DNA of 41,554 bases from Lactobacillus sp. (lineage in GTDB: Bacteria > Bacillota > Bacilli > Lactobacillales > Lactobacillaceae), in the NCBI GenBank assembly GCA_022651245.1, contig JALCQM010000027.1, positions 1 through 41,554 on the forward strand. Direction: 5' to 3'. Shown in pieces: positions 1-41,554 of the stretch (within the stretch, counting starts at the first letter, position 1; every line of letters starts with the position of its first letter). The notes beneath the pieces were generated by a model. It worked only from the letters and a program-made list of their open reading frames with translations. It was not told the origin of the DNA and ran no database searches. The translations under genes and the position numbers were made by a program.

Positions 1-190
1 ATCCGCTAGCAAAAACCTACGAAGAGTTGAAACAGTTGGTTGAAGAAGGAATTGAATACTTCAATCACCACAATCGGTCGGCACAAAGAAACGGCCTCAC
101 CCCAGATGAATACTGGGGTGAAGCCGCGTAGAAACAGACAAAATTTTATATTATTTCATCTGTCAACTTGACAGGGCATAGTGCATCATG
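1..190 (+). mobile_element. Right end of an IS3-family insertion sequence (partial)
   Basis: After the transposase stop there is an AT-rich stretch and the perfect short palindrome TGTCAACTTGACA (161-173), which probably belongs to the terminal region of the element. The exact inverted-repeat boundary cannot be fixed because the left end is outside the window; the end given is approximate. The next gene is convergent. Confidence 0.5.
3..131 (+). CDS. IS3-family transposase OrfB, C-terminal fragment
   Basis: The window opens inside an open reading frame whose last 42 residues end in a Y-F-N-H-H-N-R segment followed by N-G-L-T-P-D-E-Y-W. This is the typical end of the DDE-type integrase domain (rve/rve_3) of IS3-family OrfB proteins, in which a Y-N-x-x-R segment is followed by L-x-P-x-x-Y. 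Only the tail is present, so the catalytic DDE residues lie outside the window. I cannot tell whether the full element is intact. The protein would cut and join the ends of its own insertion sequence. Subgroup not determined. Confidence 0.8.
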   Translation, partial: PLAKTYEELKQLVEEGIEYFNHHNRSAQRNGLTPDEYWGEAA

Positions 191-223
191 CTTTGGCTGA
201 TTAGCGGGGCTATTTGTTTGCAA

Positions 224-901
224 TCAGTTGGATAGATTAACTGTGACGGAATTCATTACTGGCACGACTTCGTTTTCCTGAGCGGAGTCATTGATTTCGT
301 CAAGAGCAATTCCAAAGTCGGTTTTATCGATAGCCGATTTTTCAATCGGGAAGGTAACAGTCTGGTCCTTAATAGTCGATCCGTTAGGAACGGAAACGCC
401 ACTAGTCTCATCGTTAGTTTGGCCTAGCGCGTATGCACGTCCGTCAAAGACTAATGATTTGAACCCTTCAAGGGTGATATCTTGTCCCGTTTTATTCGAA
501 ATTTCAAAGGTTGATTGAACATAATAGTAAGGGTTGTCTGAAACTGTGGTACTCCAAGAATCGTTCCAGAATGATTGTTGCTTACTATTTTTCGGCTCAA
601 CTTTGAATACCTTAAAGCTCGAAATCTTTAAACTGACTTTTCCGTCTGCAATCGCAGTAGTCGGGTGGTAGATGTGCATCAAAGTCACTTTCCCGAGATC
701 ATCATCATTACTGTAGGTGCCAACTTTAGTTAGCGGACCGCTGACCTCCCGAGAGGCCTTTTTTTCTGTCCCGTGGCCGGCCTTAATAGTCTTCTTTACT
801 TTCACAGATGAGCTTGCAGCACTTTTGGAGCTAGTGTTGCCACATGCAGCCAAGCTTAATACCGCAAAAAGTCCAATTCCGAACGTGATAGCCTTCTTCA
901 T
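224..901 (-). CDS. Secreted lipoprotein with DUF4352/DUF5067-like domain
   Basis: A 225-residue predicted lipoprotein. The N-terminus has MKK, a hydrophobic stretch and the lipobox L-A-A-C with the lipidated cysteine at residue 20, so it should be exported and anchored to the outer face of the membrane. A Ser/Ala/Lys-rich linker (residues 22-60) is followed by a beta-rich domain with the pattern Y-Y-Y-V-Q-S-T-F-E-I-S-N-K-T-G, as in the immunoglobulin-like DUF4352/DUF5067 lipoproteins of Firmicutes. I start it at the ATG at 901 because GGAGG (complement of 910-914) lies 8 nt upstream; an upstream in-frame ATG at 922 has no such site. Function unknown; a role in cell-envelope sensing is only a family-level guess. 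It stands alone between an IS end and a divergent oxidoreductase. Confidence 0.75.
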   Translation of the reverse strand: MKKAITFGIGLFAVLSLAACGNTSSKSAASSSVKVKKTIKAGHGTEKKASREVSGPLTKVGTYSNDDDLGKVTLMHIYHPTTAIADGKVSLKISSFKVFKVEPKNSKQQSFWNDSWSTTVSDNPYYYVQSTFEISNKTGQDITLEGFKSLVFDGRAYALGQTNDETSGVSVPNGSTIKDQTVTFPIEKSAIDKTDFGIALDEINDSAQENEVVPVMNSVTVNLSN

Positions 902-988
902 TTTCTTTTCCTCCAACCCCACAGCTTTTTCCGTCGATCAGCTTTGGACGTAAACCTAGTGTTGCCAGATTTGTTACCCCTAGCTGAA

Positions 989-994
989 ATTATA
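989..994 (-). promoter_or_regulatory. Candidate -10 box for the lipoprotein gene
   Basis: On the minus strand a perfect TATAAT lies about 90 nt upstream of the lipoprotein start. No good -35 box is visible at 16-18 nt, so this is a weak call. Confidence 0.35.
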
Positions 995-1143
995 ACTGAA
1001 AATTGTGCACCATTGGTAAGAATCTCGAAAATCAGGGGCCAGCGTTTGCTTTTTTCTTAGGTTCTGGGGAGTTGCCCGTATTTCTTTTGACCGCTACCGT
1101 GACCTGTGCTAGCGTTAAAGCATAAACTAGGATAGGTGATTGT

Positions 1144-2058
1144 ATGTTAAAAATTGGCGTTATCGGCCTTGGCAATATCGCGTTGAAGGCCTATTTACCG
1201 GTGTACGCACAGATGCAATCTGATGCGCAGTTTTATTTGATGAGTCGCGACTTGCAAAAGGTGACGCGGGTGGCCAATCAGTTCCATATGGTGGCGGCAG
1301 GGACTGACCTGAAGGCGTTAGATGAGCTTAATCTGGATGCCGTTATGATCCACGCGGCGACGGGTGCGCATTATGAGCTCGTTAAACATTTCTTGTCCCG
1401 TAATGTCAATGTGTTCGTGGATAAGCCGCTGGCAGAGGATATGGACCAAGTAACCGAGCTTTACTTGTTGGCCGCGCAGCACCAGAAACTGTTGACGGTC
1501 GGCTTTAATCGCCGGTTTGCGCCGGCAATGACCACCTTGATCGCGTTGCCAAAGAAAAACCTGATCCAGGTGACTAAGAATCGGGTGGCACATCCCCAAG
1601 CGCCCCAAGACGCCATTTTTGACTTGCTCATTCACCCGCTCGATACCGCGTTAGCGCTGGCTGGTTTCCCGAGCGATCCGACGGCGCGGTATGCGCTGCA
1701 TGCGGATAAGGACGGTAACGTCGAACAGGCGAGCGTCACGATCATGGCCAACGGGATCCGAGGCGAAGCGGCGATCAACTTGGTTGCCGGCACCAACCTG
1801 GAAGAGGCAACAGTCGCGTCGTCAGAAGGGTTGTTCCGCGTGGATGACCTCGCGACGAGCCACACGTATCGTGGCGATAGTGAAACGGTGGTTGCCGCCC
1901 CTGACTGGCAGCCGATGCTAGAGACTCGCGGATTTGCGCCAATGATTCGCGCCTTCTTGACGGCAGTGACCGATTCAGGTGACAACCCTGTCTTGCCAGA
2001 AACTAGCCGGCTAACGCACCAGTTGTTAAGCGATATGGTGGCAGAGTTACAAAGCTAA
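1144..2058 (+). CDS. Gfo/Idh/MocA family NAD(P)-dependent oxidoreductase
   Basis: 304 residues. The N-terminus reads K-I-G-V-I-G-L-G-N-I-A, a Rossmann glycine motif (GxGxxA) for NAD(P). The segment V-F-V-D-K-P-L-A-E-D (about residues 94-103) matches the family E-K-P-x-[AS] signature whose lysine lies in the active site. The C-terminal half (about 120-300) is the alpha/beta substrate domain with G-F-N-R-R-F at its start and an HPLDTAL segment. Family members oxidise or reduce sugars, inositols or other polyols, and the substrate cannot be read from the sequence. Length is slightly short of the usual 320-370. The start follows an AGGTGA ribosome site about 5 nt upstream. The gene is monocistronic, with a strong hairpin behind it. 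Confidence 0.85.
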   Translation: MLKIGVIGLGNIALKAYLPVYAQMQSDAQFYLMSRDLQKVTRVANQFHMVAAGTDLKALDELNLDAVMIHAATGAHYELVKHFLSRNVNVFVDKPLAEDMDQVTELYLLAAQHQKLLTVGFNRRFAPAMTTLIALPKKNLIQVTKNRVAHPQAPQDAIFDLLIHPLDTALALAGFPSDPTARYALHADKDGNVEQASVTIMANGIRGEAAINLVAGTNLEEATVASSEGLFRVDDLATSHTYRGDSETVVAAPDWQPMLETRGFAPMIRAFLTAVTDSGDNPVLPETSRLTHQLLSDMVAELQS

Positions 2059-2073
2059 ACAGAAGCCTACACA

Positions 2074-2113
2074 CAGGCGCCTTCGTCTCGTAAATTGCGG
2101 GTGAAGGCGCCTG
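2074..2113 (+). terminator. Hairpin after the Gfo/Idh/MocA gene
   Basis: Perfect 11-bp stem CAGGCGCCTTC (2074-2084) with GAAGGCGCCTG (2103-2113). The T tract behind it is poor, so termination efficiency is uncertain. Confidence 0.6.
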
Positions 2114-2165
2114 TTGTCGTTAACGGGCGGCCTGAGGCTTAAGCGTTGATTAAGTTGCTGCTGGA

Positions 2166-2198
2166 TTTATCGATTATCGATAAATAGTTTGCTATGCT
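2166..2198 (+). promoter_or_regulatory. Promoter with perfect 19-nt palindromic operator for the DUF2975/HTH pair
   Basis: TTTATCGATTATCGATAAA (2166-2184) is a perfect palindrome with 9-bp arms and a single central base. It overlaps the position of the -35 box for a -10 TATGCT at 2193-2198. A repressor bound here would block RNA polymerase. The small HTH protein at 2709 is the obvious candidate binder; this is inference. Confidence 0.6.
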
Positions 2199-2222
2199 AG
2201 GGGGCACAAACGGAGGTGTGAA

Positions 2223-2699
2223 ATGAAATTACGGAGTTGGTTTTTGAAAGCCTGCTTAGGGCTAGCGGTCCTATTAGTTGGCGCAGTGGCGGCGTTAGTG
2301 CTGTGGCAGCTGCCAGTGTCGGCGCTACAATCTGGGGTGTCTCCTTGGCTGGCGTTGCCGCTCGGAGGCGGGTTGTACCTCGTGGTGGCGGCGTTTTTTG
2401 CCGCCGTTGTGTTCGCCTGGCAGCTGCTGGGCACGATCAATCGCCAGTTAGCCTTTTCACGCCGGGCGGTACGCTTGCTGTCACGCTTGAAGTGGGCGTG
2501 CGTGGGGATGCAGATCGGCGTCTTGCTGTGCTTGCCCATGGTGTATACCGTCGCCGATGGTGGGGATGCCCCCGGGGTGATGCTGATCGGCTTAGTCTTG
2601 TTTGCGATCCCGATGATCGTTGCCGTTTTCCTCGCGATTTTACAGCGACTGTGGGCCGCGGCATTGGCCTATAAGGAAGAAAATGAACTAACGATTTGA
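2223..2699 (+). CDS. DUF2975 family membrane protein
   Basis: 158 residues with four predicted transmembrane segments (about 12-34, 48-70, 92-112 and 118-145). Proteins of this size and topology placed directly before a tiny YozG-like HTH regulator are the DUF2975 family. The start has a GGAGGTG ribosome site 4-5 nt upstream of the ATG. It is followed 9 nt later by the HTH gene, so the two are almost certainly cotranscribed from the promoter with the palindromic operator. The biochemical function of DUF2975 is unknown; by analogy with other membrane-protein/HTH pairs it may control the activity of its partner regulator, but nothing in the sequence proves this. An overlapping frame (2237-2674) is a shadow. 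Confidence 0.75.
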   Translation: MKLRSWFLKACLGLAVLLVGAVAALVLWQLPVSALQSGVSPWLALPLGGGLYLVVAAFFAAVVFAWQLLGTINRQLAFSRRAVRLLSRLKWACVGMQIGVLLCLPMVYTVADGGDAPGVMLIGLVLFAIPMIVAVFLAILQRLWAAALAYKEENELTI

Positions 2700-2708
2700 G
2701 GTGGGACG

Positions 2709-2912
2709 ATGATCCAAGTGGAATTAGAAGCCTTGCTGGCGGCCAAAAAGATGACGCTGACCGAATTGGCGGATGAGGTCGGATTGACCATGGCCAATTT
2801 GTCGATCTTGAAGACAGGTAAGGCGAAGGCGATCCGCTTTTCGACCTTAACCAAACTATGCGCCGCGTTGTCGTGTCAGCCAGGTGACTTGTTGCGGTAT
2901 CAGGCAAAATAA
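2709..2912 (+). CDS. Small Cro/C1-type HTH regulator (YozG-like)
   Basis: 67 residues, essentially a single helix-turn-helix domain: L-T-E-L-A-D-E-V-G-L-T as the first helix and turn, M-A-N-L-S-I-L-K-T-G as the recognition helix, then F-S-T-L-T-K-L-C-A-A-L-S-C-Q-P-G-D-L-L at the end, typical of the HTH_26/YozG group. It lies 9 nt after the DUF2975 gene and has its own GAGGTGGGAC site. It likely autoregulates the two-gene operon by binding the palindrome at 2166-2184 (inference). It is transcribed toward, and ends at, a strong terminator facing the convergent epimerase gene. Confidence 0.85.
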   Translation: MIQVELEALLAAKKMTLTELADEVGLTMANLSILKTGKAKAIRFSTLTKLCAALSCQPGDLLRYQAK

Positions 2913-2962
2913 GCGCCTGGGCAGTCCCATTCACCGATGAATGGGTTGCCTAGGCGCTTTTT
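2911..2962 (+). terminator. Terminator after DUF2975/HTH operon
   Basis: Long hairpin AAGCGCCTGGGCA (2911-2923) with TGCCTAGGCGCTT (2947-2959), inner stem CCCATTC/GAATGGG, followed by a T run. It begins at the stop codon and probably also serves the convergent gene. Confidence 0.85.
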
Positions 2963-2969
2963 GCGCAGT

Positions 2970-3845
2970 TTAGTCTAAGGTCATGGTGTAGCCGAAGTGC
3001 TGAGTTGCGGCCGGTTCAAGCAGGTTGTTGCCGGCCTTTTGTCGCCAGTCACTCGGTGCGCCTGCTTGGTCAGGCAAGCCGGCGAACGGTTCCACGCACA
3101 AAAACGGCGCATTTTTATGTTCGGCACTCCAAATCGTGACGTAAGGGAAGTCTTGCAGACTGACGCTGACCCGGTGGCTGCCATCGTTAGCAGCCAAAGT
3201 GGCAGCGGTGGTGTGAGGGGCGTCGAAAATGATCAGCCCCGAGTCGAGTAAGGCGTGATTCAGCGGGATCTGGGTGCCTTGAGCGGCCGCAAAAGGCGTC
3301 AAGGTGCCGTCGCGGAATGGTACTGGCCCGATCCCATAAGCCTGAACCGGTTCGTCGGCGTCGGCCAATTCGAGGTGATAGTCGGAAAGTGGGGCGTAGA
3401 GTTGGAAGGCGGGATGGCTACCTAAAGCGTAAGGCATCAGTTTTTGGTCATGATTGGCAACGGTGAAGTCGGTGGTCAAACCAGTTGCCGTCAAGGTGTA
3501 AGTCACGCTCAGGCTGTAAGCAAAGGGAAATTTGACTAGGGTTTCAGCCGTGGCGGTTTGCTTGAGGGTGATCTGCGTCGGCGTGGTTTCGCCGACAACG
3601 GTGAAGGCGCCGTCGCGCGCAAAGCCGTGCTGCGACATTGGGTACGTCTGGCCGTCTAAGGTGTAGCGATCCGCATTAGATTTACCGATCGCAGGAAAAA
3701 GGATCGGGGCGTGACGATTCCAATAGTGGCCTTCGGGGTCGACAAGTAAATAGTTGCGACCATCGGTTTGGCGAGTGATCTGGGTCACTTCGGCCCCGAG
3801 TTCGTTGATCGTGACGGTAAAGTAGTCATTGTGTAAAGTCAGCAT
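2970..3845 (-). CDS. Aldose 1-epimerase-like protein (LacX type)
   Basis: 291 residues of the galactose-mutarotase-like beta-sandwich family. Visible landmarks are R-H-A-P-I-L-F-P-A-I-G (about 45-55), S-Q-H-G-F-A-R-D (about 73-80) and G-S-H-P-A-F-Q (about 142-148) with the conserved histidines, and C-V-E-P-F-A-G near the C-terminus with the general-base glutamate. The length and the H-G-F-A-R-D form fit the LacX-like branch. The usual role is interconversion of alpha and beta anomers of hexoses; the true substrate of LacX-type proteins is not established. TTTCCTCCTC on the plus strand provides the ribosome site. It lies downstream of gntP on the same strand, separated by a terminator, so it is probably an independent unit. 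Confidence 0.85.
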   Translation of the reverse strand: MLTLHNDYFTVTINELGAEVTQITRQTDGRNYLLVDPEGHYWNRHAPILFPAIGKSNADRYTLDGQTYPMSQHGFARDGAFTVVGETTPTQITLKQTATAETLVKFPFAYSLSVTYTLTATGLTTDFTVANHDQKLMPYALGSHPAFQLYAPLSDYHLELADADEPVQAYGIGPVPFRDGTLTPFAAAQGTQIPLNHALLDSGLIIFDAPHTTAATLAANDGSHRVSVSLQDFPYVTIWSAEHKNAPFLCVEPFAGLPDQAGAPSDWRQKAGNNLLEPAATQHFGYTMTLD

Positions 3846-3883
3846 TATTTTTTCCTCCTCATCGCGTTAGTTCGGCAACAAAA

Positions 3884-3913
3884 GAAGGCTAAGCACATCA
3901 GGGCCTAGCCTTC
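3884..3913 (-). terminator. Terminator after gntP-type permease gene
   Basis: Read on the minus strand, GAAGGCTAGG and CTTAGCCTTC form a stem followed by TTTTGTT. It lies in the 78-nt gap between the permease stop and the epimerase start. Confidence 0.75.
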
Positions 3914-3923
3914 ACAAGACAGA

Positions 3924-5258
3924 TCAGATGAAGATGTCGAGAATCAAGACCATGATCAAGCCGACCACAGAGTTGACCAGTTCCAAACCCCCCCAAGTCT
4001 TGAAGGTGTCCTTCAGTGAGATACCAAAGGATTGTTGGAAGAGTAAGAACCCACCGTCATACATCAAGGTCATGGTGTTACTCCCACAGGCACAAGCGAG
4101 CACCATCAAAACGGGATTGACGTTGAACGCTGCGATCATTGGGGCCACGATCCCTGCGGCGGTGATCGCCGCCACGGCGCCTTGACCGGTTAAGATACGG
4201 ATCAAAATGGTGATGATCCACGCCAAGATCAGCGGTGAAATGCCAGAATGACCGACTAAGTTAACGATCTTGTCGCCGATGCCGGCGTTGATGATCACTT
4301 GCTTCATGACCCCGCCAGCAGCAATCACTAACAGGACATTGGAGATGCCTTCAATCGCAGTGGTCATATGGGTGGTGATTTCTTCGCCCTTCATCCCCCG
4401 ACGGTAGCCGAAGAGGATCATAGCGACGATCACGGTGATCAACATACTGATTTCAGCACTGCCGATAAAACCGGCAAAGTTATATAAACCACTATTTTTA
4501 GGGGTGAAGTTCTTCACGATAGAAGACAGCACGATCAAAATAGCGGGCAGCAAGGGGGTAATCAACGATGTGCCAAAACTTGGCAGGTCTTCTTTGGCCA
4601 TCCGTGGGGCTGGCTTCATCACATTCCCTAATGGCATGTTCTCCAAGCCAGGGATGAACCGTTGAATCAAGATCCCACTGCAGATGATAGTGGGGACGAT
4701 CACGATCAAGCCGAAAATGTAAACTTGGGCGATGTCCGCGTGAAAAGCGTTGACTAAGGCCATAGGACCGGGTTGCGGTGGAAACAGGGAGTGGCCCATC
4801 GTGGCACCGGCAACGGTGGGGATGACCAGCTTCATGTAATGGATCTTCGCTTCCTTCGCAATGCTGATCACTAAGGGCATGGTAATCAAGAAGGCCACTT
4901 CATAAAACATCGCCATCCCGAAGATCATCCCGATCAGCAACAATGCAAACGGTAACAATTTAGTGCCCATTTTACCGACGATAGTGTCGGCAATCTGTTG
5001 TGAGGCACCGGATTCTGTCATCAACTTACCGATGATCGCCCCGAAAATGACGATCAAGACTAAGCTTTGCAAGACGCTACCAAGGCCGCCTTCGATGGTG
5101 GTGACCATCTTCGAAATCGGCATCCCTTCAGCAAAAGCGATAAACAGCCCTGACAGGATCAAGGCGATGATGTTGTGGATCTTCAATTTAACGATCATGA
5201 AGACCAGTAGTAAGATCCCGATCAGGACCCACAACATGGCGAGTAGATCTGCTCCCAT
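3924..5258 (-). CDS. gntP: GntP-family gluconate/fructuronate:H+ symporter
   Basis: 444 residues and highly hydrophobic, with about 12 membrane segments along the whole length. The segment P-Q-P-G-P-M-A-L-V-N-A-F-H-A-D (about 161-175) and the repeated G-x-x-M-G-H-S-L-F-P-P pattern are characteristic of GntP/DsdX-type permeases. Family members import gluconate, fructuronate, glycerate or D-serine with protons. Because the next genes code for fructuronate reductase and mannonate dehydratase under what looks like the same operator, the substrate here is more likely a hexuronate/aldonate such as D-fructuronate than gluconate (inference). The promoter faces away from the GntR regulator gene, with an ATACTAGTAT palindrome overlapping its -10 box. 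Confidence 0.85.
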   Translation of the reverse strand: MGADLLAMLWVLIGILLLVFMIVKLKIHNIIALILSGLFIAFAEGMPISKMVTTIEGGLGSVLQSLVLIVIFGAIIGKLMTESGASQQIADTIVGKMGTKLLPFALLLIGMIFGMAMFYEVAFLITMPLVISIAKEAKIHYMKLVIPTVAGATMGHSLFPPQPGPMALVNAFHADIAQVYIFGLIVIVPTIICSGILIQRFIPGLENMPLGNVMKPAPRMAKEDLPSFGTSLITPLLPAILIVLSSIVKNFTPKNSGLYNFAGFIGSAEISMLITVIVAMILFGYRRGMKGEEITTHMTTAIEGISNVLLVIAAGGVMKQVIINAGIGDKIVNLVGHSGISPLILAWIITILIRILTGQGAVAAITAAGIVAPMIAAFNVNPVLMVLACACGSNTMTLMYDGGFLLFQQSFGISLKDTFKTWGGLELVNSVVGLIMVLILDIFI

Positions 5259-5307
5259 AATGTTTTTCCTCCTAAAATAATGGCGAGTTTGTAAAGGCTA
5301 AACTGAA

Positions 5308-5319
5308 ATACTAGTATAT
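5308..5319 (-). promoter_or_regulatory. gntP promoter -10 with GntR-type operator
   Basis: ATACTAGTAT (5308-5317) is a perfect 10-nt palindrome. On the minus strand TATACT (complement of 5313-5318) can act as -10 box, so the palindrome covers it. The same core (ATATTAGTAT) overlaps the uxuB promoter at 6304-6313, pointing to one shared regulator. Confidence 0.6.
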
Positions 5320-5411
5320 TTGAATACGATTACAGTCTAACGGCTACGGTGTAAATGTCAAAGGTTTTTTTGTGAAGCGATAGACAATAACGGCGAAAAA
5401 GGCACACATTA

Positions 5412-5442
5412 AAAGGGCTGTTCCATAACGGGACAGCCCTTT
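5412..5442 (-). terminator. Terminator after the GntR regulator gene
   Basis: The stem AAAGGGCTGTCCC / GGAACAGCCCTTT read on the minus strand is followed by TTAATG. It sits about 60 nt past the regulator stop codon. A further inverted repeat GATGTT/AACATC (5452-5469) lies between them, without assigned role. Confidence 0.75.
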
Positions 5443-5504
5443 GTTGACGGGGATGTTGACGTTAACATCACCCGTTACTACAACAGAAAACTTTTTTTGC
5501 GCGG

Positions 5505-6170
5505 TTATTCAAAATAGTCTGGATGCAGTTTCAACGCCACCTTGATATCGTCGTCGACCATGTGCAAGTGGCGACTAACACAGGTTTCGGCGCGTTGGGG
5601 CACCTTGTCGGCGACCGCTGCGACGATGGCGCGGTGGTCGTCGAAGATCTGTTGCCAGTCGAGGTCTTTGACTTCTAGGCGTAAGTAGCGGAAACGGTTG
5701 AACTGTAAGTTGACCACCTGTAGCCAGTTCCACACGAATGCCTTGTGGTCGATCGTGTAAAAGGTGCGATGGAAATCTTCATCGAGATCAAAGAAGTGGT
5801 CGTAATCTTCTGAGTGCAAATAGAACTCTTGCAGCTGGATCAGCTTTTGTAAGTCTGCCAACTGCGCGTCATCGATATGGGTGATGGCTTCTGATACCAC
5901 GAGTTTCTCGATACTTTCACGCACGAAGCGGGCTTGATAGACTTCATCGATATTGATCTTAGAGACATAGGTCCCGCTTTGGGGTCGGACCGTTAGCAGG
6001 CCTTCCCTGCTGAGGCGCAAGAAGGCCTCACGCATGGGGGTGGCGCCGATATCCAACTGTGTTTGCAAGGCTTTCTTATTGATGCGTTCGCCGGGCTTAA
6101 ACTCGAGGCGCAAGATCTTGTTGCGGATCGCGGCGTACGCCTCGTCTTGGAAATTACCGATTTCGACCAT
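5505..6170 (-). CDS. GntR-family (FadR/FCD subfamily) regulator of hexuronate genes
   Basis: 221 residues. The N-terminal winged helix (about 8-72) contains I-R-N-K-I-L-R-L-E-F-K-P-G-E-R-I-N, the G-A-T-P-M-R-E-A-F-L-R-L-S-R-E-G-L-L recognition region and the wing V-R-P-Q-S-G-T-Y-V. The C-terminal all-helical FCD ligand domain (about 85-210) has D-E-D-F-H-R-T-F-Y and later histidines that could hold a metal ion. This is the architecture of UxuR/ExuR-like repressors that sense uronates or aldonates. It lies between the permease (same strand) and the divergent uxuB-uxuA operon, with matching operators in front of both. I infer that it represses both until a pathway intermediate binds. No copy of the operator was found directly before its own start. 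Confidence 0.85.
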   Translation of the reverse strand: MVEIGNFQDEAYAAIRNKILRLEFKPGERINKKALQTQLDIGATPMREAFLRLSREGLLTVRPQSGTYVSKINIDEVYQARFVRESIEKLVVSEAITHIDDAQLADLQKLIQLQEFYLHSEDYDHFFDLDEDFHRTFYTIDHKAFVWNWLQVVNLQFNRFRYLRLEVKDLDWQQIFDDHRAIVAAVADKVPQRAETCVSRHLHMVDDDIKVALKLHPDYFE

Positions 6171-6279
6171 AATTTAGCTCCTCACTGCGCATTTTTCCTT
6201 TTCAGTATAACAAGTTTGTCAAGACAAGAATATTATTTCACAAAAAATCCTTAGCGACTTGTAATCGGATTCAGACCAT

Positions 6280-6315
6280 GTTACATTAATGGCGTCAACT
6301 GATATATTAGTATCA
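6280..6315 (+). promoter_or_regulatory. uxuB promoter and operator
   Basis: A possible -35 GTTACA (6280-6285) and -10 TATATT (6303-6308) are spaced by 17 nt. TGATA-N6-TATCA (6300-6315), containing ATATTAGTAT, overlaps the -10 and matches the ATACTAGTAT site of the permease promoter. Confidence 0.55.
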
Positions 6316-6352
6316 CGAAAAAACATTTGCCCGATGAAAGGAGCACAACTTC

Positions 6353-7969
6353 ATGGTGCGCTTAACTGATGATTATCGAAAAGAACCAGCCGCATTCAAG
6401 CAAGCGGGGATTACCCTGCCGCAGTTTGATCAGGCCCAGGTCGCTCAAGCGGCGGCAACAGAGCCGGTGTGGGTCCATTTTGGTGGGGGGAACTTGTTCC
6501 GGTGCTTCCACGCCAAGATCGCGCAAGACCTGTTGAATCGTGGCGACTTAAAGGCCGGCGTGATCGTCGCCGAAACTTATGATGACGGTGTGATCGAACA
6601 AGCCTATGCCCCGTACCAAAACCGGGCGTTACAAGTGGTGATGGATGCGCAGGGGCACTATGATAAGACGTTGATCGCCAGTGTCGCCGATGCGGTGTAC
6701 TACAACCGTGCCAATGCGGCCGGGTGGGCGCAGCTAAAGGCGATCTTCGAAAAGCCTAGCCTACAATTCGTGACCATGTCCATTACCGAAAAAGGGTATA
6801 CCTTGCGCGATATCAACGGGGCGTTGACCGCCGCCGCCCAAGCGGATATCGCTGGCGACCCAGAAGCAGCGACGACGAATATGGGCGCGATTGCCCGCTT
6901 GTTGTTAGCCCGCTATCAAGCTGGGAAGCTGCCGATCGCGATGGTTTCCACGGATAATTTCTCAGAAAACGGGAAGCGGTTTGAAACCGAGATCTTGACG
7001 ATTGCTAAAGGTTGGCTGGCTGCAGGAACTGTCGCGCAAGGCTTCGTGGATTACTTGCAAGATCCGCAGCAAGTCAGCTTTCCGTGGTCGATGATCGACC
7101 GGATCACCCCAAACCCTGCAGAATCTGTCGCGAAGATTTTGCAAGCAAGCGGTTTTGACGATACCCAGATCATTCATACGGCTAAGCATACGAACATCGC
7201 GCCGTTTGGGAATACTGAAGTGACCCATTACCTCGTGATCGAAGACAGTTTTCCGAATGGCCGGCCGGCTTTAGAAAAAGCGGGCGTGATCTTGGCTGAC
7301 CGAGACACCGTCAATGATGCCGACCAAATGAAGGTCACCGCTTGCTTGAACCCACTCCATACGGGCCTGGCGATTTTTGGTTCCATATTGGGGTATACGA
7401 GTATTGCCGACGAAATGACGAACCCGGATCTGGTCGCATTGATCCGCCAATTGGGCTATCAAGAAGACTTACCGGTGGTCAAAGATCCCAAGATCATCAG
7501 TCCCAAAGGCTTTATTGATGAAGTGATCGAAAAGCGGCTACCGAATAAGAATATTCCAGATACCCCGCAACGCATTGCGAGTGACACGTCGCAGAAACTA
7601 CCGATTCGCTATGGCGTGACGATCCAGCATTACTTGGATGCAGGCAAGGACACGAGCGGGTTAAAGGCGATCCCGTTGATCATTGCCGGGTGGTGCCGGT
7701 TCTTGATGGCGATCCAAGATGATGGCACGCCGTTTGAACCAAGCCGCGATCCATTACTGGCAGAATTACAACCTTATGTGGCTGACATCAAATTAGGCGA
7801 CCATGTGGATGCGCACAGCTTGTTGCAACCGATTCTGACCAATAAGCAGATCTTCCCAGCAGATTTAGATGCCGCTGGGTTGACGCCTAAAATCGAGCAG
7901 GACTTCACCGCGATGATCGCAGGTACTGGGGCGGTGGCTAAGACCCTGCACGCGGTCGTAGGGGCGTAG
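6353..7969 (+). CDS. uxuB: D-fructuronate reductase (mannitol dehydrogenase family)
   Basis: 538 residues of the polyol-specific long-chain dehydrogenase family. The NAD-binding part begins with V-W-V-H-F-G-G-G-N-L-F-R (about 40-51). The family catalytic signature K-x5-N-x2-H is visible as K-V-T-A-C-L-N-P-L-H (about 326-335). It is expected to reduce D-fructuronate to D-mannonate with NADH in the cytoplasm; the pairing with uxuA 21 nt downstream is what favours fructuronate over mannitol or tagaturonate. GAAAGGAG lies 10 nt upstream of the start. Expression is probably controlled by the divergent GntR regulator. UxaC, KdgK and KdgA, needed for a complete route from glucuronate, are not in the window. 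Confidence 0.88.
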   Translation: MVRLTDDYRKEPAAFKQAGITLPQFDQAQVAQAAATEPVWVHFGGGNLFRCFHAKIAQDLLNRGDLKAGVIVAETYDDGVIEQAYAPYQNRALQVVMDAQGHYDKTLIASVADAVYYNRANAAGWAQLKAIFEKPSLQFVTMSITEKGYTLRDINGALTAAAQADIAGDPEAATTNMGAIARLLLARYQAGKLPIAMVSTDNFSENGKRFETEILTIAKGWLAAGTVAQGFVDYLQDPQQVSFPWSMIDRITPNPAESVAKILQASGFDDTQIIHTAKHTNIAPFGNTEVTHYLVIEDSFPNGRPALEKAGVILADRDTVNDADQMKVTACLNPLHTGLAIFGSILGYTSIADEMTNPDLVALIRQLGYQEDLPVVKDPKIISPKGFIDEVIEKRLPNKNIPDTPQRIASDTSQKLPIRYGVTIQHYLDAGKDTSGLKAIPLIIAGWCRFLMAIQDDGTPFEPSRDPLLAELQPYVADIKLGDHVDAHSLLQPILTNKQIFPADLDAAGLTPKIEQDFTAMIAGTGAVAKTLHAVVGA

Positions 7970-7990
7970 AACGAAAGGATAATAATTGCT

Positions 7991-9064
7991 ATGAAGAATA
8001 TGGGATTCCGGTGGTACGGGCCAAAAGATGACCCGATCACACTACAAAACATTCGCCAGATTCCGGGGACCACTCAGGTCGTGGGGGCCTTGTTCGACGT
8101 GCCAGTCGGCGAAGTATGGCCAAAGGCGAAGATTGCCGACTTGAAACAAGAAGTGGAAGCGGCGGGCTTGAAGCTGGAAGTGATTGAATCCGTCAATATC
8201 CATGACGATATCAAGATCGGCTTACCAACGCGCGACCAATACATCGAAAACTACAAGCAGACGATTCGCAACTTGGCCGAATACGGCATCAAGGTGATCT
8301 GCTATAATTTCATGCCGGTTTTTGATTGGCTGCGGACGGATCTGCATTACGTTTTGGCAGACGGCTCCAACGATATGGCGTTTGAGGCGGATAAGTTAGC
8401 CGCGGACCCGCAAGAGATCATCGATTCGACGCGCAATGGGTCTAACGGGTACACGTTGCCAGGCTGGGAACCAGAACGATTGGCGACCATCGAAGGCTTG
8501 TTCAAGGCTTACAAGCACGTGGACGAAGCAAAGTTACGCGAGAACATGAAATACTTCTTGGACGCGATCATCCCCGTTTGTGAAGAATGCGACGTTCGGA
8601 TGGCGATGCACCCGGATGATCCACCACGCCCATTATTCGGCTTGCCACGGATCTACAAGAATGCCGAAGACATGCGGGCGATCGAAGCGATGCACGAATC
8701 GAAGTACAACGGCTTCACGATCTGTACGGGATCATTAGGGGAGAATCCGAATAATGACGTGCCAGCGATCATTCGCGAGTTTGTGGCGAAGGACCGCGCA
8801 CCTTTCATCCATGCGCGCAACATCAAGTTTATGAACGCCAAGGGGGACTTCCACGAGTCTGCCCATTTGTCAGAATGTGGGAGTTTGGATATGTACGCCA
8901 TCATGAAGGCCTTGCATGATACCCACTTTGATGGGTATATTCGCCCGGATCACGGCCGCAACATCTGGGGCGAAGATGGCGTCCCTGGTTACGGGTTGTA
9001 CGACCGCGCTTTGGGGATCGCTTATCTGAATGGTTTGTGGGAAGCACTCGAAAAGACTAATTGA
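7991..9064 (+). CDS. uxuA: Mannonate dehydratase
   Basis: 357 residues, close to the usual length of UxuA. The N-terminus [15 protein letters not shown] is a hallmark of the family. Metal-binding and catalytic segments visible include [10 protein letters not shown] (about 99-108), M-A-M-H-P-D-D-P-P (about 204-212), a C-T-G-S-L-G segment, and H-x-R-N at I-H-A-R-N. The enzyme removes water from D-mannonate to give 2-keto-3-deoxygluconate. It follows uxuB by 21 nt with AAAGGA 11 nt before the ATG, and the two form an operon ended by a terminator. A second ATG three codons later is possible. Confidence 0.93.
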
Positions 9065-9076
9065 TCAGCACACCAA

Positions 9077-9113
9077 AACGTCTTGACGCCAACTCGCGCC
9101 AAGGCGTTTTTTT
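9077..9113 (+). terminator. Terminator of the uxuBA operon
   Basis: An imperfect stem AACGTCTTGACG with CGCCAAGGCGTT, allowing G-U pairs, is followed by a run of seven T. Confidence 0.8.
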
Positions 9114-9201
9114 CTCCCGTTGGGGAACGGTTGCCGGGGATTGGCGCGGCAATCGTGGTATCCTAAAGGTGAACCCAAAATCTTAAATGGAAGGTGTTAA
9201 G

Positions 9202-9726
9202 ATGCAAACGTTAGAGACATTGAATCAGCGGACGGCAATTCGGACGTATACTGGGGAAGCACCTCGTGAAGCGGCGTTGGCAACGATCATGCAGGCGGCT
9301 CAAGAGGCCCCTGTGGCGATGGGCCAATTCGCGAATTATCACCTGACGGTCGTTCGTGAACCCGCCGTCTTGCAGGCAATCGAGGCCGCAGGGACCAAGC
9401 AGTTCGGCCGCGAGCACATGTTGTACGGGGCGCCGGTTTTCGTGATCGTCTCGGCAAAATCGGCCCATGAGGCGTTGACCAGCGCAGAATATTCGAGTGC
9501 CGCGATTATCGTGCATAATATGGCCTTGGCCGCCGTGGACCAAGGCGTGGCGAGCTGTTATATTTGGGGCGTGATCGCCGCTTTGAACCAAACGCCCGAG
9601 GCGCTGGCCAAGTTGCAATTGCCGAACGGGTTTACGCCAGTTTGCGGGGTCACGCTCGGGGCGAGCACGCAAGCCTATGCCCCGCGACCGGTCAATGCGG
9701 CCAAGATCGCCACGACGCAATTGTAA
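9202..9726 (+). CDS. Nitroreductase-family flavoprotein
   Basis: 174 residues from the ATG at 9202. I choose this start because GGAAGGTG lies just upstream and would be inside the coding region if the ATG at 9187 were used. Features: N-Q-R-T-A-I-R-T-Y at the N-terminus, supplying the FMN phosphate-contacting arginines, A-A-Q-E-A-P-V-A-M-G for the flavin pocket, and a C-terminal G-V-T-L-G with an arginine-rich tail. Such FMN enzymes pass electrons from NAD(P)H to nitro compounds, quinones or other oxidants; the natural substrate is unknown. The next gene (ArsC-type) starts 19 nt later, so they may be cotranscribed. Confidence 0.85.
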   Translation: MQTLETLNQRTAIRTYTGEAPREAALATIMQAAQEAPVAMGQFANYHLTVVREPAVLQAIEAAGTKQFGREHMLYGAPVFVIVSAKSAHEALTSAEYSSAAIIVHNMALAAVDQGVASCYIWGVIAALNQTPEALAKLQLPNGFTPVCGVTLGASTQAYAPRPVNAAKIATTQL

Positions 9727-9745
9727 TTAGAAATGAGGGCCCGTG

Positions 9746-10153
9746 ATGCCACAAGTGTATTTTCTTTGTACCGGTAATTCGTGCCGCAGCCAGATGGCCG
9801 AAGGGTTCGCCAAGGCACTGCTGGGGCCAACCTGGCATGTCGCTAGCGCTGGGCTGCGCCAGGATGGGCTGAACCCGCTTGCGGTCAAAGTGATGGCAGA
9901 GGTGGGGATCGATATTTCCCGGCAAACGTCGAAGAGGATCGATCCGGCGTATTTGCGCCAGTCTGACTTGGTGGTCACATTGTGCGGGGATGCCCGAGAC
10001 CATTGTCCCGTCACACCGGCAACGGTGCGACGCCTGCACTGGCCCTTAGTTGATCCTGCGCAGGCCACCGGAGACGAAGCCCATCGCCTGGCTGTTTTCC
10101 GCCAGGTGCGCGAGACGATCCACCAACAAGTCCTGAGCTTGCAGGTGCCATAA
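9746..10153 (+). CDS. arsC: Thioredoxin-coupled ArsC-type arsenate reductase / LMW phosphatase-fold protein
   Basis: 135 residues from the ATG at 9746; a GTG one codon earlier is open, but the spacing from GAGGG (9735-9739) favours the ATG. The loop C-T-G-N-S-C-R near the N-terminus is the phosphate-binding P-loop of the low-molecular-weight tyrosine phosphatase fold. [12 protein letters not shown] (about 77-88) supplies the two further cysteines used by the pI258-type arsenate reductase triple-cysteine cascade. Arsenate would be reduced to arsenite in the cytoplasm, with oxidised enzyme restored by thioredoxin. No arsenite exporter or ArsR is nearby, so it may act alone or have a housekeeping role. 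Confidence 0.85.
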
Positions 10154-10154
10154 T

Positions 10155-10189
10155 AAAGGATAAGCCGATTTAGGGTTTATCCTTATTTT
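10155..10189 (+). terminator. Terminator after arsC
   Basis: Stem AAGGATAA...TTATCCTT (about 10156-10184) followed by ATTTTTG. It begins directly after the stop codon. Confidence 0.8.
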
Positions 10190-10296
10190 TGTGTTGGCGT
10201 TCGGCCAGCCGGGTAAAAAACGGGGCTTAAAGTCAGCAATCCACATGAAAAAGGATAGCTAGAACCCTGTTCGGTTTATTCATATTCGCCTAAACT

Positions 10297-10317
10297 TATA
10301 GAAGTAAAACGTTTACA
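10297..10317 (+). promoter_or_regulatory. cre-like (CcpA) site at the PAS protein 1 promoter
   Basis: GTAAAACGTTTACA (10304-10317) matches 12 of 14 positions of the cre consensus TGNAARCGNWWWCA, deviating only in the first two bases. It lies directly after a possible -10 TATAGA (10297-10302), where a bound CcpA would repress. No convincing -35 box was found. Confidence 0.5.
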
Positions 10318-10356
10318 AAGAAATAATAAGTGGCGTTATGAAAGACGGTAGTGATT

Positions 10357-11049
10357 ATGGTGCAGACGCCGTATATCGAATCTTATGTTCAGTTTCCCAC
10401 TGGTCGGATGACCTTGACTGAAATCCAGCAGATCTTTAGCACGATTCCTTTTGAGATCGATTTGATCGACCGGACGGATCATTTTAGTTGGTATTCGAAT
10501 AAGCCGAATCGGGAGCATGTGCGCACGTTGAAGGCGCTGGGTGAACACGTCCAAAAGTGTCATCCGGCGAAGGCTTGGCCGATCGTGTCGCAAATCATTC
10601 AAAGTTTCAAAGACGGGACCAAGGATTTTGTCGCGCGGCCTTTGGTGATGAACGGGCACCGTGTGTTCATCCAGTATTATGCTTTGCGGGACGTGAATGG
10701 GACCTACCTTGGCACGATCGAATTTACGGGTAGCGCCGAGCCGATTCTGCAAGCCTTCGAAAACGGCGGCTGGTCGGATGCCAGCTCCGGGGCTTCTAAG
10801 GCAGACGGGAAAACCGGCCAGCCGACCGATGCAGATACCGGGGCTTCGCAAACTGAAACCACCGTGCCTGCCGTGGCGAACACCGATGCGGACACCGGCG
10901 CGTCAGAACACCCTGCTACCGGCGTCGCCGCAGATGATGGGGCCATGCAAACAGACGCCTACTCAGGCGCTTCGCAATCAGATAGCACGGGGCCGTTCGG
11001 CGATTCTGGTCAAATCAGCGATGCCATGACCGGGGCATCCGAATATTAA
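10357..11049 (+). CDS. PAS-domain protein 1 with five flavinylation-like C-terminal motifs
   Basis: 230 residues from the ATG at 10357. The N-terminal 135 residues resemble the PAS domain of DUF438 proteins: F-P-T-G-R, I-P-F-E-I-D-L-I-D, K-P-N-R-E-H-V-R-T, C-H-P-A-K (Cys 68, His 69), F-K-D-G-T and Q-Y-Y-A-L-R-D-V-x-G-x-Y-L-G-T-I-E-F. The tail (139-230) is acidic and low in complexity, with five D-A-x-[ST]-G-A-S motifs at residues 141-147, 158-164, 177-183, 200-206 and 222-228. This resembles the acceptor site of ApbE flavin transferases, with Ser rather than Thr as acceptor. No signal peptide, membrane segment or HTH is present. A paralogue lies at 15214; aligning the two supports this start over the GTG at 10351. 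Lactate oxidase follows 24 nt later. Function unproven; FMN carrier or redox/oxygen sensor is a hypothesis. Confidence 0.8.
   Translation: MVQTPYIESYVQFPTGRMTLTEIQQIFSTIPFEIDLIDRTDHFSWYSNKPNREHVRTLKALGEHVQKCHPAKAWPIVSQIIQSFKDGTKDFVARPLVMNGHRVFIQYYALRDVNGTYLGTIEFTGSAEPILQAFENGGWSDASSGASKADGKTGQPTDADTGASQTETTVPAVANTDADTGASEHPATGVAADDGAMQTDAYSGASQSDSTGPFGDSGQISDAMTGASEY
10777..11040 (+). repeat. Five D-A-x-[ST]-G-A-S motifs in the tail of PAS protein 1
   Basis: The five motifs begin at 10777, 10828, 10885, 10954 and 11020, with irregular spacing of 17, 19, 23 and 22 codons. The first sits in the sequence G-G-W-S-D-A-S-S-G-A-S, which is identical in the paralogue. A degenerate sixth copy, D-G-K-T-G-Q-P, lies between motifs 1 and 2. 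Confidence 0.85.
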
Positions 11050-11073
11050 TGGGGAAAAACGGAGGGAAAGCTT

Positions 11074-12171
11074 ATGGCTACACCAGATTTTGGCAATGTT
11101 CAAGAGATCGACGTGTTAAATTTGAAGAGCCTGGAGAAGCGCGCAGAAGCGCTGATCGGCCGCGGGGAATTCGGCTACATCACCGAAGGCGCCGATGATG
11201 GCTATACCAAGTGGCGCAATACCAATGCGTTCAAGGACGTGCACATGCTGCCCCGGGTTTTGCGCGATGTCGCCGAGCCCGATCAAAGCACGACTTTTTT
11301 AGGCGAAAAATTAAGCTCACCGCTGATGACCGCACCGATCGCGGGCAACACGCTGGCGCATTCTAGCGGTGAAATCGGCTTGGCTAAAGGGGCCAAAGAA
11401 GCCGGGATCATGATGGCGCAAAGCACCTTTGCGTCAAAGACGATCGCCGAAACCGCGGCGGTTTCAGACGGCGCCCCGTACTTGTTCCAACTCTATATGC
11501 CTAAAGACTGGGAATATTGCCAGTACTTACTCGACGAGGCGCATAAGGCCAACGCGCGGGCGATCGTTTTGACCGCCGATTCCACTTTGGGCGGCTACCG
11601 CGAGCTTGACGTGATCAACCATTACCACCTGAAGGGCAAGATCGCGAACTTGGCCGGGTATAACACGGGGGAAAATGGCGCCGGTGCCGGCTCCTTGTTT
11701 AAAGAATCCATGCAAAAGCTCAACCTTGACCTCATTCAAAAATTGGCGGACTATTCCGACCTGCCGATCATGATCAAAGGGATCCAAACCCCAGAAGACG
11801 CAGAAGCCGCGATTCAAGCAGGCGCTGCGGGGATCTATGTCTCCAATCACGGGGGGCGTCAGCTCGACGGGGCGCCAGGTTCGATCGAGTGCCTGCCGGC
11901 GATCGCCAAAGTAGTAGCGCACCGCGTCCCGATCATTTTTGACGGTGGCGTACAGCGTGGGACCCACGTGTTGAAGGCGCTGGCGCTAGGGGCCGATTTG
12001 GTCGGCGTCGGTCGGCCGTTCAGTTACGGCTTGGCGCTTGGCGGCTGGAAAGGGGTCAAAGCGGTGGCGGATCATTTGAAGATGGAGATCTTCATCGCCA
12101 TGCAACTCACCGGTTGCCAAACCATCGCTGACGTCAAGAAGATGCACTGCACCAACAGCTTCGAAATCTAG
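11074..12171 (+). CDS. lctO: L-lactate oxidase (FMN-dependent alpha-hydroxyacid oxidase)
   Basis: 365 residues, the normal length for lactate oxidase. The TIM-barrel FMN enzyme signature S-N-H-G-G-R-Q-L-D is present with catalytic His 259 and Arg 262. Tyr 35 (G-Y-I-T-E-G-A), Tyr 141 (L-Y-M-P-K-D) and Lys 235 (M-I-K-G-I) correspond to the substrate- and flavin-contacting residues of the family. F-D-G-G-V-Q-R-G and V-G-R-P hold the FMN phosphate. It should oxidise L-lactate to pyruvate with O2, forming H2O2, in the cytoplasm. Lactate monooxygenase or another 2-hydroxyacid substrate cannot be excluded. It is cotranscribed with PAS protein 1 (24-nt gap, GGAGGG site). Its product pyruvate is the substrate of the oxidase in the next unit. 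Confidence 0.9.
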   Translation: MATPDFGNVQEIDVLNLKSLEKRAEALIGRGEFGYITEGADDGYTKWRNTNAFKDVHMLPRVLRDVAEPDQSTTFLGEKLSSPLMTAPIAGNTLAHSSGEIGLAKGAKEAGIMMAQSTFASKTIAETAAVSDGAPYLFQLYMPKDWEYCQYLLDEAHKANARAIVLTADSTLGGYRELDVINHYHLKGKIANLAGYNTGENGAGAGSLFKESMQKLNLDLIQKLADYSDLPIMIKGIQTPEDAEAAIQAGAAGIYVSNHGGRQLDGAPGSIECLPAIAKVVAHRVPIIFDGGVQRGTHVLKALALGADLVGVGRPFSYGLALGGWKGVKAVADHLKMEIFIAMQLTGCQTIADVKKMHCTNSFEI

Positions 12172-12196
12172 CGCGATTGCCCGCGGGTGACGCGAC

Positions 12197-12357
12197 CACA
12201 GAAGTCCGATCGGGAGACGGGAGGCGTCAGCCGCCCGGCGTCAGGTCGGCTTCTGTGCGTTGCGACAGTGGGCAAGAGCGCGTTTATCGCATGCTTGCCT
12301 CCGTACCCCGATTCGTTTATTGAATCGTGGTGCGGGGGCATTTGCGTTTTTGGGTGC
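12197..12357 (+). terminator. Two hairpins after lctO
   Basis: Hairpin 1 pairs CACAGAAGTCCGA (12197-12209) with TCGGCTTCTGTG (12246-12257) around a GC-rich loop. Hairpin 2 (12304-12337) pairs CCCCGATTC with GAATC and CGGGG and is followed by GCATTTGCGTTTTTG. The second is the better terminator. The open frame over this stretch (12187-12405) has no recognisable protein features and I regard the region as non-coding. Confidence 0.5.
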
Positions 12358-12433
12358 TGCGAAGGCCACCGGCAGTTGTGTGTAGTTATCCTAAAAGCTG
12401 AATAAATCTTTGACTAGTACAGGCATGTCAGTT

Positions 12434-12462
12434 TTGACAAACAAACTGTGTAGCTATAAACA
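12434..12462 (+). promoter_or_regulatory. Candidate pox promoter
   Basis: TTGACA (12434-12439) is perfect; the -10 could be TAAACA (12457-12462, spacing 17) or TATAAA (12455-12460, spacing 15). The resulting leader of about 130 nt contains the cre-like site and two inverted repeats. Confidence 0.5.
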
Positions 12463-12496
12463 TGGTCTTAACGTGGCATTAGAACTAGACTACTAT

Positions 12497-12523
12497 CTGT
12501 AAAGCGTTTTCAGTGAAACTGAA
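12497..12523 (+). promoter_or_regulatory. cre-like site and adjoining inverted repeat in the pox leader
   Basis: GTAAAGCGTTTTCA (12499-12512) matches 12 of 14 cre positions and deviates in the same two leading bases as the site before PAS protein 1. The inverted repeat TTCAGT-gaa-ACTGAA (12509-12523) overlaps its right edge. Downstream of the promoter it would act as a roadblock for CcpA. Confidence 0.5.
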
Positions 12524-12546
12524 TAACAGCGCTGACACCATTTCAA

Positions 12547-12571
12547 ACCGTAACAGATCAACCGTTACGGT
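12547..12571 (+). promoter_or_regulatory. Inverted repeat / RNA hairpin just before the pox ribosome site
   Basis: ACCGTAAC (12547-12554) and GTTACGGT (12564-12571) are perfect 8-nt arms around a 9-nt loop. They end about 12 nt before the AGGAGG site of pox. It could be an operator or a hairpin affecting translation or RNA stability. No known regulator motif was recognised. Confidence 0.5.
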
Positions 12572-12595
12572 GGAACACAATTTAGGAGGCCCATT

Positions 12596-14392
12596 ATGGC
12601 ACAAACGATCAGTGGTTCCGATGCAGTCCTCAAGGTCATCGAATCTTGGGGCGTCGATCATATTTATGGTTATCCGGGTGGCTCATTTGATTCGACGATG
12701 AATGCCTTACACAACCAACAAGACAAGATCAAGTTCATTCAAGTGCGACACGAAGAAGCCGGTGCCTTGGCCGCCGCAGCCGACGCCAAGCTCAGCGGTC
12801 AAATCGGCGTTTGCTTCGGGTCTGCAGGCCCTGGGGCGGTGCATTTGATGAACGGGTTATACGATGCCAAAATCGACCGGGTACCGCTGCTGGCGATCGT
12901 GGCGCAGGTGCCATCGAAGAACATGAACATCGACTTTTTCCAGGCGATGAACGAAGAGCCGATGTTTAATGATGTGGCCGTGTTCAACCACACCGTGATG
13001 ACGGCGCAAAGCCTGCCGAAGGTGATCGATGAAGCGATCCAAGCGGCCTATGAACACAAAGGCGTGGCGGTGGTCACTATTCCTAAGGACTTCGGTTGGG
13101 CGCAGATCAAAGACAACTACGTCTCTAACGCCAATACGCAAATCGAACCATACGCCGTCAAGCCAGATCCAGTCCGCATCGAAGAAGCGGTCAAGCTGAT
13201 CAAGCAAGCGAGGGGCCCGCTGTTGTACTTCGGCTTAGGGGCCAAGCATGCGGCCAAGCAGCTTAAGAAGGTGTCTGAAAAATTCAAGCTGCCGCTGGTG
13301 TCCTCCGTTTTGGCGAAAGGCATCTTGGACGAAGATTATCCGGCTTACCTGGGGTCTACCGGGCGGGTCGCGCCTAAGCCCGGGGTCGAAGCAGGAATGG
13401 CGACCGATTTGATCTTGTGGGTCGGCAACGATGTGCCATTTGCCAGCATGCTGTTCAATCCTAACGCCAAGGTGATCCAAATCGACATCGAAGCGACTAA
13501 GTTAGGCAAGCGGCGGCACGATGACGTGGCGATCTTGGCGGATGCTAAAGAGGCCTTGAAGGCGTTGTGCAAAGCCGGCGACGAGCGCGAAGCGACCCCA
13601 TTTTACCTGGCGTCGATCGCCAATAAGCAAAACTGGCGGGACTGGCAAGACAGTTTCAAGGATTCACCAGAAACCCCAGTCCGGCCGGAACCGATTTTTG
13701 ACGTGTTGAACCGTGAAGCTTCTGACAAAGCCGTTTGGGCCGTCGATGTGGGCAACATCAACATCAACTTCGAGCGGCTGATCGACATCAAGCACACCCA
13801 AAAGTGGACCACAAGTGGGAAGTACGCCACCATGGGCTACGGCTTGCCGGCGGCGATCGCGGCTAAGGTCCGCTATCCAGACCGCGATGTCTACAGCCTA
13901 AGCGGGGATGGGGCCTATGCGATGTTGTGCGAAGAAATCTTGACGCAGTACAAGTACCACTTGCACATCATCAACGTGGTGTTCTCCAATCAGACGCTAG
14001 GGTATATCGAAGCCGAACAGCGGGATGACTCGCATCAGCCGCTGTCTGGGGTCGATATCCCGGATACTGACTGGGCCAAGGTCGCCGAAGGTATGGGCGC
14101 AAAAGGCTATACCGTTCGCAGTAAGGCGGAATTCCAAGCCGCGATTGCAGACGCGAAGCAGACGGACCTGCCGGTGGTGATCGACGTTAAACTCACGCAC
14201 AAGATGCCATTCACGACGCAGCATATGTATCTGGACCCGGCGTACCAAGACCCGGCCAAGATCGCAGAATTCGTGCAACACTATGATGCCCAAGACCTGC
14301 GGCCACTGCGCGCCTTTTTGCAAGAAGCCAAGGCCGGCCAGCTGGCGGCACCCAAAGCCAAGCACCACAATAAGAAAAACAAATCAAAGTAA
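12596..14392 (+). CDS. pox: Pyruvate oxidase (acetyl-phosphate forming)
   Basis: 598 residues, matching lactobacillar pyruvate oxidases of about 600. The N-terminal TPP domain carries V-R-H-E-E-A-G-A with the TPP-activating Glu 53. The central domain binds FAD. The C-terminal TPP motif runs from S-G-D-G-A-Y-A-M (GDG at about 437) to V-V-F-S-N about 25 residues later. The enzyme converts pyruvate, phosphate and O2 to acetyl phosphate, CO2 and H2O2, giving extra ATP through acetate kinase during aerobic growth. TTTAGGAGG precedes the ATG. The RibF-like FAD synthetase starts 14 nt after the stop, so enzyme and FAD supply are coupled. The Lys/Ala-rich C-terminal tail is a minor oddity. Catabolite repression through the cre-like site is likely. 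Confidence 0.95.
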   Translation: MAQTISGSDAVLKVIESWGVDHIYGYPGGSFDSTMNALHNQQDKIKFIQVRHEEAGALAAAADAKLSGQIGVCFGSAGPGAVHLMNGLYDAKIDRVPLLAIVAQVPSKNMNIDFFQAMNEEPMFNDVAVFNHTVMTAQSLPKVIDEAIQAAYEHKGVAVVTIPKDFGWAQIKDNYVSNANTQIEPYAVKPDPVRIEEAVKLIKQARGPLLYFGLGAKHAAKQLKKVSEKFKLPLVSSVLAKGILDEDYPAYLGSTGRVAPKPGVEAGMATDLILWVGNDVPFASMLFNPNAKVIQIDIEATKLGKRRHDDVAILADAKEALKALCKAGDEREATPFYLASIANKQNWRDWQDSFKDSPETPVRPEPIFDVLNREASDKAVWAVDVGNININFERLIDIKHTQKWTTSGKYATMGYGLPAAIAAKVRYPDRDVYSLSGDGAYAMLCEEILTQYKYHLHIINVVFSNQTLGYIEAEQRDDSHQPLSGVDIPDTDWAKVAEGMGAKGYTVRSKAEFQAAIADAKQTDLPVVIDVKLTHKMPFTTQHMYLDPAYQDPAKIAEFVQHYDAQDLRPLRAFLQEAKAGQLAAPKAKHHNKKNKSK

Positions 14393-14406
14393 GGAGGCAG
14401 CTAGGC

Positions 14407-15183
14407 ATGGACGTGATCACGCTGACGACCGCCAATATCGCTTCGCTGGCGCACGAACGCCCCAGCGTGTTAGCCCTCGGCTTTTTCGACGGCGTGCACC
14501 GTGGGCATCAACGGGTATTGGCCACGGCCAAACACCAAGCTGCAAACGCGGGGTTACCGCTGGCGGTGATGACGTTCGACCGGCACGCTTCACAAGTGTT
14601 TCCCGGCCCACACAGCGCCGACTTCCGCTATTTAACGACCTTAGACCAAAAAGCGGCCTTGATGGCCGACTTAGGCGTCGAGCGGCTATACGTGGTGCGC
14701 TTCACCCCGGCGTTCGCCAGCTTGAGCCCCGCGGCGTTCGTGAGCGCCTACCTCGTGGGGTTGCACGCCCGCCGCGTCGTGGCCGGCTTTGACTATACCT
14801 TCGGCCGCGGCGGGGTGGCCGGGGTGCAGACGCTCGCCCGACTGGCGGCCGGACGTTTTGCCACGACAGTCGTCACCGAGCTGCAACAAGGCCAAGATAA
14901 GGTGTCGTCGACGCGGATCCGCCGGCTGATCGCGACGGGACAACTCGTTGCTGCAGAAGCGTTATTGGGGCACCCGTATGTGGTGAGCTTGCAGGCGCAA
15001 GGCGCGGCGTTGGTGCCGCAAAGCGCGCAGCAGCTGCCACCGGCTGGCGCCTACCTGGCGACGACAGGCGCTGGCGCAGAAGTCGTCGTTGAGGTCAATG
15101 GAAAGCGCGTGTTGGGCCTGACTGCGCCTGGTGGGGTGCAATTGCGGTTCAAACAGGCCCAAGCGCTGACTGCGATCGGCTAA
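14407..15183 (+). CDS. RibF-like FAD synthetase lacking an intact riboflavin kinase domain
   Basis: 258 residues; bifunctional RibF proteins usually have 305-320. The FAD synthetase (FMN adenylyltransferase) domain is intact: G-F-F-D-G-V-H-R-G-H (25-34), the nucleotidyl-transferase HxGH-like motif, then F-D-Y-T-F-G-R-G-G-V (about 125-134) and S-S-T-R-I-R-R (about 166-172). After about residue 195 only some 60 residues remain. They keep a vague beta-barrel outline (L-P-P-A-G-A-Y-L) but lack the G-x-P-T-A-N motif that binds nucleotide and flavin in riboflavin kinase. I infer that it makes FAD from FMN only. It lies between pox, an FAD enzyme, and PAS protein 2, with GGAGG before its start. A housekeeping RibF is expected elsewhere in the genome. 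Confidence 0.85.
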   Translation: MDVITLTTANIASLAHERPSVLALGFFDGVHRGHQRVLATAKHQAANAGLPLAVMTFDRHASQVFPGPHSADFRYLTTLDQKAALMADLGVERLYVVRFTPAFASLSPAAFVSAYLVGLHARRVVAGFDYTFGRGGVAGVQTLARLAAGRFATTVVTELQQGQDKVSSTRIRRLIATGQLVAAEALLGHPYVVSLQAQGAALVPQSAQQLPPAGAYLATTGAGAEVVVEVNGKRVLGLTAPGGVQLRFKQAQALTAIG

Positions 15184-15213
15184 AGCAGCGCAGAATTAAT
15201 CATGGAGGCAATT

Positions 15214-15894
15214 ATGACAAGTAAACCAGACTTTGACGGGACGTACATCACGTTCCCGACCGGGCGGCTTTCGCTGACCGAAGTGCAACAAATTTTTAAC
15301 ACCATTCCGTTTGAAATCGACTTGATCGACCATACCGACCGGTTCACCTATTACTCGGATAAGCCCAACCGCGAACACGTGCGCACCGTTGACCAGTTGA
15401 ACGAGACGGTGGCCGAATGTCATCCGGCCCGGGTGTTGCCGATCGTCATGAAGATCATCGACAGCTTCAAAGACGGCACGCGGGACTTCGTGGCTCGGCC
15501 GCTGGTCATGCACGGACACCGCGTTTTCATCCAGTATTACGCCTTGCGTGATGTGGATGGCGCCTACCTGGGCACGATCGAGTTCACAGGTAGCGCCGAG
15601 CCGATTTTGACCGCCTATGAAAAAGGTGGCTGGTCAGACGCGTCAAGTGGCGCCTCTGCGGCTGATGGTAAAACCGGTGCACCAACGGATGCTATCAGTG
15701 GCGCTTCTGAAACGGCAGCCACCCCAGTCGTCGATGCGACCACAGGGGCTTCCGAAACCGAAGCGGCACCAGTCGTTGATGCGACCAGCGGGGCCTCCGA
15801 AACGGACGCTGCCCCTCAAGTCGATGCCACCAGTGGGGCGTCAGAAACCCCGGCTAATGGGAATCAGCCAGGACCGTTCACCTATGACCTGTAG
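15214..15894 (+). CDS. PAS-domain protein 2 with five flavinylation-like C-terminal motifs
   Basis: 226 residues from the ATG at 15214, chosen because GGAGG (15204-15208) would lie inside the gene if the ATG at 15202 were used. It is a paralogue of the protein at 10357, roughly 70% identical by eye over the first 150 residues, including K-P-N-R-E-H-V-R-T, C-H-P-A (Cys 69, His 70), F-K-D-G-T, G-H-R-V-F-I-Q-Y-Y-A-L-R-D and G-T-I-E-F-T-G-S-A-E-P-I-L. The tail has D-A-x-[ST]-G-A-S motifs at residues 142-148, 159-165, 174-180, 189-195 and 204-210; the last four recur every 15 residues. No signal peptide or membrane segment is seen. It is the last gene of the pox operon, 30 nt after the FAD synthetase. 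Proposed role: acceptor of several covalent FMN groups, or a redox sensor (inference). Confidence 0.8.
   Translation: MTSKPDFDGTYITFPTGRLSLTEVQQIFNTIPFEIDLIDHTDRFTYYSDKPNREHVRTVDQLNETVAECHPARVLPIVMKIIDSFKDGTRDFVARPLVMHGHRVFIQYYALRDVDGAYLGTIEFTGSAEPILTAYEKGGWSDASSGASAADGKTGAPTDAISGASETAATPVVDATTGASETEAAPVVDATSGASETDAAPQVDATSGASETPANGNQPGPFTYDL
15637..15843 (+). repeat. 15-codon tandem repeats with D-A-x-[ST]-G-A-S motif in PAS protein 2
   Basis: Motifs start at 15637, 15688, 15733, 15778 and 15823. The last four are exactly 45 nt apart, with spacer residues such as E-T-E-A-A-P-V-V. The regular period points to recent tandem duplication, unlike the irregular spacing in PAS protein 1. A degenerate D-G-K-T-G-A-P lies between motifs 1 and 2. 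Confidence 0.85.
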
Positions 15895-15930
15895 GGTCGG
15901 TGGTTGGTGTGACTAATCTGAGCAGACCAA

Positions 15931-15967
15931 AAAAGCGCGTCAGCCTTGTAGGGGTTGACGCGCTTTT
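15931..15967 (+). terminator. Bidirectional terminator between the pox operon and the dehydrogenase
   Basis: A perfect 12-bp stem AAAAGCGCGTCA (15931-15942) with TGACGCGCTTTT (15956-15967). The A and T ends let it work on both strands for the convergent genes. Confidence 0.85.
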
Positions 15968-15995
15968 GGGTTCAAGATAAGGGTTAAAACCGTCG

Positions 15996-16943
15996 TCAGT
16001 CGACACGGTTGATGGGGGTGTTGGCGAAGAAGGCGGTGATGTTGTCGCCGACCATCCGGACCAGGCGCCGACGCGTTTCGAGGCCCCGCCAGCCGATGTG
16101 TGGCGTGACGATCACGTTAGGCAAGGTGAACAGCGGACTGTCAGGCGCCAGCGGTTCGTGTTCTTGCACGTCTAAGCCGGCGCCGGCGATGGTGTGCGCT
16201 TGTAGCGCCTGGATCAAGGCCGCTTCGTCGATCAACCCGCCGCGAGCGGTATTGATCAAGAAGCTGGTGGGCTTCATTGTGGCCAAGGTGTCGGCGTTGA
16301 GCATGTGGTGGGTCGCTGCGGTCAACGGGAGGTTCAAGGACACGAAGTCACTGTTAGCCAAGAGGTCGGCCTGGGTGGTGAAGTGGATCCCGTCACGATC
16401 AGAACGCGGGGTGCGCGTCGCGACTAAAATGTGCATGTCTAAGGCTTGCGCGATTTGGATCACTTTTTGGCCAATGTGACCGAACCCGATCACGCCTAGC
16501 GTCTTATCGTTGAGTTCGATGTGTTCGACCATGAGGTGCTGGCTAAAATTGGCCTCGTTACCTTGCGCGAGCATCGTCAGCTGTTGTTGCATGCTGCTGG
16601 CTAGGTTCAGCAGCAGCATGATCGCCGTGTGGGCCACGCGCTGGGTGCTGTATTCGGGAATGTTGGTGAGGGCGATGCCCTTGGCGCGCAAGGCGTCTAA
16701 GTCGTGATTGTTATAGCCTGTCCCGGCTTCGACGACGAGTTTGACGCTATCGGGGAACTGTTGCACGATAGCGCCAGGAACGGGCATTTCTTTGGTCACG
16801 ATCACCGTGGCCCCGGCGACGCGTGCCAGTATCTGGTCTGTGGTGGTCGTCGGATAGACCACCACGTCTTGCGCAATGCTGGACCAGTCGATGTTGTGAT
16901 CATAGTTGACGACTTCACCGTTGAGAACGACGACTTTTGCCAT
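15996..16943 (-). CDS. D-isomer-specific 2-hydroxyacid dehydrogenase
   Basis: 315 residues. The NAD domain is marked by L-G-V-I-G-F-G-H-I-G-Q-K-V (about 149-161). Active-site residues of the family are visible: Arg in N-T-A-R-G-G-L-I-D (about 232-240), Glu in D-V-Q-E-H-E-P-L, and His in T-P-H-I-G-W (about 284-289). Members reduce 2-oxoacids to D-2-hydroxyacids or oxidise phosphoglycerate; the substrate is not determined by the sequence. TTAGGAGG precedes the ATG and its own promoter is present. It is convergent with the pox operon. Given the setting, a D-lactate-like or glyoxylate/hydroxypyruvate-type substrate is possible, but this is a guess. Confidence 0.88.
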   Translation of the reverse strand: MAKVVVLNGEVVNYDHNIDWSSIAQDVVVYPTTTTDQILARVAGATVIVTKEMPVPGAIVQQFPDSVKLVVEAGTGYNNHDLDALRAKGIALTNIPEYSTQRVAHTAIMLLLNLASSMQQQLTMLAQGNEANFSQHLMVEHIELNDKTLGVIGFGHIGQKVIQIAQALDMHILVATRTPRSDRDGIHFTTQADLLANSDFVSLNLPLTAATHHMLNADTLATMKPTSFLINTARGGLIDEAALIQALQAHTIAGAGLDVQEHEPLAPDSPLFTLPNVIVTPHIGWRGLETRRRLVRMVGDNITAFFANTPINRVD

Positions 16944-16972
16944 GAATTTTTTCCTCCTAAGGGATTTTCTTC

Positions 16973-17010
16973 ATTATAAGCCGGGTTCAAGGTAGATGCC
17001 AAAATTTGGC
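16973..17010 (-). promoter_or_regulatory. Promoter of the 2-hydroxyacid dehydrogenase with palindrome at the -35 box
   Basis: On the minus strand -35 TTGGCA (complement of 16997-17002) and a perfect -10 TATAAT (complement of 16973-16978) are 18 nt apart. GCCAAAATTTGGC (16998-17010) is a perfect palindrome around a central base and overlaps the -35, so it is a plausible operator. Confidence 0.65.
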
Positions 17011-17029
17011 CTGTGTTCGCGTCAGCCCG

Positions 17030-17376
17030 AAAAAAAACGTGGACAGCACAACAAAGACACGTCGGGTTTCCCCAAAACGTGTCCCGGGCAGTGCCTCAAG
17101 TGTCGAGGTGCGGTTGCCGATCCGCGATTTGTGTGGTTACGGTGCCTGAGTTTGCGCTCAGGACTGGGATAACAGCGGCCTCACGCGGGTTTGTCCCGCC
17201 ATGAGGGTCGTACGCCAGACGTCTCGCCAGTGCCCAATCAGTTCTAGGCCATCTTCGGGATCTATCCTTAAGCGTGTGTGGAGGCCGACAAGGAGCATCG
17301 ACTGGCACCCCCACTGTTACAACTGGGAAAGCATATGGAGTGCGCACCACCATACCCAGCCGCATTAGCTAATGTC
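17030..17376 (-). ncRNA. Candidate structured non-coding RNA of unknown class
   Basis: This GC-rich stretch of about 340 nt has no credible protein. On the minus strand an extended -10 TGGTATACT (TATACT is the complement of 17377-17382) would start transcription near 17370. Within it are many compact stems: CCTGAG/CTCAGG, GCGGG/CCCGC, CCTC/GAGG and others. It ends in a hairpin GACACGT...ACGTGTC (17056-17083) and a second possible stem ACGTG/CACGT (17037-17062) followed directly by eight T. The two stems share the segment at 17058-17062 and are mutually exclusive, as in attenuators. I do not recognise tmRNA, RNase P, SRP, 6S or T-box signatures. It could be a free RNA or a leader of the dehydrogenase gene, although that gene has its own promoter. 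Confidence 0.5.
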
Positions 17377-17468
17377 AGTATACCAATTTTTGCCATAAAT
17401 GGAACCCCTTACACAAACATTTACACAACATTTACAAAAAGTAAGTGCGACTGATCATCGGGTTGCCG

Positions 17469-18416
17469 TTACCCCCGGAAATAGGCGAGGTGTGTGACCT
17501 CTTTGGCGATCGCCTGGATCTGGGTGAAGTCGGCGGCTGGGGTCGTCGTCATGATCGCCAAGACGAAGCGCTGGCCGTCGGGGAGCGTGACGGTCGCGGC
17601 ATCGCTGGTGCTGTTGCCTAGTTGGCCCGTAACGTTTTGAATCTTGGCTTTAGGCAAGAGTTGGGTCACGCCAGCAGGGATCCCGCGGCGCTCGACTTGT
17701 GCTGCCAGGTCTTGCAAGACGCGTTGTTGCATGCGTTGGTGAGCAAAGGGCGCCTGGTGATCGGCGAGTTTGCGTAGCAAGTTGGCTAGGTCGTTGGTCG
17801 TTGTGTGGTCTTCGGTCACATCACTAAAGGCTGGGGTCAAGTCAAGTTTTTTTAGGTAGTGGTTGACGGTGCCTTTGCCATAGCGGGTCAGTATGGTATT
17901 GGCGTAATAGGGCCCGTTATTGGCGAGCATCATGTGCATGCCAGCGGAATCGCTTGCGGTCCAAATTTTCTCCCCAGTGGCTTGCAAGTGGCTGAGATAG
18001 GCGGCGAGCGCGAGGTGGGCGCTAGCCCCGGCCAAGCGGGCTTGACTGCCTTGGGCAACCGTCGCGACGCTCCCGGCAACGTTGAGGGGGTCGGTGCGCT
18101 TAGCCGCCGTTGAACCGGGTACAGGCGTCAGGTTATAAAAGGTGACGCTGGTATCCGTGGTGGTGGTGACCTGGCGAAGGTAGTGATGCAGACGCGCACG
18201 GATGGTCGCGACTGGGACCTGGGTGTTTGCCGGGATGGTCGCCGCAGGGGTGGGTAAAGCAGCGGGTGGCAACTGTAATTGCGTCACCGTTGCCGGAAGG
18301 GTCACCTTGGAGGGGGCGACCGTGGTGACCAAGTAAAACGTTGACAAAGCGACGACCAATAAGGTGCTGCCGAGCAGCAAAGCCGGTGTGCGGTATTGCG
18401 GTTTTAGACGGACCAT
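17469..18416 (-). CDS. Membrane-anchored class A beta-lactamase-fold protein without catalytic motifs
   Basis: 315 residues. An N-terminal membrane anchor (about 12-32) is followed by a Pro/Thr/Ala-rich linker and an extracellular domain. The overall order (A-G-A-S-A-H-L-A-L, L-A-N-N-G-P-Y-Y-A-N-T-I-L, N-V-T-G-Q-L-G-N) parallels the class A serine-hydrolase landmarks SxxK, SDN and KTG, but the key residues are replaced: A-S-A-H in place of S-x-x-K, A-N-N in place of S-D-N. It is therefore probably not an active hydrolase; a binding or scaffolding role at the cell wall is a guess. AGGAGGGG precedes the ATG. It is divergently arranged with the probably active relative at 18584. Confidence 0.65.
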   Translation of the reverse strand: MVRLKPQYRTPALLLGSTLLVVALSTFYLVTTVAPSKVTLPATVTQLQLPPAALPTPAATIPANTQVPVATIRARLHHYLRQVTTTTDTSVTFYNLTPVPGSTAAKRTDPLNVAGSVATVAQGSQARLAGASAHLALAAYLSHLQATGEKIWTASDSAGMHMMLANNGPYYANTILTRYGKGTVNHYLKKLDLTPAFSDVTEDHTTTNDLANLLRKLADHQAPFAHQRMQQRVLQDLAAQVERRGIPAGVTQLLPKAKIQNVTGQLGNSTSDAATVTLPDGQRFVLAIMTTTPAADFTQIQAIAKEVTHLAYFRG

Positions 18417-18531
18417 AAGCCCCTCCTTTCTGCGTTACCTTTATGATAATATCAAAAAAAAAAAAACAATATCAAGATTTATGACATCACGATGTTTTCA
18501 CGTCTTGGTGGCACCAGGAGCAAGAAAGCAT

Positions 18532-18545
18532 AGAAAGCGCTTTGC
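18532..18545 (+). promoter_or_regulatory. Weak cre-like site before the serine hydrolase gene
   Basis: AGAAAGCGCTTTGC matches 11 of 14 cre positions, the core AAAGCGCTTT being a perfect palindrome. It lies about 40 nt before the start. A run of 12 A (about 18454-18465) occurs in the same intergenic region. Confidence 0.35.
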
Positions 18546-18583
18546 TGATATGCCATAATATTAGCGAAAGGAGATGGTGAGTG

Positions 18584-19486
18584 ATGGCCAAACCACGACG
18601 GCACTTAAAGAAAAGCGTCAAGCGGACTTTGTGGGGGATTTTAGTGGTGCTCTTCGCCTTGGTGGCGGTGCATCACTACCGGGCGCGCCCACAAGTCGCA
18701 GACTCGAAACCGGCGACGCACACGGTCGCCACGACCACCAAAGCGGCACCGGCACCGTCTAAAGCGGCGGTGCAAAAGGCGCTAACGGCTAAATGGCAAG
18801 CCATCCTGGCCGCGCATCCGGACACGCCGATTTCAGTGGCGGTGTATTCGCCACAGTCTGGGGCGTTGGTGGCGCTGAATAACCACAAAACCACCCCGCA
18901 CACCACGGCCAGCATCGTGAAGGTGGCGATGCTGGTGCAGCTGCTGCACGTCCACCATGCCGCCGGTGAAACCTTAACGGCCACGGAGCACAGTTATGCA
19001 GAAGCAGCGATTCAAAATAGTGACAACGCGGCAGCCACAGGCTTGTATCGCGCCATTGGCGATAGCCAAGGGCTGACGACGTTGTTTGCCAACTTGAAGA
19101 TGACCAACTCGGTGGCCAACGCCAACGGCTGGGTCTTGACCACCACCACGGCCAGCGACCAGTTGCGGTTGTTGAACCAGATCTTCTACGCCAAAGACTA
19201 CCTCTCGAGCGCTTCACGCGCGTACCTCAAAACGGAAATGGGGCAGATCGAAGCCGATCAGCAATGGGGCGTTTCGGCAGGCAGTACCACCTTTCAGCTG
19301 AAAAATGGCTGGCGACAAAACGGCGATAACACCTGGATCGTCAATAGCATCGGCCATCTAGGAACTGGGAAGCGCAGCTGCACGATCGCCGTTTTGACGG
19401 ATGACAATACGAGCTTAAAACAAGGCATTCGCCTCGTCGAGCAGTTTGCGCGCGCTGCAGGCACGACTTTAGCACTGCCGCAGTAA
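18584..19486 (+). CDS. Membrane-anchored serine hydrolase of class A beta-lactamase fold
   Basis: 300 residues from the ATG at 18584, with AAAGGAG about 10 nt upstream; a GTG one codon earlier is open. A basic N-terminus and membrane anchor (about 14-30) place the rest outside the cell. The three active-site elements are present: T-A-S-I-V-K-V-A (S-x-x-K, about 110-117), Q-N-S-D-N-A-A (S-D-N, about 142-148), and L-K-N-G-W in place of K-T-G. Members cleave beta-lactams or peptidoglycan-related peptides; resistance is not implied, since lactobacilli carry many such proteins of unknown substrate. The Lys-Asn-Gly form of the third motif is unusual. It is followed by a very strong terminator. Confidence 0.8.
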   Translation: MAKPRRHLKKSVKRTLWGILVVLFALVAVHHYRARPQVADSKPATHTVATTTKAAPAPSKAAVQKALTAKWQAILAAHPDTPISVAVYSPQSGALVALNNHKTTPHTTASIVKVAMLVQLLHVHHAAGETLTATEHSYAEAAIQNSDNAAATGLYRAIGDSQGLTTLFANLKMTNSVANANGWVLTTTTASDQLRLLNQIFYAKDYLSSASRAYLKTEMGQIEADQQWGVSAGSTTFQLKNGWRQNGDNTWIVNSIGHLGTGKRSCTIAVLTDDNTSLKQGIRLVEQFARAAGTTLALPQ

Positions 19487-19509
19487 GGGCGATTCCCACG
19501 AGGCCACTC

Positions 19510-19564
19510 AAAAACGCCAGCGGCTTGCGATTCGGTTAACGGATCGCAAGCCGCTGGCGTTTTT
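19510..19564 (+). terminator. Very strong bidirectional terminator
   Basis: A perfect 22-bp stem (arms 19510-19531 and 19543-19564) with an 11-nt loop, A-rich on the left and T-rich on the right, between convergent genes. Confidence 0.95.
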
Positions 19565-19571
19565 AGTGGTG

Positions 19572-19868
19572 TCAGCTAAAGATCAATGGATTTTGCCCGG
19601 TCCAGTTCAAGTAATACAAGAAGACCAAAAGCGCGTTGGCGATCAAGGATAAGACGATCACGGCGAAGCGCAACGTGAAGACGTGCCGCCAGGTGTCGTA
19701 GTTAAAGCGGCCTTTGCGCTGGCCGCGGTAGCTGAAGGTCATCACCAACAACAGCACGGCTAAGACGATCTGGAGCACAAGCCCAGGTGTGTAAAACCCG
19801 GCGGCTTGGCGTTGGACGTACCAGCCGCCGGCAGCAATGAGATCAATGAGTAGCGCGAGAAATGGCAT
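19572..19868 (-). CDS. Small membrane protein, unknown
   Basis: 98 residues with three likely membrane segments (about 3-18, 27-45 and 66-88) separated by a basic cytoplasmic loop Y-R-G-Q-R-K-G-R-F-N-Y-D-T-W-R. No family recognised. Minus-strand GGGGGACCC lies before the ATG, a passable ribosome site. The next gene on the strand is upstream at 19930-20340, so the two could be cotranscribed. The strong terminator immediately follows its stop codon. Confidence 0.6.
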   Translation of the reverse strand: MPFLALLIDLIAAGGWYVQRQAAGFYTPGLVLQIVLAVLLLVMTFSYRGQRKGRFNYDTWRHVFTLRFAVIVLSLIANALLVFLYYLNWTGQNPLIFS

Positions 19869-19929
19869 GAAGGGTCCCCCTGTGAATTATCGTTAACTTG
19901 ATGATACCGAAATCTGCGGGGAACAGCAA

Positions 19930-20340
19930 CTAGCGCCGGTCGCTTGCCGTGCTGAAAGGCCAGATCTTGATGTGCCGAATGGCGCTGATCGGGACTGTAC
20001 GCGCGCCAATCGTGACGTGGTCGGCGTTATCGTGGCCGCTGACTTGGCCGCTCCAAGGCGAAAAAGCGTGCCCATCAGGGTCGCGCGCGCTAAGCTGGGC
20101 CGTCACGGTTTGGTGGTTGGCGTAAGCCTTAGCGAGTTGGGCGCGCACGGTCGGCTGGTCTTGTGGCGGTAGCCAGGTGGCCGGGCCACTGGTCGCCGCC
20201 GTTTGTTTCAGCGCGGCGGTATGATCGGAAAGAAAGTAGCCTTGCCACTTGCGCATGCCGCGGTCGCGGTAGTGTTCTTGAAAAAAATCGGCGACTAATG
20301 CGTTGAACGCGTCTTCGCCGATCTCGTCTGCATAAGTCAT
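19930..20340 (-). CDS. Conserved-type hypothetical protein, possibly YolD-like
   Basis: 136 residues, soluble. The C-terminal half, with S-G-Q-V-S-G-H-D-N-A-D-H-V-T-I-G-A-R-T-V-P-I-S-A-I-R-H-I, resembles in pattern the small beta-sheet YolD-like proteins, where a short G-x-I strand is followed by P-x-x-x-I; this is a pattern impression only. The N-terminal half is acidic and then basic, with W-Q-G-Y-F-L-S-D-H. GAGGTGAGCAG upstream of the ATG is a good ribosome site. Function unknown. Confidence 0.55.
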   Translation of the reverse strand: MTYADEIGEDAFNALVADFFQEHYRDRGMRKWQGYFLSDHTAALKQTAATSGPATWLPPQDQPTVRAQLAKAYANHQTVTAQLSARDPDGHAFSPWSGQVSGHDNADHVTIGARTVPISAIRHIKIWPFSTASDRR

Positions 20341-20379
20341 CTGCTCACCTCTGATGATCAGTATACAAACAAACGTTCG

Positions 20380-21135
20380 CTACTGCAACTGGTAGGCGAA
20401 AAAGTCGGCGGTGCCGGGCAAGGCGAAGTCGGCATAATCCATGGCGTGGCCAGTGCCGGGGACGACGTGGATGGTGATGTCACTGCCGTTGGCTGCGGCG
20501 TGTTCGACGAAGCGCAAGGCACTGGGGAGCGGCGCGAGCTCATCGGTGCTGGTGTACAACACGGTGGGGCCAAGCTGCGGCGTCAGGTGTTCCAGCGGGT
20601 TAACGGCGGCTAAATGTTCAGCGCTTAAGTCCCCGAGGTACGCTTGCAACACATATTTGTAAAAGGCGTCGTTGACTTGGTGCCGATCGCCTTGCGCCGC
20701 CACGTCGGGACGAACATCGGGGTGTTGTTGTACCCAGGTGGCAAAATCGACCAGTGGGCTCCACGCGACAGTCGGCCAGCCGGTCGCCAGACTTTGGGTC
20801 AAGGCCATGGTGCCACCGGCAGAAGCGCCGAGCAGGCCGATCCGTTGGCGATCGAAGTCGTGTGGCGAGTCCAGTAACCACTGGCAAAAATCTCTTAAGT
20901 CGGTTTGGGCGGCAGGAAAATGGTGGGCGGGGGCGAGCCGGAAGTTAGGAATCGCCACGAAGTAACCGCGTTTGGCGAAGTAATCCCCGATCGCTGCGGC
21001 GTTTTGTTTATCGCCGCGGATCCAACCGCCGCCGTGAATGAAGATCACGACGGGTGCCTTGGCGGTACCGGGTAGGTAAAGGTCGGCTTTTTGTAATGGG
21101 TCGCTACCGTAAGCGACATCTTTTAAAATGGTCAT
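20380..21135 (-). CDS. Alpha/beta-hydrolase, HSL/carboxylesterase type
   Basis: 251 residues from the ATG at 21135, where GGAGGG lies just upstream; an open frame extends further but has no ribosome site and overlaps the divergent gene. The oxyanion-hole motif H-G-G-G-W (about 36-40), the nucleophile elbow G-A-S-A-G-G (about 106-111), an Asp in the S-T-D-E-L region and the His in P-G-T-G-H-A-M-D form the expected catalytic triad. The H-G-G-G form places it with acetyl- or arylesterases of the hormone-sensitive lipase group. The ester substrate is unknown. No signal peptide, so cytoplasmic. Confidence 0.85.
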   Translation of the reverse strand: MTILKDVAYGSDPLQKADLYLPGTAKAPVVIFIHGGGWIRGDKQNAAAIGDYFAKRGYFVAIPNFRLAPAHHFPAAQTDLRDFCQWLLDSPHDFDRQRIGLLGASAGGTMALTQSLATGWPTVAWSPLVDFATWVQQHPDVRPDVAAQGDRHQVNDAFYKYVLQAYLGDLSAEHLAAVNPLEHLTPQLGPTVLYTSTDELAPLPSALRFVEHAAANGSDITIHVVPGTGHAMDYADFALPGTADFFAYQLQ

Positions 21136-21232
21136 CGCGTGCCCTCCATTAATTATTATCTTTACCATAGTGCATCTGCCCACCTTTTGGCAAACGGCCA
21201 GTCGTGCTAGACTACCCTTAACGGAGGAAGCC

Positions 21233-22087
21233 ATGCCATTCACATTCACTTATACCGCAACGCAAGAGACGACCGTCAAGCGCTTATTGGCCGCCCAAGG
21301 GGTGAGTCACCGCTTGTTACGCAAATTGTTTGACGCCCAGTGCGTCACCCTTGATCACCACGCGGTCCGCAACGTGGCCGTGCATCCCGGCCAAAAGGTG
21401 ACCATGACCCTGCCGCCAGAAGCGGGGCTGGCGATCAGCCACGAACCGGTGGCCGTCACGTTGGAAACCGCTAATTGGCTGATCGTGAATAAACCCGCCG
21501 GCCTCGCCAGTGTGCCGGGGCCTAGCCAGCCGACCGACAGCTTATTGAACCGCATCGGCGGCTTTTTGCAGCAAGAAGGGATCGCAGGGCCGCAACCGGC
21601 GATCATCACCCGATTAGACCGAGACACGACCGGCTTAGTGCTGGTGGCCAAGCACGCCTTTGCGCAAGGCCGCCTCGATGCCCTCGGGGTCAACCAAGCC
21701 GTCAGCAAAACGTATCTCGCCGTGGTCGGTGGCACCCCGGCGCCGAGCGGCCATTTGACGTGGCCGTTAGCCAAGGCCGCTGATGGCATCCATCGGGAGG
21801 TGCGCGCTGATGGCCAAGCTGCGGTGACGGACTACCAGGTAGTCACGCAAGGACCACATGCGGCGGTAGTGCGGGTGAAGCTCGTGACCGGGCGGACCCA
21901 CCAGATCCGCGCGCATTTTGCCTACATGGGCCACCCCCTCATCGGCGATGCCTTGTACGGTGGTGATACCCGCGTATTTACCCGCCAGCTGCTACAGGCC
22001 AGTGAACTCCAACTGACGGACCCATTCACAAGCCAGGTGCTCAGTGCGGTCTTGCCGCAGCCGGCGGCGTGGCAGGCAGCCTTGTAG
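21233..22087 (+). CDS. RluA/RluD-family pseudouridine synthase
   Basis: 284 residues from the ATG at 21233, preceded by ACGGAGGAAG. An S4-like N-terminal domain (about 12-65) is followed by the catalytic domain. The segment I-I-T-R-L-D-R-D-T-T-G-L (about 125-136) contains the catalytic Asp of the R-L-D family motif; N-K-P-A-G-L and G-R-T-H-Q-I-R-A-H are the other conserved blocks. It converts uridine to pseudouridine in 23S rRNA or tRNA; the exact site cannot be told. It is divergent from the esterase and followed by rpmG with its own promoter. Confidence 0.9.
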   Translation: MPFTFTYTATQETTVKRLLAAQGVSHRLLRKLFDAQCVTLDHHAVRNVAVHPGQKVTMTLPPEAGLAISHEPVAVTLETANWLIVNKPAGLASVPGPSQPTDSLLNRIGGFLQQEGIAGPQPAIITRLDRDTTGLVLVAKHAFAQGRLDALGVNQAVSKTYLAVVGGTPAPSGHLTWPLAKAADGIHREVRADGQAAVTDYQVVTQGPHAAVVRVKLVTGRTHQIRAHFAYMGHPLIGDALYGGDTRVFTRQLLQASELQLTDPFTSQVLSAVLPQPAAWQAAL

Positions 22088-22105
22088 CGGTGTCAAATTA
22101 ACGCC

Positions 22106-22133
22106 TTGACAAATGCCGGAATTCCGCTATGAT
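22106..22133 (+). promoter_or_regulatory. rpmG promoter
   Basis: TTGACA (22106-22111) and TATGAT (22128-22133) are 16 nt apart, about 39 nt before the start codon. Confidence 0.8.
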
Positions 22134-22171
22134 TAATAAGTTAGTTTAAATCTAAAAGCGAGGTGAAGAAC

Positions 22172-22324
22172 ATGCGTGATAACATTTTACTTGCATGTGC
22201 TGAAACCGGCGAACGGATCTACCTGACTTCTAAGAACAAGCGTAACACGCCAGACCGTCTTTCTTTGAAGAAGTATTCTCCAAAGTTGCGCAAGCGCGTT
22301 ACCTTTACCGAAGTTAAAAAGTAA
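22172..22324 (+). CDS. rpmG: 50S ribosomal protein L33
   Basis: 50 residues, beginning [15 protein letters not shown] and ending V-T-F-T-E-V-K-K, with the characteristic [15 protein letters not shown]. Only one cysteine is present, so it is the zinc-free (C-) form; Firmicutes often carry a zinc-binding paralogue elsewhere for zinc-dependent exchange. GAGGTGAAG lies before the ATG. It has its own promoter and terminator. Confidence 0.97.
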
Positions 22325-22354
22325 TCCTTCGTCGTCTACGGCCGTGACGACTGA

Positions 22355-22389
22355 CCGCCGCATCAACTTATTGATGCGACGGTTTTTTT
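22355..22389 (+). terminator. Terminator after rpmG
   Basis: CCGCCGCATCAA (22355-22366) pairs with TTGATGCGACGG (22371-22382), followed by seven T. Confidence 0.93.
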
Positions 22390-22452
22390 GTGGCCAAACC
22401 CGCGTACTTGGCGGTAAATAACGTATAATGAACAATAATGGAGGTGGCCGGA

Positions 22453-22968
22453 ATGCGATTAGTTGGCGCGCGTGTGATCATTCGTGATTTTACCCAAGCA
22501 GACGTGAGTGATTATCTGCGCTACGCCAGCGACCCTGCGGTGTTGCAGCCGGCCGGGATGCGGACGGTCTTAGACCGGCAGGCGGCGCAGGCGACCTTGC
22601 GGCGGTTTGCGTTGACGCACAGTGATTACGCCGTCGAATATGCCGGCCGGGTGGTGGGCAATATCGGTGTGTACCCGCGGATCCGACCGGACGGGGCACC
22701 TGATTTGACGACGCGCGAGCTGGGGTACGCCTTGGCGCGCGACGTTTGGGGCCAAGGCATCATGTCAGAGGCGGTGGCCCTAATGTGCGCGCATTTATTT
22801 GGCCATGGGATCCAGGCCATTTGGGCGGCGGTGTTTCCGGATAACCAGCGGTCGATCGCACTGTTGACGCGGCAAGGCTTCGATTATCAATTCACGGTAC
22901 CGCTCCCGCCAGGCCTAGGGGAGACGCCGCGCCATGAGGCCTATTACCGGTTGCTGCCAAAGGCATGA
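22453..22968 (+). CDS. GNAT-family N-acetyltransferase (RimJ/RimL-like)
   Basis: 171 residues from the ATG at 22453; GGAGGTGG lies between the earlier ATG (22438) and this one and serves as its ribosome site. The R-L-x-x-A-R-V-I-I-R-D-F start, G-N-I-G-V-Y, E-L-G-Y-A-L-A-R-D-V-W-G-Q-G-I-M-S-E-A (about 93-111, the acetyl-CoA loop) and N-Q-R-S-I-A-L-L-T-R-Q-G-F are typical of the acetyltransferase_3 group. It transfers an acetyl group to an N-terminus or small amine; the target is unknown. Single gene. Confidence 0.88.
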   Translation: MRLVGARVIIRDFTQADVSDYLRYASDPAVLQPAGMRTVLDRQAAQATLRRFALTHSDYAVEYAGRVVGNIGVYPRIRPDGAPDLTTRELGYALARDVWGQGIMSEAVALMCAHLFGHGIQAIWAAVFPDNQRSIALLTRQGFDYQFTVPLPPGLGETPRHEAYYRLLPKA

Positions 22969-23093
22969 AAAGGCGGGATTTTTATTTTCAAGTGGCAGTA
23001 AAATTATTTTTTCATTTCAATTCTAAAAGAGTTGTCGTGGGATGCAATAGATAATGATATACTGAAACCAACATCACAGGTGGAGGTTTCAAC

Positions 23094-23642
23094 ATGAGTT
23101 CCCAAACAGAGTATGAGCAGGTGTACGCGAAGCGTTTAGCGGCGATCGAAAAAGACCCACAATACACGATCCTGTCGAGCATGGATCAACCGATGCAAGG
23201 CGATAAGGCGACGCAATATATTGTCTATACAGACTTTAAGCCTGACAACCAGCAACAAAAAAGCTTTACGGTTTCCGTGTATACCCCATTTGAAAATGTG
23301 GATAAATATGGGCACTCTAAGGCCGACTACCAATCACAATTGCTGTTTGATGTGAATCATTGGCAAAACAAGATGCACATCACGGTGTTAGAAACACTAG
23401 GTTCCGAAAGCCGCCTCGCCTTTTTTGACTTTCAGAACATGGGCTTGGCCCAGTTAGCGCTGAAGGCGTTCATCAATTTGGCACGCAAGGCAGACATTGC
23501 GGTCATCGATGGCAACATCAGTTCGTTTGATAAAGATAATTTTGCCAAGCTCCAACATATTTTTGAAAAGTATCAATTTGAATTCCACGTGGCGGATGCG
23601 ACCCAAGGCATCGGCAAGGTCACGCTGGCATTAGGCGACTAA
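23094..23642 (+). CDS. Hypothetical soluble protein
   Basis: 182 residues; I do not recognise a family. It is soluble, with a mixed composition and no signal peptide or membrane segment. Two halves can be seen: about 1-105 with alternating beta-type stretches (Q-Y-I-V-Y-T-D-F, S-F-T-V-S-V-Y-T-P-F), and about 106-182 with a longer helical segment L-A-Q-L-A-L-K-A-F-I-N-L-A-R-K-A-D. TGGAGG lies 7 nt before the ATG, and TATACT (23058-23063) is a likely -10 box without a good -35. A terminator follows, so it is monocistronic. Confidence 0.75.
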   Translation: MSSQTEYEQVYAKRLAAIEKDPQYTILSSMDQPMQGDKATQYIVYTDFKPDNQQQKSFTVSVYTPFENVDKYGHSKADYQSQLLFDVNHWQNKMHITVLETLGSESRLAFFDFQNMGLAQLALKAFINLARKADIAVIDGNISSFDKDNFAKLQHIFEKYQFEFHVADATQGIGKVTLALGD

Positions 23643-23653
23643 GATCACCACCC

Positions 23654-23681
23654 AAAATCCCCTGCAAACGCAGGGGATTTT
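23654..23681 (+). terminator. Terminator after the 23094 gene
   Basis: Perfect 12-bp stem AAAATCCCCTGC / GCAGGGGATTTT with a 4-nt loop. Confidence 0.93.
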
Positions 23682-24031
23682 GTGGCGTTTAAGGGGTGCA
23701 AACAGAAGTCGGGCGCATACCGATACACGCGGGGCGGATAAAAAAATCATGACCGCGGTGTGAAAAATTAGAAAGCGCCTACATACTCACGTTATTTTGC
23801 AAGTCAGCCCGAGATTGTGAAGGTATAGGTATCTGTGCCAAAATGACAAAATCATGATTCTGAAAGCGACTTGGCGGTGCTTTCATGAGAATTTCGTGTG
23901 CTGGCGGTCAACGGTCAGGCGCGAGTTAAAGCAGTCGTTCACAATTTCAAATAGCACAGAATGTATACAGATTTTAAAATTAAATGAAACAGAAGAAACC
24001 CATAGATACGGCGAAAAAATCATAATTGAGA
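23682..24031 (+). promoter_or_regulatory. Long regulatory region upstream of alsS
   Basis: This 350-nt stretch holds no credible gene. It contains AGAAAGCGCCTACA (23770-23783), matching 12 of 14 cre positions, and the inverted repeat TGAAAGC (23861-23867) with GCTTTCA (23879-23885), which includes another AAAGCG core. The right part turns AT-rich. Together these look like a regulatory region for alsS-aldB; the regulator is unknown. Confidence 0.4.
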
Positions 24032-24059
24032 TTGCAATATAACACAAACGTGGTATGAT
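24032..24059 (+). promoter_or_regulatory. alsS promoter
   Basis: TTGCAA (24032-24037), 16-nt spacer, TATGAT (24054-24059) preceded by TGG (extended -10). It lies 34 nt before the start codon. Confidence 0.75.
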
Positions 24060-24092
24060 TTTGTTACAGATAAAACCAAAAAGGAGTTTGTG

Positions 24093-25772
24093 ATGACAGA
24101 AGAGCAACGCTACGGCGCAGATTTGATTGTCGACAGTCTAGTAAATCATGGGGTCGATTATGTGTTTGGGATCCCAGGGGCAAAGATCGACCGGGTCTTT
24201 GAGAAGTTAGAACACCCCACGAACCCAGACGCGCCCCAATTAGTCGTGGTGCGGCACGAACAAAACGCTGCTTTCATGGCCGCCGGTATCGGCCGGTTGA
24301 CCGGCAAGCCCGGCGTGGTGATGACCACGAGTGGCCCTGGGGCGTCGAACTTGGCGACCGGGTTGGTGACGGCCAACGCTGAAGGTGATCCGGTGCTGGC
24401 CATTTCGGGTCAGGTCAAACGGGCGGATCTGTTGCGCTCTGCACACCAAAGTATGCGTAACGCCGACCTCTTTGCGCCGATCACGAAGTATTCCGCAGAA
24501 GTTCAAGATCCAGATAATGTCAGTGAGATCATCGCCAATGCCTACCAGGCGGCTGAATCTGGCAAGCAAGGTGCCAGCTTCATCTCGGTGCCTCAAGACG
24601 TCACGGATGCGCCGGTGTCCAGTCAGGCGATCAAGCGGCTGAAGGCGCCGAAGTTAGGCCCGGCTAGTCCAGAAGATATGACCTACCTGGCGCGGCAGAT
24701 CAAAGACGCGCAGATGCCGGTACTGTTGTTGGGGATGCGGGCGAGCTCGCAAGAAGTGACGCAAGCGATCCGCGGTTTGTTGGCGGTCACCGAACTGCCC
24801 GTCGTGGAAACCTTCCAAGGGGCCGGGATCGTCTCGCACGCCCAAGAAGACAACTTCTTCGGCCGTGTCGGTTTGTTCCGGAACCAACCCGGGGATCAAC
24901 TGCTGCAAGATAGTGACTTGGTGATCGCGATCGGGTACGACCCAGTCGAATACGAACCGCGTAACTGGAATCAAGATGGGCAAGCACGGATCATTGTGAT
25001 CGACTCGGCACCGGCTGAGATCGATCACAATTTCCAGCCGGAAACGGAATTGATCGGCGACATTTCTCAGACCTTAGACGTTTTGGTGCCACTGTTACGC
25101 GGCTACCAAGTTTCGCCGGCAGCCAAGCCTGTGCTGGATGCCTTGCAAGAAAAGCTACACGAACGCGACGTGCCACCGGCCGTGGAAAATCAAACGTACA
25201 GTCACCCGCTGAGCATCGTGGCAGAACTGCAAAAGCGCGTGGATGACCACATGACGGTGGCGGTCGACGTCGGTAGTTTCTATATTTGGATGGCGCGCCA
25301 CTTCCGCAGCTACGAACCCCGCCGCTTGCTGTTTTCAAACGGCATGCAGACGCTTGGGGTGGCCTTACCATGGGCGATCGCGGCGACGTTGGTGCGGCCG
25401 AATGAGAAAGCCGTGTCGATTTCTGGTGACGGTGGTTTCTTGTTCTCCTCACAAGAATTAGAGACCGCGGTGCGCCTTCATGCCAACATTGTGCATATTA
25501 TTTGGAACGATGGCCACTATGATATGGTAAAATTTCAAGAAGAGATGAAATATGGCGGGCACAATGCCGGTGTTGATTTTGGCCCCGTCGATTTCGTGAA
25601 GTATGCCGAGAGCTTCGGTGCAAAGGGCCTGCGAGTCAACACGCCAGCAGACTTGGGGCGCGTCTTAGACGAAGCCTTTGCCAGTGATGGCCCGGTCGTG
25701 GTCGACATTCCAGTCGATTATTCGGACAACCCGGCGCTCGGTCAAGCGATGTTACCGGATCAATTCTACTAA
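24093..25772 (+). CDS. alsS: Catabolic alpha-acetolactate synthase
   Basis: 559 residues from the ATG at 24093, 6 nt after AAGGAG; a GTG one codon earlier is open but poorly spaced. The N-terminal TPP domain has [11 protein letters not shown] with Glu 56; the C-terminal TPP motif runs [14 protein letters not shown] to I-I-W-N-D. The sequence [12 protein letters not shown] and the pairing with acetolactate decarboxylase mark it as the catabolic AlsS rather than an FAD-containing IlvB. It joins two pyruvates to 2-acetolactate with loss of CO2, in the cytoplasm. aldB follows after 34 nt. The route removes excess pyruvate and protons. Confidence 0.93.
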
Positions 25773-25806
25773 AACGCAACCTGATCACACCTAATAGGAG
25801 GTAGCT

Positions 25807-26514
25807 ATGAGTCAGTTATTGTATCAACACGGCACTTTGGCAAACTTGGTACCGGGGTTATTTGCGGGCACCATGACCATTGGAGAGTTGATGCGTCATG
25901 GCGATACCGGCATTGGCACCTTGGCCGGCTTAGACGGGGAATTAGTGATCTTAGACGGCGTGGTTTACCAAGTGGCCGCTAGCGGCAAGGTCCGCGTGGT
26001 CCAACCAGAAGAGAAGTTACCATTTGCCAACGTGCATTATGCGCGCTTCAATACCGTCGGCAAGCTGAAAAACGTTACGGATTCGCAACTGCGGCCGACG
26101 ATCGAAAGCACGTTGACGACGGTGAACACCTTCGCCGGCGTGAAAATGCACGGCCACTTCAGCCACGTCCAGACCCGGGTGGTTTGCGCCCAACAAGCGC
26201 CATACCCGACGTTGAGGGCGACGGCAGAAGAGCAGGCACTGTTTGAAAAAGATGACGTTGACGGCACGGTCGTTGGTTACTTCACACCGTTATTGTATGC
26301 TGGTGTCGCGGCACCGGGCTTCCACTTGCATTTTTTGAGTGATGATCACACCTTCGGCGGACACTTGCTCAGCCTAGACGTGACCGAAGCCGAGCTCGGA
26401 ATCCAGACCTTTAGTGACTTGCGGTTGCATCTACCGGTCGAAGACGCCGCATTCAAGCAAGAAGACTTTGACGAAACCAAGATCGTCAAAGACATCATGG
26501 TCGCAGAAGGTTAA
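25807..26514 (+). CDS. aldB: Alpha-acetolactate decarboxylase
   Basis: 235 residues, the usual length. The zinc site is visible as H-L-H-F-L-S-D-D-H-T-F-G-G-H (about 177-190, His-x-His plus a distal His), and G-T-L-A-G-L-D-G-E-L and R-P-T-I-E-S-T-L are conserved blocks. It converts 2-acetolactate to (R)-acetoin and CO2. It lies 34 nt after alsS with AGGAGG before the ATG, so the two form an operon for acetoin production from pyruvate. No obvious terminator separates it from the downstream lysine riboswitch. Confidence 0.95.
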   Translation: MSQLLYQHGTLANLVPGLFAGTMTIGELMRHGDTGIGTLAGLDGELVILDGVVYQVAASGKVRVVQPEEKLPFANVHYARFNTVGKLKNVTDSQLRPTIESTLTTVNTFAGVKMHGHFSHVQTRVVCAQQAPYPTLRATAEEQALFEKDDVDGTVVGYFTPLLYAGVAAPGFHLHFLSDDHTFGGHLLSLDVTEAELGIQTFSDLRLHLPVEDAAFKQEDFDETKIVKDIMVAEG

Positions 26515-26574
26515 TGAGAAGCATATGAGAGCCGGTGGCAGCGCTGCTGGATCTTTGATACACTATTTAGCGCA

Positions 26575-26798
26575 TATAGTTAGAGGTCGCATTCGCCATC
26601 AGTCCGTCGGGTTGCAAGCTGTCGCTTGAGTACCCCGGCCAAAAGGGGCGCGTGCCGAAAGCCGCGGCGACGACAGCGCCGCGACTTGGGGCGAGTTGGG
26701 AATACCACTCGCACTGTCGCCAGTAGGCGGTGCGCTAATTTGTTCGAGGGAGTCTTCATTGAGCTGATTGGCGGGAGCCGATCGGCTTTTTTTGTGGC
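26575..26798 (+). promoter_or_regulatory. Lysine riboswitch (L box) controlling lysP
   Basis: Conserved L-box elements occur in the right order: AGAGGTCGC (26582-26590), GAGTA (26628-26632), AGGGG (26644-26648), GCCGAAA (26654-26660), TTGGG (26686-26690) and ACTGTC (26713-26718), in a multi-stem fold of about 180 nt. It is followed by a terminator, AGCTGAT (26762-26768) with ATCGGCT (26781-26787) and seven T. Lysine binding should favour termination and so shut off lysine uptake when lysine is abundant. An open frame reading through this region is not a gene. Confidence 0.88.
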
Positions 26799-26823
26799 TA
26801 ACGAAGGAAAAGGGAGTATTTTT

Positions 26824-28278
26824 TTGGCAGACAAAACGCAACAAAATCAGGTGAGCCGCGAGCTGAAGACCCGCCACCTGTCGATGATCGCCTTAGGTGG
26901 GAGTATCGGAACGGGCCTGTTCGTCGCCAGTGGCAGTGCCATCGCCGGCGCCGGTCCTGGCGGGGCAATCCTGGCGTACATGGGGATCGGCATCATGGTC
27001 TTCTTCTTGATGACTAGCCTCGGGGAAATGGCGACGTACATCCCGGTATCGGGATCGTTTTCGGAATACGCTAGCCGCTTTGTCGATCCGGCGGTCGGTT
27101 TCGCACTCGGGTGGAACTACTGGTTCAACTGGGCGATCACCGTGGCGGTCGATATTGCGACGACGGCGATCGTGATGCATTTTTGGCTGCCGGCGGTGCC
27201 GGGGTGGGTGTTTAGCCTCAGTTTTTTGGCGTTGATCTTCTTGATCAATATTATTTCGGTCAAGTCGTTCGGCGAAACTGAATACTGGCTGTCGCTGGTC
27301 AAAGTGATCACGGTGTTGGTGTTTTTGGTCGTCGGGGTCTTAACGATCATCGGGATCCTCGGCGGTCATCCCATCGGCCTCGCCAACTACACCTATAAGG
27401 CCGCGCCGTTTGTTGGCGGCTTGCCGGCGACGTTGTCGGTCTTCGTCGTGGCGGGCTTCTCCTTTCAAGGCACCGAACTGATCGGCATCACCGCCGGCGA
27501 ATCCGAAACCCCTGAAACCAGTATCCCTAAGGCGATCAAGCAAGTCTTTTGGCGGATCTTGTTGTTTTACATTTTAGCGATCGCCGTGATCGCGGCGATC
27601 ATTCCGTACACCAGCCCGAACTTGTTAGGTTCTGGAGCCAGTGACGTGGCAATTTCGCCGTTCACGCTGGTGTTTAAGCGCATCGGCTTGGCCGGGGCGG
27701 CGTCGGTGATGAACGCGGTTATTTTGACGTCCGTGCTGTCCAGCGCGAACTCAGGGATGTACGCGTCAACGCGAATGCTGTGGGCGATGGGGAATTCAGG
27801 TTTTGCCCCACGGATCTTTGGCAAAACGAACAACCGCGGCGTGCCACTACCGGCGCTTTTGGCCACAACGGCAGTCGGCGCGTTGACCTTTTTGTCGAGT
27901 ATCATGGGCCCTAACGTCTACCAGCTGTTAGTCGCGGCGAGTGGCTTGACCGGTTTCTTGGCGTGGTTGGGGATCGCGGTGTCGCATTATCGCTTCCGAC
28001 GTGCGTTCATCAAGCAAGGCCACCAGGTGTCAGAGCTGGTGTATCATGCCCGGTGGTTCCCAATCGGGCCGATCTTAGCAATCATCATGAGTGTGATCGT
28101 GATCGCCGGCCAAGATCTCAACGCGGTGACGCACTTCGCCTGGGATCACCTATTGATCTCGTACATGTCCATCCCGTTATTTTTGCTCTTGATGATTTGG
28201 TATAAGGTCAAACATAAGACGCATTTGATCCCGCTGGAAGAGGTCGATTTGACGCCACACCGGGAGCATCGCCAATAG
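26824..28278 (+). CDS. lysP: Lysine-specific amino acid permease (APC family)
   Basis: 484 residues beginning at the TTG at 26824, which lies 7 nt after AAAGGGAG; the frame is open upstream to an ATG at 26626, but that part overlaps the riboswitch and terminator. The sequence shows L-K-T-R-H-L-S-M-I-A-L-G-G-S-I-G-T-G-L-F (about 14-33), the APC consensus at the first membrane segment, then about 12 segments, and F-S-F-Q-G-T-E-L-I-G-I-T-A-G-E-S, typical of the LysP/AAT group. With the lysine riboswitch before it, the substrate is very likely lysine, imported with protons. A terminator follows. Confidence 0.9.
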   Translation: MADKTQQNQVSRELKTRHLSMIALGGSIGTGLFVASGSAIAGAGPGGAILAYMGIGIMVFFLMTSLGEMATYIPVSGSFSEYASRFVDPAVGFALGWNYWFNWAITVAVDIATTAIVMHFWLPAVPGWVFSLSFLALIFLINIISVKSFGETEYWLSLVKVITVLVFLVVGVLTIIGILGGHPIGLANYTYKAAPFVGGLPATLSVFVVAGFSFQGTELIGITAGESETPETSIPKAIKQVFWRILLFYILAIAVIAAIIPYTSPNLLGSGASDVAISPFTLVFKRIGLAGAASVMNAVILTSVLSSANSGMYASTRMLWAMGNSGFAPRIFGKTNNRGVPLPALLATTAVGALTFLSSIMGPNVYQLLVAASGLTGFLAWLGIAVSHYRFRRAFIKQGHQVSELVYHARWFPIGPILAIIMSVIVIAGQDLNAVTHFAWDHLLISYMSIPLFLLLMIWYKVKHKTHLIPLEEVDLTPHREHRQ

Positions 28279-28285
28279 TATTGAC

Positions 28286-28334
28286 ACGCCTCGCCTCGAG
28301 ATTTTGTTAGGAAATCTCAAGGCGAGGCGTTTTT
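28286..28334 (+). terminator. Terminator after lysP
   Basis: Near-perfect 19-nt arms (28286-28304 and 28312-28330, one mismatch), followed by T run. Confidence 0.93.
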
Positions 28335-28414
28335 GAATCGGTGCTTGAACCGGTTTGACAGCGCTTTCTGCTGTCGCTAAAATAGTCTCAGAAGCTGGAG
28401 ATGGGGGCATTAAG

Positions 28415-29203
28415 ATGCGGATCACACCAGAAATCAAAGTTTATCTTTATTTATTGACGCAAGCAGACGCCCAGCAAGTGGTCACGGACCGAATTTGGCA
28501 AGAGCGGTACCATTTTGATGCGCCTAAGTGGCTGGTGAGGCTCAAGCGCCGGCGCTACTTGCAAGCGTTAGGAACGACCGGCTACGCCTTGACGCCAAAA
28601 GGGCAAGCGGCGCTGAAGAATATCGAAGAGTGGCTATGGATCCATGAGTATTACCTCCCGGGAGTGATCGACTTTGCCGTGGCCAAGAAGCGCCAGGCGC
28701 ACACGGCCCTCAGCGGCTATTCGCTATTGGTCAGCTTGATCGAGGCGGCGAAACAACGCGTCGGCGATGATCAAGACTACTTGGCGATCTTATTGCGGCA
28801 CCAATTGAAGCTTGAGTTTGGGACACAGCATGACCAAGCGGCGTTGGCCACGCTGATGCAGTTGATTGATAGTGAACTCGATACCATGCCACCCGATCTA
28901 ACGGTGAGCGGCAGTTATCAGCACTCTTGGGCGAAGGTGACCGCCTTTGAAAAAGAGCGCCTGACGCGCTTATTAGGCCGATTGGGGTTGACTGTCGCTG
29001 ATTTTGAGATGATGTTTGCCGATTGGCTGCAAAACCACCCTTCCCGCGGGCGCTTCTTTACGAATTTTGAGAAAATGACGATCGTCATGTACGAACTCGG
29101 CCATGCCCACGACCGCTTAGATACCTTATACCAAACCGCGGCGGCGCGTTATCGCCGCCATCACCAATCAGGACCGTCACCGTCAGCGCCAGAAGCGGGG
29201 TAA
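28415..29203 (+). CDS. Hypothetical protein
   Basis: 262 residues from the ATG at 28415; an earlier ATG at 28355 is open but has no ribosome site and lies next to the terminator. I do not recognise the family. The N-terminal 80 residues suggest a winged-helix-like unit (V-T-D-R-I-W-Q-E-R-Y-H, L-K-R-R-R-Y-L-Q-A-L, T-P-K-G-Q-A-A-L-K-N-I). The remainder is mainly helical, with a coiled region in F-E-K-E-R-L-T-R-L-L-G-R-L and a Pro/Ser-rich tail. No membrane segment. It might be a DNA-binding or protein-interacting regulator, but this is only a shape impression. Single gene with its own terminator. Confidence 0.7.
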   Translation: MRITPEIKVYLYLLTQADAQQVVTDRIWQERYHFDAPKWLVRLKRRRYLQALGTTGYALTPKGQAALKNIEEWLWIHEYYLPGVIDFAVAKKRQAHTALSGYSLLVSLIEAAKQRVGDDQDYLAILLRHQLKLEFGTQHDQAALATLMQLIDSELDTMPPDLTVSGSYQHSWAKVTAFEKERLTRLLGRLGLTVADFEMMFADWLQNHPSRGRFFTNFEKMTIVMYELGHAHDRLDTLYQTAAARYRRHHQSGPSPSAPEAG

Positions 29204-29218
29204 GCCCCGGAGTTTACC

Positions 29219-29265
29219 AGTGCCAATGAGGATTTTTCTAATTTAATCCTGATTGGCACTTTTTG
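29219..29265 (+). terminator. Terminator after the 28415 gene
   Basis: AGTGCCAATGAGGAT (29219-29233) pairs with ATCCTGATTGGCACT (29246-29260, one mismatch), followed by TTTTTG. Confidence 0.92.
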
Positions 29266-29549
29266 TGTCATGAAAATGTGAGAACGATGAACAAAAATCT
29301 CCGGACACTGCATATCGATTATGGCAAATGAGAGAAAACTGTGAGAGTCACACGGCTTTTTTTTGAAAAAAACGTTTTTTGACGAATATTGTTATATCAA
29401 CGATTAAAAGCCTATTTGAATTAATTACGGCAAAAAAATAAAAAACTTTGCTCAGGGAGGTTGACAATTCATGAAAGTATAGTAAATTTATAGACATGAT
29501 TTCTAATCAAAGACTAATTTGGTTTTAATCATGGGAAGGAGGTGACTCA
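29266..29549 (+). promoter_or_regulatory. AT-rich upstream region of ilvB
   Basis: No gene is seen in these 284 nt. A consensus TTGACA (29461-29466) with TAAATT 16 nt later is the best promoter candidate. TGTGA-gag-TCACA (29340-29352) is a short inverted repeat. No T-box (GGTGG-ACCGCG) is present, unusual for a branched-chain amino acid locus in Firmicutes. No clear CodY box was found either. GGAAGGAGGTGA immediately precedes the ilvB start. Confidence 0.4.
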
Positions 29550-31265
29550 ATGCAACAGAAACAGTCAAGTAAGCCACAGCTTAGCGATGCAGAACAGCTC
29601 AGCGGTGCTGAAATACTAATCGATGCACTGGTCAAAGAACAAGCAAACGTGGTCTTCGGTTATCCGGGTGGCGCCATCTTGCCAGAATATGATGTGATGT
29701 ATCAAAAACACTTCAATAATATTCTCGTCAGGCATGAACAAGGCGCGGCCCACGCCGCCGAAGGGTACGCGAAGTCTACCGGCCAAACCGGTGTCGTCTT
29801 TGTCACCAGCGGTCCAGGCGCGACTAACGCCATTACCGGGATCGCTGATGGGATGCGCGACTCGGTGCCGATGGTGATCTTTACCGGGCAAGTCGGGACG
29901 GCGATGATCGGCACGGATGCCTTCCAAGAAGTCGACATCCTCAGCCTCACCAAGTCGGTGACCAAGGCCGGTTTTCAACCGCGCCGCATCGAAGACGTTG
30001 CCGCAACGGTCGCCCAGGCTTTTGCCATCGCGACCAGCGGCCGCAAAGGCCCGGTCGTTGTCGATCTACCGAAGAATGTGATGTCGGGTAAGATCGCCCC
30101 GTCGGCCATTGCTGCTAAGCCCAAAGCGCCTCAAGCGCCACAGCTTAGTGAGCAGGCCAAAGCTGAGCTCCATGCGCTGATGTCCGCCTTACATAAGGCG
30201 AATAAACCACTATTGATCGCAGGCGGCGGTGTCGTTTCTGCTCAGGCTAGTCCTGAGTTTAACGAATTCGCCCATCAACATCAGATCCCAGCGGTTGCCA
30301 CACTATTAGGTCTCGGCGTGATGCCGAATACCGACCCCTTGTTCATGGGGATGGCGGGCATGCACGGATCATTCGCGGCCAACATGGCCTTGCACAACTG
30401 CGATCTGCTGATCAACGTGGGCTGCCGGTTCGAAGATCGGTTCGCACCGAACACCCGGCGTTTTGCACCAAACGCCGAAGTGGCCCACATCGACATCGAT
30501 CCTCACGAGATCGGGAAGATCATCAAGACGACCTACGGCATCGTTGCCGATGCCAAGCAAGCCTTGAATGAAATGTTGACCAGCGACTCTTCGGCGACAC
30601 ACCACCTTGAGTGGGTCGACGAATGTCGCGATCGCAGGCATGCACATCCGTATCACTACAACCACGAAGACGGCAAGATCAAACCACAACAGCTGATCGA
30701 AGAAGTGGGTGCATTGACTGAAGGTAAGGCATACGTCGTGACTGATGTGGGCCAACACCAAATGTGGGCCGCACAGTATTACCCGTATACGTTCCCTGGT
30801 CAGCTCGTGACCAGTGGGGGGTTAGGCACCATGGGCTTCGGCCTACCGGCAGCCATCGGGACACAATTTGCCCATCCTGATCAAACCATCATCCTGATCA
30901 CAGGGGATGGGAGCTTGCAGATGACCAGTGAAGAAATGGACGTGCTCAGTGCTTACGGCTTGAACGTCAAGGTGATCTTGTTGAACAACGGGACGCTTGG
31001 CATGGTTCGCCAGTGGCAGGATCTCTTCTACGACGAACGGCGCTCACAAACCGTTTTCCATGAGCAACCGGATTTTCAAAAACTGGCGCAAGCCTACGGG
31101 ATTGAAAATTATCTGTTAGATCCTAACGGCGACTGGAAGCACATGCTTCAGGATGCATTATCTTCAGAACACTCCGCTTTGATCGAAGTGCCGATCCCTA
31201 AGTTGGAAGCGGTCAGTCCCATGATCGCGCCGGGTCAGTCGAATGACCATATGATGGGGATCTAA
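29550..31265 (+). CDS. ilvB: Acetolactate synthase large subunit (biosynthetic type)
   Basis: 571 residues. The TPP-activating Glu 63 lies in V-R-H-E-Q-G-A-A-H-A-A-E-G, V-F-G-Y-P-G-G-A-I-L-P is the IlvB start block, and I-T-G-D-G-S-L-Q-M to L-L-N-N-G-T-L-G-M-V-R-Q-W-Q is the C-terminal TPP motif. It condenses two pyruvates to 2-acetolactate, or pyruvate and 2-oxobutyrate to acetohydroxybutyrate, for valine, leucine and isoleucine. The regulatory small subunit IlvN, which normally follows, is absent: ilvC comes next after 94 nt. It may lack feedback control, or ilvN may be elsewhere. Distinct from the catabolic AlsS 5 kb upstream. Confidence 0.92.
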   Translation: MQQKQSSKPQLSDAEQLSGAEILIDALVKEQANVVFGYPGGAILPEYDVMYQKHFNNILVRHEQGAAHAAEGYAKSTGQTGVVFVTSGPGATNAITGIADGMRDSVPMVIFTGQVGTAMIGTDAFQEVDILSLTKSVTKAGFQPRRIEDVAATVAQAFAIATSGRKGPVVVDLPKNVMSGKIAPSAIAAKPKAPQAPQLSEQAKAELHALMSALHKANKPLLIAGGGVVSAQASPEFNEFAHQHQIPAVATLLGLGVMPNTDPLFMGMAGMHGSFAANMALHNCDLLINVGCRFEDRFAPNTRRFAPNAEVAHIDIDPHEIGKIIKTTYGIVADAKQALNEMLTSDSSATHHLEWVDECRDRRHAHPYHYNHEDGKIKPQQLIEEVGALTEGKAYVVTDVGQHQMWAAQYYPYTFPGQLVTSGGLGTMGFGLPAAIGTQFAHPDQTIILITGDGSLQMTSEEMDVLSAYGLNVKVILLNNGTLGMVRQWQDLFYDERRSQTVFHEQPDFQKLAQAYGIENYLLDPNGDWKHMLQDALSSEHSALIEVPIPKLEAVSPMIAPGQSNDHMMGI

Positions 31266-31341
31266 CGTGTTCTGACTCGTTGCAGTGACGACATCATGCT
31301 TCAAAGGAACCGAATAAGTTGATTATTAATTGAATGGATAA

Positions 31342-32382
<1,041 letters not shown>

Positions 32383-32405
32383 GCATTTTTCCTATACGGC
32401 AGCAT

Positions 32406-32445
32406 AAAAGGGCCGCTGGTCACGCTTCGTGGCCGCGGCTCTTTT
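32406..32445 (+). terminator. Terminator after ilvC
   Basis: AAAAGGGCCGC pairs with GCGGCTCTTTT, with an inner GGTCACG/CGTGGCC stem. A modest T run ends it. Confidence 0.8.
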
Positions 32446-32457
32446 ACCGCAACAATG

Positions 32458-32536
32458 ACTCAAGGTCGCTCGCCTTAGAGGCGAGTACCGCTTAGCGCAA
32501 GTGCCGGCGTTAAGCGGTGCTCACCGCAACTTGGGT
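32458..32536 (+). ncRNA. Possible three-way-junction leader RNA before ilvA
   Basis: Three stems fit together: P1 ACTCAAG (32458-32464) with CTTGGGT (32530-32536), using one G-U pair; P2 CTCGCCT (32469-32475) with AGGCGAG (32479-32485); and P3 ACCGCTTA (32487-32494) with TAAGCGGT (32511-32518). P2 and P3 are perfect. It lies between the ilvC terminator and the ilvA ribosome site. No known riboswitch class recognised. Confidence 0.4.
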
Positions 32537-32577
32537 AGCACACATTAATAGAACCAAAAGAAAGGATGGTGGCGAAT

Positions 32578-33846
32578 ATGACTGTCACGAAACAAGTATT
32601 GACTCAGACAGATGTGGAAAAAGCAAGCGAGGTGTTGGCGTCTATTATTCGCCACACACCATTACAATACGACCCGTACCTTTCTCAAAAATATAACGCG
32701 AAGGTTTACTTAAAACGCGAGGACTTGCAAGCGGTCCGCTCCTTCAAGATTCGTGGTGCCTATTATGCGATCAGCCAAACCAGTGATGACGAGCGGGCGC
32801 GTGGCGTGGTGTGCGCCAGTGCCGGCAACCATGCACAAGGGGTGGCGTGGACCAGCCATAAAATGGGCATCCACGCGACGATTTTCATGCCGGTGACCAC
32901 CCCGAAACAAAAATGTGATCAGGTGCGTTTCTTCGGTGGCGATAACGTCACGATCAAGATGGTCGGCGATACCTTTGACGCCTGTGCCAAAGCGGCCAAC
33001 GCTTTTTGTGAACAGGAAAACCAAACGTTCATCGCGCCGTTCGACGACTTACATACCATGGCGGGGCAAGGCACGATCGCCACGGAGATCTTCCAAGACG
33101 CCAAGGCCCAAGGTTTCGATGTGGATTACCTGTGCGTCGCCATCGGTGGTGGCGGCTTGATCTCTGGGGTGTCTGCATATACCAAAGGCGTCAGCCCGCA
33201 AACCACCGTGGTAGGTGTTGAGCCTAGCAGCGCAGCGTCGATGGCGGCGGCGTTTGCGGCAGGCCAACCAGTCACCTTGAAGTCGATGGACACGTTTGTC
33301 GATGGGTGTGCCGTCGCGACGGCCGGGACGCTGACGTACGAAACCGCTCGCCGCTACGTCGACCAATTGACCCAAGTCCCAGAAGGCGCGGTGTCGCAAA
33401 CAATCCTTGATCTGTACACCAAACAAGCGATCGTCGCCGAACCCGCCGGGGCCTTGAGTGTCGGGGCATTGGCCAACTTGAAAGATGAGATCCAAGGAAA
33501 AACCGTAGTCTGCATCGTTTCTGGCGGCAACAACGACATCAACCGGATGCAAGAAATCGAAGAGCGCGCCTTGATCTATGCCGGTTTGCAACATTACTTC
33601 ATCTTCAACTTTCCCCAACGTCCAGGCGCCTTGCGGGAGTTCGTCAGCCAGGTCCTAGGTCCGGATGATGACATCACGAAGTTTGAATATACCAAAAAAG
33701 TCAACCGCGGGGATGGCCCGGTCTTGTTGGGCATTTTACTCGGGGACCGCACGACTTATCCCGACTTGATCAAGCGGATGGCGGCCTTTGACCCCCATTA
33801 TATCAACTTGATGGATAACCCGATGCTGTATGACATGCTGGTTTGA
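32578..33846 (+). CDS. ilvA: Threonine dehydratase (biosynthetic), single regulatory ACT-like domain
   Basis: 422 residues from the ATG at 32578, preceded by GGTGG; the ATG at 32566 would place the ribosome site too close. The PLP lysine is Lys 57 in R-S-F-K-I-R-G-A; the phosphate loop is in G-G-G-G-L-I-S-G; C-A-S-A-G-N-H-A-Q-G-V is also diagnostic. The last 85 residues (about 337-422), F-N-F-P-Q-R-P-G-A-L-R-E-F, form the single ACT-like domain of the short IlvA found in Firmicutes, responsible for isoleucine inhibition. It deaminates threonine to 2-oxobutyrate. The ABC ATPase gene starts 21 nt after its stop codon. Confidence 0.94.
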   Translation: MTVTKQVLTQTDVEKASEVLASIIRHTPLQYDPYLSQKYNAKVYLKREDLQAVRSFKIRGAYYAISQTSDDERARGVVCASAGNHAQGVAWTSHKMGIHATIFMPVTTPKQKCDQVRFFGGDNVTIKMVGDTFDACAKAANAFCEQENQTFIAPFDDLHTMAGQGTIATEIFQDAKAQGFDVDYLCVAIGGGGLISGVSAYTKGVSPQTTVVGVEPSSAASMAAAFAAGQPVTLKSMDTFVDGCAVATAGTLTYETARRYVDQLTQVPEGAVSQTILDLYTKQAIVAEPAGALSVGALANLKDEIQGKTVVCIVSGGNNDINRMQEIEERALIYAGLQHYFIFNFPQRPGALREFVSQVLGPDDDITKFEYTKKVNRGDGPVLLGILLGDRTTYPDLIKRMAAFDPHYINLMDNPMLYDMLV

Positions 33847-33867
33847 TACGTTGAAGGAGGAAAAAAT

Positions 33868-34653
33868 TTGGCAGAACCGATTTTAGCGTTCCGCGACGTG
33901 TCGCTAGAGCGCGGGGATAAAACGATCCTGGACCATATCGACTGGACGATCCAACCCAAGCAAAACTGGGCGATCTTAGGCTTGAACGGCGCCGGCAAAA
34001 CCACGATGCTCAAGATGATCCACGGCGACTTGTGGCCGTCAAACGGTGAACTGGAAGTGCTCGGCGGGGTGTTTGGCCACACGTCGATTCCGGAGTTGAC
34101 CAAGCGGATCGGCTGGGTGTCGACCGCCTTGCAAGACTGGTTACACCCCGGGGACTTAGTCGAAAAAATCGTCTTGTCGGGGAAATTTGCCAGTATTGGT
34201 TTGTACGAACGGTACACCAAAGCCGACTTGCAGGCGGCTAAGGACGTCTTAAGCGAAATGGGCGGCGAGCGTCTGATCGGGAAGACTTATCAAGTCTTGT
34301 CGCAAGGTGAGCGGCAATTAGCGATGATCGCCCGGGCCATGATGGCCAAGCCGGAACTCTTGATCTTAGACGAACCGTGCAACGGCTTGGATCTGTTCGC
34401 CCGCGAAGCCTTGTTGCAGCGCGTGGCCACTATCGCTGAACGCCCGGACAGCCCAGCGTTATTGTTTGTGTCCCATTACACGGAAGAATTATTGCCATGT
34501 TTTCAAAACGTCATGCTGCTGAAAAACGGCGCCGTCTTCGCTCAAGGCACGCGCCAGGACCTCTTAACGCCGGAAAAATTAGGCGAGTTCTATGCAGCCC
34601 CGATCCAGCTAACGGCGATCGGGACGGAGCGCGTCGCGGTTTACCCGCGGTAA
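33868..34653 (+). CDS. ABC-transporter-type ATPase (YlmA/ModF-like, single gene)
   Basis: 261 residues, beginning with TTG at 33868, 7 nt after AAGGAGG. Walker A G-L-N-G-A-G-K-T-T (about 38-46), signature L-S-Q-G-E-R-Q (about 148-154), Walker B L-L-I-L-D-E-P (about 167-173) and the switch H in V-S-H-Y-T-E-E are all present. The pattern E-R-G-D-K-T-I-L-D-H-I-D-W-T-I resembles the YlmA/molybdate-type stand-alone ATPases. No permease gene adjoins it, so its partner and substrate are unknown. It lies 21 nt after ilvA and probably shares its transcript. Confidence 0.85.
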   Translation: MAEPILAFRDVSLERGDKTILDHIDWTIQPKQNWAILGLNGAGKTTMLKMIHGDLWPSNGELEVLGGVFGHTSIPELTKRIGWVSTALQDWLHPGDLVEKIVLSGKFASIGLYERYTKADLQAAKDVLSEMGGERLIGKTYQVLSQGERQLAMIARAMMAKPELLILDEPCNGLDLFAREALLQRVATIAERPDSPALLFVSHYTEELLPCFQNVMLLKNGAVFAQGTRQDLLTPEKLGEFYAAPIQLTAIGTERVAVYPR

Positions 34654-34681
34654 ATTGCGGCGTTTGATCTCGCAAACCAAT

Positions 34682-34722
34682 AAAGCCACCTGTGCCCCAA
34701 GTTTGGGGATGCAGGTGGCTTT
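34682..34722 (+). terminator. Terminator after the ABC ATPase gene
   Basis: AAAGCCACCTG with CAGGTGGCTTT plus an inner CCCC/GGGG stem. It also faces the end of the convergent regulator gene. Confidence 0.9.
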
Positions 34723-34729
34723 GTTGTGG

Positions 34730-36202
34730 CTAAGGGGTCGCGGGGATGAGCTTGTCTTGGTAGGTCTTGGTCAATTTGAGGTATAGTTGGTGGAAATCGG
34801 TCGCGGTCACGTCGAGGTACCAGCTAAACATGGCGTTGGGGTGCCTGGCGATGAACCGGGCAACTGGCGGGGTGACACTGGTTTCGGCATCGCAGATCAA
34901 TAAGTCGGCCTCACTCAGCGGCGCGAGGTCCGACATCCGGGTGACGATGCTGAGGTTGTCTAAGAAGCCACTCAGTTGTTGATTTAAGATGTCGTTGGCC
35001 GCCAGCAGCACCTTGACGTGGACGGTGGCCGGCGGTTGCGTCGCCGGTAAGTGTGGGGTCAATAAAAAGTTCAGACTCGCGGCATAGCTGGCCGCATTTT
35101 GGCGTAGCAAGGCGAAGTGGTCCGTTTCGGGCAGCTGCTGTAAAAATTGCACCAAATGGTCGCCCAAGGCCCGTGTGCGTGGGGTGACGTGCTGCGGCGC
35201 TGAGAAGTCACAAGCCTTCGGGTAGTTACCCCCTAAAACTAAAAAGCGTGCGGTCACCCGCTCGATGTTGGCCCCTAAGTCGTCGTCGGTTTGTAAGGCG
35301 ACGTAGCCGGCGTCGCTAGGACGCAGCAGGTGACGTTGTAAATACTGGGTCACCTGTGCGGCTTGAGGGCACCACGTGGGCAAAACCGGCGGTTGCGGGG
35401 AGTGGGTCGCCAAGCGTAAATTGGTCGCTTGGTAAAATGCGAAAAATTGGTTCTCGTGGGTCACTTGGTCCCGCGTTAAGCTGGGGAACTGCGCGGCGGC
35501 AAAAACGGCCACGATCGGTACCGCGGCGTGTGGGGGCCCAGCTAAGGTATGGCCTTGGGCGATCCGCAAGCGGCTGCAAGCTAATAAGAACAAGTCCAAC
35601 TGGGCGAGAAGCGGATACGGGTCACGGCAAGACAAGGCGCGGTATTGCACCTGCAGGTCTGCTAACTGCGCGACCTTAAACGGCCACACCGTTCCGTGGG
35701 CGGCTTGCCAGTAGAGCATTTGCAGGCACAAGCGGATCTGGGGTTCTGGGCCGGTAAAACCTGGGTGGGTTAGTGACACCTTGATCTGATATTGACCCAG
35801 AAACTGCCGCAGCGCGACGAGTTTCCGGTTCAAGGTGGAGCGGCTGATAAAATGCGTCTGGCAAAATTCAGCGACGCTCGGCTGGTGGCCTTGCACCAAA
35901 TAGTCGAAGAAGCGAAACGGCAGGGCGTTTTGCAGCCGGTCGTATAAGTAATGGTCAGCGGAAACGGCGACCGGGCCAGGGGAGAGCAGCTGCTTGTGCA
36001 TGGTGGTGAGTGGTTGGCCGGTCAGCGTGGCCAAATCTTGGCTCAACTCCTGGAACAAGTTGTAAGTGCGCTGATAGGACAGCGCTAATTTGGTACTGAG
36101 CTCCACGATGGTTTTGCCTGTGGCTTCTAGGGCACTCAAAGCCTGCAGGAGTTGGTATTTTTGCAGTTCCGTTTTTTCGAGAAAAATTGCCGCGAATTCC
36201 AT
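34730..36202 (-). CDS. Mga-family transcriptional regulator 1
   Basis: 490 residues from the ATG at 36202. The frame is open upstream to 36325, but the perfect TATAAT at 36240-36245 (minus strand) lies inside that extension, so the downstream start is preferred. The N-terminal winged helix (about 10-60) is followed by the Mga HTH unit F-C-Q-T-H-F-I-S-R-S-T-L-N-R-K-L (about 113-128) and the helical block P-Q-I-R-L-C-L-Q-M-L-Y-W-Q-A-A-H-G-T-V-W-P-F. The C-terminal part resembles the EIIB-like end of Mga/AtxA regulators. Such proteins respond to carbohydrates or stress; the targets are unknown. It shares a bidirectional terminator with the kinase gene upstream. Confidence 0.8.
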   Translation of the reverse strand: MEFAAIFLEKTELQKYQLLQALSALEATGKTIVELSTKLALSYQRTYNLFQELSQDLATLTGQPLTTMHKQLLSPGPVAVSADHYLYDRLQNALPFRFFDYLVQGHQPSVAEFCQTHFISRSTLNRKLVALRQFLGQYQIKVSLTHPGFTGPEPQIRLCLQMLYWQAAHGTVWPFKVAQLADLQVQYRALSCRDPYPLLAQLDLFLLACSRLRIAQGHTLAGPPHAAVPIVAVFAAAQFPSLTRDQVTHENQFFAFYQATNLRLATHSPQPPVLPTWCPQAAQVTQYLQRHLLRPSDAGYVALQTDDDLGANIERVTARFLVLGGNYPKACDFSAPQHVTPRTRALGDHLVQFLQQLPETDHFALLRQNAASYAASLNFLLTPHLPATQPPATVHVKVLLAANDILNQQLSGFLDNLSIVTRMSDLAPLSEADLLICDAETSVTPPVARFIARHPNAMFSWYLDVTATDFHQLYLKLTKTYQDKLIPATP

Positions 36203-36239
36203 GCCTTCAAGCACCTCACTTTGCACCAGTTTAGGTTCA

Positions 36240-36245
36240 ATTATA
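36240..36245 (-). promoter_or_regulatory. -10 box of Mga-type regulator 1
   Basis: Perfect TATAAT on the minus strand about 38 nt before the chosen start, in an AT-rich region. No clear -35 box. It decides the translation start because longer versions would lie upstream of the transcript. Confidence 0.55.
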
Positions 36246-36308
36246 TCAAATACTATAAAAAATACTATCATTAGAAGCAACCGGGCCAGTGATTCGTTAG
36301 GCGGGCAC

Positions 36309-36353
36309 AATAAAACCCCGGGCAAACCAAGTCGCGGTTTGCCTGGGGTTATT
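36309..36353 (-). terminator. Terminator after the deoxynucleoside kinase gene
   Basis: A long stem with 36309-36328 as left arm and 36336-36353 as right arm (core CCCCGGGCAAACC / GGTTTGCCTGGGG, one mismatch or bulge), A- and T-rich on its two flanks, 18 nt after the kinase stop. Confidence 0.9.
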
Positions 36354-36370
36354 TGCCATTCAAAGCGGTT

Positions 36371-37036
36371 TTAAGCGTTCGCTTGTTGATGGGCTTGGGT
36401 CAAGGCGGCGAGGCGCTCGTCGATCAACGCGATGACCTTTTTGCGGTCGAGGTCGTTGCCGACGAAGTCTAATTCGTCCCCGTTGATCTGCATCTTAGGG
36501 CTTTCGTTGTAATCGTTGTACCATTGATCGTAGCGCTTGTTGAGTTCTTTATAGTAGTCATACAACGACGGATCGGTATCGATCTGTTCGTATGGCCGAC
36601 CGCGCAGCTTGATCCGGGTCAGCATCGTCTCGAAGCTGACGCGAATGTGAACCAGCAGATCCGGCCGCTTCTTGTGCGCCGCAAACGGTAACTCTTCCAT
36701 CATATTGGCGAGCAAGTCGTCATAGACTTTCACTTCTGTCGCGGTGGCCCGGCCGAGATCGGCATTCAAGTGGAAGAGCAAAGAGTCTTCGAAGATCGAC
36801 CGGTCCAAGATGTTGTTGTCATCGCGGTAAGCTTGTTTGATCGAAGCGAAGCGTTTGTTCAAAAAGTAGATCTGCAGTAAAAAGGCGTATTTCTTTGGAT
36901 CTTGGTAGAACAGTGGCAAGACTTCGTTATCATCAACGGATTCATAGAATGCTTGTGTGCCCAGGTGGTCTGCCAACATCTGAGTCAGGCTGGTTTTACC
37001 AGCCCCGATAGTCCCTGCTAATACGATCAATGTCAT
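36371..37036 (-). CDS. Deoxynucleoside kinase (deoxyadenosine/deoxyguanosine kinase type)
   Basis: 221 residues if the second of two adjacent ATG codons (37036) is used, which gives better spacing from GAGGGAG; the first is at 37039. The P-loop G-T-I-G-A-G-K-T-S (about 8-16) is followed by E-S-V-D-D-N (about 33-38), D-R-S-I-F-E-D (about 78-84) with the catalytic D-R-S, and the R-G-R-P-Y-E lid region. It phosphorylates deoxyadenosine or deoxyguanosine for nucleotide salvage. Lactobacilli often have a dAK/dGK pair; only one copy is present here. Monocistronic. Confidence 0.88.
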   Translation of the reverse strand: MTLIVLAGTIGAGKTSLTQMLADHLGTQAFYESVDDNEVLPLFYQDPKKYAFLLQIYFLNKRFASIKQAYRDDNNILDRSIFEDSLLFHLNADLGRATATEVKVYDDLLANMMEELPFAAHKKRPDLLVHIRVSFETMLTRIKLRGRPYEQIDTDPSLYDYYKELNKRYDQWYNDYNESPKMQINGDELDFVGNDLDRKKVIALIDERLAALTQAHQQANA

Positions 37037-37149
37037 CATGCTCCCTCTTTGCTCAGGAATTCGTCGCGAAATTCACGCATCATCCATCATACGGGGAACA
37101 GCAGGTGATTGCAAGCAAAAGCCGAGGGTCAATATTCAGAAAACTTAAT

Positions 37150-37179
37150 TTGAAAACATCTATCATCTACGGTTATAAT
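37150..37179 (+). promoter_or_regulatory. Promoter of Mga-type regulator 2
   Basis: TTGAAA (37150-37155), 18 nt, TATAAT (37174-37179). A second TATAAT occurs at 37200-37205, too near the start codon to be the main promoter. Confidence 0.65.
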
Positions 37180-37219
37180 TATTTCGAATGATACCAGGCT
37201 ATAATTGGGGGAAATGTAT

Positions 37220-38803
37220 ATGCGCGGTCGGGAAGATATTTTTCTTTCGATGTCCGAAACAGAAAAAATGAGTTTGTTCCGTCGAATCGTCAATGCGCGC
37301 GTCGCACAGACGCCGGTTGAGGATCGACTGGTCCTGGAACACCAAGGCAAACCGTTGGTCAAAGACGTTAACCTCAAGCAAATCGCGTCGTTGACAGGGC
37401 GTAACTATGGTAGTGTCTATAACACGTATAACGGGCTGGTCGAGGCCTTAGAGGTGATGACGCACCACAAGAACGCGACGACTAAGCGCCTGTTTAACGT
37501 CCCATCGAGTCAAGTGCGGTTGTTTTTTGTGCAGCAAGGACAGCCGTATAAGTTCTTAGAGGCCTTGTTGTATCACCAATACGACAATTTTGAGGACTTT
37601 TTGGCGCACGAACAAACCAGTAAGGCGACGATGCTGCGGCATTTGAAGCCGGTTCGCGATTTTGCCCGCAAATTTGGGGTGCGTTTTTCATACGAAACAC
37701 TGAGCTTGCAAGGCGACGAAAAACGCGTCCGGGTCTTTTTGACGATCATCTTTTGGATGGCGACAGACGGTGCTGGCTGGCCTTTTGCAGGGTGCCAGCG
37801 GGAGTTGAAGGGCCAAGAGATCGACGCGATCATCCAGATGTTCGATATGGGGCGGCCTAATTTGGTCACGCGCGAAATCGCGATGTACTATGGGGCCGTG
37901 GCGCAACAGCGCGCTCAAGACGGCCACGCGCTGTCTTTGGCAAACTCTAGCTCGGCGCTGAAGTATCCGGTGCCAAATGTTTTTGAAGAGTTGCAAGACA
38001 TTTTGCCGCAAGCGCCTGAATACCGTGATTTGAGCATGAGCGAGCAGATGGGGGAGTCCGCAGCGCTGTTTTTCCTATTCAACTTCTTGCCATTTTACGT
38101 GACCACCGGCACTGACATGCAGTCGACGGTGGTGCGCCGCTTCGAGCGCTATAACCCAGAGATCCATACCTTGGTCACAGAATTCTTGGCGAAGCTGCCG
38201 GTGGACTTTATCGCGGATGCCGTCTTGCCACAAGCGACGATGAACATGTTGTTGGCAAACTTGCTGGCGGTGACCGTGTCGATCCAAGAATTCGGGGAAG
38301 ACTTGACGGAAGTGATCGCCTATGAGGTCAACGACAAGCTGCACCAGATGCCAGAAAACGCCGGCTTACGTAAAAAGGTCCGTCAGACGCTGGAACACGT
38401 GGTCTTTAGCCATGAGCTGGATGAATTCACCGACTCGCTAGATGTGTTGACGGATTCGTTTTACCGCAACGTTTTACAGCTTGTGGTGCAGTTCATTCCC
38501 CCAGTCAAGGTCAAAGTCGCGGTAGTGATCGAACAGACCTTACTCGGTTACATCGATCTGCTGGCCTTTTTGATGAGTCAGCCGATCGTCGATTTGGTCT
38601 CACCGAACGAAACGGATCTCGATCAAGCGGACTTGGTGATCGAAAGTTCGACGGTGCCTGATGCGGCCGCCAAAAAGAGCCCTGGGACGGTCACGTATAA
38701 GTGGGCGTCAACGAGTTCCAACGACTGGTATGGGGAGCTATACGCCACGATCCGCCAGATCTGGGATGACAAGATGAGCGTAGGGGGTGTCGTCGATTAC
38801 TGA
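37220..38803 (+). CDS. Mga-family transcriptional regulator 2
   Basis: 527 residues from the ATG at 37220, 7 nt after GGGGGA; two alternative starts (37205 TTG, 37214 ATG) are spaced worse. The N-terminal HTH (about 45-75: L-K-Q-I-A-S-L-T-G-R-N-Y-G-S-V-Y-N-T-Y) is followed by the Mga HTH unit F-L-A-H-E-Q-T-S-K-A-T-M-L-R-H-L (about 125-140) and the R-V-R-V-F-L-T-I-I-F-W-M-A-T-D-G-A-G-W-P-F block that mirrors regulator 1. A long helical middle domain and an EIIB-like C-terminal part follow. Overall architecture matches regulator 1 though sequences differ widely. Its 3' end overlaps the Crp/Fnr gene by 17 nt, implying translational coupling. Confidence 0.8.
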   Translation: MRGREDIFLSMSETEKMSLFRRIVNARVAQTPVEDRLVLEHQGKPLVKDVNLKQIASLTGRNYGSVYNTYNGLVEALEVMTHHKNATTKRLFNVPSSQVRLFFVQQGQPYKFLEALLYHQYDNFEDFLAHEQTSKATMLRHLKPVRDFARKFGVRFSYETLSLQGDEKRVRVFLTIIFWMATDGAGWPFAGCQRELKGQEIDAIIQMFDMGRPNLVTREIAMYYGAVAQQRAQDGHALSLANSSSALKYPVPNVFEELQDILPQAPEYRDLSMSEQMGESAALFFLFNFLPFYVTTGTDMQSTVVRRFERYNPEIHTLVTEFLAKLPVDFIADAVLPQATMNMLLANLLAVTVSIQEFGEDLTEVIAYEVNDKLHQMPENAGLRKKVRQTLEHVVFSHELDEFTDSLDVLTDSFYRNVLQLVVQFIPPVKVKVAVVIEQTLLGYIDLLAFLMSQPIVDLVSPNETDLDQADLVIESSTVPDAAAKKSPGTVTYKWASTSSNDWYGELYATIRQIWDDKMSVGGVVDY

Positions 38804-39464
38804 GCACGAGCATTTATGCGTGGCGCGGGTGCCGATTTTTAATCACCTGCCGCACGCTCAGTTAGAGCAAATCGAAAACTTGGTGCACCACAACCATTTT
38901 GCGGCCGGAGAACCGTTGTATTTGGAAAACACGCCAGCCGATGCGCTGTACATTTTGCATGCCGGCCAGGTCAAAATTGCCCGGAGTTCAGCGGAAGGCC
39001 GAGAGCAATTACTGCGGCTGTTAGGCCCGGGAGATTTTGACGGCGATCAGGCTTTGTTCACAGACCGGCAGCACACGGCAGAAGCACAAGCGGTAGCACC
39101 GGTGACGGCTTGCGTCTTGTATAAGCGGGATTTTCAGCAGTTGTTGCAGACCTACCCGGCCATCAGTACCGCGGTGATCTCGGCGTTGGCGACGCGGATC
39201 GATGAGTTAGAAACGCAAACGACGATGGTCACCACGGCCGATGTGGCCACCCGGCTGGCCCGGTATTTAGCTGATCAAGCACAGGCGCAAGGGGCGACGT
39301 TTACGTTACCGATGAAAAAACGGGACCTCGCCGATTTTTTGGGCACCACGCCCGAGACGCTGAGCCGCAAGTTGGCAGGATTTGAGAAGAACGGGTGGAT
39401 CAAGCAAGGGGCGCGGCGGCAGATCACGGTTGTCGATGCTGCCGCGTTGACGGCGCCAGAATGA
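38787..39464 (+). CDS. Crp/Fnr-family transcriptional regulator (FLP-like)
   Basis: 225 residues from the GTG at 38787; the start is uncertain because the GGGGG upstream is close, and GTG 38820 is an alternative that would remove the first cysteine. The cNMP-binding-like beta-barrel (about 15-125) contains [11 protein letters not shown]. The C-terminal HTH reads [20 protein letters not shown] (about 176-195), with Glu, Ser and Arg placed as in FNR. There is no iron-sulfur cysteine cluster; Cys 11 and Cys 109 are the visible pair, comparable to the two redox cysteines described for the Lactobacillus casei FNR-like protein FLP. It may respond to oxygen or thiol state. It overlaps the Mga-type gene. 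Confidence 0.82.
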
Positions 39465-39489
39465 AAAGGCGTTGGGCTATTGCACCGCC

Positions 39490-39723
39490 GAGAAAAATAC
39501 GTTATCTTATAAATTATTAAACACACAGAGCGTACCCATAGGGGGTCTGTTAGAGACGTGGCGGTTGGTGCAAGTCACGGTGACCCTGATTCCAGTGCGT
39601 CAGTGGGCAGAGAAGATCTGCACGGTCAGGACCGTTACCCCTCAAGCGAGCGTGGCCAGTTGGCCAAACTTGGGTGGTACCGCGGAAAGAAGCCTTTCGT
39701 CCCAATTGGATGGAGGGCTTTTT
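39490..39723 (+). promoter_or_regulatory. T-box riboswitch for serS
   Basis: The conserved T-box T-G-G-G-T-G-G-T-A-C-C-G-C-G-G is at 39671-39685. It is followed by a terminator, GCCTTTCGTCC (39692-39702) with GGATGGAGGGC (39708-39718) and five T. The preceding 170 nt form the tRNA-binding stem I region; I did not fix the specifier codon. Uncharged tRNA-Ser should favour readthrough into serS. The 5' boundary is approximate. Confidence 0.88.
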
Positions 39724-39747
39724 GTGTGCATTTTTAGGAGGAAGAAC

Positions 39748-41031
39748 ATGTTAGATATCAAAGTCTTGCGGCAAGAACCGCAATGGGCGAAAGACAAGTT
39801 GGCGGCGCGGGGTATTGATGGCGTCGAGATCGATGAGGTTTTGGCGCTTGATACCCAGCGTCGTGGTGTGATCGGCCAAACAGAGGACCTGAAAGCCAAG
39901 CGTAACAAGGTTTCTGATGAGATCGCGGCCAAGAAGCGGGCCAAAGAAGACGCCAGCGACCAAATCGCCGCTATGCGAACGGTTGGTCAAGACATCGCGA
40001 AGTTAGACGCAACGCTCAAAGACCTCGACGACAAGATCCGCTACATTTTGGTGCGCTTACCCAACTTCCCAGCGGATGGCGTGCCGATGTCGTTGAACGA
40101 AGACGATTCCCGTGAAGAATATAAATGGGGAGAGCGCCCAACTTTTGACTTCACCCCGAAGGCCCATTACGAAATCGGGGAAGCCTTAGGCATTCTCGAT
40201 TTCGAACGGGCGGCCAAAGTCTCGGGCAGCCGTTTTGTGTACTATAAAGGCGCCGGTGCGCGACTGGAACGCGCCGTGTATAACTTCTTCTTAGACGAAC
40301 ACGCTAAGGAAGGCTATACCGAAATGCTCACCCCGTATTTGGTCAACGATGACTCGATGTTTGGCACGGGCCAGTTTCCCAAGTTTACCGAAGACGTGTA
40401 CAGCATCAACAATGAAGATCAAGAAGAAACCTTGATCCCGACGGCAGAAGTGCCGCTGGTCAACTACTACCGCGATGAGATCATCCCGAGTGAAAAACTC
40501 CCGATCTCCTTTACGGCCTTATCCCCAGCGTTTCGTTCTGAAGCCGGCAGTGCCGGTCGGGATACGCGTGGGTTGATCCGGATGCACCAGTTCAACAAGG
40601 TCGAGATGGTCAAGTTCTGTAAGCCGGAAGACTCTTGGCACGAACTCGATAACTTGATCCATGATGCCGAAGACTTGCTGCAAAAACTGGGCCTGGCTTA
40701 CCATGTGATCACCTTGGCCAGTGGTGACGCGAGCTTCACGAGCGCAAAAACCAATGATCTGGAAGTGTGGTTGCCGGCCCAAGACCGCTATCGCGAAATC
40801 TCGAGCTGTTCGAACTGCACGGATTTCCAAGCACGCCGCGCGCAGATCAAATATCGCGACGAAAATGGCAAGCCACAATTTGTCCACACCCTTAACGGTT
40901 CTGGTTTAGCCGTCGGTCGGGCAGTGGCCGCCATTTTGGAAAATTATCAAAACGCAGATGGCACCGTGACGATTCCGGAAGTGCTGGTTCCATATATGGG
41001 TGGCCAGACGGTGATCGCGGCAGAAGATTAG
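39748..41031 (+). CDS. serS: Seryl-tRNA synthetase
   Basis: 427 residues from the ATG at 39748, 8 nt after TAGGAGG; the frame is open further up but runs through the T-box leader. The N-terminal antiparallel coiled coil (about 28-100) is Lys/Glu/Asp-rich. The class II motifs are seen as [20 protein letters not shown] (motif 2, about 262-281) and G-S-G-L-A-V-G-R (motif 3, about 386-393), with T-A-E-V-P-L binding serine. It charges tRNA-Ser. Expression follows tRNA-Ser charging through the T-box. Confidence 0.97.
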
Positions 41032-41040
41032 TCAGCAATA

Positions 41041-41096
41041 ACCCCGAACCCCGTAGCGTTACGATTACCTTTGAATCGTGATGTCGCGGGGTTTTT
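41041..41096 (+). terminator. Terminator after serS
   Basis: ACCCCG with CGGGGT encloses ACGATT with AATCGT, followed by five T. Confidence 0.85.
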
Positions 41097-41128
41097 GATG
41101 CCCAATTTAATTTTTCTGGAAAAAAAGG

Positions 41129-41157
41129 TTGACCGGTGTGAAAGGACTTGATATTAT
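41129..41157 (+). promoter_or_regulatory. Tandem promoter P1 upstream of presumed rRNA operon
   Basis: TTGACC (41129-41134), 17-nt spacer, TATTAT (41152-41157). Confidence 0.65.
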
Positions 41158-41285
41158 ATTCAACGTTGTCACTGCGACCAACGCGTCAACGCGCTTGGCT
41201 AGGCAATGCTGCACTTACATATCAGGGACGAACGGATAATTATTCACTCGTCATGAGAAAGTTGAAAATCACGATGAAAAAGTTG

Positions 41286-41314
41286 TTGACGACGACGCAC
41301 TCAGCTGATATGAT
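41286..41314 (+). promoter_or_regulatory. Tandem promoter P2 upstream of presumed rRNA operon
   Basis: TTGACG (41286-41291), 17-nt spacer, TATGAT (41309-41314). Confidence 0.75.
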
Positions 41315-41369
41315 TTAAAAGTTGTCGCGAGCGCGAATGAAGCGCTTAACGGAAATAATAAAAAGTTTC

Positions 41370-41400
41370 TTGTTGACAACGATATAAGCGATATGATAAA
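41370..41400 (+). promoter_or_regulatory. Tandem promoter P3 upstream of presumed rRNA operon
   Basis: TATGAT (41392-41397) with TTGTTG (41370-41375) 16 nt upstream; alternatively TTGACA (41373-41378) with GATAAA (41395-41400), also 16 nt. Either register gives a start near 41405. Confidence 0.7.
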
Positions 41401-41554
41401 CTTGAGAAGTTGATTTTATCTTATCGGCAAGGTAGTCCTTTGAAAACTGAACAAAGTTTCGTTATGTGATAGGGCTTTTCTTAATTGAAAAGAATTAAAC
41501 ATTGCGAAGTCAATTCGCTAGTAACAACAAATCGAGCTATTCAAATAACTCATT
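41401..41554 (+). other. Probable rRNA operon leader (pre-16S)
   Basis: This AT-rich segment contains CTTTGAAAACTGAACAAAG (41440-41458), a sequence type typical of the leader and spacers of lactobacillar rRNA operons. No 16S sequence itself is inside the window; the mature rRNA would begin beyond the right edge. The assignment rests on this motif and the three tandem promoters. Confidence 0.6.

Follow-up and report, generated by a model that had tools for sequence, protein, structure and literature searches.

What do two small PAS proteins with repetitive tails do beside the flavin oxidases of a lactic acid bacterium? The question is raised by a locus in the window, by which we mean the whole stretch of DNA analyzed (41,554 nucleotides of contig JALCQM010000027.1, deposited as Lactobacillus sp.). 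Judged by sequence, small PAS proteins of the cytosol, with tails that look built for several covalent FMN groups, are found in many lactic acid bacteria, and their frequent siting beside genes for peroxide-forming enzymes and ApbE suggests an overlooked electron-carrying partner in oxygen handling.

Two PAS Proteins with Acceptor-Like Tails

Two forward-strand genes encode the proteins in question: protein 1 (P0001, 230 amino acids, 10357..11049), of the type linked to a lactate-oxidase-like (LOX) gene, and protein 2 (P0002, 226 amino acids, 15214..15894), of the type linked to pyruvate oxidase (POX). Each matched one Pfam family, PAS_10 (PF13596; 58.6 and 53.2 bits, respectively, against a cut-off of 22.1), at residues 24-123 of protein 1 (10426..10725, forward strand) and residues 25-124 of protein 2 (15286..15585, forward strand), the latter with the fold taken from a predicted structure. 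Protein 2 is 71% identical to protein 1 and 66% identical to the PAS-tail part of a fused paralogue, P0003. A preliminary description of this DNA had spoken of two paralogues, each joining a PAS domain to a five-motif tail, and the reading frames, the PAS_10 matches and all ten motifs bear this out. PAS_10 is also the PAS type of DUF438-like proteins, and the closest solved structures are 2qkp and 3cax. The Pfam scan matched PAS_10 alone in P0001 and P0002, finding in neither the DUF438 N-terminal domain, FMN_bind (PF04205) or FMN_red (PF03358), the last of which is present in P0003. A 519-residue protein encoded elsewhere in the genome (L010:2018-3577) has a related PAS domain and is presumably a DUF438 protein. 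A crude hydropathy test scores the N-termini of the window proteins at 1.44 and 1.22, where two lipoproteins of the same genome reach 2.82 and 2.33. By this measure neither start is hydrophobic like a signal peptide, which agrees with the earlier claim that both proteins lack one, and there is no sign of export. A scan of three proteins for defence systems gave no match.

The acceptor motif of ApbE-flavinylated proteins, D-x-x-[ST]-G-A-[ST], is present five times in each protein, always (10/10) as D-A-x-[ST]-G-A-S. On the forward strand, protein 1 carries DASSGAS (10777..10797), DADTGAS (10828..10848 and 10885..10905), DAYSGAS (10954..10974) and DAMTGAS (11020..11040), and protein 2 carries DASSGAS (15637..15657), DAISGAS (15688..15708), DATTGAS (15733..15753) and DATSGAS (15778..15798 and 15823..15843). 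A chance origin is ruled out: when the tails (91 and 86 residues) were shuffled 20,000 times, they held on average 0.025 and 0.014 motifs (about 0.02 expected) and no more than two in any shuffle, with five never reached. Synonymous codons differ between the repeats, and the strict motif is confined to these two genes among the window's non-overlapping ORFs (12,367 amino acids in total). Compared with two L. baoqingensis orthologues, and with gapped positions excluded (14 motif, 20 linker), identity was 54/56 for motif residues, 65/87 for linkers and 249/279 for the PAS part. Across the genus, three to six acceptors per chain are conserved. AlphaFold2 places most of the PAS part above pLDDT 70 and residues 138-226 of protein 2 below 50, and the tails are predicted to be disordered. 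Protein 2 ends in the peptide GPFTYDL (15871..15891, forward strand); the ending GPFx[YF]DL recurs in 11/11 POX-linked members of its subtype checked, in 0/5 LOX-linked members and in 0/2 POX-linked members of genus g33. It is a possible docking peptide.

An Oxidase Gene Cluster

Between the two PAS genes lie, all on the forward strand, genes for an FMN-dependent alpha-hydroxyacid oxidase (11074..12171; FMN_dh, 367 bits), a pyruvate oxidase of SpxB/Pox type (12596..14392; TIGR02720, 872 bits, cut-off 638) and an FAD synthase domain (14407..15183; FMN adenylyltransferase by Pfam, with no riboflavin kinase match). The first product is lactate-oxidase-like; its TIGR02708 score of 368 bits falls below the curated L-lactate oxidase cut-off of 645. 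Its gene follows the same PAS paralogue, the protein 1 type, in 5/5 loci. A RibF with both domains is encoded separately in the same genome. Upstream of protein 1 and of pox stand 14-bp boxes of matching form, GTAAAACGTTTACA (10304..10317, forward strand) and GTAAAGCGTTTTCA (12499..12512, forward strand). Their pattern, GTAAARCGTTTWCA, occurs three times in the window at no more than one mismatch (two exact), against 0.03 expected. A search upstream of the two transcription units for catabolite (cre) sites, using one form of the cre pattern and at most one mismatch, found none.

The adjacency to H2O2-forming oxidase genes noted in the preliminary description thus stands, and the oxidase linkage is conserved in relatives. 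The gene order pox-FAD synthase-PAS/tail-apbE was found at L013, L014 and L015 (also carried as G018, G011 and G019, some loci having two ids) and in G014, G007 and G181, and pox-PAS/tail-apbE with no FAD synthase at L016 and L017. Genes were called with a simple greedy ORF script in which long opposite-strand ORFs masked a few genes (among them those for PAS proteins at L016, L017 and L260, recovered by separate listing); the G007 PAS gene was likewise taken from a separate ORF listing. Genus g33 has pox-apbE-PAS/tail twice (L240, L244), in one case with an FAD synthase gene alongside. In the g33 loci both the PAS subtype and the ApbE clade are different, and their sequences apparently represent a second, independent assembly of the cassette. 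FMN_red-PAS fusions occur in several genera, and in L132 (by Pfam) and L133 the fusion extends to FMN_red, PAS, tail, FMN_bind and FAD_binding_2. The proteins of L217-L219 contain several PAS-tail units, with three PAS_10 stretches in L217.

A Signal-Less ApbE and Its Distribution

The window contains no apbE gene. The genome search suggested earlier, for a signal-less ApbE in particular, returned P0004 (G000:C14, L002:1474-2388; PF02424, 219.6 bits), and absence of the enzyme from this genome is therefore ruled out. The ApbE domain begins at residue 10, which leaves little room for a signal peptide, and the N-terminal hydropathy is 1.98; on this sequence evidence we judge P0004 to be cytosolic and signal-less. 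Its gene directly follows that of the third paralogue, P0003, which joins FMN_red, PAS_10 and a three-motif tail and lies 15 bp upstream. A lipoprotein ApbE of the same genome was rejected as modifier of the window tails because it bears a lipobox-containing signal sequence and its gene adjoins a lipoprotein gene with DVVSGAT motifs; we read that locus as one for extracellular electron transfer.

The nearest solved relative of the ApbE is 7esa, an FAD:protein FMN transferase (5e-55). The genus's clade of PAS-linked ApbEs keeps Ser and His of the catalytic Ser-His-Asp set, has Glu in place of Asp, and has Lys in place of the Thr four residues after that position (each 15/15 aligned, with L060 partial and L061 (G023) left out because no frame was found). 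Activity or exact chemistry could therefore differ.

Of 30 genus genomes, 14 have a tailed PAS protein, and these very 14 have an ApbE whose best match shows 65% or more identity to P0004 (lists compared by eye, as raw counts that ignore kinship between genomes). The preliminary description had proposed this comparison and had held that genomes with these proteins and no ApbE would speak against it. That test did not go against the proposal: a Pfam ApbE match is present in 27 of the 29 Lactobacillaceae genomes that have a PAS match and no close P0004 relative (as two partial frames in G393), the strict threshold of the family search with P0004 leaving second-clade ApbEs uncounted. The two exceptions are G237, whose PAS protein is tailless, and G279, 76% complete, with a five-motif tail. 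Conversely, a P0004-like ApbE without any PAS match was counted in 19 family genomes (by eye); among ten stretches with such an ApbE from PAS-less genomes, eight carry another strict-motif gene and two (L145, L150) carry none. By these sequences, PAS tails are not the sole companions of P0004-like ApbE.

ApbE lies no more than two genes from the PAS gene in 18/20 order-level loci fetched, and it is absent within three genes of 22/66 tail genes on larger stretches; neither fraction is a random sample, since loci were partly picked for a known ApbE or PAS match. Motifs tend to be altered beside ApbEs of a second clade, as seen with a loose motif pattern drawn up after the variant tails were known and a quick ApbE tree whose labels track relatedness as well as function.

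Tethered Flavins as Proposed Redox Partners

Having observed these patterns, we consider it highly likely from sequence that the tails are flavinylated. The earlier claim that they are ApbE acceptors is very probably right, given the motifs, the signal-less ApbE, its co-occurrence and its adjacency. Our preferred reading, to which we assign a probability of roughly 0.7, is that both proteins are cytosolic carriers of several covalent FMN groups that exchange electrons with partner flavin enzymes; the carrier role itself we infer from gene linkage. The flavin wire or electron reservoir suggested in the preliminary description is likewise a hypothesis. The signal-less ApbE, whose gene lies outside the window here but immediately follows the PAS-tail gene in various relatives, would use FAD and, as the sequences strongly indicate, attach FMN to the final Ser of every D-A-x-[ST]-G-A-S repeat. 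The cluster's FAD synthase may supply FAD both to ApbE and as the pyruvate oxidase cofactor. The folded PAS domain would then dock the protein on its partner, perhaps helped by GPFTYDL in the POX-linked type, while the FMN-loaded flexible tail swaps electrons with the partner flavin. Protein 1 would pair with the lactate-oxidase-like enzyme, protein 2 with pyruvate oxidase and the fused third member with an NADH:FMN reductase. The tail would act as a flavin-carrying swinging arm whose electrons end at O2, forming H2O2, or at another acceptor, such as the fumarate-reductase-type domain fused to the same module in two related genomes.

Several points count against this reading: the changed catalytic residues of the ApbE clade, the window's lack of apbE, the tail genes with no ApbE nearby, the P0004-like ApbEs of PAS-less genomes and, in L. 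johnsonii, the slowing of FRedA/B activation by LjPAS. Since O2 by itself sustains POX and LOX activity, the need for a carrier is not self-evident either. The acceptor motif and a sufficient seven-residue tag are established, and Ser is a poorer acceptor than Thr for the tested ApbEs (PMC12052999). We can also imagine, more tentatively and with the odds against it, a common flavin relay in the cytosol of lactic acid bacteria. PAS proteins, each with three to six FMNs on its tail, would draw electrons from pyruvate by way of POX, from lactate by way of the LOX-like enzyme and from NADH by way of FMN reductase. Contacts between PAS domains and flavin exchange from tail to tail would spread these electrons, and O2 or fumarate-type acceptors would receive them. 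If true, the result would be a respiratory-like chain in soluble form, in which disordered multi-FMN tails replace folded carriers.

PAS domains are common sensors, and the window proteins could instead be regulators, their PAS domain sensing oxygen, redox state or a ligand and tuning the assembly or activity of a flavin oxidase, with tail FMNs reporting or gating redox state and the main electron flow elsewhere. Tuning of this kind was proposed for LjPAS of L. johnsonii: preincubation with LjPAS halved the initial rate of FRedB, and the LjPAS transcript shifts with aeration, although in inconsistent directions (lower on aeration in the Results, repressed without oxygen in the abstract) (PMC4500961). 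LjPAS was, however, presumably assayed without its own ApbE. Three to six conserved acceptors per chain and the multi-unit proteins of L217-L219 exceed what a sensor would appear to need, and the joining of FMN_red-PAS-tail with a fumarate-reductase-like module suggests electron flow. A regulatory role thus seems rather unlikely to us.

Less probable still is a flavin store or FMN chaperone, in which the tail keeps FMN in the cytosol as a stock, or shields flavin and hands it to POX, LOX and FMN reductase. The extra FAD synthase in the cassette and the flavoenzyme partners would fit, as would the better recovery of soluble FRedA with LjPAS (PMC4500961). Yet ApbE modification has been termed irreversible (PMC12052999), no obvious hydrolase was noticed in passing in the cassettes, and a store would have no need of partner-specific subtypes.

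The Glu and Lys substitutions in 15/15 PAS-linked genus ApbEs might mean that an ApbE-like enzyme with a changed active site adds a different group, another nucleotide or a phosphoryl, to the same serines. We consider this quite improbable: the nearest solved relative, 7esa, transfers FMN from FAD to protein, the neighboring FAD synthase fits FAD as substrate, and second-type ApbEs beside PAS genes (L124, L128, L129, L134, L135, L142), which share the Glu (6/6), have Thr (5/6) or Gly (1/6, L135) at the Lys position, so that tails are kept with either active site. Finally, that the repeats are an unmodified low-complexity linker or binding tail, resembling ApbE motifs by ancestry, is barely credible: the tails are indeed rich in Ala, Ser, Thr and Glu and expand and contract between species, but none of the shuffles reached five motifs, motifs are conserved above linkers, ApbE co-occurs and adjoins, motif form is associated with ApbE clade, and G237 lacks tail and ApbE alike.

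If the tethered-FMN reading holds, ApbE flavinylation would be tied to pyruvate oxidase and lactate-oxidase-like enzymes, which is relevant to peroxide formation by food and probiotic bacteria.

Comparison with Known Systems

In genus g37, which we take to be Lactobacillus, the five PAS tails read carry three strict motifs in three cases, two in one and none in the L188 frame read, where the tail looks frame-shifted. At g37 loci L154-L157, ApbE lies downstream of an FMN_red pair, from which one or two genes separate it. LjPAS, known to us from its description, belongs to the same PAS family as the window proteins. It was described in 2015 as a soluble protein with a singular PAS domain, along with PAS-10/FMN reductase fusions in other species (PMC4500961), and the window proteins share its family features: PAS_10 (PF13596), solubility and kinship to FMN_red-PAS fusions. 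LjPAS is a partner, described as a regulator, of an H2O2-forming NADH:FMN reductase (PMC4500961), whereas the window proteins bear five motifs and are encoded beside lactate-oxidase-like and pyruvate oxidase genes. Action on the heterodimeric FMN reductase FRedA/B is published for L. johnsonii only; there, LjPAS slowed rather than sped FRedA/B activation and had no effect in a two-hybrid test (PMC4500961).

The earlier statement that no such protein had been described holds in part. The LjPAS family itself was published (PMC4500961), as were flavinylated FMN_red proteins whose tails hold one or two motifs (PMC11334425); the available LjPAS text presents neither tail motifs nor ApbE, and a term search of it found no instance of ApbE, covalent or flavinyl (PMC4500961). 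Because the assayed LjPAS was made in E. coli, it was probably unflavinylated. If our reading is true, LjPAS, a published but unexplained partner in H2O2 production by lactobacilli, would be a multi-FMN protein that was studied unmodified, and the free FMN of those assays would substitute for tail-tethered FMN.

The Lactococcus FMN_red proteins, whose flavinylation was shown by co-expression and alanine mutants, similarly combine an unstructured motif-bearing C-terminal extension with an ApbE neighbor in a Firmicutes genome (PMC11334425). They have one to two motifs and an FMN_red domain that itself binds flavin, the available text mentioning no PAS domain (PMC11334425); in the window proteins FMN_red is missing, and a PAS domain bears the five motifs. 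Several ApbE-attached FMNs per chain, as proposed here, are also found in multi-flavinylated FMN_bind proteins (PMC8238504; PMC11334425; PMC10339131), but these are described as extracytosolic strings of folded FMN-bind domains (PMC8238504; PMC11334425). In the window proteins, by contrast, FMN_bind is absent, a signal peptide is not evident and the motifs lie in a low-confidence tail. In Klebsiella fumarate reductase, a signal-less ApbE likewise flavinylates a soluble cytosolic enzyme, although the acceptor there lies within the enzyme itself and not on a separate multi-acceptor tail (PMC12052999). If true, our reading would widen ApbE flavinylation from single folded domains, mostly extracellular, to intracellular disordered tails with many acceptors.

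PAS Proteins With Multi-Motif Tails and Their Gene Surroundings

The two PAS proteins P0001 (10357-11049, forward strand) and P0002 (15214-15894, forward strand) are 71% identical across 208 P0002 residues, and in each a tail follows the PAS_10 domain. As the preliminary description had proposed, these are paired paralogues with five motifs each of the ApbE acceptor type D-x-x-[ST]-G-A-[ST] (strict motif): DASSGAS, DADTGAS, DADTGAS, DAYSGAS and DAMTGAS in P0001, and DASSGAS, DAISGAS, DATTGAS, DATSGAS and DATSGAS in P0002. Shuffled tails held on average 0.025 (P0001) and 0.014 (P0002) motifs, and five were reached in 0 of 20,000 shuffles. Codons differ between tail repeats within the proteins, so these did not arise by recent DNA duplication. 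Compared with the L. baoqingensis orthologues, motif residues were identical at 54 of 56 aligned positions, linker residues at 65 of 87 and the PAS part at 249 of 279. Gaps account for another 14 motif and 20 linker positions, since those orthologues hold four motifs apiece. The predicted P0002 structure has a folded PAS domain and pLDDT below 50 from residue 138 onward, its best fold matches being the PAS domains of 2qkp and 3cax, as they are by sequence.

Between the two genes lie those for an FMN-dependent hydroxyacid oxidase, a pyruvate oxidase (pox) and a FAD synthase-domain protein. The first resembles lactate oxidase (LOX-like) and scores under the curated lactate oxidase cut-off; pyruvate oxidase scores over its own. 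The third has no riboflavin kinase match, and since a separate RibF (FAD_syn and flavokinase domains) is encoded elsewhere in the genome, it is an extra copy. One form of a 14-bp box precedes both the P0001 gene and pox, and recurs upstream of their L. baoqingensis counterparts; at up to one mismatch, the window holds three copies against 0.03 expected, the third (one mismatch) at 18333. The products of a divergent gene pair (17469-18416, reverse; 18581-19486, forward) resemble class A beta-lactamases in fold, one through Pfam Beta-lactamase2 and the other through weak NCBIfam matches far under cut-offs, and are probably cell-wall serine enzymes.

The suggested proximity to H2O2-forming oxidases extends to relatives. 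The order pox-FAD synthase-PAS/tail-apbE occurs in L. parakribbianus, L. kribbianus and L. porcinae, and in genomes G014, G007 (PAS gene from a separate ORF listing) and G181, of another genus. L. jixianensis and L. hegangensis have pox-PAS/tail-apbE (PAS genes from the separate listing), where FAD synthase was not found; in the window and in L. baoqingensis the order is PAS-LOX-pox-FAD synthase-PAS, with apbE absent. The LOX-linked paralogue precedes the LOX-like gene in five of five loci (window, L012, G019, G007, G014). A C-terminal GPF-x-[YF]-D-L was present in 11 of 11 POX-linked members of the window subtype checked, in none of the five LOX-linked and in neither of the two from genus g33. 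In that genus the order pox-apbE-PAS/tail is found twice, built from another PAS subtype and a second ApbE clade (FAD synthase gene alongside on the other strand in locus L240, without it in L244), and looks like an independent assembly.

ApbE Transferases and Their Co-occurrence With PAS Tails

The window's genome has two ApbE genes. One encodes P0004, of the signal-less kind for which the preliminary description advised a search: no signal sequence was seen, the ApbE domain starts at residue 10, and the gene follows by 15 bp that of a third paralogue, P0003 (FMN_red+PAS_10+tail; DAATGAS, DGTTGAS, DGTSGAS). Its nearest solved relative is 7esa, an FAD:protein FMN transferase. Across 15 aligned PAS-linked ApbEs of the genus, the Thr four residues past the catalytic Asp position is replaced by Lys. 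Catalytic Ser and His are kept and Asp is replaced by Glu (roles after an excerpt of PMC12052999); lipoprotein ApbEs in this alignment keep the Asp. The second ApbE is a lipoprotein; its neighbours are an NDH2-like gene and another lipoprotein, which has two DVVSGAT motifs, and we read the locus (L011:5864-10220) as one for extracellular electron transfer. Two ApbE-like proteins (L278:1345-2373, reverse; L279:1471-2499, forward), with no evident signal sequence, carry their own motif near the C-terminus (DLVSGAS, DLASGAS), as if they modify themselves. At L009:3367-7986 (reverse) in the window's genome, an untailed PAS_10 protein lies between an FMN_red-family protein and a 1212-aa protein, which we take to be pyruvate:ferredoxin oxidoreductase; on that reading, PAS_10 would stand alongside a pyruvate-oxidising enzyme a second time.

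PAS proteins with at least three strict motifs occur in 14 of 30 genus genomes (G000, 001, 002, 004, 007, 008, 010, 011, 012, 013, 014, 018, 019, 027), and an ApbE sharing 65% identity or more with P0004 in its best match occurs in the identical set, the lists being matched by eye; in G004, 84% complete, both genes are in pieces. G023 has an ApbE 50% identical to P0004 close to a GlpO gene that bears a motif itself, and in the remaining 15 best matches are at most 42%, or none. Among 397 Lactobacillaceae genomes, 201 match the PAS-tail profile (E ≤1e-3; proteins without tails and DUF438 proteins are counted too), and P0004 finds an ApbE match in 180 (E ≤1e-70). Genomes with PAS proteins and no ApbE, which would have spoken against flavinylation, were hardly encountered: 27 of 29 with a PAS match (E ≤ about 1e-35; picked by eye) and no P0004-like ApbE have a Pfam ApbE, the others being G237 (PAS protein untailed) and G279 (76% complete). 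The reverse association is looser, with a P0004-like ApbE and no PAS match in 19 genomes (by eye); among 10 such stretches fetched, eight hold another strict-motif gene (fumarate-reductase-like, GlpO-like or FMN_red) and two none.

Motif form also follows the neighbouring ApbE. We compared 101 distinct tails, 63 with an ApbE within three genes on the available stretch, using a loose pattern written after variant tails were seen. In the 31 tails whose neighbouring ApbE shares 47% identity or more with P0004, 100 of 108 motifs have Gly at position 5; the 32 tails beside other ApbEs have Gly in 42 of 97 and Ser in 55 of 97. Ala at position 4 occurs in 22/97 beside other ApbEs versus 1/108, and 196 of all 205 motifs end in Ser. 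A quick tree was built from 60 of the 63 ApbEs and the lipoprotein ApbE, leaving out three with under two loose motifs; a branch with SH-aLRT 99 divides it, and tails mostly Gly at position 5 account for 25/29 labelled rows on one side and 8/31 on the other. Kinship of organisms and of PAS subtypes contributes, so the pattern counts in favour of co-evolution but stops short of proof.

Wider Family

Across the order, the PAS-tail profile finds a match in 144 of 395 genomes (E ≤1e-30), and ApbE lies within two genes of the FMN_red+PAS+tail gene in 18 of 20 fetched loci, with none so placed in L221 and L230. Additional PAS-tail units occur in the L217-L219 proteins (882 to 894 aa; three PAS_10 stretches in L217) and L231 (713 aa), and in two g20 genomes the module forms one protein with FMN_bind and FAD_binding_2 domains (L132, L133; Pfam scan of L132).

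Other motif-bearing proteins were also seen. Glycerol-3-phosphate oxidase-like proteins (L147:2285-4030, forward; L152:2188-3963, forward; L153:5665-7410, reverse; DAO and DAO_C in L153, the one scanned) have one D-[AV]-V-S-G-A-S near residue 365 and an ApbE gene adjacent or nearby; GlpO may be another cytosolic ApbE substrate. An FMN_red-like protein without PAS match (L148:5142-6086, reverse) has two strict and two looser tail motifs and directly adjoins ApbE. Proteins of ~800 aa in L144, L146 and L149 combine an N-terminal FMN_red-like domain with a strict motif near the C-terminus (the intervening L149 sequence is presumably fumarate-reductase-like), with ApbE genes in the neighbourhood and no PAS gene on the stretch.

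Proposed Role and Comparison With Known Systems

This analysis established sequence, motifs, co-occurrence, linkage and fold prediction. It is highly probable that at least some tail serines are flavinylated; the joint claim of tail flavinylation and a redox-partner role is given a probability of 0.68. We favor the reading that the two PAS proteins are cytosolic and ApbE-modified, with several acceptors on a disordered tail, and are linked to flavin enzymes that form peroxide. Each motif serine would be flavinylated, the protein would dock on its partner via the PAS domain or the C-terminal peptide, and the tail would exchange electrons with POX, the LOX-like enzyme and FMN reductase before a final acceptor.

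The main rival is regulation, the view of a 2015 L. johnsonii study (PMC4500961, here from parts of the paper). In it, LjPAS (a PAS protein of 28 kDa) is said to modulate FRedA/B, a heterodimeric NADH:FMN reductase that makes H2O2, and FMN reductase-PAS fusions are noted. LjPAS slowed FRedA/B activation, a two-hybrid test was without effect, and LjPAS expressed alone in E. coli formed inclusion bodies. A term search of the text returned no occurrence of ApbE, covalent or flavinyl. In genus g37, taken to be Lactobacillus, five PAS tails were read: L183, L185 and L186 have three strict motifs, L187 two, and L188 none in the frame read. At L154-L157 one or two genes separate an FMN_red pair from the ApbE downstream. 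Regulation and a redox-partner role can both be true if the tail's redox state controls the partner.

The preliminary description knew of no such protein. This held for flavinylated PAS proteins, of which no description was found in the open-access literature among the matches listed; it did not hold for LjPAS, published in 2015, or for flavinylated FMN_red tails, also published. ApbE-modified proteins are already known; new would be the modification on cytosolic PAS proteins with disordered multi-acceptor tails, giving the published LjPAS-type family a new reading. A close comparison is with Lactococcus FMN_red proteins, flavinylated according to co-expression and alanine mutants (PMC11334425, in part): these carry one or two tail motifs, whereas the window's PAS proteins carry five each.
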